From Deltaproteobacteria bacterium (GTDB taxonomy: Bacteria; Desulfobacterota; Binatia; Binatales; Binataceae): a DNA stretch of 64,000 nucleotides. Below, piece after piece: positions 1 to 64,000 of this stretch. Position numbers and translations under genes: made by a program. The stretch spans positions 124,001 through 188,000 of the forward strand of contig JAJXYF010000035.1 in NCBI GenBank assembly GCA_021780755.1. The letters are read 5' to 3'. The notes beneath the pieces were generated by a model. It searched no databases and was not told the DNA's origin. It saw nothing but the letters and a program-made list of their open reading frames with translations. How positions within the stretch are numbered: the stretch's first letter is position 1; each line of letters opens with the position of its first letter.

Positions 1-1
1 G

Positions 2-958
2 GTCGAAAACTTCGCGCCCGGGGTGATCAAGCGCCTGGGCTTTTCCTATGAAGACGTGAAGAAGGTCAATCCGAAGATCATCATGTGTTCGATCTCGATG
101 GCGGGGCAGACTGGCCCGCTCTCGGACAAGGCCGGCTACGACTACATCGGCCAGGCCTACGCCGGGATCACCGACGGCATCGGCGAACTCGACCGGGCGC
201 CGTCGGTCACCACGATGGCGATTGGCGACGTCTCGACCGGCGTCGCGGCCGCGATGGCGGTGGGCTTCGCGCTGATCCATCGCGAACGCACCGGCGAGGG
301 CCAGTACCTCGACGCGTCGCTGCTCGATACCTACTTCCACATGCACGAGGCGACCGTGCCGCAGGTATCGCTGCGAGGCGAAAAGTACAAGCCGACGCGC
401 AACGGCGCGCAGCATCCGGGCGGCGGCCCCACCGGGATTTATCATTATCGCGGCGATCAATACGTCTATTTGTGCGTCCCGACGGCGCATCAGTGGGTGC
501 AGTTGTGCCGCGCGATGGGCATGCCGGAGCTCGCCACCGATCCGCGTTTCAAGAGTGCACGCGGACGGCGCGACAACAACGCCGAATTGCAAAAGATTAT
601 CGAGGACTGGCTCGCGTCGAAGCCGACCCGTGATGACGCGATCGCGACGCTCGACAAGGAGCGCGTGCCGTGTGCGCCCGTGCTGACGGTCAACGAAGCC
701 GTCAACCATCGGCATCTGAACGAGCGTCAGACGGTGCGCTGGGTCGAGGATCCGCAGCTCGGAAAAATTGCGATTCCAGCGGTACCGGTGAAATTCTCGG
801 CGTGGCCCGATCGCACCGAATTGCGCTCGGCGCGCCTCGGCGAGGACAATGAGCGCATCCTTCACGACTTGACCAACCTGAGCGACGAACAGATTCGGAA
901 GCTTTACGCCGACGGCGTATTGGTGCGCGACAAGACGCTGGCGACGCAGCCGTCGTGA
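2..958 (+). CDS. Family III (CaiB/BaiF) acyl-CoA transferase, 5' truncated by window edge
   Basis: The reading frame is open from the first bases of the window, so the true start lies upstream; 318 residues are visible. The protein is a CaiB/BaiF-type CoA-transferase, a family that moves CoA between carboxylic acids in the cytoplasm. The visible part opens with the conserved VENFAPGVIKRLG and GFSYEDVKKVNPKIIMCSIS blocks that sit about 80-110 residues into full-length members, followed by a GYDYIGQAYAG block. The C-terminal substrate domain (PCAPVLTVNEAV, then the DPQLGKIAIPAVPVK region) is complete. The donor and acceptor acids cannot be read from sequence. Nearby acyl-CoA dehydrogenase and MaoC genes suggest fatty or dicarboxylic acid degradation. 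It is followed directly by a strong terminator, so it is the last gene of its transcript. Confidence 0.93.
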   Translation, partial: VENFAPGVIKRLGFSYEDVKKVNPKIIMCSISMAGQTGPLSDKAGYDYIGQAYAGITDGIGELDRAPSVTTMAIGDVSTGVAAAMAVGFALIHRERTGEGQYLDASLLDTYFHMHEATVPQVSLRGEKYKPTRNGAQHPGGGPTGIYHYRGDQYVYLCVPTAHQWVQLCRAMGMPELATDPRFKSARGRRDNNAELQKIIEDWLASKPTRDDAIATLDKERVPCAPVLTVNEAVNHRHLNERQTVRWVEDPQLGKIAIPAVPVKFSAWPDRTELRSARLGEDNERILHDLTNLSDEQIRKLYADGVLVRDKTLATQPS

Positions 959-988
959 GCTGACGCGAGCGCGATTGCATGACAGTGC

Positions 989-1028
989 GGAGGGCGGCGC
1001 GGGATTATCCGAGCCGCCCTCCGCTTTT
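989..1028 (+). terminator. Rho-independent terminator after the CoA-transferase
   Basis: A perfect 10-bp stem (989-998 with 1013-1022) is followed by GC and four T residues. It lies 30 bases after the CoA-transferase stop codon. The T-run abuts the stop codon of the HigA remnant on the other strand. Confidence 0.85.
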
Positions 1029-1168
1029 CAGGTCGCCTGCGATCGCCCTTGCACCTGCTGTTCAGCTTCCTCTTCGACCTCGCCGCGCCTACTTTCGAGG
1101 TCGTAATGCGCCTGAAGGTTGATCCAGAATTCCAGGCCAGTGCCAAAATACCGGCCCCAGCGCAGCCC
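1028..1168 (-). pseudogene. HigA-family antitoxin, C-terminal remnant
   Basis: The minus strand is open for 46 codons and reads GRYFGTGLEFWINLQAHYDL followed by an acidic tail (EVEEEAEQQ). This matches the C-terminus of HigA-type antitoxins, where an LARFFGTSPEFWLNLQAxYDLE-like segment follows the XRE helix-turn-helix. There is no start codon. The upstream DNA-binding part is absent because the 3' end of the MaoC gene begins five bases away. No HigB toxin is adjacent. I read it as the tail of a toxin-antitoxin module cut by a rearrangement next to the MaoC operon. The family call rests on motif recall from a short fragment. Confidence 0.6.
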
Positions 1169-1172
1169 TCAG

Positions 1173-1880
1173 CTATCTGCGTTTCTTGCCGCGCGTCTTA
1201 ACTGGCTTCGCCTTCGTGCCCGCCTTCGCCTTGACGGCCGGCTTCATTGGCTTCGCCTTTTGCTTTGCGATTGGCGCCGGTTTTACCGCGCGCGCGAGCA
1301 CCCGCGCCGGCGGCCGTTTGGTGCCTTGGCGTGACGCGACCGGCGCGGCAGCCACCGCCTCCGAATCCACGACCTCAAGCCCGCGCGTCGTGAACGATCG
1401 CTTCTTGATTAACACCCGGCGCTCGCCTTCAAAGACCGTCTCGTTGCGCTGGTTGATGCCGTAGTGCCGGAAGTGCACCAGCCCGACATCCTTGTGCCCG
1501 CGGCATACCGCCGCGCTGTCGTCTTTCGCGACCACCTCCGTAAACGCGTACAGCGTGTCGCCGTGAATCACCGAGATGCGAAAGCGCACCTTGTCCAGCC
1601 CGACCTCCTCGACCGCCTGCTCGCCCGTGTCCTGCATCGCGAGGCCGACCACCAGCGACGCCGTCACACCGCCGAAAACGATGCGATGTTTCTGCGCCGC
1701 CGCGGTCTCGGCCAGATGTTCATTGAAATGCAGTTGCGCGGTGTTGAGTACGAGATTGGTGATTAGTACATTTTCGAGCATCTCCATCGTCTTGCCGCGC
1801 GCATGCTCGTACACGTCGCCGACGATGAAATCCTCGTAGTAATTGCCGCGCCCGGTTAGCGCCGCCGCATCGAGACTCAT
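1173..1880 (-). CDS. MaoC-like hotdog hydratase subunit with a lysine/alanine-rich tail
   Basis: This 235-residue protein is the last gene of a three-gene minus-strand operon. Its ATG overlaps the dehydrogenase stop (ATGA). Residues about 10-160 form a MaoC-like hotdog domain (NYYEDFIVGDVYEHARGKTM, then the LHFNEH block that carries the catalytic His of this family). It resembles one half of two-domain mesaconyl-CoA hydratase-like proteins. The partner half is the first gene of the operon. From about residue 165 the protein changes to a low-complexity tail rich in Lys, Ala and Pro ending KTRGKKRR, like bacterial histone-H1-type tails. Family members normally stop near 150-170 residues. The likely role is hydration of an enoyl-CoA made by the adjacent dehydrogenase; the substrate is unknown. 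Confidence 0.85.
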   Translation of the reverse strand: MSLDAAALTGRGNYYEDFIVGDVYEHARGKTMEMLENVLITNLVLNTAQLHFNEHLAETAAAQKHRIVFGGVTASLVVGLAMQDTGEQAVEEVGLDKVRFRISVIHGDTLYAFTEVVAKDDSAAVCRGHKDVGLVHFRHYGINQRNETVFEGERRVLIKKRSFTTRGLEVVDSEAVAAAPVASRQGTKRPPARVLARAVKPAPIAKQKAKPMKPAVKAKAGTKAKPVKTRGKKRR

Positions 1881-3028
1881 TCGTTGCCTCCCAGCAGCCG
1901 GTCCGAAATGATGCGCAACTGGATTTGCGAAGTGCCCTCGAAAATCTTGGTCAGCCGCGCGTCGCGCCAGTACCGCTCGATCGGAAAATCCTTGGTATAG
2001 CCATATCCGCCGTGAATCTGCAGCGCCTCACTGGTGACGCGCTCGGCCATCTCGGAAGCGAAGTACTTGACCATCGAGGCTTCCTTGTCGCAGCGCCGCT
2101 TGCTATCGACTTCCGTCGCGACGAAGTACATCAGTTGGCGCGCCGCTTCTATACTCGTCGCCATCTCGGCCAGTTTGAAGCGGATTGCCTGAAAGTCCGC
2201 GATCGGCTGCTTGAATTGCACGCGCCGATGCGAATAGACAATCGAATCCTCGAGCGCTCCGCGCGCCAGCCCAATCGCCCGCGCCGCCGTATGCACGCGC
2301 GCGATCTCCAGGAACGCCATCATGGTGTAAAACCCGCGACCCTCTTTACCCACTACGGTTGACGCCGGTATCCGAAAATTGTCGAAATGGAGTTCCCAGG
2401 TCTTCCAGCCGAAATAGCCAATCTTGCGAATCGGCGAGCCGCTGACGCCCTCGGGCAGCTTGCCGCGTTCCTTCTCGACCAGGAACTGAGTAATGCCGAC
2501 ATGGCGCCGCTTCTCTTCCGGCGGCGACGTCCGCGCAAACAAATGTATGAAATCCGCACCGTCCGCAAAGGTGCACCAGGTCTTGGTGCCGTTGACAACG
2601 AACTGATCGCCGTCGCGAGTCGCCCGGCACGATACGTTCGCGAGGTCGGAGCCCGCGTCCGGTTCCGAAAGCGAAAACGCGCCGAGGAATTCGCCGCGCG
2701 CCATCCGCGGATAGTACTTGCGCTTTTGCTCTTCGCTGACGTCGCCGTAAATCCCGTTGCCGCGCGCGATGATGCTCGCGACACTCATCCAGGCCCGCGC
2801 GAGTTCCTCCGCCACCAATGCGTACTCGAAGGCGCCCAGGCCCAGCCCGCCGTACTCCTCCGGAATGAGTATTCCGAAGTAGCCGAGCTCGCCCATCTTC
2901 TTGCGCAACTCCATCGGGATGTCGCCCTCGACCGGGTCGAGCTTGTTCGCGACCGGCAGCACCTCGTTCATCGCGAAGTCGCGCGCGGCCTGCTGGATCA
3001 TCTTGCGTTCTTCAGTGAGATAACTCAT
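1877..3028 (-). CDS. Acyl-CoA dehydrogenase
   Basis: A full-length (383 residues) FAD-dependent acyl-CoA dehydrogenase that oxidises acyl-CoA to 2-enoyl-CoA and passes electrons to ETF. The flavin-binding segment FSLSEPDAGSD, the GTKTWCTFADGAD segment, and the C-terminal QIHGGYGYTKDFPIERYWRD and KIFEGTSQIQ blocks are all present. The Glu in IFEGT is at the usual catalytic-base position. The gene sits between two MaoC-like genes with 4-bp ATGA overlaps on both sides, so dehydrogenation and hydration are translationally coupled. Chain-length preference cannot be read. Confidence 0.96.
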   Translation of the reverse strand: MSYLTEERKMIQQAARDFAMNEVLPVANKLDPVEGDIPMELRKKMGELGYFGILIPEEYGGLGLGAFEYALVAEELARAWMSVASIIARGNGIYGDVSEEQKRKYYPRMARGEFLGAFSLSEPDAGSDLANVSCRATRDGDQFVVNGTKTWCTFADGADFIHLFARTSPPEEKRRHVGITQFLVEKERGKLPEGVSGSPIRKIGYFGWKTWELHFDNFRIPASTVVGKEGRGFYTMMAFLEIARVHTAARAIGLARGALEDSIVYSHRRVQFKQPIADFQAIRFKLAEMATSIEAARQLMYFVATEVDSKRRCDKEASMVKYFASEMAERVTSEALQIHGGYGYTKDFPIERYWRDARLTKIFEGTSQIQLRIISDRLLGGNE

Positions 3029-3522
3029 TTCGCGGTGCCTCGTTTGGGAATCAGGTTGGAGCGGCGGAAATCAACCACCAAGCCCTGGTCGCCGTCGGCG
3101 AGGAAGCCCTCGGTGTGCCACGTGACGATGCCGCTATCGGGCCGGCTCTGCGATTCTCGCTTGTCTTCGACGGTGCTGCGCGCGACCAGCGTCGCACCGG
3201 GATAAATCCGTCGATGAAACGTGAGGTTGTCCACGCCCAGAAAAAGTCCGCCCGCTTCGCTGAGATCCTCGACCGAGAGTCCGAAGACGGTCAGGAACAC
3301 CAGCATCGGGTTGATGACGATCTTGCGATGGCCATGCACGCGCGCATACGGCGCGTTGAAGTAGAGCGGGTTGTAGCTCAGCGTCAAGGTGGAAAAGAGC
3401 GTGTTGTCGCCCTCGTTCAGGGTGCGTCCCCAATGATGCTCGAAGACCTGCCCAACCGAGAAATCGTCGAACAGATTACCCTTCGGCAGCTTTCTGGCCC
3501 GCGCGCGCCAGTCATCACTCAT
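3025..3522 (-). CDS. MaoC-like hydratase subunit, catalytic His replaced by Tyr
   Basis: A 165-residue hotdog protein and the first gene of the operon. I chose the ATG at 3522 because a GGAG lies nine bases upstream; an upstream in-frame start would add ten residues. It has the NLFDDFSVGQVFEHHWGRTL opening typical of mesaconyl-CoA-hydratase-like proteins. At the active-site block it reads YNPLYFNAPYA, where related hydratases have His before F-D/N, so the catalytic His position carries Tyr. The downstream partner keeps His at the same place. This suggests a heteromeric hydratase in which this chain is structural or substrate-binding. Confidence 0.85.
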   Translation of the reverse strand: MSDDWRARARKLPKGNLFDDFSVGQVFEHHWGRTLNEGDNTLFSTLTLSYNPLYFNAPYARVHGHRKIVINPMLVFLTVFGLSVEDLSEAGGLFLGVDNLTFHRRIYPGATLVARSTVEDKRESQSRPDSGIVTWHTEGFLADGDQGLVVDFRRSNLIPKRGTAK

Positions 3523-3688
3523 CTGCGTTACTCCATGAATTCGTTCAAGCAAGTCGGGTTAATTTGCCATCCCGAAGGTCTCCACTGCAAACCACCCGAA
3601 CGTCCACCCGCGCGCAACAATTGCGCATTGGTCGATCCCGCCGGCGAATGTTAGTATCCCCGCAGTCTCGGTCCGTGCGAGGATCACG

Positions 3689-4171
3689 ATGCGAATCCGA
3701 TTCCTCTCCATCATAATGGCACTCGGCGCGATGCTGATGTTCGCGGCACCCGCCCGCTCATTCGACCTCTCGAAGATGCTCGGTAATCCCGATCACGACG
3801 AGGCACTCGACACCTTCAAGCTGATCCACGTCTCTGACCTCGCCGCGGCGATTGCCAACCCCGGCCGCGGCATCATGATTTACGACGCCAATCACCCCGA
3901 CACGCGCACCGAATACGGCATCATCCCAGGTGCGCACCTGCTCCCGTCGGCCGACGGCTACCGGGTCTCGCAGGAGTTGCCGGCCGACAAAAACGCCGCG
4001 CTGGTCTTCTACTGCGCCAATACTTATTGAATTGCTTCACATGAGGCCGCCCGGCGGGCGGTCAAGGCCGGCTACAAAAACGTGAGCGTGATGGTTGACG
4101 GCATCATGGGCTGGAAGGACGCGGGTCAACCGACGGCGGCCGTGGGGAAATCGAAGATCGGAAAGTCCTGA
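3689..4171 (+). CDS. Exported rhodanese-like protein, candidate selenoprotein (in-frame UGA = Sec114)
   Basis: Residues 1-24 form a signal peptide (MRIRFLSIIMALGAML, then APARSF). The following rhodanese fold runs VSDLAAAIANPGRGIMIYDA through a VFYCANTY active-site loop with Cys109. Codon 114 is TGA (4028-4030). The same frame then continues without interruption for 46 codons that are clearly the rhodanese C-terminus (IASHEAARRAVKAGYKNVSV, then DGIMGWKDAG) to a TGA at 4169-4171. Read through, the protein is 160 residues with a C-x4-U pair in the active-site loop. A SECIS-like hairpin begins 14 bases after the TGA. A nonsense mutation or a sequencing error from TGC/TGT is the main alternative, but intact downstream coding and the hairpin favour selenocysteine. 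Likely role: periplasmic sulfur or selenium transfer, or redox chemistry. It is convergent to nothing and lies just upstream of the OPT transporter. Confidence 0.78.
4045..4063 (+). promoter_or_regulatory. Candidate bacterial SECIS hairpin
   Basis: Bases 4045-4052 pair with 4056-4063: eight pairs including one G-U, with a six-pair GC core CCGCCC/GGGCGG and a three-base GGC loop at 4053-4055. The loop starts 22 bases after the in-frame TGA and has G in its first two positions. Bacterial SECIS elements are short stem-loops in the coding region just 3' of the UGA with a conserved G early in the apical loop, recognised by SelB. Spacing and loop fit that pattern. The hairpin also encodes conserved rhodanese residues, so coding constraint alone could explain part of it. 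Confidence 0.6.
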
Positions 4172-4256
4172 CTCCCGGGGCTCTCGACCCGCACCGCCCG
4201 CGCATGATCGCGCGACCGCATGCACTCGCGCGGGGGTTCGCCATTTGCGGCGCGCA

Positions 4257-6083
4257 ATGGCATATAGTTGCGCCGTGGCGCAGACTTCCTCCGCATCGCC
4301 GACCCCCTCCGCCGATACCACCGTTCGCGAATTGACTCTACGCGCCTTCATCCTCGGCGCGCTGCTCGCGATAATTCTAGGCGCCGCCAACGCCTATCTC
4401 GGCCTCTACGCCGGCATGACCGTCTCCGCCAGCATACCGGCCGCCGTCATCTCGATGGCGGTGCTGCGATTGCTGGGCGGCTCGACGATCCTCGAAAACA
4501 ACGTCGTTCAGACTATCGCGTCGGCGGGCGAGGCGGTCGCAGCCGGCGCGATCTTCACATTTCCCGCACTCGTCATTCTCGGCCATACCGGCCCGCTTCC
4601 GTATTGGGACGTCACCATGCTCAGCCTGGCCGGTGGCACGATGGGCAGTCTGCTCGTGGTTTTCCTGCGGCGCGCCTATATCCTTGACGAAGCGCTGCCG
4701 TTTCCCGAAGGAATCGCTTGTGCCCAGGTTCTGCGCGCCGGCGCCGACGCATCGTCAAGCGCCGCACCGCTCGCGGTGGGTGGCATAATTTCTGCCGCGC
4801 TCAAAGCCGCGCAGGATATTTTCGGCTTCGTCCCTGGCACGCTCGCCAGTGCACGATGGATCGGGCGTGCGGCGGTCGCCACCTCGATCAACCTGTCGAT
4901 GGCGCTGCTCGGCGTCGGCTACATCGTCGGCCTCGGCATCGCGAGCCTGGTCTTTCTTGGCGGCGCAATCGGATGGCTGGTGGCGATTCCGCTCGCAAGC
5001 GCCGCTCATCCCGAATTGCGATCGCTCTCCGCTGCCGACGCCGCCCATCAGATCTGGAGCACCCAGACGCGCTACCTCGGCGTCGGTGCGATGCTCGTCG
5101 GCGGCATCGTTACGCTATGGCGTTTGCGCGGCGCAATCGGCCGGGGCCTGGTCGAAAGCGCGCGAATGCTGCGCCATCGCGACACCCTCACCGCCACCCG
5201 CCGCGAGGATCGCGACCTCTCCGCCCCCGCCGTGGTCGGCGCGGTCGCGCTGTGCGTTCCGGCGGTGTTCGCGATCTGCTTCCACTTGAGCGGCAATCCG
5301 TGGCTGAGCGCGGCCCTGGCGATCACGCTAGTCGCGATCGGATTTGTCGCCACCGCCATCGCCGGCTACCTCACCGGCATCGTCGGCGCTTCCAACAATC
5401 CGGTCTCCGGCGTGACGATTATCGTGCTGCTCGCGATCGCGCTAATCCTTGAGGCACTCGGCGTCGGCTCCGCGGTCGGACCGCGACTCGCGATCATGGC
5501 CGGCGCCGTCGTCTGCACCGCCGCCGCGATGGCGGGGGATTCGCTCCACGACCTCGCGACCGGCTACCATGTCGGCGCGACCCCGCGCTCGCTCGAAATC
5601 GCCGTGCTCTTCGGCGCCGTGCTCTCGTCGTTCGTGATGTCCCCCGTGCTCAATCTCCTGATTCGTGCCTACGGCATCGCGGGCACTCCGTCCGCCCACG
5701 CCCAAGCCCTCGCCGCTCCGCAAGCCTTCCTGATGGCAAAGGTTGCGCAAGGCGTTTTCCGCGGCGGCCTGCCGATCGGAACGATGGTCGCCGGCGCGAT
5801 GCTCGCCGCACTCCTCGCCCTGCTCGATGCGACCCTCGAACGCCGCAAGGCGCGCTGGCGGACGCCGGTGATGCCGGTCGCGATCGGTCTCTACCTGCCG
5901 TTCGGCCTCTCAGTCGCCATCTTTATCGGCGCTCTCGCGCGCAGTCTCATCGATGCTCGTCGCGAAGATTCCGGCAGCGGACCGGGCCTGCTGTTTGCGG
6001 CCGGCCTCGTCGCCGGTGAGGCCTTAATGGGCGTTGCGGGCGGCGCGTTAGTCACCTTCGGCATCAAGCTGCCGCTCTATTGA
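4257..6083 (+). CDS. OPT-family oligopeptide/metal-chelate transporter
   Basis: An integral inner-membrane protein (608 residues from the ATG at 4257; a GTG at 4275 is also possible). A longer open frame to 4095 is rejected because it would overlap the C-terminus of the rhodanese and encodes an Arg/Pro-rich stretch. It begins with the OPT signature VRELTLRAFILGALLAIILG followed by an AANAYLGLYAGMTVSASIPAA segment. Many hydrophobic segments follow, with the NNPVSGVTI block and a C-terminal GVAGGALVTFGIKLPLY. OPT proteins import small peptides or metal-siderophore complexes by proton symport. The substrate is not predictable here. Confidence 0.93.
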   Translation: MAYSCAVAQTSSASPTPSADTTVRELTLRAFILGALLAIILGAANAYLGLYAGMTVSASIPAAVISMAVLRLLGGSTILENNVVQTIASAGEAVAAGAIFTFPALVILGHTGPLPYWDVTMLSLAGGTMGSLLVVFLRRAYILDEALPFPEGIACAQVLRAGADASSSAAPLAVGGIISAALKAAQDIFGFVPGTLASARWIGRAAVATSINLSMALLGVGYIVGLGIASLVFLGGAIGWLVAIPLASAAHPELRSLSAADAAHQIWSTQTRYLGVGAMLVGGIVTLWRLRGAIGRGLVESARMLRHRDTLTATRREDRDLSAPAVVGAVALCVPAVFAICFHLSGNPWLSAALAITLVAIGFVATAIAGYLTGIVGASNNPVSGVTIIVLLAIALILEALGVGSAVGPRLAIMAGAVVCTAAAMAGDSLHDLATGYHVGATPRSLEIAVLFGAVLSSFVMSPVLNLLIRAYGIAGTPSAHAQALAAPQAFLMAKVAQGVFRGGLPIGTMVAGAMLAALLALLDATLERRKARWRTPVMPVAIGLYLPFGLSVAIFIGALARSLIDARREDSGSGPGLLFAAGLVAGEALMGVAGGALVTFGIKLPLY

Positions 6084-6102
6084 TACGGCACCCGCATCCC
6101 CA

Positions 6103-6144
6103 AAAAGAAACGGCGCGATCCGCAACTCGTGCGAAACCGCGCCG
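6103..6144 (-). terminator. Terminator for the coiled-coil gene (minus strand)
   Basis: Read on the minus strand, a 7-bp perfect stem (6138-6144 with 6111-6117) with a 20-base loop is followed by a T-rich stretch (TTTCTTTTT). It lies 27 bases after the stop of the minus-strand gene and 28 bases after the OPT stop, so it may work in both directions. Confidence 0.6.
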
Positions 6145-6170
6145 CGATAACGGCTGCTCGTAGCCCGAGT

Positions 6171-7022
6171 TTAACGCGCCGCGCTCTCGCGGACGTCGAG
6201 ACCGTTGGCGTGCCCGTTCGACGGGCTCAACTGGAACGCGTCGTAGAGCTCGGTAAACTGCTCATGCAACTCGGTCGCCTGATCGAACGCCGTGCCGAGT
6301 TGCTCGATCCGGTCGCGTATCTGCTTGGCCGGCTCAAGCGCCTTGATCAAGTCACCGATGTGCGTCTGAAAGGAGTCCGCCAACTGCGAAAGCTGACCCT
6401 CTAGCGCCTTCATCGGTTCGAAGTCTCGCGCCAACTGCGAAAGCTGCTGCTGGAACGTGCGCATCGGCTCAAACGAACGTGCGAGTTGCGCCATCTGCTT
6501 CTGAAATCCGCGCAGCGGTGCAAACGCTCGAACTGCCGAATTTCCCATCCGATCGATTGGCTCGAAGATTCGGTTCAAATCCTCCAACCGGGCCTGGAAC
6601 GTCTTGGTCTGCTCGAAAACCTTGCCGACCGCGTCGGCCAGTTCATGCGAACCAGCGGGTTGCGGCGAGGCGGCAACGGCCACCCCGGAACGAACCTTCG
6701 CAGCTTCGGGCACCGGATCGTTACGAAGTGAGTTCACGTGCTCGGGCCCTTCGGCAATGCTCGCCTCCAATGGCTTCGCCGCCGCATTCACAACCGGCGG
6801 TTCGGGCGCGAGCATCTTGCTTTCGACGTTCTGTGGCGGTTCGAGGGCGCTGACCGCCATGATCGGCTCCTCCGGTGCTGAGGCGCGTTCAGCGGCCTTC
6901 GGCGTCGCGATACTCAAGTTCCTGGCGTTTCCCGCGCTTGGTGAAGGTTCCGGGGTCCCCCCATCGCTGCCGGATTGCTGCTGAAGCAAGCGCTTCCTTA
7001 GTTCATCAAGTTTTAGGCTCAT
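6171..7022 (-). CDS. Hypothetical coiled-coil protein with 17-residue tandem repeats
   Basis: I do not recognise a named family. The 283 residues have three parts: a short basic N-terminus (LKLDELRKRLLQQQ), a Pro/Ala/Glu-rich linker (about 20-125), and a helical region (about 127-262). The helical region contains three consecutive 17-residue units at 167-183, 184-200 and 201-217, with pattern F-x-P-(L/M)-(R/K)-x-(F/L)-x-x-Q-(L/M)-x-Q-L-A-x-(S/D). Degenerate copies lie on each side. There is no signal peptide or membrane segment, so it is probably cytoplasmic. The amphipathic repeats resemble surface-coating proteins such as phasins only in general character. It is preceded by an AT-rich promoter region and is monocistronic. 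Confidence 0.75.
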   Translation of the reverse strand: MSLKLDELRKRLLQQQSGSDGGTPEPSPSAGNARNLSIATPKAAERASAPEEPIMAVSALEPPQNVESKMLAPEPPVVNAAAKPLEASIAEGPEHVNSLRNDPVPEAAKVRSGVAVAASPQPAGSHELADAVGKVFEQTKTFQARLEDLNRIFEPIDRMGNSAVRAFAPLRGFQKQMAQLARSFEPMRTFQQQLSQLARDFEPMKALEGQLSQLADSFQTHIGDLIKALEPAKQIRDRIEQLGTAFDQATELHEQFTELYDAFQLSPSNGHANGLDVRESAAR

Positions 7023-7350
7023 CGTTCGTCCCCGATCCCTTATCCCTGAAGATTCCTAAGAGTCAGTAAGGCCACGCCGTTTCCGAACACCTTGCAACCA
7101 TCGGACACTGTAGAAAGCGTCAAAGAGTCAAGTTACGTATGATACCATAACAGAAAATGCTTAACAATACAAACACTTATTCAGCAATGAGTACAGTTAC
7201 GTGCGAATAGTGAGAGTGTTGTTTATTATATAATCATCTAAAAAGTTGTAATAATATTATACTGCATCACAAAGTACGCGTCGTTAAATTATGATTTGCT
7301 GAAGAGTTCGTGGAGACCTGCGCGGAGCGATGCGCCCGCCGCCGCCCGGT
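7023..7350. other. AT-rich intergenic island
   Basis: This 328-base gap holds no gene. From about 7125 to 7295 it is strongly AT-rich, unlike the rest of the window. It contains TATAAT on both strands around 7225-7234 (ATTATATAAT), and a second TATAAT-like run near 7250-7262. The minus-strand copy faces the coiled-coil gene start at 7022. It probably carries that gene's promoter. An upstream curved or protein-binding AT element is possible. Confidence 0.6.
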
Positions 7351-9825
7351 TTAGGAGACCGGCGTGGGCATCGACGGCTCGACGCAATGAATCGCGAGTG
7401 CCGCTCGCACTTGCACGGCCTCATCTTCGAGTTCCCGTGCCATCGCGGGGGCGTCCGAGATCGAACCTTGCGCCGCGCTCAATTCCAGCCGCTCGCAGAT
7501 CTCGCGCATCCGCCGCGCACCAAGTTCTCCGCTCGCGCCCTTAAGCGCATGGGCGGCCTGACACACCCGTTTGGCATCGCCGGCGCGCAGCCCGGCAGTG
7601 ATTTGCGCGAGCTGATTGGTCAGGTCATCGCTGAAGATCCCGATCAGTTCGGTCACGAAATCGGGCTCCCCTGGATTCTGGTATTCGCGCAAATTCGCCA
7701 GCACAGCATCATCGAGCACGGTCGCCGCCGACACCCGCGAGCCGGTGCCCACCGCCTCAATCGACGAGTTCAACAAGCGCGGCTCCGGCGGCAACTCGCG
7801 CGGCCGCCCGATGATCTCCACCCACTTGTCGATCATCGCCGCCAGGTCCTCGGGCATCACCGGCTTTGCGATATAGTCGTCCATCCCGGCGCGCAGGCAT
7901 TCCTCGCGATCGCCGGGAAGCGCGTGCGCGGTCACGCCGATGATCGCGGTATGGCGTGCGGAGCCCTCACGCCGGCGGATTTTGCGCGTTGCGGTGTAGC
8001 CGTCCACCTCCGGCATCTGGCAATCCATCAGGATCAAGTCGAAGTCGGCCTCCGCCAGCTTCTCGAGGGCGAGCCGGCCGTTGTTCGCCTGATCCGCCTT
8101 GTAGCCAATCCGATCGATCATCCGCATCTCGACCTGCCGATTCACGAGATTGTCCTCGACCAGCAAAATCCTGATGCGATCGCGGATTTCCGCCGGTATC
8201 GTACTGCTGATTTCGTGCGCCACCCGCGACCGGCGCGGCGAATCGGACGCCCCTTCGGCCTGCGGCGTCATCAGCGTGTTCAGCATATTGAAGAGCTGGC
8301 TCTGTCTGATCGGCTTGCTGAGCAACGCGCGAATCCCGGCCACCCCGGCCAGGCTCTGCTCTGGCCGGCTGCCCAGCGCGTACAGTCCAAGCACCCGCAC
8401 ACCGGCCAACTCCGGCGAATTCTGGATCGCGCGGGCGAGGTCCAGCCCGCCCTGCGCCGGTAGCTGCAAATCGACAATCGCAATCCGGAAAGGATCCCCG
8501 GCGCTGTGGCGCTGTTTGAGCACGGCCAGCGCCTGCGCCATGCTGCCGGCGATTTCCGAGCGCATCCGCCACGCGCTCAAATGATTGCCGATCACCCGCG
8601 CACTCGCCGTATTGCAATCGACGATCAAGACCTGCGCACCCACCAGCCTTGAATCGTCGGCGCCGGGTTCCCTCGCGCCGGCCGGATGATGTGGGAAGCG
8701 GGCGGTAAACCAGAAAGTCGAGCCGCGTCCGGACTCGCTTTCCAAACCGATACTGCCGCCCATCAGCTCGACCAACTGCGCCGAGATCGCGAGGCCCAGG
8801 CCGGTGCCGCCGAATCTCCGCGTGGTTGAACTGTCGGCCTGCGTAAAGGCCTGAAAAAGATTGCGCTGCCCGTCGAACGGAATTCCGATGCCGGTGTCGC
8901 GGACCTGAAACCGCAAGATGCTGTGGTCGTCGTCTCCGCCGATGCGCTCGACCTGTACGGTGGCCTCGCCGGCCGCGGTGAACTTGACCGCGTTGCCGAC
9001 CAGATTGGTGAGCACCTGGCGCAGCCGTCCCGCATCGCCACGCAACCGGGCCGGAACGTTGTTGTCAATAAAGGAATCGAGCACCACTCCCTTGCCACGG
9101 GCCTCTTCCGAAAATATCCGCACGACGCTTTCGACCGCGCCGGCGAGATCGAAGTCGGCATCATCGAGCACCACCTTGCCCGACGAGATCTTGGAGAAAT
9201 CCAGAATGTCGTTGACGATCTTGAGGAGCGTGTCCGCGCTCATGCAGGCGATTTCGAGCATCTCGCGCTGGTCGGCGCTGACCAGCGTATCGATCAGCAG
9301 CCGGGTCATCCCGACCACGCCGTTAAGCGGCGTACGGATTTCGTGGCTCATGTTGGCGAGGAATTCCGAGCGCACGCGGGCCGATTCGAGCGCGACGTCG
9401 CGGGCCCGCGCGAGGTCCTCGCGCAGCCGCCGCCGGTCGATCGCGTAGCGGATCGTGCGGCGCAGGATATCGGTGCTGAAAGCGCCTTTAACCAGGTAGT
9501 CCTCGGCCCCCAGCTTGACCGCTTCCTGGATGATGCTCTGGTCGTCCATCCCCGACAGCGCCACGATCGGAATGTCGGGCGCATGGGTATGCAGACGGGT
9601 GATGGTCTCAATCCCCTGCGAGTCGGGCAGCGACAGATCCAGCAGCACGACGTCGATTCCCGGATGGCGCAGACGCTCGGCCGCACTGGCCAGCCGATCG
9701 AGCGTTTCGACCTCGAAACGCAGGCCGGGCGCCGACAGCAGCCGCTCGCGCAGCAGCCGCGCGTCGCCCGCGTTGTCCTCGACCTGGAGGACCCTGATGG
9801 TTTCGCTGACGCTATCGCTTGGCAT
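7351..9825 (-). CDS. Hybrid sensor histidine kinase/phosphorelay protein (REC-HisKA-HATPase-REC-REC-HPt)
   Basis: A soluble 824-residue phosphorelay protein. Domain order: N-terminal receiver (phospho-Asp about 60 in [13 protein letters not shown]), HisKA (His about 160 in [11 protein letters not shown]), HATPase with GTGLGLAIS, a degenerate receiver (about 395-510, still with IAIVDLQLP), a full receiver (about 550-670, Asp about 599 in [13 protein letters not shown]), and a C-terminal HPt domain (His about 759 in [13 protein letters not shown]). No transmembrane segment is visible, so input comes through the N-terminal receiver, probably from the kinase and regulator encoded just upstream. 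The upstream regulator stop lies eight bases before its ATG, indicating one operon. The final target is not encoded in the window. Confidence 0.95.
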
Positions 9826-9833
9826 TGAAGGAA

Positions 9834-10283
9834 CTACTGATGAGCCGGCAATTTGACGATCTCGAGCCAGAAGTCGCAGATGTAATTCACGATCTTCATG
9901 AATTGCATCAGGTCAACCGGCTTCGTGATGTAGCAATTCGCATGCAGGTTGTAGCTCTGCAGAACGTCGCGCTCCGCCTCCGAAGTGGTCAGTACGACGA
10001 TCGGTATCGACCTGAGGTCGGGATCCTCCTTGACCACCGCGAGCACCTCCTGCCCGCTCTTGCGCGGCAGGTTGAGGTCGAGCAGCACGAGGTCGGGCCG
10101 CACCGCATTGGCGCGCTTGCCGCGCCGGTGGAGAAAATCGAGCGCGTCCTCGCCGTCGCCGCAGACGAACAGGTTGTTGCGCAGCTTGCCTTCCTTAAGG
10201 ACCTCGCGGGTGAGGCGGACGTCGCCTGGATTATCCTCGACCAGTAAAATATCGATCAGATCACTTTGGAACGGGTGTGCCAT
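9834..10283 (-). CDS. Single-domain response regulator (Rcp1-like)
   Basis: A 149-residue stand-alone receiver. I chose the ATG at 10283, ten bases after the upstream kinase stop, because longer frames run into the kinase gene. [11 protein letters not shown] supplies the acidic pocket, [13 protein letters not shown] the phospho-Asp (about 67), [11 protein letters not shown] the Thr switch and YITKPVD the Lys. The [13 protein letters not shown] and [14 protein letters not shown] features are those of Rcp1-type regulators that pair with phytochrome-like kinases. It sits between the PAS kinase and the hybrid kinase and probably carries phosphate between them. Confidence 0.93.
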
Positions 10284-10293
10284 CGGAGGTGCG

Positions 10294-11817
10294 TCAAACG
10301 TCCCTGGCGCGCGGTGCGGCCGGAATCGTGAAGCGAAACGCGGTGCCCGTCCGCACGGTGGTATCGATCCAGATCCGTCCGCCGTTGCGTTCGACGATTT
10401 TGCGGCAGACCGCGAGCCCGATCCCGGTGCCGGCATATTCGGTGCTCGAATGCAGGCGCTGGAACATCTGGAAAATCCGCGCGCCGTATTGGGGGTCGAT
10501 ACCGATGCCGTTGTCGCGCAGGCAAAACTCCCACAGCGCGTCGCGCCGCTCCGCGCCGATTTCGATCCGCGGCGGCGCCGTCCCGTGGAACTTGAGCGCG
10601 TTATCGATCAGGTTCTGAAGCAACTGCCCGAGTTGCACCGCGTCGGCCATCACTGGCGGCATCATGCCACGGACAACGACCGCCCCGCTGTCGCTGAGTT
10701 TGAGCGCCAGGTTGGCGAGCGCCCAATCGAGCGCCGCGCCCGATTCGACCAGCACGCGCGAATTCCCGCGGCCCGCGCGTGAGTAAAGCAGCAGGTCGTT
10801 GATTAGCTGCTTCATGCGCACGGCGCCGTCCACCGCGAAGTCGATAAAATCGTCGGCATCGGAATCGAGGCGGCCGCGGTAGCGATCGCGCAGGAGCTGG
10901 ACGTAGCTGCCGACCATGCGCAGCGGCTCTTGCAAGTCGTGTGACGCCAGATAGGCGAATTGCTCGAGTTCGAGATTCGACCGCTCCAGCTCGCTGGTGC
11001 GTTCGGCGAGTTCGCGCGCGGACAATATGCGCTGGGTCAGGTCGCGGACGATCGCCGAGAATCCGATCTCGTGGCCGCCTTCGTCGTAAATTGGCGAATC
11101 GATCACGTCGGCGTCGAAAATTGTACCGTCCTTGCGCATGCGCCGGGTTTCGTAGCGGATGCTCTCGCGCCGATCGAGGCTCTCGCGCATGATGCGTCCG
11201 ATCTCGCCCGCCCGATCCGGCGGTTCGAAGCTCGTGAAATCGCGCCCAATCGCCTGCTCCGCGGTGTAGCCATAAAGGCGTTCCGCCCCGCGATTGAAGG
11301 TCGCGATTATGCCGTCGCTGGTGGCGCTGATAATCGCGTCGCTGCTGGAATGCACGAGGGCCGCGAGACGGGCATGCTCGCGCTCGGCGTTTTTGCGTTC
11401 GCTGATATCGCGAAAGACCACCATCGCGCCATACAACGCACCGTTCGGGTCGCGCAGCGGATGACCTGAGAGCTCCAGGCACAGGCTTTCACCGGTACTG
11501 CGCCGGCGCAGAAACAGCTCGGCGTGATCAACCCGGATACCGCGCAACGCTTGTGACAGCGGAATTTCCGCCAGCGCCACGGGCGTTCCAAATTCGTCAC
11601 TGAAAATCTCGTAATCGTTGATGAAGGTCCCGGTATCGGACTGCCGGTCGAACGACGGCCCCGGCAGTATCCGATGCGCCGCCGGGTTGCACAGCAGCAG
11701 GCTCCCGTCGATCCCGCGCACCAGCACGCCCTCAGCCATCCCTTCGAGGATCGCGCGGAATAGATCAGGCTCGCGTTGCATGGCCTGAGTGGACGTTTCC
11801 GCGATGCCTAAGCGCAT
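10294..11817 (-). CDS. PAS-domain sensor histidine kinase
   Basis: A cytoplasmic kinase, 507 residues from the ATG at 11817. The frame stays open to 12036, but that extension is low-complexity and unlike PAS proteins. It has two PAS domains: one beginning about residue 15 ([17 protein letters not shown]) and one about 145 ([20 protein letters not shown], then [12 protein letters not shown]) with a PAC segment. HisKA follows with phospho-His about 291 in [13 protein letters not shown], then a HATPase ([23 protein letters not shown]). The DLQEPLR form of the H-box is typical of phytochrome-like kinases paired with Rcp1-type regulators, and such a regulator follows directly. No chromophore domain is present, so the signal is unknown, perhaps redox or a ligand. 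Confidence 0.93.
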
Positions 11818-12182
11818 CGGCGTCGGCGCGCCGGTCGTCGCCGACTCGGTGTCGCTGCCGCATCGGCCGACTGCGGAATGATTTGCGTCCGTCTCCAATT
11901 TCGCCGTGAATCCCCTTTTCGCCACGCCCCCAAGCCACCCCCCCCAACGCACCCGGCGCCCACGCGTATTAGGGAGCGAGCAAGGTCTATGCCCCGAGAC
12001 ACGAACGCATGCGCTCACCAAGGGGCTTGCGTCCATGACTCGCGGACGTGGGATTGCACCCCGAATTTAGCGGTTTGTGAGGTTGCCCGACGGCTTATGG
12101 CAGGTTTGACGAAACGAGGTGCGCGCCAATTCTTCGTCGGCCTTCGGCGCGAGCGACAAAAATATGGCGCTGGCTGCCAACG

Positions 12183-13556
12183 CTATGCCACGTCGTGCGA
12201 ATCGCGGTTCTGATACCGCTCGAGCCGGTTGTAGAGCGTCTTGAGGCTCACGCCGAGGATCTCTGCCGCCCGCGACTTGTTGCCGCCGGCGAACTCCACC
12301 GTGCGCTTGATCAGATTGCGTTCGACCTCGTCGAGCGACGCTCCCAGCTTGATTTCGAGCACATCGCTGCCGGTTCCCGCGCGCTTTAAGTCGGGCGGCA
12401 GATCGGCCGCGCCGATCAACGGCCCCTTGGTGACGATCAGCGCGCGTTCGATGACGTTGCGCAACTGGCGGACGTTGCCTGGCCAGCGAAAGCCCTTCAA
12501 CCCTTCGAGCGCCTCGGCATCAACCCCGCTGACGGTCTTGCCGGCCGGCACTTCGAGCTCGCGCATGAAATGTTCGACCAGCGCCGGAATGTCTTCGCTA
12601 TGCTCGGAAAGTGGCGGCAGCTCGATGGCAAAAACGTTCAGGCGATAGTAGAGGTCCTCGCGAAAACGGCTGTCGCGAATCGCCGCTTCGAGATTGCGGT
12701 TGGTCGCCGCCAGCACCCGCACATCGACCGAGATTTCCGCACTGCCGCCGAGGCGCCGCAGCTTCCCCTCCTCGATCACGCGCAGCAGCTTGGCCTGCAG
12801 CTCGGCCTTCATCTCGCCGATTTCATCGAGCAGCAGGGTGCCTCCGTTGGCCAGCTCGAAGCAGCCCTCGCGCCGCCGGTCGGCGCCGGTAAAGGCCCCC
12901 CGCTCATGGCCAAACAGCTCGCTCTCCATCAGGGTCTCAGGTAGCGCGGCGCAATTGATCGCGATATACGGCCCTCCACGGCGCGGCGAAAGTTCATGGA
13001 TAGTTCGCGCCACCAGCTCCTTGCCGGTGCCGCTGTCGCCCAGGATAACCACCGACGCGGTGCTCGGTGCGACCTGCTCGATCAGCGTCATCACGCGGCG
13101 CATCGGGGCCGATTGTCCGACCAGCCGCCCAAGCTCGCCCGCGCGCAGCAGCCGCCGCCGCAGCCGCTGGTTCTCCTCGCTCACCGTCAGATGGGCGCTC
13201 AAGTTGTTGAGCAGTACCTTTAGATGAGGCGGATCAACCGGCTTGCGCAGGTAGTCGTAAGCGCCGAGCTTGATCGCCTGCACCGCATCGGCGATCTCGC
13301 CTTCGCCCGAAATCATGATGGTCGGGAATTGCGCGCCGCGCCGGCGCAGCTCGCTCAAGACTTCGAGTCCGTTGAGTTGCGGCAGCCGCAGGTCGAGCAG
13401 CAGGATATGCGGATCGTAACTCTCCGCCAGTTCGAGGGCGCGCTTGCCGTCCTCGGCGATACTCACCTTGAAGCCCCATGACGCGATCAGCTCGCTCCAC
13501 GCCTGCCCGGTAGCGACGTCATCTTCAGCTACCAGTATTCGCTTTTCTCCCGGCAT
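12183..13556 (-). CDS. Sigma-54-dependent response regulator (NtrC family)
   Basis: A 457-residue enhancer-binding protein. An N-terminal receiver (KRILVAEDD; phospho-Asp about 55 in ILLLDLRLPQLNG) is followed by an AAA+ domain with Walker A GDSGTGKE (about 173) and the sigma-54 contact loop GAFTGA (about 221). A C-terminal Fis-type helix-turn-helix ends with SRAAEILGVSLKTLYNRLER. An in-frame TTG nine bases upstream of the chosen ATG is also possible. No partner kinase is adjacent in the same operon; the PAS kinase on the same strand 146 bases downstream is a candidate. It is divergent from mlaC. Confidence 0.95.
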   Translation of the reverse strand: MPGEKRILVAEDDVATGQAWSELIASWGFKVSIAEDGKRALELAESYDPHILLLDLRLPQLNGLEVLSELRRRGAQFPTIMISGEGEIADAVQAIKLGAYDYLRKPVDPPHLKVLLNNLSAHLTVSEENQRLRRRLLRAGELGRLVGQSAPMRRVMTLIEQVAPSTASVVILGDSGTGKELVARTIHELSPRRGGPYIAINCAALPETLMESELFGHERGAFTGADRRREGCFELANGGTLLLDEIGEMKAELQAKLLRVIEEGKLRRLGGSAEISVDVRVLAATNRNLEAAIRDSRFREDLYYRLNVFAIELPPLSEHSEDIPALVEHFMRELEVPAGKTVSGVDAEALEGLKGFRWPGNVRQLRNVIERALIVTKGPLIGAADLPPDLKRAGTGSDVLEIKLGASLDEVERNLIKRTVEFAGGNKSRAAEILGVSLKTLYNRLERYQNRDSHDVA

Positions 13557-13916
13557 CGATCGCAACGCTCCGTTTTGCGAATGACCGTACCATCGCGCGC
13601 GGTCGCCAGTAAACGCGCATTTTCAATCCACCCCATCTCCTTTCACGCAAGTAACCGCAAGCGGCGTCCGCAAGCCTGAAACCGTGTAGGATTTTCACCG
13701 ATCATTTGGCGAAATCCGCGGCGCGTCATCATTGAATCCCGCAAAATCACGCGAAATCCACCGATAAGCCCTCAAATTGGCGACTGACCTTAAATGGCAT
13801 CGCAATTGCCCTTTACTCCCCCTGTCGAGTATCCGCGCCAACGCGCGACCCGCCTGTATCACGCATGCGTGCGAACTCGGCGATGGCTGATTTATGTAAC
13901 GGAGGATGAAACGAAC
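13557..13916. other. Intergenic region between the sigma-54 regulator and mlaC
   Basis: These 360 bases separate divergent genes and presumably hold both promoters. I see no gene. A 12-base palindrome CACGCATGCGTG lies at about 13860-13872. A clear ribosome-binding site (ACGGAGG) lies just before the mlaC ATG. Confidence 0.5.
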
Positions 13917-14618
13917 ATGACCCGCTCTGAACACCGATATGCCGGCAATTGCGATGCTGCCGCTCTTGCACACCACCAATTCGCGCGCGCGTTCGGCCTC
14001 GGCTTCGCGATCGCACTGACCGCGACCGCCCTCCTGTTGAACCTGAGACCGATCGCATACGGCGCCACCACCGCCGGCGATCCGGCCGCAATCGTCAAGC
14101 GCACCGTCGGCCAGGTGATCGAGATCCTGCAGGACAAGCGGATGTCGCAGGACTCGCGCCAGCACAAGGTGATCGAGATCGTCGCCGGCCGTTTTGATTT
14201 CGCCGACATGGCCCGCTCCTCGCTCGGTTACAATTGGAAGAAACTCTCGCCCGCCCAGCGGCAACAGTTCGTCCCGCTGTTCACCGCCTTTATGGAGGAC
14301 GCGTATCTGAACAAGATCGATTCGTACTCCGGGCAGCAGGTCCAATTTGTCGGACAGACCCCGATCGCCGACAACGCGAGCGAGGTCAAGACCGTCGTGC
14401 AGCCGGCCGAATCGAGCGATCCGCCGATTCACATCAACTACCTGCTCAAGCGCAACGGCAGCGATTGGAAGGTTTACGACGTAGCTGTTGACGACATCAG
14501 TATCACGGCGAACTACCGCAACCAGTTCAACCGCATGATCGAACAGCAGGGCTTCGACGGCCTGATGAGCGCGATGCGCGAGAAGCAGCAGGAGTTGCGC
14601 CAATCGATCGGCGCGTGA
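13917..14618 (+). CDS. mlaC: MlaC/Ttg2D-type periplasmic phospholipid-binding protein
   Basis: 233 residues from the ATG at 13917, chosen because GGAGG lies upstream. The longer open frame has no ribosome-binding site. An N-terminal hydrophobic segment (about 24-42) is an export signal. The mature part is an MlaC/Ttg2 (toluene tolerance) domain: VIEILQDKRMSQDSRQHKVI, then FDFADMARSSLGYNWKKLS, FTAFMEDAYLNKIDSY and NYLLKRNGSDWKVYDVAVD. MlaC shuttles phospholipid across the periplasm between the outer-membrane MlaA complex and the MlaFEDB transporter. The rest of the mla set is not next to it, and it appears to be monocistronic with its own terminator. It implies an outer membrane. Confidence 0.92.
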   Translation: MTRSEHRYAGNCDAAALAHHQFARAFGLGFAIALTATALLLNLRPIAYGATTAGDPAAIVKRTVGQVIEILQDKRMSQDSRQHKVIEIVAGRFDFADMARSSLGYNWKKLSPAQRQQFVPLFTAFMEDAYLNKIDSYSGQQVQFVGQTPIADNASEVKTVVQPAESSDPPIHINYLLKRNGSDWKVYDVAVDDISITANYRNQFNRMIEQQGFDGLMSAMREKQQELRQSIGA

Positions 14619-14633
14619 CCTGACATTACCATC

Positions 14634-14678
14634 GTGGCGGCGGTCCCTTGACGGATCGCCGCCACTCCACGAAACTTT
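14634..14678 (+). terminator. Terminator after mlaC
   Basis: A 13-pair stem with one G-U pair (14634-14646 with 14653-14665) and a six-base loop (CTTGAC) starts 16 bases after the mlaC stop. It is followed by a moderately T-rich stretch. Confidence 0.75.
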
Positions 14679-14869
14679 GTTTTCCTGGTGGGCGACGCGT
14701 GCATTGATCGCCGGTCGGCAGCGCCAAAAACACCCCCTATCTTTTACCTACGAATGCGCGTAGCCTATTTTGCGTAACGCTTGGATTGTTCCTTTCACCT
14801 GAACCTGGGAATTAGCCCGGGTTTTCCTGTTCGCGAGCTTCCCGGCCAATAAATTACGGAGGGCAACAA

Positions 14870-15199
14870 ATGCCCAGCAAATTGTACGTAGGCAATCTGG
14901 CCTACTCGGTTACGAATGCTGACCTGGAACAGCTTTTTTCACAGGCCGGCCAGGTTCAGAGTGCGGCGGTGATCATGGACAAGTTCTCGGGCCAGTCGAA
15001 GGGCTTCGGCTTTGTCGAGATGGCGAATGCGGACGAAGCGTCCAAGGCGATCGCGCAGTTCAACGAGAGCGAGCTCAAGGGCAGGAACATCAAGGTGAAC
15101 GAGGCCAAACCTCGCGAATCCAGTTTCGGCGGCGGCGGCAATCGCAGTGGCGGCGGTGGTGGAGGCGGCGGCGGAGATCGCGGCCGCAACCGCTGGTAA
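14870..15199 (+). CDS. Glycine-rich RNA-recognition-motif (RRM) RNA-binding protein
   Basis: A 109-residue protein with a single RRM (about 1-80) and a Gly/Arg-rich tail (about 85-109). RNP2 is LYVGNL and RNP1 is KGFGFVEM. A strong GGAGG precedes the ATG. Bacterial RRM proteins of this form are small single-stranded-RNA binders often induced by cold. The 250-base upstream gap and possible leader contains a small hairpin (CTGGG/CCCGG with loop AATTAG, then TTTT) near 14805-14825 that could affect its expression; this is speculative. A strong terminator ends the transcript. Confidence 0.95.
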   Translation: MPSKLYVGNLAYSVTNADLEQLFSQAGQVQSAAVIMDKFSGQSKGFGFVEMANADEASKAIAQFNESELKGRNIKVNEAKPRESSFGGGGNRSGGGGGGGGGDRGRNRW

Positions 15200-15209
15200 C
15201 AGCCAATTT

Positions 15210-15235
15210 GGGGCGGGCTCGGACCCGCCCCTTTT
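15210..15235 (+). terminator. Rho-independent terminator after the RRM gene
   Basis: A perfect 8-bp GC stem (15210-15217 with 15224-15231) with loop CTCGGA is followed immediately by TTTT, ten bases after the stop codon. Confidence 0.92.
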
Positions 15236-15374
15236 CGTTTCGGCCGGTGCAGGTGAACGAACGTCAGCTTTCGGATTGCGCAGTAACCAGGCGCACGAGC
15301 GGTCTCCTTGAACCGGTGCGCCGATCGCTAATAGCGCGGTCGGCCAATTTATCAGCCCAACCCAAGGAGACCAC

Positions 15375-15551
15375 TTGGAAAAACGCCGCAGAGAACAAAC
15401 GCGCAAACAGAAACAACAGGACAAGCAGCAACGGCGCATCAAGCGCGAAAGCGAAAAGCGCACCAATCCGGACGGGTCGATCGACAAGGACGCCGACCTG
15501 AAGGACATGGTACCCGGTCCGCAACCCGGCCAGATTATCGATATCGAGTGA
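15375..15551 (+). CDS. Small, highly charged conserved-type protein (58 aa, TTG start)
   Basis: A short gene starting at a TTG five bases after a strong AAGGAGA. It encodes EKRRREQTRKQKQQDKQQRR, then KRESEK, and a neutral to acidic C-terminal half (TNPDGSIDKDADLKD, then PGPQPGQIIDIE). The first half would be one basic helix that could bind RNA or ribosomes; the second is extended. I recall similar small proteins with an EKRRRE start in deltaproteobacterial-type genomes, but no function is known to me. It follows the RRM gene terminator, so it is transcribed separately. Confidence 0.7.
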   Translation: MEKRRREQTRKQKQQDKQQRRIKRESEKRTNPDGSIDKDADLKDMVPGPQPGQIIDIE

Positions 15552-15888
15552 CCGGGGTGCTACGGAGCCATCGAACGTGTTCGGAGCGCCGGGGCCGAGA
15601 CTTCAACCGGTAATCCGGTGATGACGACGCGCGCCGTGTAGTCGATGCCTGACCTTCCGTCGCCAATTCGATCTCCAATTCCTTTCCAAAGATAACCACC
15701 TGGTTTCCCATGCCACGCGCGGCCGGTGCCGAATTACGCCCACGCCAGTGCCGCAACTCTGGCGCTCATCCCACTAGCTTGAGAACATAGCGTCCGCGTT
15801 GCGGATTCGGTGCGGCGTTGCGCGGCGCGAAATCGATCGGCGGTTGATGGGCCGATCGCGCGCCCGACTTACTCATTGGAGAGAGACG
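15552..15888. other. Intergenic region, no gene seen
   Basis: These 337 bases lie between the small basic protein and the acyl-CoA dehydrogenase. A 73-codon minus-strand frame (15535-15756) overlaps the end of the small gene and has no convincing start or family resemblance. I see no clear promoter beyond the expected position upstream of the dehydrogenase. Confidence 0.4.
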
Positions 15889-17055
15889 ATGGAATTTGCG
15901 CTCAGCGAAGAGCATCAGATGCTCAAAGACCTGGTTCGGCGTTTCGTGGACGATCACTTGATTCCGCTTGAGCCTGCCGTGCTCGAACGCGAGGCCGCCG
16001 GCGGCGGCACCATCGTGACGCCGGAAGAGCGCGTCTCAATCGACCAGAAATCTCATGAGATGGGCTTGTGGGGGCTCGACGCGCCCACGGAATTCGGCGG
16101 CTCGGATCTGCCGACGGTGGCGATGATCGGCGTCAACGAGGAGATCGGCAAGACCGTCACGCCCTATACCCTGCCGCCCGATTCGCCCAACCTGCGGATG
16201 CTGATGGCGACCGTCAACGACGAACAGCGCAAGCTCTACCTGGAGCCGTACGCGCGCGGCGAAAAAGTCTCGGCGATCGGTATTTCCGAGCCGGGCGCGG
16301 GTGGCGATCCGGCCGGGATGAAGACCCATGCCGAGCGCCACGGCGACGATTGGGTAATCAATGGCCGCAAAATCTGGGTCAGCCGCGTGGCCGAGTCCGA
16401 CTTCACGATCCTGATGGCCGTCACCGATAAGACCAGGGGCGTGCGCGGCGGCATCTCGGCCTTTCTGATCGACAAGGGCACACCCGGCTTCAACGTCGTG
16501 CGCCGCATCCCGATGATCGGCGGCCTCTACACCTACGAGATCGTGCTCGAGGATTGCCGCGTGCCGGCGTCCAAAATGCTCGGCAAAGAGGGTCACGGCT
16601 TCGCCCCGATGCAATTGCGGCTCTCGACGCGCCGCGTCCAGATCGCCTCGTGGTGCGTCGGTCTGTCGCAACGCGCGCTCGACATGATCTGCACTTACGC
16701 CCCACAGCGCACCACCTTCGGCGCGCCGCTCTCGGAACGCCAAGCCATTCAATGGTGGGTCGCCGACGCCGCCACCCGCATCCATGCCTGCCGCCTGATG
16801 ACCTACGACGCGGCGTGGAAAATCGACCAGGGCCGCGAGGCCCGCACCGAAGCGTCGATGATCAAGGTCTTCGGCACCGAGATGGCCACCGATATTATCG
16901 ACCAGGCGATGCAGACCTACGGCGCGATGGGCATGACCAAGGAACTCCCGTTGCAGTTGATGGCTTCGACCGTCCGCGCGATGCGCATCTACGAAGGCCC
17001 GTCCGAAGTCCATCGCTGGGTGATCGCGCGCCAACTGCTGGGCCTCCGCCGCTAA
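15889..17055 (+). CDS. Acyl-CoA dehydrogenase
   Basis: 388 residues from the ATG at 15889, chosen for the TGGAGAGA just upstream. It is a complete FAD-dependent acyl-CoA dehydrogenase: MEFALSEEHQMLKDLVRRFV at the start, the flavin-contact block IGISEPGAGGDPAGMKT, GRKIWVSRV, and the C-terminal MQTYGAMGMTKELPLQL and RIYEGPSEVHRWVIARQLL. The Glu of YEGPSEVH fits the catalytic base. Pairing of Gly-Gly at GAGGDP and an early Pro-rich segment differ from the other dehydrogenase in this window, so the two probably handle different acyl chains. It stands alone, without ETF or hydratase genes beside it. Confidence 0.95.
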   Translation: MEFALSEEHQMLKDLVRRFVDDHLIPLEPAVLEREAAGGGTIVTPEERVSIDQKSHEMGLWGLDAPTEFGGSDLPTVAMIGVNEEIGKTVTPYTLPPDSPNLRMLMATVNDEQRKLYLEPYARGEKVSAIGISEPGAGGDPAGMKTHAERHGDDWVINGRKIWVSRVAESDFTILMAVTDKTRGVRGGISAFLIDKGTPGFNVVRRIPMIGGLYTYEIVLEDCRVPASKMLGKEGHGFAPMQLRLSTRRVQIASWCVGLSQRALDMICTYAPQRTTFGAPLSERQAIQWWVADAATRIHACRLMTYDAAWKIDQGREARTEASMIKVFGTEMATDIIDQAMQTYGAMGMTKELPLQLMASTVRAMRIYEGPSEVHRWVIARQLLGLRR

Positions 17056-17122
17056 CGACGCCCCGGCGCGGCTCATTTCATTCGCCGCCGCCCCGTCCCA
17101 CCCGTCGCCCCTCGCGCTTCCG

Positions 17123-17139
17123 CATCGCGCGATGGGCGC
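17123..17139 (+). repeat. 17-bp inverted repeat, left copy (restriction-modification flank)
   Basis: CATCGCGCGATGGGCGC here is an exact inverted copy of 19688-19704. The two copies lie outside the two restriction-modification genes, about 2.5 kb apart. The first 12 bases are themselves palindromic. Confidence 0.75.
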
Positions 17140-17267
17140 CCTGTGCTTTCTCCCGCTGCCGCCGCCCCATGCGCGGCCTGCCCCGTCGGGAGAGGCCGCG
17201 CAACGGCGTCCGCGCTCGCTCGCGAAAAGACTATGGTCGAGGAACACGGACTATAGTTTCCGGACGC

Positions 17268-17303
17268 TGAAACCTCATCGAGGTTTCAAACTTCCCTTTT
17301 GCT
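17268..17303 (+). repeat. Dispersed hairpin repeat, copy 1
   Basis: TGAAACCT-CATCG-AGGTTTCA forms an 8-bp perfect hairpin followed by AACTTCCCTTTTGCT. A near-identical element lies at 31720-31754. There the hairpin is one pair longer and the loop one base shorter, while the 3' tail is conserved. Confidence 0.7.
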
Positions 17304-17380
17304 CAGCGCACCGCCGGCCCTCGATACCTTAGAAACCCGCTAGTCGCAGCCGTAACCCGCCAGCCCGCAAGGTCCGCCGC

Positions 17381-18169
17381 TCACAAATGCCAGCGCGCGC
17401 TGTACGCCTTGCAAATTGCTTCCAACATGGCGTCATACGCTCCCCGCACGTCGATGCCGAGACTTCGCGGATCGTCCGCCTCCGGTATATACGGCCGATT
17501 CACATTGTCGATAAAGGCGGGCACCAGTAGTACATAGTCGTACCCCGCGACATGTGTATGACCGGGCGCGCGCGTTGGAAGCTGACGAAATTTCTCGACC
17601 GTCTTCGCCGCATCGCCAGGCCGATTGACGCTCACGGCCCAGGCGAATTGTTCCCAGAGGGTTTGGTCACCCGACGATAGGCGCGGCAATATCTGATCGT
17701 CGAACTCCACCGTGCGCTTTTTATATAAGGGCTTTACTCTGTCAGGTACGTTCAAGAATCGTTCGGCCACTCCGATAATCACCGTCGCCACAAGCACTGC
17801 TTCGGCCTTGGCGTGATGCAGCACCTGCAGGGCTTCATTGAGATCGTCGAATCGCGCGTACTGATTACGATGCGCCGTCATGACCGATTTGTTCTCGATG
17901 CAAAAACGCAGTTTTTCGAGGTCCGGCTTTCCGGCGGCGTCAGCTTCGCCAACCAATAGGTCAATCTTCCGATTGCGCGCGCCTGGAGTGCGGACATTTA
18001 GCCATGAGGTAATCTGGCCTGCCGCGTAATCAGTGCCGAACGGCCCGCATCGTTCGCGTAAATTTTTCAGGATCTCCTGACTGACAATGTCGGAGTGTTC
18101 CTCTAGGCGCTGATTGTGAAAGCCCCGCAGCTTGATCTGCTCAATTACCGCGTCGAAGGGCGTCGTCAT
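17381..18169 (-). CDS. Putative type II restriction endonuclease (PD-(D/E)xK type)
   Basis: 262 residues from the ATG at 18169, which overlaps the methyltransferase stop as ATGA. The tight coupling to a methyltransferase is the main evidence for function. A nuclease-like core is visible: Asp about 68 in RKIDLLVG and the FCIENKSV strand with Glu about 91 and Lys about 93, spaced as in PD-(D/E)xK folds. A conserved-looking RNQYARFDDLNEALQ helix follows. I cannot name the subtype or recognition sequence. No XRE-type controller gene is seen. Confidence 0.75.
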   Translation of the reverse strand: MTTPFDAVIEQIKLRGFHNQRLEEHSDIVSQEILKNLRERCGPFGTDYAAGQITSWLNVRTPGARNRKIDLLVGEADAAGKPDLEKLRFCIENKSVMTAHRNQYARFDDLNEALQVLHHAKAEAVLVATVIIGVAERFLNVPDRVKPLYKKRTVEFDDQILPRLSSGDQTLWEQFAWAVSVNRPGDAAKTVEKFRQLPTRAPGHTHVAGYDYVLLVPAFIDNVNRPYIPEADDPRSLGIDVRGAYDAMLEAICKAYSARWHL

Positions 18170-19656
18170 CGCGGAGCGGGACTTTGCGAATCGATGATCA
18201 GCGGCAATTGTGGTTGCGCAAGCGAAATCGGCCGGTGACGCTGCGCGCCCGCGAGGTCGTCCGGTATCGGCATCGCCTTGAGCACCGTGCTTTGCAGCCG
18301 CAGGTAGCCGTTCGCTGCTCTCTGGCAATGGTCAGCCAGCCACCGCGCCACCTCCGCCGTGTTGAGGTAACTGCACAGTGAATCAATAATCGCAGCGTCC
18401 GCGGGAACGATGTAGTACACCGAATGACGCGGGACCAGCGAACCTTCGCGGTCGATCCAGAAGTGCGGTTTTCCCGTGATGTCCTTGCACAGAATCTTGG
18501 GCCGCAGAATCTCAGGCAACGGCGGCGTCTCGTGAAAGGCGTACCATGGTTTGCGTTGAACGCAGGTCCGCTCCAACAGATGACCGCGCATACGCGATAA
18601 GTAATCTCCCAGGGCGCCTAGTTCTCCCTCCGCCAGCAAAGTGCCCTTCGCGCTGTATGGAATAAGCATCGCGTACGCCGCGTCCCGGCTCATCTCACCC
18701 GGCTTCGTCAGTTCGCGCCCGGCGATCGTTGGTCGAGCGAATGCAAGTAGTTCCGGCTCCAACAAGTCGGTCCGGCGAACGAATACATTGTCGGCACCGG
18801 TAGCGACTCCACAGCTCACCCTGACACAAACATCGCGCAATCTTTCTCTGCTTATTCGATCGTCGCTTACCCCGCCGATGATCGGCATCCACGACGCCGC
18901 ATTGTCGAGTCGGCATGACCGCTGCGTTCCATCTCGCATGCCCACCAAGGTCGCTCCGGCGCGTGCCCGATTGACTACCGTCGTTATCATCGGGTACGTC
19001 ACCAGGCCATCGAAGCTTTGCTCATCCAGCAATTCGATTTCTTCGATCTCAACCTTGCTCAGCAGTCGCCTTAGCGGCGCCGCCGTTTCTACATAGAGGA
19101 ATTTCTCCGGTGTGATAAATACCATTCGCCCACCCGGCTTCAGCCGTTTAAGCGCACGCTCGAAGAACAGCAGATAAAGATCGAAGCGTCCTCGTGCGGT
19201 CTCGTACGCGGCACGATATTCGCGCTTCTCTTTCTCGGAGAGGTTGTAGATCGAGACGTAAGGTGGGTTCCCGATAATATAGTCAAACCGCTCGATTGAG
19301 CCGGTCAGAAAGTCGCTCTCTCGTATTTCGACCCCGCCAATTCCGCCAACCTCCGCTGCCGCCTGACGCGCCCGGCCCGGCTCGGACTCGACCCCGACCA
19401 TTTTCGGCAGCGCGATACCGTTCTTCAGGCACCAACGTCTGACGCCCGCCAGAAACACCCCGGTTCCGCATCCGGGATCGAGTAAATTGTCGGACGCGCT
19501 CGGCGACCTGCCCCGAAAGAGCCGGTTCACCATCCGATCAACAATTTCCGGTGGTGTTGGTACGAACCCTCTCACAGCAGCCTCACCCACCTTCCATCTA
19601 TTACGATTCGTAGGTGCAGTCCAGTTGCGAAACTTATGAGCCTGCTCCCCGACCAT
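18166..19656 (-). CDS. Type II N6-adenine DNA methyltransferase
   Basis: 496 residues from the ATG at 19656. The frame is open to 19863, but the extension is Cys/Arg/Ser-rich and would cover a palindromic operator-like site, so I excluded it. It is a gamma-class N6-adenine methyltransferase: motif X-like GFVPTPPEIVDRMVNRLF, motif I LLDPGCGTGVFL (about 60) and catalytic motif IV NPPY (about 128-131). A C-terminal target-recognition region follows (about 300-490). It protects host DNA from the coupled endonuclease. Methyltransferase first, nuclease second with ATGA overlap is a common order that ensures protection before cutting. Confidence 0.93.
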   Translation of the reverse strand: MVGEQAHKFRNWTAPTNRNRWKVGEAAVRGFVPTPPEIVDRMVNRLFRGRSPSASDNLLDPGCGTGVFLAGVRRWCLKNGIALPKMVGVESEPGRARQAAAEVGGIGGVEIRESDFLTGSIERFDYIIGNPPYVSIYNLSEKEKREYRAAYETARGRFDLYLLFFERALKRLKPGGRMVFITPEKFLYVETAAPLRRLLSKVEIEEIELLDEQSFDGLVTYPMITTVVNRARAGATLVGMRDGTQRSCRLDNAASWMPIIGGVSDDRISRERLRDVCVRVSCGVATGADNVFVRRTDLLEPELLAFARPTIAGRELTKPGEMSRDAAYAMLIPYSAKGTLLAEGELGALGDYLSRMRGHLLERTCVQRKPWYAFHETPPLPEILRPKILCKDITGKPHFWIDREGSLVPRHSVYYIVPADAAIIDSLCSYLNTAEVARWLADHCQRAANGYLRLQSTVLKAMPIPDDLAGAQRHRPISLAQPQLPLIIDSQSPAPR

Positions 19657-20320
19657 CCGCTCACATTTGTAGCAGCAAACGCAAAGTGCGCCCATCGCGC
19701 GATGGACGCACTTTAGCCGCCGCGCGGGCGACGACCGTTGTCGTCCGTCGCCCGCTATTTCTGCCCCCGCCCTATTTCGTCCAATGACGCGCCGTTGCGG
19801 TGCCACCGCTTTCGCCGACGCCGGCTTCACCACGGAGGCTGATCCGCCATAGCCGCAAGTCATGCTATACTCCAGTTTGTAGTAACCCTCGATGCGGTCC
19901 GCATCGATTCGCGTGAAAAACTTTTTTGTACGAAATCAACAGACAGGACTGGATCGTCGCGTGCCCAGAATTCACCCCCATTGCGCGAGCTGCAGGCGCC
20001 CGCTACGAGCGTGCGATGGCGCGGCTGAGCAATCCGCTGATAACGAAATCGAGCGGTCCCGAAAATCAACTCGACACTGGTAGGCCCCTCAACGCGAGCA
20101 TTAATCCCTGTAAAGGCTGAGCCATTTTCAAAGCCCGAAAAATGCGCAATTGTGCGTGCTATGATCCTTCGAGCCCGCCAGCGTTTAGCCTTATGTTCGA
20201 GCGCGTACGCACTCGGAAGCGTCGCCGGGTGAAGGTGTCGCCAATCCTTGAAAGTGGCGCGCCGGGCGAGCAGTTTGAAAGCAAGCGACCAGCGCTCGTC
20301 CAAATAATCAGGAGGCCCAA
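19657..20320. other. Long intergenic region between the methyltransferase and MaoC genes
   Basis: These 664 bases separate divergent genes. Open frames here (for example 19860-20303 minus) look like translated noise with no known motif. The palindrome at 19683-19714 is the only structured element I see. The MaoC gene at the right end has a good AGGAGG. Confidence 0.45.
19683..19714. repeat. 32-bp near-perfect palindrome upstream of the methyltransferase (contains right 17-bp repeat)
   Basis: Bases 19683-19698 and 19699-19714 are reverse complements with one mismatch, centred on CATCGCGCGATG. It starts 27 bases upstream of the methyltransferase ATG, where an operator would sit. Bases 19688-19704 are the exact inverted partner of 17123-17139. 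It could be an autoregulatory operator or the end of a small mobile unit. Confidence 0.7.
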
Positions 20321-20791
20321 ATGGAAACGATTCGTTTTGACGACCTCGAGAAGCTGAAGTCGAAGATCAGTCCCGACTACAGCGGCTGGAGTCAGCAAGT
20401 CGAAGTCTCGCAGGAGAAGATCAACCAGTTCGCCGACGTCACCGGCGACCATCAGTGGATTCATATCGATATCGAGCGCTCCAGGCGCGAGAGCCCCTTC
20501 AAAGGCCCGGTCGCCCACGGCTTTCTGACGCTCAGCCTCATCCCCGCGTTCGAGATCGATACGGGCTACAAGGTCACCGGCTATCGCAACGTGGTCAACT
20601 ACGGCGCCAACAAGCTGCGCTTTATCTCGCCCGTCCCCGCCGGCGCCAAGGTCCATGCGCGGTCGCGCCTGGTCGCGGTCGAGCCCAAGCCGCAGGGCAC
20701 CCAGGTGACGCAGGAGACCACCGTCCACGTCGTCGGGCAGGACAAACCGGCACTCATCTACGAGGGCATCTTTCTGTACGTCAAGCCGTAA
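20321..20791 (+). CDS. MaoC-family (R)-specific enoyl-CoA hydratase
   Basis: A 156-residue single-hotdog hydratase with an AGGAGG before the ATG. It carries the complete hydratase-2 active site: FADVTGDHQWIHIDIERS, with Asp and His in the canonical GD-x3-IH arrangement, then PFKGPVAHGFLTLSLIP. Members convert trans-2-enoyl-CoA to (R)-3-hydroxyacyl-CoA, linking beta-oxidation with polyhydroxyalkanoate or fatty acid synthesis. It is followed 95 bases later by an oxidoreductase on the same strand. Confidence 0.94.
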   Translation: METIRFDDLEKLKSKISPDYSGWSQQVEVSQEKINQFADVTGDHQWIHIDIERSRRESPFKGPVAHGFLTLSLIPAFEIDTGYKVTGYRNVVNYGANKLRFISPVPAGAKVHARSRLVAVEPKPQGTQVTQETTVHVVGQDKPALIYEGIFLYVKP

Positions 20792-20886
20792 GCTGTGCGT
20801 GAAGCCGTAACCGGCAGCGCGGCGGCGGCGTGCCCGACCCGTCAAGCGCAACGTCAGAGTAGGACTAGCGGAGTGAGATAACCATC

Positions 20887-21900
20887 ATGGCAGAACTGAA
20901 GAACCGTCAATGGCTGCTCGCGGCGCGTCCGCAGGGCATGATCAAGGAAAGCGATTTCCGCTGGAACGAAGCGGCGGTGCCGGCGCTCAAAGACGGCCAG
21001 ATCCTGCTGCGCAACCGCGCCTTTTCGTTCGACCCAACGCAGCGTGGATGGATGTCGATGGACACCTATATCCCGGCGATCCCGCTCGGCCACGTGATGC
21101 TCGCGATGGCGGTGGGCGAGGTGGTCGAATCCAAGCGCCCCGATTACGCCAAGGGCGACCTGGTGCAGGGGCTCTTCGGATGGGAGGACTATACCCTCAC
21201 CGACGGGCGCGGACTCTTCGGGATGCAGAAGCTGCCGCCAGGCACCGACCCGCTGCTCGCGCTGTCGCTGCTGGGAGTCACCGGCCTGACGGCGTACTTC
21301 GGCACGCTCGCGGTGGGGCAGGTCAAGGAGGGCGACACCTTCGTCGTATCGGGCGCGGCCGGCGCGACCGGCTCGGTCGCTGGGATGATCGCGAAGATCA
21401 AGGGCTGCCGCGTGATCGGGATCGCGGGCGGGCGCGCGAAGTGCGAATGGCTGACCGCGCAGGCGGGCTTCGACGCCGCGATCGATTACAAGCATGAGGA
21501 CGTCGGTGAAGCGCTGAAGCGCCATTGCCCGAAGGGGATCGACGTTTACTTCGATAACGTCGGCGGCGAGATCCTGGACCTCGTGCTGGCCCGGCTCGCC
21601 GACGGCGCGCGCGTCGTGCTGTGCGGCGCGATCTCGCAGTACAACCAGGCCGGGATGCTCGGGACGGGCCCGAAGAATTACTTCAACCTGATCCTCCATC
21701 GGTCGCGGATGGAGGGCTTTCTGGTCTTTCAATTCGCCCAGCGTTATCCCGAGGCGATCGCCGACCTGGTCAAGTGGTTCAGCGCCGGCCAGATAAAAAA
21801 TCAAATCGACCTCGCCAAAGGACTCGAGCACGCGCCCAAGACGATTATCCGGCTGTTCACCGGAGCGAATTTCGGCAAACAGTTGCTGGAGCTGAAATGA
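20887..21900 (+). CDS. NADP-dependent medium-chain oxidoreductase (CurA/PTGR-like)
   Basis: A complete 337-residue zinc-independent MDR-family reductase. The N-terminus RQWLLAARPQGM, the NRAFSFDPTQRGWM and YIPAIPLGHVMLAM blocks, and the nucleotide-binding SGAAGATGSVAGMIAKIKG (about 155-173) match the CurA/leukotriene-B4 12-hydroxydehydrogenase group. That group reduces the C=C bond of enones or enals with NADPH. The GIDVYFDNVGGEILD block is also typical. It may work with the adjacent hydratase in handling unsaturated acyl intermediates, but such reductases are broad detoxification enzymes too. Confidence 0.93.
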   Translation: MAELKNRQWLLAARPQGMIKESDFRWNEAAVPALKDGQILLRNRAFSFDPTQRGWMSMDTYIPAIPLGHVMLAMAVGEVVESKRPDYAKGDLVQGLFGWEDYTLTDGRGLFGMQKLPPGTDPLLALSLLGVTGLTAYFGTLAVGQVKEGDTFVVSGAAGATGSVAGMIAKIKGCRVIGIAGGRAKCEWLTAQAGFDAAIDYKHEDVGEALKRHCPKGIDVYFDNVGGEILDLVLARLADGARVVLCGAISQYNQAGMLGTGPKNYFNLILHRSRMEGFLVFQFAQRYPEAIADLVKWFSAGQIKNQIDLAKGLEHAPKTIIRLFTGANFGKQLLELK

Positions 21901-21918
21901 CCACCCCTCAACACCCAG

Positions 21919-22314
21919 CTAAAGCACCATCTGGGTTTGCGTCACGACGCCGAGCAAGCGCCCTTCCTGCGAGGTGATCCGCGTCTGCCAGACCATCGTG
22001 CGCTTGCCGCGATGCAGCGGAAGACATTCGCCAAGTACGATGGTGCCGACCGGGGCCGGCCCGAGAAAATTGGTTTTCGATTCGATCGTAGTGGTGCCGG
22101 CGCCGTCGCGCAGATTGAGCACGGTGGCGCAGGCGCCGAGGGTATCCGCAAACGCCATCATCGCACCGCCATGCAACACCGCGGGCCGGGTGCAAAGATT
22201 GTCGCGCACCGTCATCTCGGCGAGCACGCGATCGGGTGCGGCGCTGAGTAGTCGAATACCGAGAAGCTGCGCGAACGGCAGCGTCTGCTGGTTCAATAAT
22301 TCGAGCGGTTCCAT
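21919..22314 (-). CDS. PaaI-family hotdog thioesterase
   Basis: A 131-residue hotdog thioesterase of the PaaI/YbdB group, which hydrolyses acyl- or aryl-CoA in the cytoplasm. It has the family core AVLHGGAMMAFADTLGACA with HGG, and TTTIESKTNFLGPAPVG. It is convergent with the oxidoreductase, with only 18 bases between stops. Confidence 0.92.
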   Translation of the reverse strand: MEPLELLNQQTLPFAQLLGIRLLSAAPDRVLAEMTVRDNLCTRPAVLHGGAMMAFADTLGACATVLNLRDGAGTTTIESKTNFLGPAPVGTIVLGECLPLHRGKRTMVWQTRITSQEGRLLGVVTQTQMVL

Positions 22315-22453
22315 CGGGACCTCCGACCGGAGTGCGGCGAGCGTCCGCGCCCGGGCGTTAGTGACTATAGCTTCACATACCCATTAGCTCGCGACAGGGA
22401 AAGACCTGTGGAGAGTTGTTGAGGAAACCGAAGTATGGGTAATCGCCGAATAG

Positions 22454-24277
22454 TCAGTAGGCGTCCTCAGCAGGGTTGTGCGCCCCGTGATTGATCAGGC
22501 GGGCAGCCTCGGTAGCGCTGGCGCTGGGATAGGGGTAGCCGTGCGCGAGTTCGGCCCGCAGTTCGGAGTCGTAGTGGTAGATGTCGTTGAAGAACCGGAC
22601 CTCGCCGCCGGGTTCGACGACGGCGGTGGAGTAGATGATGAGGACGGGTATGGGCTTGGGAAGGTTCACCTGGATGGTCTGGTCGCCATTCATGGCGGCG
22701 ACGATTTTATCCTGCGTCCAGTCCGGATCGTCGCGCAGCACCCATACCGCGAGCGCGAGCGGATCCTGCACGCGGATACATCCGTGGCTGAAGTCGCGGC
22801 GCGCCCGCTGGAACAATTCAGGCACCGGCGTGCTGTGCAGATAGACGTTGTAGGAGTTGGGGAAAATGAATTTCACCAGCCCCAGGGCGTTGGTCGGGCC
22901 GGGCTTCTGGCGGATGCTGAGGCGGCCCGCGCGAAGCTGCCGGAAGATGTCGTCGGAGACGCTGCCGTCGGTGACGACCTCGTTGCCATCCACCACTTCG
23001 AAGTTGTTGGCGGCGAGATAGTTACGATCGCGACGCAGCTTCGGCACCATTTCGGCCCGCTGAATCGAGAGCGGCACGTTCCAGTAGGGACGGAAGATTA
23101 CGTACTGCATATTGCCGGCGAAGACCGGGGTCTGCTTGCGATAGGCCTTGCCGACGACGACGCGCATGGTGACGAATGGGGCGGGCTGCCGGCGCATCGT
23201 CCGCAGGATGAACTCGGGGAGGTTGACGAGGATGGGCGGCCGTTCGAAGGCCGGCGGAATCCATCGGTAGCGCTCGAGCGAGTACTCCAGTTGGCGCACG
23301 CGCTGGCTGAGCGGCGTGTTCAGATCGGCAAGTGTGCCTTTGCCGAGGACGCCGTCAGGATCCAGGCCGTGGCGGGTCTGGAAATGCTTGACGGCGTCGA
23401 TCAGCGGACCTGAGTACCGGGTCTGGCCGGCGGCAATAACGGTCTCGGGCGCGAGGTCGCTGAACAGACGCAGGCGCGCGGCGAGTTGCGCGACGCTGGG
23501 GTACTCGTCGCCCGGGCGGACGCTCTTTTGCACCGGCGGCAGCGGCGGGCCGTCGCCCTGCGCGGCGAGTTTCATGTACGCGGTCAGGGCAGCTTCGGCG
23601 CGTCCGTAGCCGGCGTAATGCGGCTCGACGGTCGCGATGGCGACATTGACGTCGCCAGCCCCAAGTACCTGTTCGCGCAGGAAACCGGCGAGATCATAGT
23701 TTTGCGTACCGATCGTCACGCCGAACTTCACATGATGCGGATTGACGCGTCCGATGCTCAGCGCGGAGATATAGCGCATCGCGGACACCGTCATCGCGAG
23801 GTCGAAGCGATTGATGTCGTCGGCAGCGGGAGAGGGTATCGCGGGCGCGAGTTTGGCGATGCGCGCGGCCCATCGCGAGGCGTCGTAGTCTTCGGGGTCG
23901 AGGCCTTTCACGCCGGCTTGCTTGAACGCGTCAATGATCGCGAGGGCCTGCGGGGTAGGCCTGCCGCCGCTGGTCCACACCGGCGCGTAGCCGCCGGCCT
24001 CATAGAACGCGCCGACCTGGCCGTGGAAGTCGTCGAAATCGGGCCAGCGCAATTCGGCGAGGCTGCCCGCGTTGGCGAGGGTCTCGAGGGTCCGCGCTTG
24101 CGGACTCAGCGTCGGCGTGGCGCTGGGTATGGGGGTGGCGATGTCATCGGCGGGCGCCGGGTGCGCGGCGACCGTGAGCATCACGATAAGAGCTGGGATC
24201 GCGAGGATTGCTCTGATTGTCGAGATCTTGCTGATGGTCGAGACATTGGCATCAGCCGTTGCGCTGGTAGTCGGCAT
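22454..24277 (-). CDS. L,D-transpeptidase (YcbB/LdtD type)
   Basis: 607 residues. The N-terminus (to about 45) holds a signal peptide or anchor (ILAIPALIVMLTVAAHPAPA). A scaffold domain is followed by a peptidoglycan-binding motif (about 300-335, KHFQTRHGLDPDGVLGKGTL) and a YkuD catalytic domain with SHGCIRVQDP (Cys about 499). It makes 3-3 meso-diaminopimelate cross-links in peptidoglycan, or attaches proteins to it, in the periplasm. Length and order match E. coli LdtD (YcbB). The catalytic His and Cys are present. It is monocistronic. Confidence 0.94.
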   Translation of the reverse strand: MPTTSATADANVSTISKISTIRAILAIPALIVMLTVAAHPAPADDIATPIPSATPTLSPQARTLETLANAGSLAELRWPDFDDFHGQVGAFYEAGGYAPVWTSGGRPTPQALAIIDAFKQAGVKGLDPEDYDASRWAARIAKLAPAIPSPAADDINRFDLAMTVSAMRYISALSIGRVNPHHVKFGVTIGTQNYDLAGFLREQVLGAGDVNVAIATVEPHYAGYGRAEAALTAYMKLAAQGDGPPLPPVQKSVRPGDEYPSVAQLAARLRLFSDLAPETVIAAGQTRYSGPLIDAVKHFQTRHGLDPDGVLGKGTLADLNTPLSQRVRQLEYSLERYRWIPPAFERPPILVNLPEFILRTMRRQPAPFVTMRVVVGKAYRKQTPVFAGNMQYVIFRPYWNVPLSIQRAEMVPKLRRDRNYLAANNFEVVDGNEVVTDGSVSDDIFRQLRAGRLSIRQKPGPTNALGLVKFIFPNSYNVYLHSTPVPELFQRARRDFSHGCIRVQDPLALAVWVLRDDPDWTQDKIVAAMNGDQTIQVNLPKPIPVLIIYSTAVVEPGGEVRFFNDIYHYDSELRAELAHGYPYPSASATEAARLINHGAHNPAEDAY

Positions 24278-24477
24278 CGCGACGGCAACTTTACATTCTT
24301 TCGGGGCGCGATGGACCAGTTGAGGCGCGGTCGATGGGAAAGATTTTGCGCGGGGAATTTACGCGTTGTTTGGCCGGGGCGGCGCGGGTTGCATTGCGTG
24401 CCGAAACCATCGGAAGATTCGGTGATTTTGCCAGAGTACTCTTTTGAAAAGTTATTTGGGGAGCGTGATTAGTTGCG

Positions 24478-27400
24478 ATGATGCCGACGAACCTGCTGAT
24501 AGCCAACCGCGGAGAGATCGCGAATCGAATCATACGGGCGGCCGCTGAACTGGGAATCCGCACGGTCGCGACCTATTCCGAGGACGACGCGAAATCGCTG
24601 CACACGCGCATGGCCGACGAGGCGCGCGCGCTGCGCGGAGCGGGCGCGGCGGCGTATCTCGACCTCGAGCGGATAATCGAAATCGCGAAGGCGGCGGGCT
24701 GCGACGCGATCCATCCGGGGTACGGCTTTTTGAGTGAGAACGCGAAGTTCGCTCATCGCTGTGCCGAGGAGGGGCTGCGCTTCGTCGGGCCGCGGCCGGA
24801 AATTTTGAAGCTGTTCGGCGACAAGGTGCAGGCGCGCCTGCTGGCGGAGCGTGCGGGCGTGCCCGTGTTGCCCGGAACGGCGGGGCCGACCAGTCTCGCC
24901 GAGGCGAAGGAATTCCTGGCCGGGCTGGGCCACGGCGGCGCGATCATGATCAAGGCGGTGGCGGGCGGCGGCGGTCGCGGAATGCGCGCGGTCGCGCGGG
25001 TCGAGGAAGTCGAGGAGGCGTTCGCGCGATGCCAGTCGGAGGCGCGCGGCGCGTTCGGAATCGGCGACGTTTTCGTCGAGCAGTTGATCACACGGGCGCG
25101 CCATATCGAGGTCCAGATAATCGGCGACAGCGCGGGCGGCGTGAGCCATCTGTGGGAGCGCGAATGCACAATTCAGCGGCGCAACCAGAAGCTGATCGAG
25201 ATTGCGCCGAGTTCGGGACTGCCACCGGCACTGCGCGATCGTTTGACCGCGGCGGCGGTGCGGCTGGCCGAGGAGGTGCATTACGATAACCTCGGCACGT
25301 TTGAATTTCTGGTCGATGCGGCGCACGGCCGGGGCGAGGCGCTGTTCGCGTTTATCGAGGCAAACCCGCGCTTGCAGGTGGAACATACGGTGACCGAGGA
25401 AGTCACCGGGGTCGATCTGGTGAAGCTGCAATTGAAGCTCGCGGCGGGATATACGCTAGCGGAGTTGGGGCTGCGGCAGGCCGACGTACCGCATCCGCGC
25501 GGCTACGCGATGCAGGTGCGCGTCAACATGGAGTCGATGAGCGCGGATGGCCTCACGAAGCCGGCGGGCGGCACGCTTACCGCGTTCGACACGCCGTCGG
25601 GGCCGGGTCTGCGGACCGATACGTTCGGCTACGCGGGCTATACCACGAGTCCGCGCTTCGATTCACTGCTGGCGAAGCTGATCGCACATTCGCCATCGAT
25701 GGATTTTGCCGAGGTGGTGAACAAGGCGTATCGCGGGCTGTGCGAATTTCGCATCGAGGGGGTGGCGACGAATATCGGATTTTTGCAGGGGTTGCTCCGC
25801 CATCCGGACGTAATCGCCAACGAAATTTACACGCGCTTTATTGACGACCATATCGGCGAGCTCGTCGCGGCGGCGAGCGGGGATCATCGGCGATTGTTCT
25901 TCGAGTCGGCATCGGGCGCATCCAATGGGGCGGTCGCGAAAGCGGGTCCGTCGCGAGCGGGGGCGACGGCCGGAGCAAAAATCGACACGCGCGATCCACT
26001 CGCCGTGCTGCATCATGGGAAGGGCGGTGACGGCGCGGCGGCCGCGCCGCAAATGGCCGCGGCGGCAATGCCGCGGGCGAGCGTGATCGACGGGCCGGCG
26101 GGGACGATCGCGATCGTGGCGCCGATGCAGGGGACAATTATTTCGATCGACGTAAGCGAAGGCGCGACGGTCCATCGCGGGCGGCAGTTGTTCGTGATGG
26201 AAGCGATGAAGATGGAGCACGTCATCAAGGCGGCCATCAGCGGAACGGTGCGGCAAATCGCGGTCGCGGCGGGCGACGCGGTGTTCGAGGACGCGCCGCT
26301 GGCGTTTATCGAAGAGTCGGAAGTTCAGATCGATGAGACGGCGGCGGCCGAGGCGGTCGATCTGGATCGGATCCGGGCGGACCTGGCAGAGGTGCGCGCG
26401 CGCCATGCGATTGGACTCGACGCGGCGCGGCCCGACGCGGTCGAGCGGCGGCGCAAGACCGGTCAGCGCACCGCGCGCGAAAATATCGAAGACCTGTGCG
26501 ATGCGGGTACGTTCGTCGAGTACGCACCGCTGATGATCGCGGCGCAGCGCCGGCGGCGATCCGTCGATGAGCTGATCAAGCGCACCCCCGCCGACGGGAT
26601 GGTGGCGGGTATCGGGCGCGTCAACGGCGACCTGTTCGACGGCGCGCGCGCGCAATGTATCGCGATGTCGTACGACTACACGGTGCTGGCCGGCACGCAG
26701 GGCACGCAGAACCATCGCAAGAAAGACCGTATGTTCGAACTGGCGGCGCGTCAGCGATTGCCGATCGTGCTGTTCGCGGAGGGCGGCGGCGGACGTCCGG
26801 GCGACACCGACGGCGTGAGTCCGACCGGGCTCGACTGTCCCGCGTTCAACCTGTTCGGACGCCTGAGCGGACTGGTGCCGCTGGTGGGCATCACGTCGGG
26901 GCGATGTTTCGCGGGCAATGCCGCGCTGCTCGGCTGCTGCGATATCGTGATCGCAACCAAGGGATCGAATATCGGGATGGGCGGGCCCGCGATGATCGAA
27001 GGCGGCGGGCTGGGCATTTTCCGGCCGGAGGAGGTCGGCCCGATGGACGTGCAGGTGCCCAACGGCGTGGTCGATATCCCGGTCGCCGACGAGGCCGAAG
27101 CGGTGCGCGTTGCCAAGCGGTACGTGTCGTATTTTCAGGGCGCGGTGAGCGAGTGGAAATGCGCCGACCAGCGGCTGCTGCGCGGAATTATCCCGGAGAA
27201 TCGCCTGCGCATCTACGACGTGCGCGCCGTTATCGAGACCCTCGGCGACGAAGGTTCGATGCTCGAAATACGACGGCATTTCGGACTCGGGATGGTGACG
27301 GCGTTCGTACGCGTCGAGGGGCGTCCGCTCGGGGTGATCGCGAACAACCCGGTGCATCTGGCGGGCGCGATCGACAGCGACGGCGCGGACAAGGCCGCAC

Positions 27401-27927
27401 GCTTCATGCAGTTGTGCGACGCGTTCGACATCCCGCTGCTGTTCCTGTGCGATACGCCGGGAATCATGGTCGGCCCCGAGATTGAAAAGACCGCGCTGGT
27501 GCGCCACGCCGCGCGGATGTTCGTGACCGGCGCGAGTATCACGGTGCCGTGCTTTACGATCGTCCTGCGCAAGGGCTATGGGCTGGGCGCGCAGGCGATG
27601 GCGGGTGGGAGTTTCAAGACGCCGCTATTTACTGTCGCATGGCCGACCGGCGAGTTCGGCGGGATGGGATTGGAGGGCGCGGTGAAGCTGGGGTATCGCA
27701 ACGAGATCGCGGCGGTCGAGGATCCACAGCAGCGCAAGGCCTACTTCGACGAGATGGTCGCGCGCATGTACGAGCATGGCAAGGCGGTGAATATCGCGTC
27801 GGCGTTCGAGATCGACGACGTGATCGATCCGATGGAGTCGCGGCGATGGATACTGGCGGCGCTCGATTCTTCGCCGACGCCGGCGCCACGCACGGGCAAG
27901 AAGCGGGCGTGCATCGATACCTGGTGA
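24478..27927 (+). CDS. Single-chain biotin-dependent acyl-CoA carboxylase (BC-BCCP-CT)
   Basis: 1149 residues. Biotin carboxylase occupies about 1-455 (LLIANRGEIANRIIRAA, then HPGYGFLSENAKFA, KAVAGGGGRGMR and EANPRLQVEHTVTEEVTGVD). A biotinyl domain has EAMKMEH with biotin-Lys about 578. A carboxyltransferase region of fused beta and alpha halves spans about 625-1149 (TDGVSPTGLDCPAFNLFGR, AMAGGSFKTPLFTVAWPTGE). It carboxylates an acyl-CoA with ATP and bicarbonate. Most bacteria split these functions over two to four genes. This layout resembles the single-polypeptide long-chain acyl-CoA carboxylase described from Mycobacterium avium, so long-chain acyl-CoA is a possible substrate. No acyl-CoA mutase gene is adjacent. 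Confidence 0.93.
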   Translation: MMPTNLLIANRGEIANRIIRAAAELGIRTVATYSEDDAKSLHTRMADEARALRGAGAAAYLDLERIIEIAKAAGCDAIHPGYGFLSENAKFAHRCAEEGLRFVGPRPEILKLFGDKVQARLLAERAGVPVLPGTAGPTSLAEAKEFLAGLGHGGAIMIKAVAGGGGRGMRAVARVEEVEEAFARCQSEARGAFGIGDVFVEQLITRARHIEVQIIGDSAGGVSHLWERECTIQRRNQKLIEIAPSSGLPPALRDRLTAAAVRLAEEVHYDNLGTFEFLVDAAHGRGEALFAFIEANPRLQVEHTVTEEVTGVDLVKLQLKLAAGYTLAELGLRQADVPHPRGYAMQVRVNMESMSADGLTKPAGGTLTAFDTPSGPGLRTDTFGYAGYTTSPRFDSLLAKLIAHSPSMDFAEVVNKAYRGLCEFRIEGVATNIGFLQGLLRHPDVIANEIYTRFIDDHIGELVAAASGDHRRLFFESASGASNGAVAKAGPSRAGATAGAKIDTRDPLAVLHHGKGGDGAAAAPQMAAAAMPRASVIDGPAGTIAIVAPMQGTIISIDVSEGATVHRGRQLFVMEAMKMEHVIKAAISGTVRQIAVAAGDAVFEDAPLAFIEESEVQIDETAAAEAVDLDRIRADLAEVRARHAIGLDAARPDAVERRRKTGQRTARENIEDLCDAGTFVEYAPLMIAAQRRRRSVDELIKRTPADGMVAGIGRVNGDLFDGARAQCIAMSYDYTVLAGTQGTQNHRKKDRMFELAARQRLPIVLFAEGGGGRPGDTDGVSPTGLDCPAFNLFGRLSGLVPLVGITSGRCFAGNAALLGCCDIVIATKGSNIGMGGPAMIEGGGLGIFRPEEVGPMDVQVPNGVVDIPVADEAEAVRVAKRYVSYFQGAVSEWKCADQRLLRGIIPENRLRIYDVRAVIETLGDEGSMLEIRRHFGLGMVTAFVRVEGRPLGVIANNPVHLAGAIDSDGADKAARFMQLCDAFDIPLLFLCDTPGIMVGPEIEKTALVRHAARMFVTGASITVPCFTIVLRKGYGLGAQAMAGGSFKTPLFTVAWPTGEFGGMGLEGAVKLGYRNEIAAVEDPQQRKAYFDEMVARMYEHGKAVNIASAFEIDDVIDPMESRRWILAALDSSPTPAPRTGKKRACIDTW

Positions 27928-28041
27928 CGACCGGCATAGCGGCCGGGAATAGCTATTGTGGGGAATAGTCAGTACTGGGGCGACGCCGGATTAATCGGCC
28001 GGGCGGAAAATTAGTTAGTGCGAGGCCGGCCTCGGAATTAG

Positions 28042-28572
28042 TCAGTCGGTCTTGTCGGTGGCCTCGCCCATCTCGCCGGTCACGAACAGGAACATCGTCC
28101 AGAAGCTGCGCGACCACGGCATCACGAGAATGCCACCAAGGGCGGCGATGAGGCCGGTGACGACCATCTGGGCAGTCAGCGAACAATCGAAATAGACCAG
28201 CGCGGCCCAGGTGTAGAGCGAGGCGCCAAGCGCGAAGATGAAATCGATGAGCATCGGGCCGGTCCATTCGCCTTCGTTTTTCCAGAAGACCGAGCCGCAC
28301 GAGGAACATCGCGAGTTCATGTGGAAGTAGGATTTAAGCACCTTGCCGATGCCGCAATTGGGGCATTTGCCGACCAGTGCGCGATAAAAAAGCGAACCCG
28401 GGCCGGGGCGCGCGGCAAGCGAACGGGCGCTCGCGGAGTCCGAACTGGTGTCGTAATCCTGCCAGGCCATCCCGACCATCAGATAGACGGCGATTATCGT
28501 GAGTACGCCGACGGCGGTGATGGTGAGGAAGATCGTCAGCGCAACGGTTTGGTTGTCGGTCATTTCGGTCAT
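28042..28572 (-). CDS. DUF983 membrane protein with zinc-ribbon-like cysteines
   Basis: 176 residues from the ATG at 28572; a GTG 15 bases upstream is possible. A first hydrophobic segment (about 12-38) is followed by a cytoplasmic four-Cys motif CPNCGIGKVLKSYFHMNSRC-SSC. Then come the conserved F-W-K-N-E-G-E-W-T-G-P segment and two or three further membrane helices. This is the DUF983 pattern, whose function is unknown. The C-terminus GEMGEATDKTD is acidic. Confidence 0.85.
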   Translation of the reverse strand: MTEMTDNQTVALTIFLTITAVGVLTIIAVYLMVGMAWQDYDTSSDSASARSLAARPGPGSLFYRALVGKCPNCGIGKVLKSYFHMNSRCSSCGSVFWKNEGEWTGPMLIDFIFALGASLYTWAALVYFDCSLTAQMVVTGLIAALGGILVMPWSRSFWTMFLFVTGEMGEATDKTD

Positions 28573-28653
28573 AGGGGTGACTACCACCTTATCATCTTGA
28601 GCGGTGCGGCGACGAATACCGCGGGGGCGCGATCACTCGACGGAGCGCCGGGG

Positions 28654-29385
28654 TCACGCGAGATGGCGTCCGCCGTCCACGCGGATCGATTCGCCGGTGA
28701 CGAAATCGGTTTCGATAAGAAAGAGCGCCGCCTTGGCGATTTCGGCGGCCCCGCCCCAGCGCGCGAGCGGGGTCGCGGCGAGGACCTCGCGATCTTCGTC
28801 GGCGGTCAGGTCGGGCGGAGGAAGGATAGGGCCGGGCGCGATCGCGTTGACCAGGATGTCAGGGGCAAGATCGAGGGCCATGCTCTCGGTGAGGGCCGTT
28901 ACCGCAGCTTTCGAGGCGAAGTAAGGGGTGTAGCCGGGGTAGTGGGGTCGGCCGCTGATGGCGAGCCAATCGCTCGTATTGACGATGCGGCCGCCGCCGC
29001 CGGACTTCATGATGGGGGCGGCATGAATCGAAAAGAGAAAGGCGCCGCGCGCATTGGCGGCGAACGCCGCGTCCCATTCGGCGGCGGAAGGATTCGGGGT
29101 GCGGACGTAGGTCGAGGCCATGTTCACCAGGATATCGAGGCGGCCGAGTTGGCCGGCCGTATCGTGGACAGCGGCGCGCACCTGCCCCTCGTCGGTGGCG
29201 TCGGCGCGGATGACGAGGGCGCGCACACCGGCCGTGCGGGCGAAATCGGCGGCCGTCTCGGCGGCATCGCGCGAACCGCGATAAGTGAGGGCGATGTCGC
29301 ATCCGCGCCCGGCCAGCGCCTGGGCAACGGCCTGACCGATGCGGGCCCCGCCGGTGATTAGCGCTACTTTACCTTTTGGATCCAA
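28654..29385 (-). CDS. SDR oxidoreductase, pteridine-reductase/FolM-like
   Basis: 243 residues starting at a TTG at 29385, chosen because GGAGGC lies six bases upstream and the DPKGKVALITGG start then fits SDR proteins. Further upstream starts add an unlikely Cys-rich leader. The cofactor loop TGGARIGQAVAQAL, the VNMASTYVRTPN segment and the Y-x3-K catalytic pair in YTPYFASKAAVTAL are present. The TGGARIG loop and MAST motif are those of pteridine reductase or dihydromonapterin reductase-like SDRs. The C-terminal VTGESIRVDGGRHLA is canonical. A reduced-pteridine role is plausible but unproven. Confidence 0.88.
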   Translation of the reverse strand: MDPKGKVALITGGARIGQAVAQALAGRGCDIALTYRGSRDAAETAADFARTAGVRALVIRADATDEGQVRAAVHDTAGQLGRLDILVNMASTYVRTPNPSAAEWDAAFAANARGAFLFSIHAAPIMKSGGGGRIVNTSDWLAISGRPHYPGYTPYFASKAAVTALTESMALDLAPDILVNAIAPGPILPPPDLTADEDREVLAATPLARWGGAAEIAKAALFLIETDFVTGESIRVDGGRHLA

Positions 29386-29496
29386 AATACGCCTCCATAT
29401 GCATATGCAGCCGGGCCCCTTGCGAATCGCCGGCACCGCACCAGGCATTGAACGAAAGTGGCGCGTGAAGCAAATTGTCGCGCGAGTCCGCCGAGC

Positions 29497-30105
29497 ATGA
29501 TGAGCAATCCGCAGAAACTCCCGCGCGAATTTTACGCCCGCCCGGTATTAATCGTCGCCCGCCAGTCTATCGGGAAGATCCTGGTTCATCGAACGGCCGA
29601 GGGCGAGGCGGCGGGGCGAATCGTCGAGACCGAGGCGTATCGCGGGCCACTGGATTTGGCGGCGCATAGCGCGCGCGGGCTCACCAAGCGGACGGCGGCG
29701 ATGTACGGGCCGCCGGGCCATGCGTATGTGTTTCGGCTATATGGGACGTGCTGGGCGATGAATCTCGTGGTCGCGAACGCGGGCGAGCCGCACGCGGTGC
29801 TGATTCGCGCGGTCGAGCCGATGCGCGGGTTCGAGTTGATGGCGGAGCGGCGGCGCAAGCCGGTCGCATCGCGCGAATTGACCAACGGGCCGGGAAAACT
29901 CGCGCAAGCGTTGGCGATAACAGGCGCGGATTACGCGTGCGATCTGTGCGGCGATGAGCTGTATCTCACGGAAGGTGACGGCAAACCGGTAAAGGTCGGC
30001 AGGTCGGCGCGAATCAACGTTGATTATGCGGGCGCCTGGGCGACCCGCCAGTGGCGGTTTTACGAGCGCGCAAACCGCTATATTTCAGTCACGCCACGCG
30101 ATTAA
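29497..30105 (+). CDS. mpg: DNA-3-methyladenine glycosylase (AAG/Mpg family)
   Basis: 202 residues from the ATG at 29497 (a second ATG follows at once). It is a complete AAG-fold glycosylase that excises alkylated purines from DNA in base-excision repair. The catalytic Glu lies in GRIVETEAYRGPLDLAAHS. The substrate pocket YGPPGHAYVFRLYGTCWAMN, AVLIRAVEPM and the LTNGPGKLAQAL block are all present. It is divergent from the SDR gene. Confidence is high from several family blocks in order. Confidence 0.95.
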   Translation: MMSNPQKLPREFYARPVLIVARQSIGKILVHRTAEGEAAGRIVETEAYRGPLDLAAHSARGLTKRTAAMYGPPGHAYVFRLYGTCWAMNLVVANAGEPHAVLIRAVEPMRGFELMAERRRKPVASRELTNGPGKLAQALAITGADYACDLCGDELYLTEGDGKPVKVGRSARINVDYAGAWATRQWRFYERANRYISVTPRD

Positions 30106-30162
30106 GGGATCGAATCGATTCCTGAAGGCTTCCCCGTAGTTCCTTAGCTTAATTCACTCTTG

Positions 30163-30191
30163 TTGATTCGACGTTAGCATTTTGATGTAGT
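30163..30191 (+). promoter_or_regulatory. Candidate sigma-70 promoter for the RiPP precursor
   Basis: TTGATT (30163-30168) and TGTAGT (30186-30191) are separated by 17 bases; each matches four of six consensus positions. It lies in a locally AT-rich stretch about 145 bases before the small precursor gene. Confidence 0.4.
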
Positions 30192-30335
30192 TTAGCGTAT
30201 GTATTGGTGCGCGACTGGTCAGGTTGCCGCGAGGGTTGTAAATGCGTTGCACCGCTGAAACAGGCGACCTCTCCGGTTGTGAACTCGGCTAGAGCGGATG
30301 TATTCGAATCCTATCCGCCACGAAGGGAGAATGAC

Positions 30336-30482
30336 ATGGCGAACACCAAGGAAACGGCCAAGAAACCGTACCAGGAACCCAAGGTCGTCGATTATGGCAA
30401 AGTTGCCGATCTGACGAAGAAGCCTGGCACGCGTGGCGACGGCTCCCCTGGAACCAAGGGTGACAAGGGCATGGGTGGCTGA
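30336..30482 (+). CDS. Lasso-type RiPP precursor-like peptide (48 aa)
   Basis: The ATG at 30336 has GAAGGGAGA just upstream; a longer frame back to 30204 is rejected. The first half, KKPYQEPKVVDYGKVADLTK, matches the lasso-peptide leader pattern: Y-x-x-P, then a hydrophobic-x-x-YG run and a terminal L-T. In that family the Y-x-x-P part is bound by the RiPP recognition element. The remaining segment PGTRGDGSPGTKGDKGMGG would be the core. It is Gly/Lys/Asp-rich with collagen-like G-x-y steps and an RGD. No lasso cyclase (Asn-synthetase-like), transglutaminase-like protease or PqqD-like gene is near. A ring-forming Gly1 with Asp or Glu at 7-9 is not obvious. It may be a non-lasso member of the leader family. 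Confidence 0.7.
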   Translation: MANTKETAKKPYQEPKVVDYGKVADLTKKPGTRGDGSPGTKGDKGMGG

Positions 30483-30512
30483 TCAGTCCCCGAATCGCGG
30501 GGTTGCGGGGTG

Positions 30513-30689
30513 ATGGGAACCGTTGAGAGAAAGAACGGAACAGGCAGCGCGGCGAGGGCGCGGGCCGAGCGTGATTTAATGAAGCTGCGGACTTCAGGAG
30601 CGCCGCGACAGACGGGGTTTTGCGCGGTGGCGACCTTATTGGACGCGTTCGCGCGGCTGGCGCGGGGAGCCGCATCGAAGAAGGCCTAG
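30513..30689 (+). CDS. Possible small protein downstream of the RiPP precursor (58 aa)
   Basis: An open frame starts at an ATG 30 bases after the precursor stop. It encodes a basic N-half (ERKNGTGSAARARAERDLMK) and an amphipathic C-half (ATLLDAFARLARGAASKKA). The ribosome-binding site is weak (GGGG) and I recognise no family. Codon choice is compatible with coding, but a chance frame in GC-rich DNA is equally possible. Confidence 0.3.
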   Translation: MGTVERKNGTGSAARARAERDLMKLRTSGAPRQTGFCAVATLLDAFARLARGAASKKA

Positions 30690-30987
30690 CCCGGCAAAAA
30701 AAGCTCGCTAACGAAGCGCGGACCTGTTGCGGCGATCGAGAATTCGATCGCCGTTTTCGTTTGATTCAACGATTGACGCTCGCGATCGAGACCTGCGAAA
30801 ACTCACCATGATCGCCCAAGCGTTAATCAAAAGAACGAGCTGGCGGGTTAACCAGGCGCAGTCCGCCATGGTCATGCCCTTCTAACACCACCACTTGCGA
30901 TCTCAAGGAGTTGGCTGGTTTGTAAGCGGCGCCGATGCCGCGCTATTAAGGAGGGATAGATCATGCAGCAAAGCGGAGGCAGTCACG

Positions 30988-31593
30988 ATGATAAAGTTTT
31001 ATGGAACCTCGAAGTCGCGCGCGGCGCGCAGCCTGTGGGCGCTCGAAGAGCTGGGGCTCAAGTACGAGCATATCCCGACGGAAGTCGCCAAGGCGAAAAG
31101 CCCGGAGCATCTCAAGATCAATCCCAACGGGCATATACCGGCGCTCGACGACGATGGGGTAATCCTGTGTGAGTCGATGGCGATTAACCTCTACCTGGCG
31201 GAGAAGTACGGCAAGAATTCGCTGTGGCCGGCGTCGGTCGAGGACCACGGGCGCGCGTATCAGTGGAGCTTTTGGGGTATTACGGAGCTCGAGGGACATT
31301 TCCTGACGCTGCTCAGCCACAAGATGTTTTTGCCGCCCGACCAGCGCGACGAGAAGAAAGCGAACGATGCGATCAACGCGCTAAAGGCGCCGTTGAATGT
31401 GCTCGACGCGGCGCTGAAGGGGCGCGAGTATCTGCTCGGGAGCAATTTCACCATCGCGGACCTCAACGTGGCGGGCGTGCTCACCTTCGGCACCTACGTG
31501 AAGTTCGACCATTCGGCGACGCCGGCGCTGCAGGCATGGCTGGGCAAGTGTCACGGGCGCGACGCGTACAAAAAGCTGCGCTCGATCGCGTGA
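30988..31593 (+). CDS. Glutathione S-transferase family protein
   Basis: 201 residues from the ATG at 30988, which has GGAGG seven bases upstream. The N-terminal thioredoxin-like domain has KFYGTSKSRAARSLWALEEL, with Ser at the catalytic site as in beta/theta-type enzymes, plus the cis-Pro block NGHIPALDDDG and CESMAINLYLA. The helical C-terminal domain has the N-capping motif FTIADLNVAGVL. It conjugates glutathione to electrophiles or has a related thiol role in the cytoplasm. It is followed by its own terminator. Confidence 0.93.
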   Translation: MIKFYGTSKSRAARSLWALEELGLKYEHIPTEVAKAKSPEHLKINPNGHIPALDDDGVILCESMAINLYLAEKYGKNSLWPASVEDHGRAYQWSFWGITELEGHFLTLLSHKMFLPPDQRDEKKANDAINALKAPLNVLDAALKGREYLLGSNFTIADLNVAGVLTFGTYVKFDHSATPALQAWLGKCHGRDAYKKLRSIA

Positions 31594-31626
31594 AGATTCG
31601 CTGACTGAAGATTTCGCGACCAACAG

Positions 31627-31672
31627 GCGCGGGGCGTGGCCATCGAGGTGACTGCGCCCTGCGCGCTTTTTT
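31627..31672 (+). terminator. Rho-independent terminator after the glutathione transferase
   Basis: A 10-pair stem with one G-U pair (31627-31636 with 31655-31664) is followed by GC and six T residues. Confidence 0.85.
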
Positions 31673-31719
31673 GGGGACGATGGGGAAAGTTGTTCAGCAA
31701 CCTGAAGCCCGACATTTAC

Positions 31720-31754
31720 TGAAACCTCATCAGGTTTCAGACTTCCCGTTTGCT
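31720..31754 (+). repeat. Dispersed hairpin repeat, copy 2
   Basis: CTGAAACCT-CATC-AGGTTTCAG starts at 31719 and forms a 9-bp hairpin, followed by ACTTCCCGTTTGCT. It matches copy 1 (17268-17303) at nearly all positions. The extra C-G pair here keeps the stem perfect. Weaker similarity continues downstream in both copies (GCCGG, then TTAGAACCCG). Confidence 0.7.
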
Positions 31755-31831
31755 AAAGCTGCGGGCTTCGCCGGTTAGAACCCGATCACGATTGACGCCT
31801 GCGCGTTTCGCCAATTGAAGCGGTGAAACAA

Positions 31832-32263
31832 TCAGATCTCGAACGAGTGCGAATGCGCGGGCGGCGGCGGGATATGCGGGGCATGGGCCGCGTCGGTGGC
31901 GACCACCGGCACGGTGGCCTGGCCGAGACCGACGCCACTCAAGAAAAAGGGCATCGAACGCTGGAGCCGGATCGTGATCGTCGAGTCGTCGGGCGTCACG
32001 GTGGCCGAGACGATTTCGTTGGGGCGCACACCGTTGAGCGAGGCATATCGCTCGGCGGTTTTGAGCGCCATCGCGGGGTCGCCCGGCAGATACAGCGAGC
32101 CCGCGGTGGTGGCAGCTTCGGCGGCGTTCTCGAGGCGAATCCAGTTCGAGTAAAAATAGATGCGGGCGAAGACGGCGTCCATAATGAGGGCGCCGGCGAC
32201 CAGCGTCACACCGAGCAAGGCCGCGGTGGCCTTACGGATTACCGGTGATTGCGAGGCTCTCAA
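31832..32263 (-). CDS. TadG/TadE-like pilus-assembly protein
   Basis: A 143-residue protein with one N-terminal membrane helix (TAALLGVTLVAGALIMDAVF) and an extracytoplasmic part that follows the Flp-pilus TadG-like pattern: WIRLENAAEAATTAGSLYL, then AMALKTAERYASLNGV. A Pro/His-rich tail follows (PHIPPPPAHSHSF). Such pseudopilin-like proteins belong to Tad secretion systems, but no other tad gene is in the window, so this is an isolated copy of unknown role. Confidence 0.75.
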   Translation of the reverse strand: MRASQSPVIRKATAALLGVTLVAGALIMDAVFARIYFYSNWIRLENAAEAATTAGSLYLPGDPAMALKTAERYASLNGVRPNEIVSATVTPDDSTITIRLQRSMPFFLSGVGLGQATVPVVATDAAHAPHIPPPPAHSHSFEI

Positions 32264-32374
32264 TGACTTCGCTCAGTCGGCGCCGAATCGGAACATTGCG
32301 TCTTCGTGTACTCCGCACAAGATCCGCGTGCAACAAAAATAGCACGCGAATGCGGGTGAGCCGAGCATAAATTC

Positions 32375-32403
32375 GCGCCGGAAGCGGCCCGAATTTCCGG
32401 CGC
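32375..32403 (-). terminator. Hairpin downstream of the beta-propeller lipoprotein
   Basis: Bases 32375-32383 and 32395-32403 form a perfect 9-bp stem with an 11-base loop. It is 87 bases beyond the stop of the minus-strand lipoprotein gene. No strong T-run follows, so termination is a guess. Confidence 0.4.
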
Positions 32404-32489
32404 CTCTCCTCCCGCCGCTTATCCGAGGCTTCATTAGATAATAAGTTCTGAGTTGCTGAACAACGCTCCTCTTTTCCTGACTATATCCG

Positions 32490-33431
32490 TTAGCGAATCA
32501 TGAGGCCCGTTGGATTCATCGCCGCGGGACCCTGCAATTCCATCAGCGGCGTTGAAGGACCGTTGGCGCCGGCGGCGAAATACAATATGGCCCCGTTGAC
32601 GGCGACGGCGATCTGTCCGGAATTGTCGGCGGCGACCCCCCTGGGCGAAGTCATGGTAGCGCTGGTGATAGTCGCGGTCCGGGTCCATCGCAGCGGGCCG
32701 TCGGGCGCGAGCACGGCGATACTACTATCGCCGTCGCTGCTCACATAGAGATTAAGGTCCTGGTCGACAAAGACGCGCTGCGGTCCGTTGAAGCCGCCGA
32801 TAGTGGCGATTGGAGGGGCGTCGCCGCGCGCATCGGCGGAGAACACGAGGATTTTGCCGCTGTCATGGTCGGCGACGAAGACCTCCTCGGAGGCGTCAAT
32901 CGCGATTCCGGTGGGCGAAGTGAGGCCGGTATGGGGGCCGGTGACGACGCGGTCGGGGAACACGTTGCCGTTGAGGCCGGCGGGCAGCCAGATGATCTTG
33001 GCGGGTGTTGGTGCGGCGCCGCGGTCGGCGAGATAGATATCGCCCATCGGATCAACCGCCATTGAGGAGGGATGAAGCAACTGGGTGTGGGGCCCAGCGA
33101 TTGAGCGAACGAGTTGATAGTTGTAGTCGCGGCCCGCGAAGATCTTGATCGAGCCGTTGCGATTGGCGACGAAGACTTCGCCGCGCAGGTTGACGCTCGA
33201 ATCGACCGGCGTGTCGGGCGCGGACTCGTGGATAGTGCCGAGCGGATCGGCGTCGCCGGACGTACCGGCAGCGAAGATGGCGACGGAGCGCGTATCGGGG
33301 AGCGTGACGAAGAGCAGTTGGTGCGGTCCGACCGGTGCCGGTGGATGCGAGCAGGCGGCCGCCGTGACCGTCAGGCCAAGCGCCAGTATCACGAGAGCGA
33401 CGCGCGAATAGAGCAAACTCCAGCGCTGCAT
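32490..33431 (-). CDS. Lipoprotein with NHL-type beta-propeller repeats
   Basis: 313 residues. The N-terminal lipoprotein signal ends at a lipobox (VTAAACS, Cys about 27), so it is anchored in a membrane facing the periplasm or outside. The rest is a run of about six propeller blades with NHL/SMP-30-like signatures: HPSSMAVDPMGDIYLADRGA, SPTGIAIDASEEVFVADHDS, GPQRVFVDQDLNLYVSSDGD and SPRGVAADNSGQIAVAV. No catalytic residues can be assigned. Such propellers usually act as binding scaffolds or lactonase-like enzymes. Confidence 0.88.
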   Translation of the reverse strand: MQRWSLLYSRVALVILALGLTVTAAACSHPPAPVGPHQLLFVTLPDTRSVAIFAAGTSGDADPLGTIHESAPDTPVDSSVNLRGEVFVANRNGSIKIFAGRDYNYQLVRSIAGPHTQLLHPSSMAVDPMGDIYLADRGAAPTPAKIIWLPAGLNGNVFPDRVVTGPHTGLTSPTGIAIDASEEVFVADHDSGKILVFSADARGDAPPIATIGGFNGPQRVFVDQDLNLYVSSDGDSSIAVLAPDGPLRWTRTATITSATMTSPRGVAADNSGQIAVAVNGAILYFAAGANGPSTPLMELQGPAAMNPTGLMIR

Positions 33432-33700
33432 TTAGACCCCCGAGTATGTTGATTAATCGAACGCCCCCAAGCACTCGATCCCCGTTCGCCCTGTACCATA
33501 ACGACGCGGAGTCACCAAGCGGCGGACGTCATGGGGCGTGGACGATTGTGCGTGAGGGGCGCGTTCACGAGCAGTGGGGAGCTTAAATATCGTCGCGGGC
33601 AGTTGCTTGACGGCGCGAACGGGGTGATCGTTTCGTGAGCGAGCGCGCAGGAAGTCGGCGGCGAACCGAACCTTACGGTAAGCGCAAGGGGAGATCGAAG

Positions 33701-34030
33701 ATGAAGCTCAGGATGGCGACTGCGGCGGCGATAACGGTCATGGCGCTGGCACTGGCAGCGGTGGTGCGCGCGCAAGATTCGCCGCCGCCGGCGGCGCCGA
33801 GCAGCGATCTGCCGCTGGCCGACTACCAGGCGTTCGACAAGTTCGCCGCGGCCCATCCGGAGATCGTCAGCGACTTGAGCCACCATCCGCAGCTAATGGA
33901 AGATCCGGAGTATTTGGGGAAACATCCGGAACTGCGCAATTTTCTCAGCAGTCATAGTGAACTGCGCAGCGCGCTGATCAATGATCCTGGCGATTTTATC
34001 GAGCCGCACGGGAGCCGCTCCCCGCTGTAA
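33701..34030 (+). CDS. Small exported protein with repeated H-P motifs
   Basis: 109 residues from the ATG at 33701, which has AAGGGGAG upstream. A signal peptide (about 1-25, ending VVRAQD) is followed by a Pro/Ala linker. A helical part then repeats an approximately 10-13-residue unit with His and Pro or Glu: AAHPEIVSDLSHHPQLMEDP, EYLGKHPELRNFL, SSHSELRSALINDP. I do not recognise a named family. It is probably periplasmic. It is convergent with the membrane-protein gene that follows. Confidence 0.8.
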   Translation: MKLRMATAAAITVMALALAAVVRAQDSPPPAAPSSDLPLADYQAFDKFAAAHPEIVSDLSHHPQLMEDPEYLGKHPELRNFLSSHSELRSALINDPGDFIEPHGSRSPL

Positions 34031-34076
34031 TCGTCGGCGTTGAGCGGCCGCTATCAGTAAGCTGCACCGTGCCGCT

Positions 34077-34835
34077 TCAATTGGCCGGCGCGGGTTGTGC
34101 GGTTGCCGCTATATCGACCGCTCCCTGGGCGCGAATCTGCTCGGCCAGCAACCGCAAATCGAAGTCCTCGATTCGGCAGCGCCGATCGAAATAGTAGATC
34201 ACGATCACCACCAGGCTGTAGGTCTCCGCAATCGATGACGTCGCGGCGGTGAGCACGGTTCCCAGGATCGGAATAAAGGACCAGACCATGCTCAACACCA
34301 ACGCCGGTATTCGCGCAATCAGGGCCGCCACCAGGAAAATCCCCACGGTCCTCCACCAGACCCCGGTCACCAATTGCCGGCTGCGGCGCAACGCCGTCAT
34401 GCCGAAGCGATGCTCGACGATCATCACGGGAAAGGCCAGGCTCCAGCAGATTCCGAAATAAATCCCCGGAACAACCAGCGCGAGCACCCCGAGCATGATT
34501 AGCAGGTCCGCCAGCAGCAACGTCCCGAAGAAGGGCGTGAAGACTTTGCCCACCGAACGATACGCGTCGCCAATCGTCACCGGGCGGTCGAGATAGATAC
34601 TCGCGACGGCAATCGTGAACGCGACCAGCATGACCGGTTCGAAGATGAGCGCAAGCACGGATCCGATAATGAACAGCGCGCCGGAATGTGCCTTGGCGGC
34701 GACCGACGTTAGCGTTTCCACCGGCACCCCCACCACCAGCGCTATCCCTGCCAACAGGGCGAAGTTGTCGCGAAAGACGCCGAAAGCCGAGTCGAGGATC
34801 TCGCCGAAGGAAAGCGGACGAATGTTGTAGGCCAT
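34077..34835 (-). CDS. Multi-pass membrane protein (GDPD-membrane-domain/YciC-like)
   Basis: 252 residues starting MAYNIRPLSFGEILDSAFGV with about six hydrophobic segments. The IRPLSFGEILDSAF opening and the VVPGIYFGICWSLAFPVMIVE and GMTALRRSRQLVTG blocks are typical of membrane proteins annotated as glycerophosphodiester-phosphodiesterase membrane domain or UPF0259-like, found in many bacteria. Function is unknown; a role in lipid or membrane homeostasis is only inferred. The C-terminus is short and polar. Confidence 0.85.
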   Translation of the reverse strand: MAYNIRPLSFGEILDSAFGVFRDNFALLAGIALVVGVPVETLTSVAAKAHSGALFIIGSVLALIFEPVMLVAFTIAVASIYLDRPVTIGDAYRSVGKVFTPFFGTLLLADLLIMLGVLALVVPGIYFGICWSLAFPVMIVEHRFGMTALRRSRQLVTGVWWRTVGIFLVAALIARIPALVLSMVWSFIPILGTVLTAATSSIAETYSLVVIVIYYFDRRCRIEDFDLRLLAEQIRAQGAVDIAATAQPAPAN

Positions 34836-35114
34836 GCCGCAGAACCTCCCATAGCACTCCCGGTCATTCGATTACACGATAATGCGCATCCAAGTGAATC
34901 CGGTCAAATCGCCGCCGCCGGTGACCAGCGACACCCGCTGCTGCGCTCCGTTCCGGACGCAAAGGCGCCGCATCTCGAACTCATCGCGGCGTGGTCACGA
35001 TCGAACTTCCAGACGCGCGACCAATCCGCCCGTTCGACTCGTTGCTGATTTAGGCGGATGCTCAAGGGATACGGCGAGTTCATGATCGTCACTGGCGCAG
35101 TGGAGAAATCCATC

Positions 35115-35372
35115 ATGCAGGAAAAGATTAAAGTCGGATTCCAGGCCTTCACCTCCGACGGCGGCGAGGAGTTTGGCGCCGTGCGCCAGGTCGCGCCGGG
35201 CGGCCGGCCCGAACTCGTCATCTACGTCGAAAACGCCGGCGATTTCACCGTCCCGATCAGCGCCGTCGAAGCCGTGCATTCGGAAAAGGTCGTCTTGAAC
35301 TGCGCCAAACTCGATTATCGGCTGCGCCGCGCGATCGGCCACGCCCATGACGCCGAAAAGCCTGGTGCCTGA
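35115..35372 (+). CDS. Small conserved-type cytoplasmic protein (85 aa)
   Basis: I chose the ATG at 35115 because GGAGA lies eight bases upstream; the frame is open to 35058. The protein reads as a compact beta-rich domain: KIKVGFQAFTSDGGEEFGAV, ELVIYVENAGDFTVPISAVE, then KVVLNCAKLDYRLRRAIGHA. The layout resembles PRC-barrel-like or DUF2171-type domains, but I am not sure. No signal peptide. It stands alone ahead of the metal efflux operon. Confidence 0.7.
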   Translation: MQEKIKVGFQAFTSDGGEEFGAVRQVAPGGRPELVIYVENAGDFTVPISAVEAVHSEKVVLNCAKLDYRLRRAIGHAHDAEKPGA

Positions 35373-35709
35373 ATTCCATTTCCGACCGCGGCGCACACTG
35401 AGTATTTCGCCGACTGAACTGAGCAACGGAAATACTCCGAAAGGATCAATCTCGCCGCACGGAATAATCACCATCAATCGGATTTCGAGCCGAAAGACGT
35501 CGTCGCGCGAGCTGGTGCCGCATATAAGTGCTCAACCTGGCCTTCTGGCAGCACCGGTCCGCGGCCGCGATTCATCATTCTGACCAAAGTAGCCAGTACA
35601 CTCGTTCGGCTGCGGGCGGCGCTGCCGCGAGGTCGGCGTGCTTCGATAATGCCAAACCGCCGCTGAATGAAGTTGGTTTTGGGGCTATGCGGCGGTTATC
35701 TTATTTTCC
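35373..35709. other. Intergenic region upstream of the efflux operon
   Basis: These 337 bases contain no gene I can support and presumably carry the promoter of the three-gene efflux operon. No MerR, ArsR or two-component metal regulator gene is next to it. Confidence 0.4.
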
Positions 35710-36984
35710 ATGAAGATTCTCCAGCGGTATCGCGCGGCAGCGGTCGGTCTGGCGCTCTCGTTGATTGCATTCGTGCCACAAATTTGGGCTCAAACGCCCG
35801 CTCTCAGCCTGACGCAGGCACTGGCCACGGCGCAGGAGCAAAATCCAACGACTGACATCGCACGTGAGCGGGTCTCGGCCGCCGAAGGCATCAGAACTCA
35901 GGCTGGTCTGATGCCGAATCCGGTCCTGACCGCGACGTCGGAAAATGAACCGCTGAGTGACACGTCCGGCTTTACCTTCGCGGATCAGACTGATGACTAC
36001 ATTTACGCAAGTCAGATGATCGAGCTGGGCGGCAAGCGCCGACGGCGCGTCGCGGCGGCACAGGCCGGCGTCGCGGTCGCTGGAGTCGGTGCCGAGATCT
36101 CCGCGCGAAAGCTTGATACTCGCGTCGCGTCGGCCTATTGGGCCGCGAACGGCGCGGCATTGGTCAGGGATCTGTATCAAAACGAGGTGAACATGCTTGA
36201 TCGGATGGCTGGCTACAACCGCGCGCGGGTTCGCGCGGGTGCCGCGGCCCAAGCCGACCTGCTGCGCATCCAACTGGAGAGCGATCGCATGCTCGCCGAG
36301 GTAAATCTCGCTGCGGCCGAAGCGGCCCGCGCGCTGATTGCGCTTTATCGCGAGATGGGCGCTAGCGATTTCCCATCCGAGGTGCGCTTCGTCGATGCGC
36401 TGGAATCCAGGGATCGGCCCGTTTCGCCGCCGATCGAGGTCGTGCTTAGAGACCGTCCCGAAATGCGTCTTGCGAACGAAAACTTGACCCAGGCGCAAGC
36501 CAACGCTTCGCTCGAACGCGCCAACGCGGTGCCCGATCCCGACTTGATGTTCGGCTACAAGCGTTGGAGCGGATACGACCGGTTCACCGGGCTTGACGCG
36601 CTCTTTTTTGGCGTCAAAGTGCCCTTGCCGCTCTTCAATCGCAACCAGGGAAAGATTGCCGTTGCCGATGCGGACTTGCGGATGGCGCGACGCGCTCTCG
36701 ATGCGGAGAAGATCACAATTCTTGCCGAGGTCGCATCGGCGCTTAGCGATTATCAGCGCAGCGCTGACACGATCGATCGGATCATGCCGTCAATGAGTGA
36801 CCGGGCCGGCCGCAATCTCGAAATTACGCGCGAAGCCTACCGCATCGGCGGCACCGATCTAATCCGCTACCTTGACGCTGAAAGAATGCGGATTGAGACC
36901 CGCGTGCTGTATGTGCGGGCGCTTACTCAATATCACCAAAGCGTCGTCGATCTCGAATATGCCACTGGGATGATGATCCGATGA
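35710..36984 (+). CDS. czcC: Outer-membrane efflux protein (TolC family, CzcC-like)
   Basis: 424 residues with a signal peptide (about 1-27, ending WAQTP). It has the two TolC-type repeats of OEP proteins: SLTQALATAQEQNPTTDIAR, GLMPNPVLTATSENEPL and ELGGKRRRRVAAAQAGVAVA, then RANAVPDPDLMFGYKRWSGY and PLPLFNRNQGKIAVADADLR. It forms the outer-membrane channel of a tripartite metal pump together with the two downstream genes. Its stop overlaps the start of the adaptor gene by 4 bp. Confidence 0.92.
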   Translation: MKILQRYRAAAVGLALSLIAFVPQIWAQTPALSLTQALATAQEQNPTTDIARERVSAAEGIRTQAGLMPNPVLTATSENEPLSDTSGFTFADQTDDYIYASQMIELGGKRRRRVAAAQAGVAVAGVGAEISARKLDTRVASAYWAANGAALVRDLYQNEVNMLDRMAGYNRARVRAGAAAQADLLRIQLESDRMLAEVNLAAAEAARALIALYREMGASDFPSEVRFVDALESRDRPVSPPIEVVLRDRPEMRLANENLTQAQANASLERANAVPDPDLMFGYKRWSGYDRFTGLDALFFGVKVPLPLFNRNQGKIAVADADLRMARRALDAEKITILAEVASALSDYQRSADTIDRIMPSMSDRAGRNLEITREAYRIGGTDLIRYLDAERMRIETRVLYVRALTQYHQSVVDLEYATGMMIR

Positions 36985-38177
36985 AGGTCTCGTTCTCGGT
37001 GGCCGTCGCCCTGGTCGCACTTGGACTTGCCTCCGGATGCTCCCCCGCGAAGCCGGTTGTCGATGCGGTGGCTTCATCCGCTACCAGCGCCGAAATCACG
37101 CTTCCACCGACTTCGCAGCGCGATGGAGAGATCACGGTCGCGCCCGCGACCTTGCGCTCGATGCCAATATTCGTCCGCACCGTGGGGGGACTAGCGCTCA
37201 ACGAACGCAAGACTGAGCACATCGGCGTCGTCTTTCCTGGCACGGTTATCAAAATTTTCGCCGACGTCGGCGATCATGTAGAGACCGGCCAGGTTCTCGC
37301 GCTAATGCACAGCCATGACCTTCACGATGCGGTCGCGGCGTACCAATCTGCGCAAGCGGAGAGCGATCGTACCAGCCGGCAGCTTGTTCTCACCCGCACC
37401 ATGCGTGATCGCTACCGCAAATTGTATGAGATTCAATATGCGTCGCGCGAAGAAACGGAACGCTCCGAACTGCAGTTTCAAAGCGCGCGCGCCGATTCCG
37501 CCAAGGCTGGCGCGATGCTACGCGCCGCGCGGGCACATCTCGCCGGTATGCTGCAACTCCCGGAAAGAGGTCTTAAGGAGATTAGCCTCGATATCGACGC
37601 ACTGCCCATCAAGACTCCTCGCGCCGGCGTCGTAATCAAGCGGATGGTGACGCCCGGGATGGCGCTGCAACCCGGATCGGAGACCTTTACGGTTTCCGAT
37701 CTGTCGTCGCTCTGGATGGTCGCTTCGGTAAACGAAAGCGATATCCACGCAATCAAGGTTGGCCGTCGGGCCACGGTTCGGGTTCGCGCTTACCCAAATG
37801 CTGTATTTGATGGCTGGGTCGAACAACTCGGTCCGACGCTCGACCCAACCACACGTACGCTGTCGGTTCGGGTGGTCGTTCCCAACGACACAGGACTCCT
37901 CCGGCCTGACATGTTTGCCACTGCGGAAATCGACGCCGGCGGCTCGCGCAACGGCATCTTTGTGCGTGAGGCCGCGGTTCAGGATATGAATGGCAACCCA
38001 GTGGTCTTCGTCCGCCGCGGCGACGCCGTCTTTGAGGTTCGCTCGATCGAATTAGGCGAACACCGCGATGGTTTGGTCCAGATCATTGCTGGAGTCCACG
38101 TCGGCGAGATGATCGTCGATCATGGCGCATTCGTGGTCAAATCCCAGTTTCTGGCTCGCGCTCTGTCGCAGGACTGA
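36981..38177 (+). CDS. czcB: Periplasmic adaptor of a metal RND pump (CzcB-like)
   Basis: 398 residues. The start carries a lipobox-like signal (LVALGLASGCSP, Cys about 20), so it is probably a lipid-anchored adaptor. A lipoyl/hairpin domain (GTVIKIFADVGDHVETGQVL, a coiled-coil to about 190) and beta-barrel segments (SDLSSLWMVASVNESDIHAI, then LDPTTRTLSVRVVVPN) match HlyD/CzcB membrane-fusion proteins. It links the inner-membrane pump to the outer-membrane channel. Five bases separate it from the pump gene. Confidence 0.94.
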   Translation: MKVSFSVAVALVALGLASGCSPAKPVVDAVASSATSAEITLPPTSQRDGEITVAPATLRSMPIFVRTVGGLALNERKTEHIGVVFPGTVIKIFADVGDHVETGQVLALMHSHDLHDAVAAYQSAQAESDRTSRQLVLTRTMRDRYRKLYEIQYASREETERSELQFQSARADSAKAGAMLRAARAHLAGMLQLPERGLKEISLDIDALPIKTPRAGVVIKRMVTPGMALQPGSETFTVSDLSSLWMVASVNESDIHAIKVGRRATVRVRAYPNAVFDGWVEQLGPTLDPTTRTLSVRVVVPNDTGLLRPDMFATAEIDAGGSRNGIFVREAAVQDMNGNPVVFVRRGDAVFEVRSIELGEHRDGLVQIIAGVHVGEMIVDHGAFVVKSQFLARALSQD

Positions 38178-38182
38178 AGTCG

Positions 38183-41100
38183 ATGTTGCGCCGATTGATT
38201 GATTTCGCCCTCGACTACCGATGGCTCGTCCTCGCCGCGACGGGTGCCTTGGTCGCGCTGGGGACCTACACCATGTGGAATATCCCGATCGAGGCTTTTC
38301 CCGATCTCACTAATACTCAGGTGGTGGTGACCACCGAATGCCCTGGAATGTCGCCCACGGAGGTTGAGCAACTGGTCACCTTCCCGCTCGAGACGGCACT
38401 GATGGGAATTCCACACATGCAGACCGTGCGCTCAGTATCCAAGCTCGGTCTCTCGATGATCACGACGGTTTTTGATGATGAGATTGAAGTTTTTCTCGCG
38501 CGGCAACTGGTCAACGAACGCTTAAGCGAGGCGCGCGAACGGCTTCCGCCCGGTCTCGCGCCGGTGATAGGCCCCTTGGCCAGCGTGTTCGGAGAAGCCT
38601 TCCAATACACTTTGCAGGGTCGGCAATCCTCACTGACAGACCTGAAAACCCTTCAGGACTGGCGGCTGCGCTTCGATTTGCGCGCGGTTACAGGCGTTAG
38701 CGAAGTCAATTCCTGGGGTGGACTAACCAAGCAATACGTAATCGAACTCGACCGGGACGCGTTGCGACGCTATAACCTGACACTCCACGAAGTATTGACG
38801 CGCATCGCTGATAACAATGCCAATTTCGGCGGCGGTTTTATCCAGCACGCCGAACAGCAGTACACCATTCTCGGCTTAGGCCGCGCCACCGACCTCGCCG
38901 ACCTTGGCAACATCGTCCTCTTCGCCAACGCCGGCGTGCCGGTGCTTCTGCGCGACGTTGCACGTGTCACCGTCGGCGCGATGCCCCGCCAGGGAGCCGT
39001 AATGTACGACGCCAGGGGCGAGACGGTGGCGGGCATGGTGATCGTACTTAAAGGGGCTGACGCTCGCCGTGTAATCCAGCGTGTCAAAGACCGAATCGCC
39101 TCGCTGCACCTGCCATCGGGAGTTAAACTCATACCCTTCTATGACCAGTCGCAGGTCATCGACGGCACCCTCCATACGGTCAAGCACAATTTGATCGAGG
39201 CGGGGATCCTCGTCAGCGTCGTTCTGATGATCTTCCTCGGTGATTTCCGGGCGGCGATGATCGTCGCCGTCGTCATACCGCTTGCGATGCTGTTTGGTTT
39301 CATCGGCATGGCCATGTTCGGAGTGTCGGCCAACTTGATGAGTCTTGGTGCTATCGATTTCGGAATGATTGTTGATGGCTCGGTCGTGATGGTCGAGTAT
39401 TTCGTGAAACGTCTCGGCGAGGGTGAATCACTCGACCATCGGCAAATTATTCGCGAGGCGGCATCCGAGGTCGCACGCCCGATTCTATTTGCGGTCGTTA
39501 TCATTATCGCTGTGTACTTGCCAATTTTTACCCTGCAGGGCATGGAGGGCCGGATGTTCCGGCCGATGGCGATAACCGTATGTTCGGCGCTATTTGGCTC
39601 GCTCTTGCTGGCGCTTTTGCTGGCGCCGACATTGTCCAGCTATCTGCTGCACTCCAAAGGCCATGCGCAACGGCGGACAGGATGGTTTGATTGGCTGCGC
39701 GACCGCTATCTGCTTTCGCTTGACTGGGTACTTGGACGCCGCGCACTCGTACTGGCCGTCTCGGTAATCTTACTTACGATCACGATCGGATCATTGCACT
39801 TTATCGGCACCGAATTCATGCCGACCCTCGATGAAGGCTCGATCGTCGTTACCTCTCGCCGCTTGCCCGGCATCTCGCTCGACGAATCGCTACGGCTAGG
39901 CCACGAAATTGAACGCGTGCTCAGAAGCTTTCCCGAAATCAAAGGAGTCGTCACCAAGCTTGGCCGTCCCGATTTGGCAACCGAAGCGATGGGCGTCTAT
40001 GAATCCGACTCGTACCTGAACCTCCAGAACCAGAGCCAATGGAAATGCTGCCGTAGCAAGGATGAATTGATTGGCAAATTGGCCAAGGCCCTGCGCGTTA
40101 TCCCGGGCGTCTCATATACTTTCACCCAACCTATGCAGATGCGGATGGATGAGGTTCTAACCGGCATCCGTGGCGATGTGGCGATCAAGATTTTCGGCGA
40201 CGATATCGGAGTACTGCAAGAGCTGGGTCAGAAAACGCTGGCCGCGGTTGCCGCCACACCCGGCGCTTTTAACCCGCAGATGGAGCTGACCTCGGGCGTG
40301 CCCCAGTTGCAAGTTCAACTGAATCGCGCCGAGCTGGCGCGCTACGGCCTCAACGTTACGGACGTTCAGGAGCTGATCGAAACGCTCGTGGGCGGCCGCT
40401 CTGTATCCGAAATGATCCTGGGCCAGCAGCGCTTCGCAATTGTTCTGCGGCTGCCGGAAAGCGAACGTAATAGTCCCGCCGCACTGGCCGATCTGCCGCT
40501 GATTGCCCCGAGCGGGGCCATCGTTCGCCTTGGCCAAATCGCGGATCTCAACGTCGTGAACGGTCCCGAAATGATTACCCGTGAGGACGCGCGCCGTCGT
40601 TTGGTCGTCCAGACCAACGTCCGTGGGGTCGATCTCGGCAGCTTCGTCGCCGCTGCGCGCGCCAAGGTTGACCGGGCGGTGGGCCTGCCACCCGGCTATT
40701 CGCTGGTCTGGGGCGGCCAGTTCGAGAATCAGCAGCGCGCTTACCGCCGCCTCGCGATCGTACTTCCGGTCTCGATCGCAATCATCTTTGCCCTACTTTA
40801 TGCCACCTTCGAAAAAGTCGGCCAGTCCCTCCTGATCCTGTGCGACGTTCCGTTCGCACTGGTGGGTGGAATCACTGCCCTTTGGATCCGTGGTATCAAC
40901 CTGAACCTCTCCGCGATGATCGGCTTCATCGCACTATTCGGCGTCGCCGTCCTCAACGGTATCGTGATGGTCAGTCACATCAACACCTTGCGCAATCAGG
41001 GGTTACCCATGCATCGTGCGGTCCGCGAGGGTGCCGCCGACCGCCTGCGTCCCGTTCTGATGACCGCGCTGGTCGCGAGCCTCGGCTTTATCCCAATGGC

Positions 41101-41260
41101 CATAGCGACCAGCACTGGCGCAGAAGTGCAGCGGCCGCTTGCCACCGTCGTCATTGGCGGCGTCATTACGGCCACAATATTGACGCTTTACTTGCTGCCG
41201 CTACTCTTTCCTTGGTTCAGCCCCCAGGACAGTTATGGCATTGGAACGAAGCACCGATAG
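38183..41260 (+). CDS. czcA: Heavy-metal efflux RND pump (CzcA/CnrA type)
   Basis: A 1025-residue inner-membrane proton-driven transporter with the usual 12-helix, two-loop RND layout. IPIEAFPDLTNTQVVVTTEC and SPTEVEQLVTFPLETALMGI are HME-RND signatures. In helix 4 the motif DFGMIVDGSVVMVE has Asp392, Asp398 and Glu405, the set seen in divalent-cation (Zn/Co/Ni/Cd) pumps; copper/silver CusA-type pumps lack the first Asp. The usual Asn after that Glu is Tyr here. It exports metal from periplasm or cytoplasm through the adaptor and channel encoded upstream. Substrate beyond divalent metals is not predictable. Confidence 0.95.
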   Translation: MLRRLIDFALDYRWLVLAATGALVALGTYTMWNIPIEAFPDLTNTQVVVTTECPGMSPTEVEQLVTFPLETALMGIPHMQTVRSVSKLGLSMITTVFDDEIEVFLARQLVNERLSEARERLPPGLAPVIGPLASVFGEAFQYTLQGRQSSLTDLKTLQDWRLRFDLRAVTGVSEVNSWGGLTKQYVIELDRDALRRYNLTLHEVLTRIADNNANFGGGFIQHAEQQYTILGLGRATDLADLGNIVLFANAGVPVLLRDVARVTVGAMPRQGAVMYDARGETVAGMVIVLKGADARRVIQRVKDRIASLHLPSGVKLIPFYDQSQVIDGTLHTVKHNLIEAGILVSVVLMIFLGDFRAAMIVAVVIPLAMLFGFIGMAMFGVSANLMSLGAIDFGMIVDGSVVMVEYFVKRLGEGESLDHRQIIREAASEVARPILFAVVIIIAVYLPIFTLQGMEGRMFRPMAITVCSALFGSLLLALLLAPTLSSYLLHSKGHAQRRTGWFDWLRDRYLLSLDWVLGRRALVLAVSVILLTITIGSLHFIGTEFMPTLDEGSIVVTSRRLPGISLDESLRLGHEIERVLRSFPEIKGVVTKLGRPDLATEAMGVYESDSYLNLQNQSQWKCCRSKDELIGKLAKALRVIPGVSYTFTQPMQMRMDEVLTGIRGDVAIKIFGDDIGVLQELGQKTLAAVAATPGAFNPQMELTSGVPQLQVQLNRAELARYGLNVTDVQELIETLVGGRSVSEMILGQQRFAIVLRLPESERNSPAALADLPLIAPSGAIVRLGQIADLNVVNGPEMITREDARRRLVVQTNVRGVDLGSFVAAARAKVDRAVGLPPGYSLVWGGQFENQQRAYRRLAIVLPVSIAIIFALLYATFEKVGQSLLILCDVPFALVGGITALWIRGINLNLSAMIGFIALFGVAVLNGIVMVSHINTLRNQGLPMHRAVREGAADRLRPVLMTALVASLGFIPMAIATSTGAEVQRPLATVVIGGVITATILTLYLLPLLFPWFSPQDSYGIGTKHR

Positions 41261-41398
41261 GTCACGCAAGGAATTGTCTTCGTGAGGCGATGGGACTCAG
41301 GAGCAGTCTGAGCCCGGCGCGTTCGTTCGATTGAGAATTCAAACGTCGAGGTTTCGGGCCGCTTCAGCTCGCGAGCAATCCGGATCGCGCCGACTGAT

Positions 41399-42772
41399 TC
41401 AAATGGCACCTATCACACGGCGCGCCATGCCCAGCGCTTCCGACCAGAATCGACCCTTCGAGTGCATCAACTCGACGATTTCGCCTATGCCATCGACAAA
41501 TTGTTCAAGCTGCTCCTCCGTGACGATCAGCGGCGGTGAGATCTTGAGCACCAGGAAATTGTTGCCACAGATCTGAGTGAGAATTCCCTTGTCCCGAAAC
41601 AGATGCATCACGACCACTTGTCCGAACATCGCGGGATGAATCCGAGCAAAAGCCTCGAACGGGATTCTCAGTCGAAGGCGCTTCGGCGCGCGGAACTCGA
41701 TCGCGGTCAACATTCCGATGCCGCGAATCTCACGGATCATTTCGTAGCCATCGAGTCGCGCCGCCAGCATCTCCCGCAACTGTTGGCCCAATCTCGTCGC
41801 GCGCTCGCCGAGCCGCTCGTTTTCCAGCACGTCGAGCGTGGCGAGCCCGGCGCGCATCGCCAGCGCATTCTCGCTGTAGGTCGAAGTGTGAACGATCGAA
41901 CGCTTGAAAGAGCTGTAGGTCGAGTTGTACACCGCGTCCGTCATGAGCACCGCCCCGACCGGTATCAGGCCTCCGCTGAGCGCCTTCGCCAGGATGATCA
42001 TGTCAGGCTCGACTCCGAAATGATGCGCGGCAAGGAATGGCCCGGTGCGGTGAAGTCCAGTCTGCACTTCGTCCAGCACGAACAGAGTGCCATAGCGCCG
42101 ACATAGCGCCTGCGTCTGTTTTAGATATTCCGGGTCAGGAATCCGCAGGCCGGCCTCTACCTGTACCGGCTCCACGATGAATGCGGCAAAGCGTTTCGTC
42201 GCGAGCTTGGTGGCAAGTTCGTCGAGCGCGCCGAAGCTGACCATCTCGACCTCCGGAAGCATCGGGCCAAAACCATCCTTCCAGAATGAATCGGACATGA
42301 GCGAGAGTGCTCCGCAGGTGAGGCCGTGGAAACTGCCCCTGGCCGAAAGCAGTCCCGCGCGACCGGTATGGGCGCGGGAAAATTTGATCGCGGCCTCGAC
42401 GCCCTCACTGCCGGAACTCGCGAAGAATGCCTTGGTGAGTTTGCCGCCGGCTTGCGCGCACAACTGCGCGCCGAGCACTCCAGCGAGTTCCGGGACACCG
42501 GTCTGGAGCATCGCGGCACCATCGCGCTCGAGTTCCGCGATGATCGCCGCTTTGATCAGCGGATGATTATGGCCCGCGTTGTGAACGCAGTAGCCGGAAT
42601 TGAAATCAAGGATTTTGCGCCCGTCTTCGGTATGCAGCTCGGTGCCGACACAGCGACTGTACCGCACATTCATTTGCAGCACGTCGAGCAGTCGGACCCA
42701 CTGCGGATTTACGTACTTTTCGTACAGCCCCACTCCATCGCTGGCATTTTGAGCAAGCGGAGAATTTGCCAT
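41399..42772 (-). CDS. Class III PLP-dependent aminotransferase
   Basis: 457 residues from the ATG at 42772; the frame continues upstream for 160 more codons but without aminotransferase character. Family blocks: NSGYCVHNAGHNHPLIKAAI, FFASSGSEGVEAAIKFSRAH, FVLDEVQTGLHRTGPFLAAH and the PLP-lysine segment IILAKALSGGLIPVGAV. It belongs to the ornithine/acetylornithine/putrescine aminotransferase superfamily. Substrate is open. Bacteriohopanepolyol aminotransferases have similar size, but no hopanoid gene is nearby. It is divergent from the heme-binding lipoprotein. Confidence 0.92.
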   Translation of the reverse strand: MANSPLAQNASDGVGLYEKYVNPQWVRLLDVLQMNVRYSRCVGTELHTEDGRKILDFNSGYCVHNAGHNHPLIKAAIIAELERDGAAMLQTGVPELAGVLGAQLCAQAGGKLTKAFFASSGSEGVEAAIKFSRAHTGRAGLLSARGSFHGLTCGALSLMSDSFWKDGFGPMLPEVEMVSFGALDELATKLATKRFAAFIVEPVQVEAGLRIPDPEYLKQTQALCRRYGTLFVLDEVQTGLHRTGPFLAAHHFGVEPDMIILAKALSGGLIPVGAVLMTDAVYNSTYSSFKRSIVHTSTYSENALAMRAGLATLDVLENERLGERATRLGQQLREMLAARLDGYEMIREIRGIGMLTAIEFRAPKRLRLRIPFEAFARIHPAMFGQVVVMHLFRDKGILTQICGNNFLVLKISPPLIVTEEQLEQFVDGIGEIVELMHSKGRFWSEALGMARRVIGAI

Positions 42773-42923
42773 ACTAGATGCTCCTCGTTGCCGTCGGGCC
42801 GTTTGTCGTTCGGTCGAGGGCCGTCTGGATAGTGGGAATTGATGACACTCTGAAGAACTCACGCCGCGCGGCATGGCGTCCATCGTGGCGCGCGCGACAC
42901 CTCTCAAAGCTGGAAAGGTTGCG

Positions 42924-43418
42924 ATGCATAGGCTGACTTCCGGTACGGCCAGAATCTGGCGCGATTGTCTGTTCGCGGTCTGTTTCGGGGCTTCTCTTTG
43001 GGCCGCCCCGATATTGATCGCGGGATGTTCGAGTAGCCGCAATTCGGCATCGACGGAGAGCCTGTCTGCCCCGACGACGACTAGCCTCGCGGCAGACCCG
43101 CAAGTCAACGAGACTCTCACGAACTCTTGCTTCGATTGCCATTCCGAGCAGGGTAGCGGCCCCTGGAATGCGAAAATCGCGCCGTCGTATATCTTCGGTG
43201 CGAACAAGGCGCGAGCGGTCTTGAATTTCTCGAACTGGTCGAATCTCGATCTCAAGCAGCGGAGCGCGATGGCCTCGGCGATTGCGGCCGTCGTGGAAAG
43301 CGGCTCGATGCCGCCCGGAGATTACGATTTCTTCCATCCGTCAGCCAAGCTGAGCGACGAACAAAAACAGCTCATGCTTCAGTGGACCTCCCAACAAATA
43401 GCTCTCCCGGCTCATTGA
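42924..43418 (+). CDS. Heme-binding-domain lipoprotein (CxxCH)
   Basis: 164 residues from the ATG at 42924, with GGAAAGG upstream; an in-frame start at 42873 is less good. A lipoprotein signal ends at LIAGCSS (Cys about 35). The mature protein has a single c-type heme site in NSCFDCHSEQGSGPWNAKIA and the haem-binding-domain pattern LNFSNWSNLDLKQRSAM and ESGSMPPGDYDFFHP, with Met in SMPP a likely axial ligand. Probably a periplasmic electron carrier or sensor. Its 3' end overlaps the convergent ABC permease gene by seven bases. Confidence 0.85.
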   Translation: MHRLTSGTARIWRDCLFAVCFGASLWAAPILIAGCSSSRNSASTESLSAPTTTSLAADPQVNETLTNSCFDCHSEQGSGPWNAKIAPSYIFGANKARAVLNFSNWSNLDLKQRSAMASAIAAVVESGSMPPGDYDFFHPSAKLSDEQKQLMLQWTSQQIALPAH

Positions 43419-45124
43419 CCCGAGTAATCGTAAATTCGCGAGGAGCTGAGAATTCCCAAGGCGAGAAAGACCACGCCGATTGCGAACGTAACCCCGGTGG
43501 GCCACGCCGCACTTGACGGACCGAGTCCGCGAATCATCAGGTTGTTGAACGCCCCCATGGTCCATGTCGTGGGCATCGCGAGGGCGAGGGCGCGCATCCA
43601 ATAAGGCTCGAAGTCGAGCGGCCACCAGCATCCGCCGATCGCCGACATCGCCAGCGCCGCCATCGCGCCGATTGGCAGCACGGCGTCGCGAGTGTTGGCG
43701 ACGCAGGCGATAACGAGGCTGAAGGCGGCAGCCGCGAATGAAATTGCCGCCGCCGGAAAGATCAATGCCCACGAATTATGTCCGAGCGATATTCCAAACA
43801 GCACCCAGCCAGCGCCGAACAGCAGGATCATCTGACCGAGCCCGATTAGAAAACGCGACATCAGTTTTCCGAGCATCATTCCGGAGGCCGGTGCGCCGCT
43901 GACGCGCAGCCGCGCGAGGGTTCCCCAGTCGCGTTCATCCATCAGACCAACGCCGACGCCCCACAACATATCCACCAGCAGGAAAGTGATTCCGAATCCC
44001 GGCACATACTGGTCGAACGTATTGACGTTGGCCTCGCCGCCGGTGATCGAATGCTCGTTCCAGCCAATGGTTCCCGGCAGTGCCGATGTCCGCGAAACTA
44101 TGTGGCCAAGATCGGGCATCGCGCCAAAATCTGGAAGCCGCGGCAGACTCGGCAGACCGATCGCTATATTCGGCAGCGCAATCGGCACGGCTGCGTCGAT
44201 GCGCGGCGCGGGAAAATCGAGCGGCTTCGAGAGTTCGGCCAACACCGCTTGACCGGGCTGTGCTGGCCACTGCGGTGGCGCAGGAATTTGGCTGGCATGA
44301 GAGCCCGCGGCGGACTTGAGTTTTGCGAGCCACGTCTCGAAACCACGCTGGCTTGCCTGCAGTTGTCCGAGGTAGCGACTGACCGCAATCAGCGCGTCGT
44401 GTCGGGCGGCAAGGTCGCCCTCGACGGCCGTCTCGGTCTGCGCGAGGGACAGATCAATCTGCGCCACGGTAGCGGCCCTGATTTGCTCGATTGCCTGGCT
44501 TATCCGCGCGGTCATCTCCGCTTGAGCAGTAGCGCGATCGCTTTCGATTTGCCGGCGCATCTGACCAAGCTCAGCCGTTGCGTCCTTCATCTGATTGGAA
44601 GCCTGCGCGAGTTGATCGCGCAGATGAGACGACTGTTCCGTCATTCGCGCCTGCGCCAGATCGTGAGCGCGGGTCGTGACCTCACGGCACAGGCGGTCGA
44701 GATTAAGCTCGATTGCCCCCGCTTCCAGCCGTTTCACCGGATCGATGTACAGTCTCAGATGGACGTCGCGACCGGCCTCGAATGCGCCGGTTGTTCCTGC
44801 CGGGATCAGGATGCAAAGTGGCGCGCGGGCCCGCCCACCGACGATTGCGCGGGCGTCAATCAGATTCGCCACCGACACCACCGTCACCAAGGGGTCGCGT
44901 CCAAGCGCGTCAACCAGCGCGTGTGCGAGCCATCCGTGATCGTCGTTCACGACTACGATCGAATACGGTTCAGCGCCGGGCTGAGCGCCATAGATATTGC
45001 CGAGCGAGAGCCCCGCTACAGTAATGATTACCAGTGGCGCGAGAACCAGCATGAACAACGCGGCGCGATCGCGCGCGAGAAGGCGAAATTCGTTCCGAAA
45101 TACGATCCAGGCCGTGCGCAACAT
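43412..45124 (-). CDS. ABC-2-type exporter permease with large periplasmic coiled-coil loop
   Basis: 570 residues. One membrane helix near the N-terminus (LFMLVLAPLVIITVAGL), a long extracytoplasmic part with a coiled coil (about 150-260, many Gln/Glu/Ala), and five or more helices in the C-terminal third (about 375-565, including WGTLARLRVSGAPASGMMLG and MSAIGGCWWPLDFEPYWMRA). This is the YhaP/DrrB-like ABC-2 layout for export of drugs, lipids or polysaccharides. It is the last gene in the operon with the ATPase and two sigma-54 signalling genes. Confidence 0.9.
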   Translation of the reverse strand: MLRTAWIVFRNEFRLLARDRAALFMLVLAPLVIITVAGLSLGNIYGAQPGAEPYSIVVVNDDHGWLAHALVDALGRDPLVTVVSVANLIDARAIVGGRARAPLCILIPAGTTGAFEAGRDVHLRLYIDPVKRLEAGAIELNLDRLCREVTTRAHDLAQARMTEQSSHLRDQLAQASNQMKDATAELGQMRRQIESDRATAQAEMTARISQAIEQIRAATVAQIDLSLAQTETAVEGDLAARHDALIAVSRYLGQLQASQRGFETWLAKLKSAAGSHASQIPAPPQWPAQPGQAVLAELSKPLDFPAPRIDAAVPIALPNIAIGLPSLPRLPDFGAMPDLGHIVSRTSALPGTIGWNEHSITGGEANVNTFDQYVPGFGITFLLVDMLWGVGVGLMDERDWGTLARLRVSGAPASGMMLGKLMSRFLIGLGQMILLFGAGWVLFGISLGHNSWALIFPAAAISFAAAAFSLVIACVANTRDAVLPIGAMAALAMSAIGGCWWPLDFEPYWMRALALAMPTTWTMGAFNNLMIRGLGPSSAAWPTGVTFAIGVVFLALGILSSSRIYDYSGQ

Positions 45125-45136
45125 CCCAAATCCTCG

Positions 45137-46108
45137 TCAAATCTCAGTCGTCGCACCGCGCAGCGCGTGACCGGTCAGCGCGATAAATGCGTCGGACAAG
45201 TTAGGACTATGCACCGCGAATTCCACCTGCTGGCCGCCGGCGTTGTGCGCCAGCTCCAGTAATTCGCTGACCTGCCTGAGGTTAGTGAGTTCGAGCGCGA
45301 CCTTGGTCTTGATACTCGCCGGTGCGGCCTCCTTGACGCCGGGCAGCCCATCGTACCATCCGGGACGCGGCGGCTTGGCGAAGGTAATCTCCATGCGCGG
45401 ATGGCGACCGCCCAACTCGATTAGCTCGGCAACCGTGCCTTGCGCGATCAGCTTGCCTCCGTCGATCAGCAAGGCGCGGTCGCACATGCGTTCGACTTCC
45501 TCCATGTAATGAGTGCTGTAAAGCATCGCGGCGCCGGCATCGGCCAAGGCCCGAATCGTAAGAAAAATGCTCTCCCGCGATTGCGGATCCACGCCGACGG
45601 TCGGTTCGTCGAGGAGCAGCGCTGCCGGACGATGAACCATGCCGCAGGCGAGATTCAGCCGCCGCTTCATTCCGCCCGAAAGGGTCCAGACCGGATCATC
45701 GGCGCGATCGCGAAGCCCAACGGCTTCAAGGGTTTCGATACACCGGGCTTCAGCCGAGCGTCGTGTCAGCCCGTGGATTTGCGCGAAGACTTCCAGGTTT
45801 TGAAATGCGCTCAGCGGCGGATAGAGCGCGATCGACTGCGGAACAAAGCCGAGCTTGCGCCGCAGATCGTCGGGAGCCACGCGCGAATCGATCCCGGCAA
45901 TCCGGACTTCGCCGGAATCGGGCGCGATCAGCGTCGCGAGCATCGATAGGGTAGTGGTTTTGCCCGCGCCATTGGGGCCCAGCAAGCCCACCACTTCGCC
46001 GGCCTTCACGCTGAAGCTCAGGTCATCGACGGCCACGCGCGCGCCGTAACTCTTCCGCAGGTGGGCGGCTTCAATCGAACTGCATATACGGACGACATCC
46101 ATCTGCAA
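45137..46108 (-). CDS. ABC transporter ATP-binding protein (exporter type)
   Basis: 323 residues (ATG at 46108, or 46102). Walker A GLLGPNGAGKTTTLSML (about 41), signature LSGGMKRRLNLACGM and Walker B ALLLDEPTVGVDPQSRE are intact, with the H-loop at YSTHYMEEVERM. The C-terminal extension (about 235-323) is typical of DrrA/CcmA-like exporter ATPases. It energises the permease encoded 12 bases downstream. Confidence 0.95.
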   Translation of the reverse strand: MQMDVVRICSSIEAAHLRKSYGARVAVDDLSFSVKAGEVVGLLGPNGAGKTTTLSMLATLIAPDSGEVRIAGIDSRVAPDDLRRKLGFVPQSIALYPPLSAFQNLEVFAQIHGLTRRSAEARCIETLEAVGLRDRADDPVWTLSGGMKRRLNLACGMVHRPAALLLDEPTVGVDPQSRESIFLTIRALADAGAAMLYSTHYMEEVERMCDRALLIDGGKLIAQGTVAELIELGGRHPRMEITFAKPPRPGWYDGLPGVKEAAPASIKTKVALELTNLRQVSELLELAHNAGGQQVEFAVHSPNLSDAFIALTGHALRGATTEI

Positions 46109-46122
46109 TAGTCAGTTCGAAC

Positions 46123-47529
46123 TCAGCTCGTGACCGTTCTGATATTGTGCTTTCCCAACTTGTAGGAAACGTCACTGCGCGAAAGGCCAAGCCTGCGTGC
46201 CGCTTCGGCCTGCGCTCCGCCGGTGGCGCTGAGCGCGCGTTGAATGAGCGCCTTTTCGAGCGCGGCCAGGTACTCGCGCAGGTCGAGGGTCTCGGGCATC
46301 ATTTCGGCGACTTCATTGGGAGTGATCGGGAAAGCGCGGACGATCGTATGGCCGGCGGCGCGGCGCTCTGCCGCCACCGGAAAATTCTCCGCCGTGATCT
46401 CATCCACGGTCGAGAGGATGCATGCGCGTTCGACGAGATTCCTGAGCTCGCGAATGTTACCCGGGAAGTCGTAGTTCATTAGCGTGCGCGTCGCGTCCGC
46501 ACTGATTCTGCGTAGCGGTACCTTGAGATCGCGCGCCGCCTGCATCAGAAAAAGCTCGCAGAGTGCGGGGATGTCCTCGCGGCGCTCGCGCAGGGGCGGC
46601 ACCTCCAGCGGCACCACCGCGAGCCGGTAGTACAGATCCTCGCGAAACAGGCCATCCTGAACGCGCTGCCGGAGATCGCGATGCGTCGCGACCATCAGCC
46701 GCACATCGACCTGCCGTGGCTTGGTCGAGCCGATGCGCATCACCAGGCCGTCCGTGAGCACGCGCAGCAGCTTGGCTTGCGCGGGCATCGACATCTCCCC
46801 CGCCTCGTCGAGGAACAGCGTTCCTTCGTGCGCGGCTTCGAACAGCCCCTCGCGTGCGCGATCGGCGCCGGTGAACGCACCGCGCTCGTGGCCGAACAAT
46901 TCGCTTTCCAGCAGGGTCTCGGTAAACGCGGCGCAGTTGACGGCAACCAGCGGCTTTGAAGCGCGCCCGCTGCTGTGATGGATCGCGCGCGCTACGAGTT
47001 CCTTGCCGGTCCCGGTTTCGCCGGTGATAAGGACCGTCGCGTTGGTCGGCGCGACGCGTGCGATCTTCGCGCGAAGCTCGCCAATCGCCGCGCTCCGCCC
47101 GGTTATTTCGGAGGAACCTTCGAGGCGCGATACGGCGTCGCGCAGCCTACCGTTCTCGCGCAGGAGCCGGGTGTGCTCCACCGCGCGGCCCGCGGACGCC
47201 AGCAGAACCTCCGGTGCGAACGGCTTAGTGATGAAATCGAACGAGCCGCGACGCATGCTTTCGACCGCGAGTTCGATCGTCGCAAACGCGGTCAGGAAAA
47301 CAACTGATAGCGCGCCGTCCGTCTCGTGTGCGGCGGCGAGAACGTCCAACCCTTCGCCGTCGCCCATTTTCTGGTCAGTGACGACCGCGTCGAAGCGAAT
47401 CTCGGCCAGCGCATGCCGCGCGTCGCCGACGCTGGCCGATTCGATTACCTCGTGACCCGCATGCTTTAGATTGGAGGTCAGGATCTGCCGCATGTGCGGC
47501 TCGTCATCTACGATCAGTATTTTACCCAT
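46123..47529 (-). CDS. Sigma-54-dependent response regulator of the exporter cluster
   Basis: 468 residues from the ATG at 47529; longer frames run into the kinase gene. Receiver with KILIVDDEP and phospho-Asp about 52 in [16 protein letters not shown]+ domain with Walker A GETGTGKE (about 168), the GAFTGA loop (about 216) and [10 protein letters not shown] Fis-type DNA-binding C-terminus ends [20 protein letters not shown]. It lies between its kinase (25 bases upstream) and the ABC exporter genes (14 bases downstream). It therefore probably switches the exporter on through sigma-54. Confidence 0.95.
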
Positions 47530-47554
47530 CGTGTATTCCGATCCTGCCTGCGAA

Positions 47555-48889
47555 TCAGTTGGAGCAATGCGCCGGAATTTCGATCGAAAAGCATACCAAT
47601 CCCGGCTCGTTGCTGCTGAGCACGATATCGCCGCCATGCGCGCGAACGATGTTGCGGGCGATCGCCAGGCCCAGCCCGTTACCCCCCTGCTTGGTCGTAA
47701 AGAGCGGTTCAAAGATGCGCTCGACGGTCTCGCCCGGGATCGGACCGGCTGGATCGATCACATCAATTCGTAGCGCGGCGCCGCCGTTTTTTTCCGCCTT
47801 CAGGCTGATCGCATCGCCCTCGCGGCACGCGTCGATCGCGTTCAGCACCAGGTTCAAAAGTGCCTGCTGGACCTGTCCCGCGTCGAAGTCCCCTTCCAGG
47901 TGTCGGTCAGCCAGAACATCGATCGCGACGCCCTGATTTGCCGCGTGAGCGCGGGCCACGGTGGCGATGTAGTCGAGCATGTCGGCGACGTTCGCCCGGC
48001 TGATTTGCGCCGCGCGCGGGCGCGCGTAAACCAGGAAATCGGTGGTCAGCCGCTCAAGACGAGCCGCTTCCTTTTCCGCGATGGCGAACATCTCCATGCG
48101 CTCGCCCTCGTTCTCGCCCAGGCGCGCGGCGGTCGCGAGCGAACTGGCAATCATTGCGACCGGATTGCGGATTTCGTGCGCGATCGCCTGTGACAGTCGG
48201 CCCACCGCCGCGAGCTTTTCTTCCGAGAGCAGCCGCTGCCGGGTCCGCTCAAGTTCCTCGAGATTGCGCACGAATCGCGCTTCGCGGTCGCGCAGATTGT
48301 TGACCAGGAGCCATACCAGAACTCCCATTACCGTATAAATAACGGCCATCGCGCCCGCTTCGATGTACTCGCCGAATTTCATCCCATACGCAAGGAAGCA
48401 GATAAAGTCCGCCAGCATCGCCACCGCGATGGTGGCGCCGAGGCCAAGCCTGAATGCGGCCTCAAGCACCGGCAGCAGCATCAGCGCGTAGTAAGCGGTG
48501 TCCCCCCTGATCGTAATCAAGGTCAGTACAAAGGCGAGCGTCGAATTGAATCCGAGCGACCAGAGCGTTAGCACCCTCTGGCCCGGGAGCGACAGCGGTG
48601 CGGTCCTCCGGTTTAACCATGTGAAATGAACGGCTTGCACCACCAAGCCAACGGCCAGCACCCAGATAACGGTAGCTGAGGGTCGGCCGCGAACGAATCT
48701 GGAGATCGCCTGTAGCGCCAACAGCCCGCCGATCAGGAACAGATTGAGGAGCGCAAAGAATAGCTCCTGGCGGCGAAACGACTCGAAGTCGCTCGCCACG
48801 CGATCGGAATCGCGATGACCAACGTTCAGCGCAAATACGCCTCGAGACCAGTGGCCCAGCGCGGGTTTATCTGCAGCGGTGGTTGCCAC
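47555..48889 (-). CDS. Membrane sensor histidine kinase
   Basis: 444 residues. Residues about 40-190 contain roughly six hydrophobic helices (FFALLNLFLIGGLLALQAIS, TVIWVLAVGLVVQAVHF, TIAVAMLADFICFLAYGM, AMAVIYTVMGVLVWLLVNNL), with no large periplasmic loop, so it senses in or near the membrane. HisKA has phospho-His about 237 in AIAHEIRNPVAM. The HATPase has LLNLVLNAIDACREG and GGNGLGLAIARNIV. NtrB/ZraS-type kinases like this pair with NtrC-type regulators, one of which follows. Confidence 0.94.
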   Translation of the reverse strand: MATTAADKPALGHWSRGVFALNVGHRDSDRVASDFESFRRQELFFALLNLFLIGGLLALQAISRFVRGRPSATVIWVLAVGLVVQAVHFTWLNRRTAPLSLPGQRVLTLWSLGFNSTLAFVLTLITIRGDTAYYALMLLPVLEAAFRLGLGATIAVAMLADFICFLAYGMKFGEYIEAGAMAVIYTVMGVLVWLLVNNLRDREARFVRNLEELERTRQRLLSEEKLAAVGRLSQAIAHEIRNPVAMIASSLATAARLGENEGERMEMFAIAEKEAARLERLTTDFLVYARPRAAQISRANVADMLDYIATVARAHAANQGVAIDVLADRHLEGDFDAGQVQQALLNLVLNAIDACREGDAISLKAEKNGGAALRIDVIDPAGPIPGETVERIFEPLFTTKQGGNGLGLAIARNIVRAHGGDIVLSSNEPGLVCFSIEIPAHCSN

Positions 48890-49310
48890 TGTGCGTGCTA
48901 GTGCTCCTCTCCTTTAAGCTGGTCCTTCATCGAGCCGACCGCGAACCTGCCATTCTTCTTGCCACTTTGTGGCACACGCAGATAGCATGCCATGGCAAGG
49001 TTTGTCCTCGACTCATTTTACTCCAACAACGATGGCCTTGTGCCCCCCTCTACCCTATTGAGCGAATCTGCTTGTATGAAATTTTGGACTGCGGCGTTCA
49101 AATTCTCGGACAAGGCGATGTCTTGGTGCATCTCGAAAGGCGAAAAACCCTCTAATCCGCCGCCATTTCGACCGTCGGCGCTCGATGGCAAGGCGTTTGC
49201 TCCCACGGTTAAGCGTCGTCTTCGGGAAGCTGTGCGCATTATCCAAGTACAACGATTTCTCGATGGGCTCGGGATCCTGCTCCGAACTGATCCTCCTGCG
49301 GTGGTGGCTG
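48890..49310. other. Divergent intergenic region with inverted repeat
   Basis: These 421 bases lie between the sensor kinase and the FAD oxidoreductase, on opposite strands. I see no convincing gene. CTTGCCA (about 48958-48964) and TGGCAAG (48993-48999) form an inverted repeat around the sigma-54 promoter candidate and could be a regulator binding site. Confidence 0.45.
48977..48992 (-). promoter_or_regulatory. Candidate sigma-54 promoter for the kinase-regulator-ABC operon
   Basis: On the minus strand TGGCATGCTATCTGCG matches TGGCACG-N4-TTGCW in the invariant GG and GC with the exact 10-base spacing. The GC lies about 89 bases before the kinase start codon. The operon encodes a sigma-54 activator, so autoregulation would be natural. 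The -12 half is imperfect. Confidence 0.5.
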
Positions 49311-50444
49311 ATGACGCCTGACGTTGTCGTTGTGGGTGGCGGCCCGGTCGGGCTTGCCGCGGCGATCGCCGCCCGCCTGCGCGGACTCGAAGTACTCGTT
49401 GCCGACCGCGCTCAACCGCCGATCGACAAGCCTTGCGGCGAAGGCGTGATGCCCGAAGGCGTGTCGGCGCTGCGCCTCCTCGGCGTCCCGGTCGATGACG
49501 GCGCGCTGCCGTTTTATGGCATCCGCTTTACCGAATCCGGGTCATCTGTCGAAGCCTGTTTCCCGGCGGTCGCCGGACATGGCATCGGGATTCGCCGCCT
49601 CCACCTGCACCGCTTGCTGGTCGCGCGGGCGGATGAAGTCGGGGTCGTGAGCCGCTGGCGTGAACCGATCACCGCCGTGAACCGTTCGGGCGTCGAGCTT
49701 GCCGGACGAAATGTGCCATGCCGATGGGTTGTGGGCGCCGATGGCCGCGAATCACGCGTCAGACGATGGGCGGGGTTTCGACCGCCCTCGAACGTTCCCC
49801 GCAGAATTGGATTTCGCCAGCATTTCCGGGCACGGCCGTGGACCGATTTGGTCGAAGTCCATTGGAACAACCTGGGGCAGGCAGTAGTCACGCCCACTGC
49901 TTCAGACGAAGTGTGCATCTCGGTTTTCACGAGTGAACCGCTCAGTCCGATGGTGAAGTTGATCGATCACTTCCCTGAAATCAGCCGCCGCCTGAACGGT
50001 GCGCTTCCCGCCAGTTCCGTTCGAGGAGCAATTTCCGGGTCGAGCAGTATGCGCTCTGTCGTCAGCGAACGAGTTGCGCTGATCGGGGACGCGTCCGGCT
50101 CGGTTGATGCGCTTACCGGCGAGGGTCTCTCGATGGGCTTTCGGCATGCACTTGCGCTGGCCGAGGCCTTCGAGCGGAACAACCTTGCGCACTACCAGGT
50201 CGCTCACCACCAGATCGGCCGAATGCCCGAGCGGATGGCGAGACTAATGCTCTTCGTGGGCGCGCGCGCGTGGCTGCGGCGCCGGATGCTACATGCGCTG
50301 GCTGCGCAATCGCAGATGTTTGGGCTCATGCTCGGCGCGCATGTCGGGGCATGGTCGCCAACCGCAATCCGACCGCGCGTTCTGGCTGGATTCGTCCGCC
50401 ATTTGTTCGCGTGGAATCCGCTCGAGGACACGGAGTTTGTCTAG
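49311..50444 (+). CDS. FAD-dependent oxidoreductase (geranylgeranyl-reductase-like)
   Basis: 377 residues from the ATG at 49311. Rossmann motif VVVVGGGPVGLAAAIAARLR at the N-terminus, a CGEGVMPEGVSALRLLGVPV segment, WVVGADGRESRVR (about 140), and the second FAD motif VALIGDASGSVDALTGEGLS (about 250). The CGEG-x-MPEG segment is like that of geranylgeranyl reductases and related flavin monooxygenases or reductases of isoprenoid and tetracyclic compounds. Substrate unknown. It abuts the YceI gene with no gap, so the two form an operon; YceI proteins bind polyprenoids, which fits an isoprenoid link. Confidence 0.88.
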   Translation: MTPDVVVVGGGPVGLAAAIAARLRGLEVLVADRAQPPIDKPCGEGVMPEGVSALRLLGVPVDDGALPFYGIRFTESGSSVEACFPAVAGHGIGIRRLHLHRLLVARADEVGVVSRWREPITAVNRSGVELAGRNVPCRWVVGADGRESRVRRWAGFRPPSNVPRRIGFRQHFRARPWTDLVEVHWNNLGQAVVTPTASDEVCISVFTSEPLSPMVKLIDHFPEISRRLNGALPASSVRGAISGSSSMRSVVSERVALIGDASGSVDALTGEGLSMGFRHALALAEAFERNNLAHYQVAHHQIGRMPERMARLMLFVGARAWLRRRMLHALAAQSQMFGLMLGAHVGAWSPTAIRPRVLAGFVRHLFAWNPLEDTEFV

Positions 50445-51107
50445 ATGATTCCACGAACCCGATCCGCGGTCGTCCGCGAGCCGCTAATAGGCATTGTCCT
50501 GATCGCATTGATATGCCGGCTCGCGATTGCCGCTGACTCGGTCCCGCCGGGGAAGCTCGCCACGCTCGAACTGGATCCGGCGAAAACGACGATCGGATAC
50601 TCACTTGAAGGATGGCCGCATCACACGCAAGGCACCTTCGCACTCAAGCACGGGGTAATCCGGCTCGACCCGCAAACCGGCAAGATGGACGGAGTCATCG
50701 TCGTCGATGCCGCAAGCGGTAACAGTGGACATTCCCTTCGTGACGACCGAATGAAATCAAGCGTACTGGAAGTGGGCCGGTTTCCGGAAATCACCTTCGT
50801 TCCACAACAAGTAGTAAGTCACGGTAGTGCGCAGGGAGAATTTCCGGTGACGGTCCGCGGCGTGATGTCACTGCATGGAGCCCAACATGACTTCACGGTC
50901 AATGCGACAGTCCGCCGCGACGGCAACGAAGTGACGATTCACTGCAATTTTACGATCCCCTTCGTCGAATGGGGACTTGAAGACCCAAGCATCCTGATGT
51001 TCAAGGTCGCCAAAGAGGTTGCGGTGAGCTTCACTGCCGTCGCGCGGCTTAGCTGGAACTCGCCGACCGCGGCGTCTGCCCGGATGAAATCCGCTAGCCC
51101 TCCGTAA
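50445..51107 (+). CDS. YceI-family periplasmic protein
   Basis: 220 residues starting at the base after the upstream stop. An N-terminal signal (about 10-30, IGIVLIALICRLAIAADS) is followed by a YceI lipocalin-like barrel: LELDPAKTTIGYSLEGWPHH, MDGVIVVDAASGNSGHSLRD, SVLEVGRFPEITFVPQQVV and GVMSLHGAQHDFTVNATV. YceI proteins bind amphipathic polyprenoids in the periplasm. It is the last chromosomal gene before the integration junction. Confidence 0.93.
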   Translation: MIPRTRSAVVREPLIGIVLIALICRLAIAADSVPPGKLATLELDPAKTTIGYSLEGWPHHTQGTFALKHGVIRLDPQTGKMDGVIVVDAASGNSGHSLRDDRMKSSVLEVGRFPEITFVPQQVVSHGSAQGEFPVTVRGVMSLHGAQHDFTVNATVRRDGNEVTIHCNFTIPFVEWGLEDPSILMFKVAKEVAVSFTAVARLSWNSPTAASARMKSASPP

Positions 51108-51316
51108 ATCCTGAAACCCGCCTCGATATCGATCAATTGATCGCCGCATCATCTCGCTACCCATACCTGTTTACGATCAAGTGGCGCCGCGTGATTTGTC
51201 GTGGACGGTCAGTACCGCGAGCGATCGGCACCAGCGCCCGCCCGGCCACCGTCTCGATGTAAGAGGCATACAGTTCCTGATAAAGTTTAGCGGTCTCTTT
51301 AAGTGACTGGTTTTAT

Positions 51317-51364
51317 TGGTGGAGCTGACGCGGATCGAACGCGCGACCTCCTGAATGCCATTCA
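51317..51364 (-). other. Attachment site: 3' half of tRNA-Ala(GGC) at the left end of the conjugative element
   Basis: On the minus strand the sequence runs from the anticodon loop ATGGCAT (51355-51361) through the variable loop and T-arm (GCGCG-TTCGATC-CGCGT) to CAGCTCC-A-CCA ending at 51317. This is the 3' half of an Ala tRNA with anticodon GGC. To the right of about 51364 the sequence stops matching a tRNA: the 5' anticodon strand, D-arm and acceptor 5' strand are not there. Integrases of conjugative elements commonly cut in the anticodon or T-arm and leave such a displaced 3' end. Conjugation genes start 175 bases to the right. The intact tRNA and integrase should be at the other end, outside the window. 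Confidence 0.82.
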
Positions 51365-51470
51365 CTTTACCTCCGCAGCTCACACCAAACCAGCACAACA
51401 AATCCCAAGAAATACGGGCGATCCCGCGTTTTTTTCTTGGGCGTTTTTGGTGCTGGTTGCGAGGGGTTTT

Positions 51471-51500
51471 CGGACAAAGTTCGGACAATTCTCGGACAGT
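51471..51500 (+). repeat. Three CGGACA repeats at 11-base spacing
   Basis: CGGACA starts at 51471, 51482 and 51493, each preceded by T in TCGGACA (the first by TTTT). The exact 11-base phasing puts all three on the same DNA face. They lie 39 bases before trbF and about 110 bases from the attachment site, and could be a repressor or activator array or integrase arm sites. Confidence 0.6.
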
Positions 51501-51538
51501 AAAGCGGCTCGGCAGGACCGAGTTACGGGAGTTGTCTC

Positions 51539-52207
51539 ATGGCTGCGAACCCCTATGTGGAAGCGCGTCGGGAATGGGATGAACGTTATGCCGATCTCGT
51601 TCTCGGCAAGCGCAACTGGCAGATAGCGGCCGGCGGGCTGCTTGTTCTCTCGCTGATTCTCGCCAGCGCTAACGTCTGGCTCATCAGCCGAAGCCGCTAC
51701 ATTCCCTACGTCGTTGAAGTTGACAAGCTTGGTTACGCGCTCACCGTTCCCCAGCCCCTGACCCCTACATCGATTCCGGACGTGACCGCGCGAATGCAGC
51801 GCTATGAAGTCGCTGCTTTTATCCGCAGCGCGCGTTCGGTCAGCAGCGATCCTCAGGTCGAGCATCAGATGCTCAATTCGCTACTCGCGCATGCGCGCGG
51901 AGCGGCCGACAGATTCCTTGACGCTTATTTTCACTCCGACGGCTTCACTCATAACCCTTTCAAGCTCGCGGAGAAGCAAACCGTCTCGATCCAGATCGAT
52001 TCGATCCTTCAGCTTTCGCCTAGCAGCTATCAGGTGCGGTGGTCAGAACAGCAGCGCGATTTAAATGGAGTTGCGATTGGAGCGCCCACGCATTGGGAGG
52101 CCGTACTCCAGACACAGATCGTCCCGCCCAACACCGACGATGCGATTGTGAGCAATCCGCTTGGCTTCTACGTCACGCAGATCACCTGGACCGAGCAGCA
52201 AGGTTAA
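51539..52207 (+). CDS. trbF: Conjugal transfer protein TrbF (VirB8-like)
   Basis: 222 residues with ACGGGAG before the ATG. The N-terminus NPYVEARREWDERYADLVLG is the TrbF signature, followed by one inner-membrane helix (about 28-50) and a periplasmic VirB8-like domain (about 60-220, including YIPYVVEVDKLGYALTVPQP). It is an assembly scaffold of the P-type type IV secretion channel. It is the first gene of the element read rightward. The usual upstream neighbours trbE, trbJ and trbL are instead far to the right. Confidence 0.93.
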   Translation: MAANPYVEARREWDERYADLVLGKRNWQIAAGGLLVLSLILASANVWLISRSRYIPYVVEVDKLGYALTVPQPLTPTSIPDVTARMQRYEVAAFIRSARSVSSDPQVEHQMLNSLLAHARGAADRFLDAYFHSDGFTHNPFKLAEKQTVSIQIDSILQLSPSSYQVRWSEQQRDLNGVAIGAPTHWEAVLQTQIVPPNTDDAIVSNPLGFYVTQITWTEQQG

Positions 52208-52231
52208 TCGAATCAAAAGGGAGGAAGCGCA

Positions 52232-53179
52232 ATGAAATTCATAGGCACCAGCACAATGATACTCGCACTCGTGTTGAGTGCATGCGCCACTAAGCACCAG
52301 ACGCCCGCGCCACCACCCCTAAACCTTGTAACAGAGTCTCCGACTGAACCGAGCCCGACACCACCACCGCCGACCGGAGCGCAGTTGCTCACGCAGCAAT
52401 CGGCCGAGGTGCAGGGGGCGATCAAACAGCACCGGCAAGACGGCAAATGGCTCGCCTACCGAACGACCGAGTACACGCTTTATCCGTACAACCAGGAACC
52501 GGAGCCGGTCGTCAATTGCGCGCCGCTGCGCACCACCGACATTCAGCTGCAGCCGGGTGAGACGATCACCGACGTTGCCTTGGGAGATACCGAGCGCTGG
52601 ATGGCGACGCCGGCCGCCTCTGGCGATCCGCGCAATGCCGTCCCCCACCTCGCCGTGAAACCGCAGGTTCCGGGAATCGAAACCAACCTGACAATCTACA
52701 CGACAAGGCACATCTATCACCTGCTACTGCGGTCGCGCGGGCGCGCGATGCAGGAGGTCGAGTTCTACTACCCAGACGAGCTGATTGCGGCGATGAAAGA
52801 GGCCGACTCAGCCGCAGCGAACGCCAAGCAGGAAGCGGCTGATCCGCCGGGTGAATCCAACGACATCGTGAAGGTCGCAGCCGTAGATCCGGCGCAGATC
52901 AATTTCGCTTACACGGTCGCAGGGCCAAACGTTCCGTGGAAGCCCGTTCGAGCCTTCGACGACGGTTCTCACGTCTATGTCCAGATGCCTGCCGGAATGA
53001 AGTCGAGCGAAGCTCCAGCTCTGCTGATCAACGCCGGCAGCGGAACCCAGATGGTCAACTACCGCGTCAAGGGAAATTACTACGTCGTCGATCGGCTCTT
53101 CAGCGATGCAGTCCTCGTCGCCGGTGTCGGCCGCGATCAGGACCGCGTGACGATCTCATATGCAGGCGCAACGAGGTAA
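52232..53179 (+). CDS. trbG: Conjugal transfer protein TrbG (VirB9-like), lipoprotein
   Basis: 315 residues. A lipoprotein signal ends in LVLSACATK (Cys about 16). A Pro-rich linker is followed by the VirB9/CagX pattern: GETITDVALGDTERWMATPA, IYTTRHIYHLLLRS and the C-terminal NVPWKPVRAFDDGSHVYVQM, then LINAGSGTQMVNYRVKGNYY. It forms the outer part of the core complex with TrbI. Lipidation is usually a VirB7 feature; here it may let this protein replace a separate VirB7. Confidence 0.94.
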   Translation: MKFIGTSTMILALVLSACATKHQTPAPPPLNLVTESPTEPSPTPPPPTGAQLLTQQSAEVQGAIKQHRQDGKWLAYRTTEYTLYPYNQEPEPVVNCAPLRTTDIQLQPGETITDVALGDTERWMATPAASGDPRNAVPHLAVKPQVPGIETNLTIYTTRHIYHLLLRSRGRAMQEVEFYYPDELIAAMKEADSAAANAKQEAADPPGESNDIVKVAAVDPAQINFAYTVAGPNVPWKPVRAFDDGSHVYVQMPAGMKSSEAPALLINAGSGTQMVNYRVKGNYYVVDRLFSDAVLVAGVGRDQDRVTISYAGATR

Positions 53180-53184
53180 CGGCC

Positions 53185-54315
53185 ATGGCAACCGCAAACG
53201 TGATTCAGGACCAAGATGAGCAGGAACAGGAGCATCTCGGCGGTGGCCGTTTCAATCGCCTTCTCGGCGTGGTTTTCGTGGCGGTTGCGATGCTCGGCGG
53301 AGTGGCGCTTGCACTCGGCGTCCAGTCCTCGGGGATAGGTCAAAGTTCGGCTTCCCAGAAATCAGCCGACGACCCAGGCTCAGCAGCCCGAGACCGGGGC
53401 GAGATCGAAGACCTCGCCGCTCATGGCGCAGAGCCGCATGCGGCACCAACCGCAATTCCGAATGATCCCGTTATGCCGATCTCGCAGCCATCCGTTCAAC
53501 CTAGGGTGCCGAAGCCTCCGAGCCGGTACGCGCAATGGGCAGAAGAGAAGTACATGAAGGCGCTCGAATCGCCAGAGATGGTGCAGGCATTTCATAGTGG
53601 CGGAACGCTGGAGATCGCTAGCGCAAACAAACAGCAGGGTGACTCGTATACTTCCAGTGATCAGACCAACCCGACGATAAGTGTTCACCCCGTTGCGTCG
53701 CCGTACACCGTGATGGCGGGCAGCATCCTCCCCGCCGTTCTGATCAGTGGCATTAACTCAGATCTGCCCGGACCGATTCTCGCGCAGGTCAGCCAAAATG
53801 TCCTCGACAGCGCGACCGGCAGATCGATTCTCATCCCGCAAGGCAGCCGCCTGATAGGTGCCTACCAGAACGCATCTTCATACGGTCAGCAGCGCGTTCA
53901 AATCGCGTGGCAGCGGCTCATCTTCCCGAACACCTCGAGCATGAATCTGCCGCAAATGCCGGGCGACGATCAGAGCGGCTACGCCGGCTTCTCTGATCAG
54001 ATTGACCGCCACTATCTCGCAACGTTCGGAACCGCCGCCGTTATGAGCCTAATCAGCGCAGGCCAGGCCATCGGCCAGATGGCCACTTTTGGAGGCGGCG
54101 CCTCCTACGGACCGTACGGTTACTACCAACCGAATCAATGGGCGATGGCCAGTCAAACCGCCGGTTCAGCCGCCTCGGGACAATTCGGGGCGCTGGGTCA
54201 GCAAATGATCGGGCAGGGATTGAATCGGCCGCCAACGATCGAAATCCGGCCGGGCTACCAGTTCGACGTGATGGTGACCCAGGACCTCGTATTCCCCGCC
54301 CCATACGGGAAGTGA
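53185..54315 (+). CDS. trbI: Conjugal transfer protein TrbI (VirB10-like)
   Basis: 376 residues from the ATG at 53185. One N-terminal inner-membrane helix (about 27-48), a Pro-rich periplasmic stretch (about 75-120), then the VirB10 barrel: VMAGSILPAVLISGINSDLP, GRSILIPQGSRLIGAY and IEIRPGYQFDVMVTQDLVFP. It spans from inner to outer membrane in the channel. An apparent longer frame starting within trbG is rejected because it has no family character. Confidence 0.95.
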   Translation: MATANVIQDQDEQEQEHLGGGRFNRLLGVVFVAVAMLGGVALALGVQSSGIGQSSASQKSADDPGSAARDRGEIEDLAAHGAEPHAAPTAIPNDPVMPISQPSVQPRVPKPPSRYAQWAEEKYMKALESPEMVQAFHSGGTLEIASANKQQGDSYTSSDQTNPTISVHPVASPYTVMAGSILPAVLISGINSDLPGPILAQVSQNVLDSATGRSILIPQGSRLIGAYQNASSYGQQRVQIAWQRLIFPNTSSMNLPQMPGDDQSGYAGFSDQIDRHYLATFGTAAVMSLISAGQAIGQMATFGGGASYGPYGYYQPNQWAMASQTAGSAASGQFGALGQQMIGQGLNRPPTIEIRPGYQFDVMVTQDLVFPAPYGK

Positions 54316-54348
54316 ATTCCACAATCCAACTACGCAAGGAGAAATGTA

Positions 54349-54594
54349 ATGGGAGTTCTCAAGCGCAAACAGGAAAGCGAAGCGATCACATTCAAGCTGC
54401 CCGCGGCGCTCAAGCGTGAGATCGAACAACTGCGCAGTCGGGCCGAGGACGCGGGCTTCGATCTTGGCGAGACGATCACGGCGGCAATGTGGCGCCTCTG
54501 CAAACAGATTAAGGCCGAGCTCGAAGGTGCCCCCCGTCCGGGCCGGAAACTGAATGGCCGCATAACCGAACCTTCGACGGAGAAACTGCAGTGA
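54349..54594 (+). CDS. Small DUF2274-like helix protein
   Basis: 81 residues with AAGGAGA before the ATG. ESEAITFKLPAALKREIEQL followed by SRAEDAGFDLGETITAAMWR reads as a ribbon-helix-helix-like DNA-binding or relaxosome protein. Small DUF2274 proteins usually follow trbI in trb-type elements, which supports this. Its precise role in transfer is not known to me. Confidence 0.75.
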   Translation: MGVLKRKQESEAITFKLPAALKREIEQLRSRAEDAGFDLGETITAAMWRLCKQIKAELEGAPRPGRKLNGRITEPSTEKLQ

Positions 54595-54661
54595 GGATTC
54601 TCAGGAATTTCTCCGCCGCTTTGCGGCGCGCGGAAGGAGCGGATTGGAAGGGTGCATTGGA

Positions 54662-54762
54662 GAGGGGGGAAGGTCAGTCGTTCGTAGAGCAAGATAAAGG
54701 ACCTGCGGTACGGTGCGGCATTTTCGGCGGATTGCTCAACGAACTCCCGGCCTTCCCCCCTC
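54662..54762. repeat. Long-range 12-bp inverted repeat between the helix protein and traF
   Basis: GAGGGGGGAAGG (54662-54673) is exactly complementary to CCTTCCCCCCTC (54751-54762), with 77 bases between. It occupies the only sizeable non-coding gap (178 bases) inside an otherwise overlapping operon. Its right arm abuts the traF ribosome-binding site (GGAGGGAG). It could be an RNA structure controlling traF or part of an origin of transfer. Confidence 0.6.
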
Positions 54763-54772
54763 GGAGGGAGTC

Positions 54773-55378
54773 ATGATCAGCACACTGTACAGCACGGCAG
54801 AAAACCCCGCCGGATCGCTTACCCAGCGCATTCATTTTCAACAATTGGAAGGCGCGCGTGGACCCATCGGGTCGATGGCCGGAATTGCGATCGCAGCAGC
54901 GGTCCTGATCGCGGTCAGCAATGCGTTCGGCGTGCTGATTTCGAATACGGACAGCGCCGCACCGGCAGGCGTCTATCGTGTCGTCGCTCACGGGATTGAG
55001 CGCGGCGAATTGGTTGCGGCATGCCTGCCGATCACGATCGCTCAGGAAGGTCTCGCACATGGCTATCTTCGCACAGGCGCGTGCGCTGGCAACGCGGAGC
55101 CGGTGGGCAAGATCGTGGGTGCTCTCCCCGGCGATAGCGTCGAGATCGAGCCCGGATGGGTCGCCGTGAACGGCGCACGATTCGCGCGCAGCAGAGTTGC
55201 CACGCATGACAGCGCACACCGCCCGCTTCCGCATGTCGCGTGGGGCAGCCATCGGGTCGCGGCCGGCCAGGTGTGGCTGTTCGGCTTTAACGATCGCCGG
55301 AGTTGGGACTCGCGCTACTTCGGTCCGATTCCGCTCGCGAACGTTAGCGGAAAAATCGAACCGGTCGTGACGTGGTGA
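54773..55378 (+). CDS. traF: Conjugative transfer signal peptidase TraF
   Basis: 201 residues from the ATG at 54773, preceded by CGGAGGGAG. One membrane helix (about 35-58) is followed by the S26-type peptidase core: NTDSAAPAGVYRV with the nucleophilic Ser, EPVGKIVGALPGDSVEIEPG with the Lys, VAVNGARF, and SWDSRYFGPIPLANVSGKIE. TraF proteins process and cyclise the TrbC pilin. This matches the trbC gene farther down the element. Confidence 0.9.
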   Translation: MISTLYSTAENPAGSLTQRIHFQQLEGARGPIGSMAGIAIAAAVLIAVSNAFGVLISNTDSAAPAGVYRVVAHGIERGELVAACLPITIAQEGLAHGYLRTGACAGNAEPVGKIVGALPGDSVEIEPGWVAVNGARFARSRVATHDSAHRPLPHVAWGSHRVAAGQVWLFGFNDRRSWDSRYFGPIPLANVSGKIEPVVTW

Positions 55379-55383
55379 ATGCC

Positions 55384-55794
55384 ATGAACAGCAACGGAAA
55401 TGGAAATGGCAACAGCCACAGCCCCGAGCAGGGACTGCGCGTGCATCATCTCGCCAACCTCGGCGGCTTGATTGCGCTGGCAGGCCTCGATCTGGAGCCG
55501 CCCGACTTTCTGCTGGGCGCCCTGCTGAGCGTCGCACAAGAGGCCGGAGACCTTACGCCCGAGCAGCGGGCGCACGTTGCGACGATCGGGCGGAAGAAGC
55601 TCGACGAACGCGCGACCGGCAAGCGCGCGTGGAAGTCATGGCGGCGCGCGCAGGATCTGCACGCGATCACGCTCAGCACCGGGCAGTTGCGCGAGATCAT
55701 CGAAGCGCTCGGCGGCCGAGCGCCGGAGAGCCCGACCAAACTGGTACTCGCCCTCAGCGAGGCGTTGACCGAGGTGTGCGATGAAACGGCCTAG
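55384..55794 (+). CDS. traD: TraD-like mobilisation accessory protein
   Basis: 136 residues from the ATG at 55384; GTG codons at 55372 and 55375 are alternative starts. After a Gly/Asn/Ser-rich leader, RVHHLANLGGLIALAGLDLE matches the TraC/TraD relaxosome-accessory family that binds near oriT next to the relaxase. The traF stop overlaps this gene's upstream starts, and its own end overlaps the relaxase start by 14 bases. This places it in the right context. Confidence 0.8.
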   Translation: MNSNGNGNGNSHSPEQGLRVHHLANLGGLIALAGLDLEPPDFLLGALLSVAQEAGDLTPEQRAHVATIGRKKLDERATGKRAWKSWRRAQDLHAITLSTGQLREIIEALGGRAPESPTKLVLALSEALTEVCDETA

Positions 55795-56815
55795 GTTCCT
55801 TCGCCAGAAAGAGGTCGATATCAAGCTTCGCCACGAGCATGCGGAACGTCCGCGCAAACTCGTGCCGTGGTGGGCGCGAGCGTTGCGGCGGATAGGCATG
55901 CGGCAGGGGCTGCGGCGACAGCAGCCGAGCGGAAGTCTAAGCGGCGCGCGCGCGGCGCGAGTACGAATCGCGGAACCACCGGCATATGCGCGGCGCAGCG
56001 TGGTCAAGGCCTCGTTCTCGCGCAACCGCCGGAGCGGCGCGTGGGCTGCCCATGCGCGCTACTTGTCGCGGCCCGGCGCGCAGCAGGAAATGGCGAAGGG
56101 ATTGGGCTTCGATGCGGACCGTGAAGACATCGACATGCTTGCCACGGTCAGAGACTGGGAGAAGAGCGACGAACTCATGTGGCGATTCATCGTTTCGCCC
56201 GAGGATGCCGATCGCCTCAATCTTCGCGACCACGTTCGCGAGCTGGTGGGCCAGATGGAACGCGACCTCGACACAAAGCTGGAATGGGTCGCGATCGATC
56301 ACCACAACACCGACGATGCGCATGTTCATCTGCTCGTTCGTGGAGTGCGCGAAAACGGCAGACCACTGGAGATCAACCGCGAGTATTTGGGCTCAGGGCT
56401 GCGTATCCGGAGCCAGGAGATCGCAACGCGGGAGTTAGGTCCGCGGCTGGAGCCGGAGATGTTGCGGTCGCGTGAGCGCGCTGTCAGGCGCGAGCAGTGG
56501 ACCGAGATCGACCGCGCGCTGCAGAGAAAGGCTGATGCAAATGGCCTCGTCACGTATGACCAGTCCCAACCGCCCAGCGAGGGAGCCCGGATTCGATCTG
56601 AACAGGAGATCGATCGCCTGCAGTTCCTTTCATCGCTCGGGCTGGCGCGCCGCGTCGATGAGCGCAGCTGGGAGCTTTCGCAGAACCATGAACGCGAGCT
56701 GCGTGAGCGCCAAGTCTCCAAAGATGTGATCAAGAGTCGTGCGCATAGCCGTCAGCGCACGATCGATTCAGGCATGGATCGGGTCCGTGAACGCGGGAGG
56801 GAGCGCAATGGCTGA
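55781..56815 (+). CDS. Relaxase (VirD2/TraI-like, short form)
   Basis: 344 residues. A basic N-terminal region (about 1-75) is followed by a relaxase core. AAHARYLSRPGAQQ holds a candidate catalytic Tyr. The metal-binding motif lies in WVAIDHHNTDDAHVHLLVRG (about 165-185). It nicks oriT and carries the strand to the recipient. Related DUF3363-type relaxases are about 600 residues or more; this one ends in a charged helix (about 300-344) and lacks the long C-terminal part. Its end overlaps traG by 8 bases, so it is not truncated by frameshift. Confidence 0.85.
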   Translation: MKRPRFLRQKEVDIKLRHEHAERPRKLVPWWARALRRIGMRQGLRRQQPSGSLSGARAARVRIAEPPAYARRSVVKASFSRNRRSGAWAAHARYLSRPGAQQEMAKGLGFDADREDIDMLATVRDWEKSDELMWRFIVSPEDADRLNLRDHVRELVGQMERDLDTKLEWVAIDHHNTDDAHVHLLVRGVRENGRPLEINREYLGSGLRIRSQEIATRELGPRLEPEMLRSRERAVRREQWTEIDRALQRKADANGLVTYDQSQPPSEGARIRSEQEIDRLQFLSSLGLARRVDERSWELSQNHERELRERQVSKDVIKSRAHSRQRTIDSGMDRVRERGRERNG

Positions 56816-58892
56816 ACAGCGGCCCTATCGGCTCCCCGGATTTTCAGTCGACGCGAGGCTGGCACGTGCGAAGCGGCTCGCTTTGCTCTCACTCGTGGGA
56901 GCGTTCCTCGCGATCAACTGGGTGACAACTCAACACGCCGCGATCGTGCTTAACGATGCGTCGTGGCTGGGGCGCCCGCTCTTACGCCTGAAGGGCGGCG
57001 CGATCTACGCACCGTGGTCGTGGATTGTGTGGTGGACCCGCTGGTACTGGGCACCGCAGCTGGAACCGCTCTGGCGACAGTCCGCTCGCGAGGCACTCTA
57101 CCCCATGTCCGTTGTGACGGTGGTTTGTTGCACGGCTATCGCGATGGTGCGGCATGGATGGTTCGCGAACGTCTCAGACCTTCACGGTTCCGCGCGCTGG
57201 GCGACGACGCGTGATCTTAGAGCCGCCCGATTGATCGATCCACGCAGGTCGGTGCGCGAACTGCTGCGAGGGATCAGCGTGAGGTTGCGGATTCTGAGAC
57301 CGGCGGCTCGCCGCGCCGGAATCTACCTCGGTGTTTGGCGGCGGGCTTCGTACATCCGCGATTGTGGCCCCGCACATGTCCTGGTGTTCGCGCCAACGCG
57401 GAGCGGCAAGGGCGTCGGCATCGTGATTCCCACGCTGCTGAGCTGGCCGCACTCGGTCCTGATTCACGACCTTAAGGGCGAAAACTGGGCGCTTACGGCA
57501 GGCGCGCGCAAACGGATGGGTCAGCTCTGTTTGAAGTTCGCACCCGCGTCAGCCGACACCGACGGCGCTCGGTACAATCCGCTCGCGGAGGTCAGACTCC
57601 GGACACCCAACGAGATCCGCGACGTTCGCAACATAGTGCAGATGATCATCGACCCCGACGGGAAGGGGCTGCCCGATCACTGGTCCCGCGAAGGGTCAGC
57701 ATTCCTCACCGGAATGATCCTGGACCAGCTTTATAGCGGACGGGACAAGACTCTCAGTGGACTTGAAGCGCGGTTGTGCGATCCCGGTCAGCCGATCGAC
57801 GACACGATGCAGCAGATTATGCGGTCCGAGCACGATCCATCCGGCTCGCTGGGCTGGACCGATTCGCGCGGAATCCAGACCACGACGCATCCGATTGTCG
57901 CGCGTGCGATGCGCAGCATGCTCGACAAGAGCCCGAACGAACGCTCGGGCGTGATCTCCGAGGTGAAGGGATTTCTCGAGCTTTATCGCGATCCGGTCAT
58001 CGCCGCGAACACCGCGGTGTCCGATTTTCGAATCACCGATCTGATGAATCACGAACGGCCCATGTCGCTTTATATCGAGGTTCCACTCGCCCACAAAAAC
58101 AGCCTCAAGCCGGTGATTCGGCTAATGCTCGGCCAAATCCTTCATCGCCTTACCGAACATCTGGAATTTCGAAATGGCCGAGCGGTGACCGGATATCGCC
58201 ATCGCTTGCTGCTGATGATCGACGAGTTCCCGAGTCTCGGACGCCTCGATGTGTTCGCAGAGTCCCTGTCGTTGGTCGCAGGCTACGGAATCAAAGCGTG
58301 CCTGATCGCGCAGGATCTCAGTCAGATCCACGCCTCATACGGGCACGACGAGGCGATAACCTCCAACTGCCATACGCGCGTCGCATTCGCTCCGAATCGA
58401 ATCGAAACGGCGCGGCTGCTCTCGCAGATGACCGGGGAAACCACGGTGCGCCATGCGCATCGGACCGTATCCAGCTCGGGCGCGAGCGTCTCGGAGCCGG
58501 AAGTGGCCAGACCACTGATCACACCCGATGAAGCGATGCGACTGGGATCCAACGAGGCGTTGATTTTCACCAGTGGGCGTCCAGCGATTCGAGCGACGAA
58601 ACTTCGTTACTACTCCGATCCATCTTTCAAACGGCTCGCGCAAATTGCTCCGTCACCGAAGAGCGATCGCATCGAATACGCCCTGCCTGCGAACGGTATG
58701 AAGCAACCGGAGGACAGCGCAGAGAACTGCATACCGACAGAGATAACGCCGGACCGGGTTGCTATCGGAAAAGTTCGCCGCCACAAGCCAGCACCCGCGG
58801 AACAGCTCTCGTTTCTGAAATCCGCCGTCGAGAACGGGAAGGACGCGGTCGAAGCGCCGAAAGAGGAAGGCGCCAAGGAGAGATTACTGTGA
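56808..58892 (+). CDS. traG: Type IV coupling protein TraG (VirD4-like)
   Basis: 694 residues from the ATG at 56808, preceded by GGGAGGGAG. N-terminal membrane helices (about 24-45 and 98-118) are followed by a TraG/VirD4 ATPase: VSDLHGSARWATTRDLRAA, Walker A APTRSGKGVG (about 195-204), HDLKGENWALTAG, and Walker B LLLMIDEFPSLGRL (about 467-479). It docks the relaxase-DNA complex on the secretion channel. The C-terminal tail (about 620-694) is variable and charged. Confidence 0.96.
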   Translation: MAEQRPYRLPGFSVDARLARAKRLALLSLVGAFLAINWVTTQHAAIVLNDASWLGRPLLRLKGGAIYAPWSWIVWWTRWYWAPQLEPLWRQSAREALYPMSVVTVVCCTAIAMVRHGWFANVSDLHGSARWATTRDLRAARLIDPRRSVRELLRGISVRLRILRPAARRAGIYLGVWRRASYIRDCGPAHVLVFAPTRSGKGVGIVIPTLLSWPHSVLIHDLKGENWALTAGARKRMGQLCLKFAPASADTDGARYNPLAEVRLRTPNEIRDVRNIVQMIIDPDGKGLPDHWSREGSAFLTGMILDQLYSGRDKTLSGLEARLCDPGQPIDDTMQQIMRSEHDPSGSLGWTDSRGIQTTTHPIVARAMRSMLDKSPNERSGVISEVKGFLELYRDPVIAANTAVSDFRITDLMNHERPMSLYIEVPLAHKNSLKPVIRLMLGQILHRLTEHLEFRNGRAVTGYRHRLLLMIDEFPSLGRLDVFAESLSLVAGYGIKACLIAQDLSQIHASYGHDEAITSNCHTRVAFAPNRIETARLLSQMTGETTVRHAHRTVSSSGASVSEPEVARPLITPDEAMRLGSNEALIFTSGRPAIRATKLRYYSDPSFKRLAQIAPSPKSDRIEYALPANGMKQPEDSAENCIPTEITPDRVAIGKVRRHKPAPAEQLSFLKSAVENGKDAVEAPKEEGAKERLL

Positions 58893-59332
58893 GGCGACAA
58901 CTCACTGCTTACCTGAGTGAAGAGGAATTTCATCGGCTTCGCGACGAAGCGGATGAGCGCGGCATCACCCTGTCGCGATATGTGAAGGAGCGTCTCTTTC
59001 AAACCGAAGGCGGCTCCGGGCTGACTTTCTCGGATGCGACACTCGCCGCCGCAGAGAAACGAATCATCCAGGCGAGTCGCACTTCCACGGCGGAAACTCT
59101 GAAACCGCTCGCTCACCAGCTCACCACTCTGCTCGCCATGATCGACCAGTTTGCTCTGAGCATGCTGAGCCATTTGCCCGAGATACCCGAAGCGCAACGC
59201 AAGCAGGCGCTCGCTTCAGGCCAGAGGCGCCATCGCGGGTTGCGAGCCGAAGTGGAGGAAACACTGAAGCGGATGGAAGAGCCAGTGCCGACGCAAAAGA
59301 GCGGCGCCGGCCGCAACGGAGAGTCAGCTTGA
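58889..59332 (+). CDS. Ribbon-helix-helix relaxosome-type protein
   Basis: 147 residues from a GTG at 58889 that overlaps the traG stop (GTGA), with AAGGAGAG upstream. RQLTAYLSEEEFHRLRDEAD followed by ERGITLSRYVKERLF is a ribbon-helix-helix fold of the MobC/CopG type. The rest is helical (about 45-130). A CopG-like gene between traG and trbB is common in trb-type elements. Likely an oriT accessory or operon regulator. Confidence 0.8.
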   Translation: MRRQLTAYLSEEEFHRLRDEADERGITLSRYVKERLFQTEGGSGLTFSDATLAAAEKRIIQASRTSTAETLKPLAHQLTTLLAMIDQFALSMLSHLPEIPEAQRKQALASGQRRHRGLRAEVEETLKRMEEPVPTQKSGAGRNGESA

Positions 59333-60318
59333 TCGCGGCACAGCAGCTTCAGGAGCGTCGCCTGGACGAACTTCTCAGGCGCCAGCTCGGGACAAGAATT
59401 CTGGCGGCGATCGGCGATCCCCAGATCACCGAGATCATCGTCAATGAGGACGGGCGCGTCTGGTTCGAGTCCTACGGCAAGGGAATGCACGAAGCCGGCC
59501 TGCGACTCATCGCGTCGCAGGTAGAGAGCCTCATCGGAACTGTGGCGGCGTCGCTCGGAACTGTAGCCAACGCGAGCAATCCGATCGTGGAGGGCGAATT
59601 GCAGATCGAGGGCATTCGATTCGAAGGCCTCCTTCCACCAGTCGCAAGAAAGCCCTGCTGCGTAATGCGCAAGCCTGCGCAAGTGCTTTACTCGCTCGAC
59701 GACTACGTTCGCGACGAGATCCTCGACAACGCGCATGCGCAGGTTCTGCGCCATGCAATCGATCAACGCCTGAACATCGTCGTCGCCGGAGGCACTGGCA
59801 GCGGCAAGACGACGCTCGCGGGAGCGATGATCAATGAAATGGTCGGGCGCTCCGACCCGAATGAGCGCTATGTGATTATCGAGGACACTCTCGAAATCCA
59901 GTGCCGTGCCCACAATCTTGTCCAGCTTCACACAGCTGAAAGCGCCGACATGACACGCCTGGTCCGCACGACGATGCGGCTACGTCCCGACCGCATCATC
60001 ATCGGCGAGGTCCGCGGCGCCGAAGCGCTCGCTTTGCTGAAGGCATGGAATACCGGCCATCCGGGCGGAGTCACCACGATCCACGCCAATAGTGCACGAG
60101 CTGCGCTGACGAGGCTCTCCAGTCTCGTGCAGGAGGCGGGCGTGCCACCGCAACCAGAACTCATAGCCGAAACCATCAACCTGCTTGTATTCATCGTCCG
60201 CAATTCTGCGAGACGACGAGTCACCGAAGTTGTTCGCGTCGCTGGATACAACGCGCGCGACGGATTCGCGCTTGCGCCTGTGAAGCTGGACGAAGGCCAC
60301 GAAGCCATCAGGGCTTGA
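59329..60318 (+). CDS. trbB: Conjugal transfer ATPase TrbB (VirB11-like)
   Basis: 329 residues from a TTG at 59329 that overlaps the upstream stop, with ACGGAGAG upstream. VirB11 family: [20 protein letters not shown], Walker [17 protein letters not shown] (about 154-162), the Asp box [11 protein letters not shown], and [20 protein letters not shown]-like Walker B block (here [14 protein letters not shown]), then [15 protein letters not shown] hexameric cytoplasmic ATPase for pilus assembly and transport. Confidence 0.96.
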
Positions 60319-60350
60319 GGTTTATTCGATCACCGAAGGAGGTACGTGAA

Positions 60351-60701
60351 ATGAAGCGGCTGCAAGAAAGTAAAAGTGCGTGGAGGAAATGGGCGTCGTC
60401 GATTGCTTATGCATATGGGATCGTCACATTCACATGGCCAGTCAAGGCGTTCGCGGCTGTCGCCGCAGGCGGCGCTCTGCCGTGGGACGCGCCGCTCACG
60501 ACTCTGCAGAACGACCTTCAGGGTCCGGTCGCTCACGCGATCACCACCGCAGCGATCATTGGCACCGGGATCATGTGGTCGGTGAGCGAACACGGAACCG
60601 GCGTGCGGAAAATGTCGTCGCTCGCGTTCGGCGGCTCCTGCGCTCTAGGCGCAACACAACTGATGACGACCTTATTCCCACTCGGTGGAGCACTCTTTTA
60701 G
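60351..60701 (+). CDS. trbC: Conjugal pilin TrbC (VirB2-like)
   Basis: 116 residues from the ATG at 60351 with AAGGAGG upstream. A long signal sequence (WASSIAYAYGIVTFTWPVKA) is cut probably after FAA or AFAAVA. Two hydrophobic helices (about 58-77 and 88-110: HAITTAAIIGTGIMWSV and MSSLAFGGSCALGATQLMTT) follow. This is the TrbC/VirB2 pilin pattern. The mature peptide would be about 80 residues and is the expected substrate of TraF. Confidence 0.9.
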   Translation: MKRLQESKSAWRKWASSIAYAYGIVTFTWPVKAFAAVAAGGALPWDAPLTTLQNDLQGPVAHAITTAAIIGTGIMWSVSEHGTGVRKMSSLAFGGSCALGATQLMTTLFPLGGALF

Positions 60702-60714
60702 GGAGGAAGGGCTG

Positions 60715-61056
60715 ATGGCGGAAAATGAGCGGCGGGTGAGTGCGATTCATCAATCGCTTACTCAGCCAATTCTGCTCGCGGGCGCGGAACGGCCTCTGGC
60801 GATCGCCAACTGGATCACAGCCGCTGCTTTGGTGTTTGGCGGCGGGCTCCACTGGTACACGATTGCAATGGGAACCTTCCTGCTCACGGTTGGCCATTGG
60901 GCGCTGGTTCAGGCGGCGAAATTCGATCCACAGCTCAGCCGGGTTTACGTCCGGCACGTGCATCAGCAGGACTACTACCCCGCTCGCGCCTCAGTTACTG
61001 CGCCGCCACCACGAATCCGGCCGTCCGTACCGATACCAAAGGAGATCCGCGCGTAA
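60715..61056 (+). CDS. trbD: Conjugal transfer protein TrbD (VirB3-like)
   Basis: 113 residues from the ATG at 60715 with GGGAGGAAGGG upstream. AIHQSLTQPILLAGAERPLA is the VirB3 N-terminal signature. One or two membrane helices follow (about 32-66), then a Pro-rich tail. It anchors the VirB4 ATPase at the inner membrane. Confidence 0.92.
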   Translation: MAENERRVSAIHQSLTQPILLAGAERPLAIANWITAAALVFGGGLHWYTIAMGTFLLTVGHWALVQAAKFDPQLSRVYVRHVHQQDYYPARASVTAPPPRIRPSVPIPKEIRA

Positions 61057-61074
61057 TGGTGGAGAGGTGGAACA

Positions 61075-63594
61075 ATGTTTCTCAAAGAGTTCAAGGATTT
61101 AAGACGTAAGCGCGACAAGCTGCGCGGGCTCCCCGATCAGCTCAACTACGCGATCCCAATCGACGACTATACGATCGCGTTGAAGGACGGCGCTTTTCTA
61201 TCGGCCTTCGACTGCTCCGGACTGGACCTCAACTCGGCGAGCGTCGAGGAGCTCGACGCGCATCGCGCCCAGGGCAATCGAGCGCTCGCGCGTCTCGATG
61301 ACGGGTTCCAGTACAACATCGACCTGTTCCGCTATCCGAGCGTCGAATATGCAAGTCGAACGTTTCCCGATCCGGTCAGCGCGGCGCTCGACCGAGAGCG
61401 GGAGGTTCAATACTCCGCCGAGGGCCAGCATTTCGAGACGAGATGCGTTCTGACGATCACGTATCGTCCGCCGGCCGATGCACAAACGCGGATCGCGGGC
61501 ATGTTCCTCTCGGGTGCGCCAAGGCATGTCCACTGGCGCCGACAACTCAACTGGTTCAGGCAGAAACTCCGCGAGTTCGAGGATGCGATCAGTCCGGTGT
61601 GGAAGCTGACCACGCTTGATATGCCTACCCTGCTTTCTCATCTGGCAAGCTGCATAAACGGGCGCATGTGCGAGATCGCCGTGCCGGGAACGCCCACCTA
61701 CCTGGATGCCGTTCTCGGCAATCAGGACCTGATCGCAGGATTCAAGCCGCGCATCGGTGGAAAACACCTTCGCGTGGTCGCTTTGGCTGGGTTTCCGCCC
61801 TTCTCGTTTGCGGAGATGGCCACGTTCCTGAGCGAACTACCCATCTGCTATCGCTACTCGATTCGCGGAATTCCCGTCGGACCGAGAACGGCGATTAACC
61901 AGCTGACCGTTTACCGACGCAACTGGTTCCAAAAGCGACTCGGGCTGCGCGGCATCATCAGCGAGCACTTTGGTTCCGGCGCCGGCGCAGCCTTTCAAAA
62001 CCAGCATGCACTCAAAATGGCGGCTGACGCTGACGAGGCAATCACGGAGGCCGAGGGAGGAGCGGTCCGGTACTGCTACGTCACTCCAAAAGTGATTATC
62101 ACCGAGGACCAAGCCGAGATAGCGGACGAGAACGCGCAGCTCGTCTTCAAAGTTTGCCAGAACATGGGCTTCGACCCGCGAATGGAATCGATAAACGCAG
62201 TTGAGGCGTGGCTCGGATCCCTGCCCGGCCACGGCTGGTATGATGTGCGTCGGCCGCTGGTCAACACCCAGAACCTCGCCGACATTCTCCCGCTGACAAG
62301 CATCTGGCCGGGCCTTACGATGAATCCGTGCCCCTACTATCCGAGGAACACGCCAGCGCTTTGCTACGGCGCGACTAGTGGTAGCACACCCTTCCGGCTG
62401 AACCTGCATGTTGGCGACACCGGCCACACGGGGATCTACGGGCCAACCGGAAGTGGCAAGAGCGTCGCGCTCGGAACGATCGCGGCGAATTTCCGCGCCG
62501 TTCCCGAGGGCCAGGTCTTCTTCTTCGACAAGGGTTACTCGGCCTTTGTTTTGACCAAGGCGCTCGGCGGACAACACCTCGACCTCGGGGAGGACGAGGT
62601 GCCGCTGCAACCGCTTGCACGCATCGATGGAGAGACCGACAGAATGAAGCTCCAGAGTCTGCTGGAGGACTGGCTCGAACTTCAGAGCGTCCGACTGGTT
62701 CCCGCGCAGCGGAAGGCATTGTGGAGGGCGCTTGAACTCGTCGGCGAAGGTCCGCCGGAGCAGCGCACCATCAGCAACCTCGTCACCCAGGTTCAGGACA
62801 ACACTGTGCGGGACGGTCTGAATGCCTTCTCACTTGCCGGCCCGCTCGGGCGCTTTCTCGACGCCGACCATGACGTGATGCTCGAAGGGCGCTTCGTGAC
62901 CTTCGAACTCGAAACGCTCATGGCGATGGGACCGAAAGTTGTCGTGCCTGTCGCCACGTACCTATTCCATCGCATCGATCAACGACTGGACGGCAGACCC
63001 ACGCTCATCATCCTCGACGAAGCATGGATCATGCTCACCAACAGCGTGTTTGGTGCGAAAGTCGAGGAGTGGCTGCGCACCCTGCGCAAGAAAAACGCCG
63101 CTGTTGTTCTGGCGACCCAAAGTCTCGCGGAGATCGCCAATTCGCCTCATCGCGACGTTATTCTGGAGTCGTGTCCGACCAAGCTTTATCTGCCGAACGC
63201 GGAAGCGAAAAATGCTGCGAGCCGCGAGATGTACAGACGCTTCGGACTCTCCGATCGGCAAATCGACATCGTCGCGGATGCCACGCCCAAGCGGCACTAC
63301 TACTACGTCTCGCCTCTCGGACGGCGGCTTTTTCAGTTCTCGTTCGGTCCTGCTGCGCTCGCGTTTATCGGCGCGGGCTCGAAAGACGACGTACTGTCCG
63401 CGCGTCGCATGATCGAGCAGTTCGGCGACCGTTGGACTGTTGAATGGCTTCGCATTCGCGGTCTGCCGGACTGGGCCGAGTACCTCGAGAAGCTTTATCC
63501 ACAACCTGATCCACCCGTCGTATCGCTGATCGGAGCGAACGGAAATTCGTTCCATGCCAACGGGAAGCCCAATCAAGGGGAGATACGTCAATGA
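61075..63594 (+). CDS. trbE: Conjugal transfer ATPase TrbE (VirB4-like)
   Basis: 839 residues with GTGGAGAGG upstream. N-terminal CagE/TrbE/VirB4 domain (about 1-400, including YTIALKDGAFLSAFDCSGLD), then a P-loop ATPase with Walker A GIYGPTGSGKSVALG (about 456-466) and Walker B LIILDEAWIMLTNS (about 644-650). The LATQSLAEIANSPHRDVILE block near 680 is typical. The largest and most conserved energy component of the secretion channel. Confidence 0.97.
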   Translation: MFLKEFKDLRRKRDKLRGLPDQLNYAIPIDDYTIALKDGAFLSAFDCSGLDLNSASVEELDAHRAQGNRALARLDDGFQYNIDLFRYPSVEYASRTFPDPVSAALDREREVQYSAEGQHFETRCVLTITYRPPADAQTRIAGMFLSGAPRHVHWRRQLNWFRQKLREFEDAISPVWKLTTLDMPTLLSHLASCINGRMCEIAVPGTPTYLDAVLGNQDLIAGFKPRIGGKHLRVVALAGFPPFSFAEMATFLSELPICYRYSIRGIPVGPRTAINQLTVYRRNWFQKRLGLRGIISEHFGSGAGAAFQNQHALKMAADADEAITEAEGGAVRYCYVTPKVIITEDQAEIADENAQLVFKVCQNMGFDPRMESINAVEAWLGSLPGHGWYDVRRPLVNTQNLADILPLTSIWPGLTMNPCPYYPRNTPALCYGATSGSTPFRLNLHVGDTGHTGIYGPTGSGKSVALGTIAANFRAVPEGQVFFFDKGYSAFVLTKALGGQHLDLGEDEVPLQPLARIDGETDRMKLQSLLEDWLELQSVRLVPAQRKALWRALELVGEGPPEQRTISNLVTQVQDNTVRDGLNAFSLAGPLGRFLDADHDVMLEGRFVTFELETLMAMGPKVVVPVATYLFHRIDQRLDGRPTLIILDEAWIMLTNSVFGAKVEEWLRTLRKKNAAVVLATQSLAEIANSPHRDVILESCPTKLYLPNAEAKNAASREMYRRFGLSDRQIDIVADATPKRHYYYVSPLGRRLFQFSFGPAALAFIGAGSKDDVLSARRMIEQFGDRWTVEWLRIRGLPDWAEYLEKLYPQPDPPVVSLIGANGNSFHANGKPNQGEIRQ

Positions 63595-64000
63595 ATTGCA
63601 CCAAACGCTCTCCAAAATTCTTCGCGATCGTGGCCGCGTTGATTTGTCTATTCGGAAAGCCTGTGCCAGCGCGCGCCCAGTTCGGAGGCGGCACTCAGAT
63701 CGTCTTCGACCCGCAGATGTTCGCCCGCCAGCTGCAGCAGCTTCAACAGGAGACCGCCACCGTTACGAACCTGGCTCAGCAGCTTCAGTACGCGATTAAA
63801 AATACGACCGGCGGTGGCGCGCGAGTCTGGCAATCCAATCAGAATCTGCTTACGAACCTCGGAAATTTGATCAACGAGCAGGAAGGGCTTTCCTACACCT
63901 TTCAGGGACTCACGCAGGAGTTCCAGCAACTCTATCCGGGGTTCAACGCGGCCTCGACCGCTGGAGTTCAGAGTCCGCAGGCAACTGTCGGCATGACGCT
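63591..64000 (+). CDS. trbJ: Conjugal transfer protein TrbJ (VirB5-like), cut by window edge
   Basis: The ATG at 63591 overlaps the trbE stop (ATGA). 136 residues are visible and the frame is open to the window end. A signal peptide (about 1-29, FFAIVAALICLFGKPVPARA) is followed by FDPQMFARQLQQLQQETATV and a Gln-rich helical region. TrbJ/VirB5 proteins are minor pilus-tip subunits, and this is the expected gene after trbE. Confidence 0.9.
   Translation, partial: MNCTKRSPKFFAIVAALICLFGKPVPARAQFGGGTQIVFDPQMFARQLQQLQQETATVTNLAQQLQYAIKNTTGGGARVWQSNQNLLTNLGNLINEQEGLSYTFQGLTQEFQQLYPGFNAASTAGVQSPQATVGMT

Follow-up and report, generated by a model that had tools for sequence, protein, structure and literature searches.

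The gene at positions 3689–4171 on the forward strand of the 64,000-nucleotide stretch of Deltaproteobacteria bacterium DNA analysed here (the window) very probably encodes a genuine bacterial selenoprotein: a single-domain and, as its N-terminus suggests, exported rhodanese of 160 amino acids, in which an in-frame UGA at codon 114 would be decoded as selenocysteine (Sec). The protein appears to be a real, unannotated member of an already described kind of rhodanese selenoprotein, with the motif C-x4-U-x2-S, and the case for Sec is carried mainly by comparison with homologs.

Gene, reading frame and active-site loop

The frame opens at an ATG (3689), 5 nt downstream of a likely ribosome-binding site recognized in the sequence (GAGGA, 3679–3683, forward strand), and runs for 113 codons to a TGA (4028–4030), beyond which 46 more codons lead to a second TGA (4169–4171). 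A first-pass annotation of the window had placed the first TGA inside the rhodanese active-site loop and had recognized the C-terminal part of the domain in the 46 downstream codons; translation bore out the former, and the latter agrees with Pfam, where family PF00581 (Rhodanese) matches the read-through protein (residues 61–144; 3.9e-9; 37.3 bits against a gathering cut-off of 22.2 bits) and neither the N-terminal nor the C-terminal half taken singly has a match. Standard gene calling cuts the rhodanese at this TGA and loses the C-terminal third. An Rfam scan of the window gave no matches.

The active-site loop reads FYC109-ANTY-U114-IASHEAARRA, with the C-x4 spacing between Cys109 and codon 114 that had been pointed out earlier, and these two residues are the sole Cys and Sec residues of the protein. 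Cys109 (codon 4013–4015, forward strand) is the rhodanese catalytic Cys and is invariant among aligned copies (33/33). Classical rhodaneses differ at the second position, with Arg at loop +5 (CGGGFR, for example in PDB 6mxv) where the UGA for Sec114 (4028–4030, forward strand) stands here. By inspection, the N-terminus resembles a type I signal peptide (MRIRFLSIIMALGAMLMFAAPARS, 3689–3760, forward strand), which suggests that the protein is exported; three relatives (L033, L036 and L037) have lipobox-like signals in place of the type I-like one.

Selenocysteine machinery in the source genome

The source genome, an assembly of 3.9 Mb in 42 contigs with 95 percent completeness, contains all four of the decoding genes that the first-pass annotation had named (selA, selB, selC and selD), namely those for a tRNA-Sec with anticodon UCA (73.9 bits), SelA (570 bits), SelB and SelD (380 bits), with SelB and SelD adjoining on contig 17. 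We infer from sequence that Sec is incorporated in the cell, with UGA114 being read by the genome's own SelA, SelB, SelC and SelD via a hairpin just downstream. The selD gene beside selB has an in-frame TGA of its own (ERCKAAG-U-AGK; L050:1501-2427; C17:91848-92774), which makes the selenophosphate synthetase a predicted selenoprotein too; SelD proteins bear their catalytic Cys or Sec at this site. No full-length formate dehydrogenase alpha subunit scored above the cut-off when one was searched for.

Sec and Cys homologs within the class

Homologs with a single TGA were recovered from 28 genomes of the class; in each of the 26 that were read, and at locus L013, the TGA occupied the same codon; a metagenome-assembled genome from a separate record also has TGA at the identical codon. 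A further 8 genomes had only a stop-free homolog, with Cys at this site in 5 of the 5 read. Across the 33 rows of an alignment of Sec and Cys copies, the column of codon 114 is Sec or Cys in every row, matching the expectation of the first-pass annotation that Cys homologs would align there. These data bear on the reading of the gene as truncated at codon 113 (a pseudogene or an assembly error), with decay accounting for the similarity downstream. TGA is formally a stop in translation table 11, and this gene's hairpin is insignificant when taken by itself (see below); against truncation, however, stand the recurrence of TGA, never TAA or TAG, at one codon, a frame intact on both sides and a C-terminal part conserved as well as the N-terminal part, and given the conserved TGA we consider an ordinary stop largely refuted and extremely improbable. 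Decoding of the TGA as another amino acid, such as Trp, through a variant code or plain readthrough would likewise leave the frame open through the TGA, but homologs without Sec have only Cys at the site, the gene itself terminates at the second TGA (4169–4171) and the genome has the full Sec machinery, and we regard this possibility, too, as highly implausible in comparison with Sec.

selA was present in 27 of the 28 genomes bearing a one-TGA homolog, and because it was found in 124 of 148 genomes overall, the comparison of Sec presence with selA across the class is uninformative. One genome that is 99 percent complete (G458) has a Sec copy (L057; C142:16785-17183) and no match above the cut-off for SelA or SelB; contamination, an assembly gap or lost decoding are possible explanations.

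The tree requires three Sec/Cys changes, and its deep forks are weak, so the direction of change is not fixed everywhere on it. Within one genus, a Sec copy (L018) and a Cys copy (L019) differ by a G-to-C that breaks the stem, the hairpin of the Cys copy being otherwise nearly intact; the pair gives the impression of a recent switch from Sec to Cys accompanied by decay of the Sec insertion element (SECIS). In the window's own genus, tandem paralogs occur in three genomes (L015 in G006, L016 in G002 and L017 in G003), each pair comprising one Sec copy with the hairpin core and one Cys copy with a broken hairpin. In another Sec copy (L027; G021:C1:101268-101726), the match extends across a TAG close to the C-terminus as well, and this TAG is probably the true stop. 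A search of phages for homologs gave no match, and a search of plasmids gave one distant match, in Deinococcus.

A conserved hairpin downstream of the UGA

The putative bacterial SECIS (bSECIS) apical hairpin (GGCCGCCC-GGC-GGGCGGUC, 4045–4063, forward strand) has an 8-bp stem (GGCCGCCC/GGGCGGUC) and a GGC loop that starts 22 nt past the UGA, with a minimum free energy (MFE) of −15.8 kcal/mol. The published bSECIS model has a loop of 3–9 nt, a stem of 4–16 bp, a spacing of 16–37 nt, a G within the first two loop positions and an MFE of at most −7.5 (PMC13188914), and the hairpin falls within all of these bounds, in agreement with the stem, loop and SECIS geometry described previously. Taken singly, however, this hairpin is unremarkable for a sequence this GC-rich: its energy was indistinguishable from that of shuffled sequences (z = −0.17; 86 of 200 shuffles folded equally well), and synonymous resampling produced an equally long stem in 146 of 2,000 cases (7 percent). 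The hairpin was dropped as stand-alone proof of Sec on these grounds, and the selenoprotein case is carried by the comparative data.

We compared 27 distinct Sec sequences with 7 Cys sequences. The inner five pairs of the hairpin are present in 27 of the 27 Sec copies, around a loop of GGC, GUC or GGA, with U-A having replaced C-G at stem pair 18-30 in two copies. All 27 Sec copies, versus 1 of the 7 Cys copies, have GCC as codon 7 and xGG as codon 9 (Fisher P = 5e-6 for each contrast, with relatedness ignored). Most Cys copies write the same Ala-Ala-Arg-Arg-Ala with GCG/CGC codons, which leaves the hairpin broken; the SECIS core is kept only in Sec copies.

Possible function

With its lone Cys and lone Sec both placed in the active-site loop, the protein most naturally suggests a selenenylsulfide or persulfide-resolving redox pair. 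Under the mechanism that we propose, Cys109 would attack a sulfane sulfur or other chalcogen substrate in the periplasm, Sec114 would resolve the resulting persulfide or disulfide by forming a selenenylsulfide with Cys109, and this selenenylsulfide would then be reduced by a periplasmic thiol donor. We give such selenenylsulfide/persulfide redox chemistry a roughly even chance.

Alternatively, the selenoprotein might reduce arsenate, selenite or peroxides instead of taking part in sulfane-sulfur or thiol chemistry, a role with some precedent, since arsenate reductases are among the rhodanese-fold proteins. A rhodanese-like protein, ExtH, is also encoded in a Geobacter gene cluster, and losing extI from that cluster affects selenite and tellurite reduction (PMC5877670). 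On the other side, conserved partner genes are lacking beyond the family and none of the evidence tested indicates any substrate, and we consider a reductase of this type unlikely, though by no means negligible. The neighbourhood offered no clue to function: the OPT-family transporter gene downstream (4275–6083, forward strand), context only here, is syntenic within the family and not beyond it, an acyl-CoA dehydrogenase/MaoC-type hydratase block on the opposite strand is likewise conserved only within the family, and no neighbours were shared in the other families examined. A structure model built from two sequences was poor (pLDDT 52).

Relation to known rhodanese selenoproteins

The first-pass annotation had described a new selenoprotein. 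Sec at codon 114 is upheld by the machinery, the homologs and the SECIS core; the newness of the kind is not, as five forms of rhodanese selenoprotein, including those with UxxS and UxxxxU motifs, have already been catalogued (PMC13188914). Form 1, a rhodanese-like selenoprotein with PF00581 and the motif UxxS (WP_010941598.1; PMC13188914), is close by motif: Sec is followed by xxS, as U-I-A-S in the window protein and U-M-A-S in most of its relatives, and we infer the identity of the two sites from this motif. The window protein differs from form 1 in being a short, putatively exported, stand-alone domain. A profile search of the phylum recovered distant rhodanese domains, mostly inside larger proteins and many with one TGA, and the best-matching domain at every locus read carries Cys-x4 and then Sec or Cys, mostly with xxS next (UKLS, UVLS, USKS, UGQS and UALS at the same site as in the window protein); where a protein has two domains, the second sometimes lacks the Cys-x4-Sec/Cys pair. 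Since UxxS and UxxxxU forms are catalogued and Sec or Cys occupies the same site phylum-wide, the window protein appears to belong to a known kind.

Among NCBIfam models, the best match is TsoB (NF045694, WP_332113227.1; form 5, UxxxxU, rhodanese/DsbD fusion-like), which all 33 members match (best 4e-13) and which shares the spacing, with its second Sec at C+5. The window protein nonetheless scores 48.3 bits against a TsoB cut-off of 805 bits and is CxxxxU, with Cys in place of the catalytic Sec and, at 160 aa, no DsbD-like fusion. Its score with the rhodanese-related (seleno)protein rhodanese_LYCAU (NF041203; form 3, CxU) is 29.7 bits, where the cut-off is 115 bits, and its Sec is at C+5 rather than C+2. 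The PQQ-dependent CXXCW rhodaneses (TIGR03865) give weak C-terminal matches to all 33 members, with 38 bits for the window protein and a cut-off of 128 bits. No NCBIfam model is dedicated to the small exported single-domain subfamily, and it is in this subfamily that the novelty appears to lie. More tentatively, and with rather less confidence than in the redox chemistry itself, we suggest an undescribed stand-alone exported subfamily whose Cys109-Sec114 loop acts as a dedicated selenenylsulfide redox centre in the periplasm and whose members have recently switched between Sec and Cys. If so, these switches and the tandem Sec and Cys paralogs of one genus would constitute a natural experiment on Sec retention. 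The L018/L019 comparison, together with the pairs in G002, G003 and G006, allows a direct test of what Sec costs an exported enzyme and what it brings.

Two of the phylum loci stand out in their own right. One (L074) has two adjoining rhodanese domains in one frame with a TGA at the same site in each (FYCGGPTU and FYCGGYTU), a possible double selenoprotein. The other (L082), from another family of the phylum, is a 160-residue single-domain frame with FYCSGSTUGQS, similar in size to the window protein.
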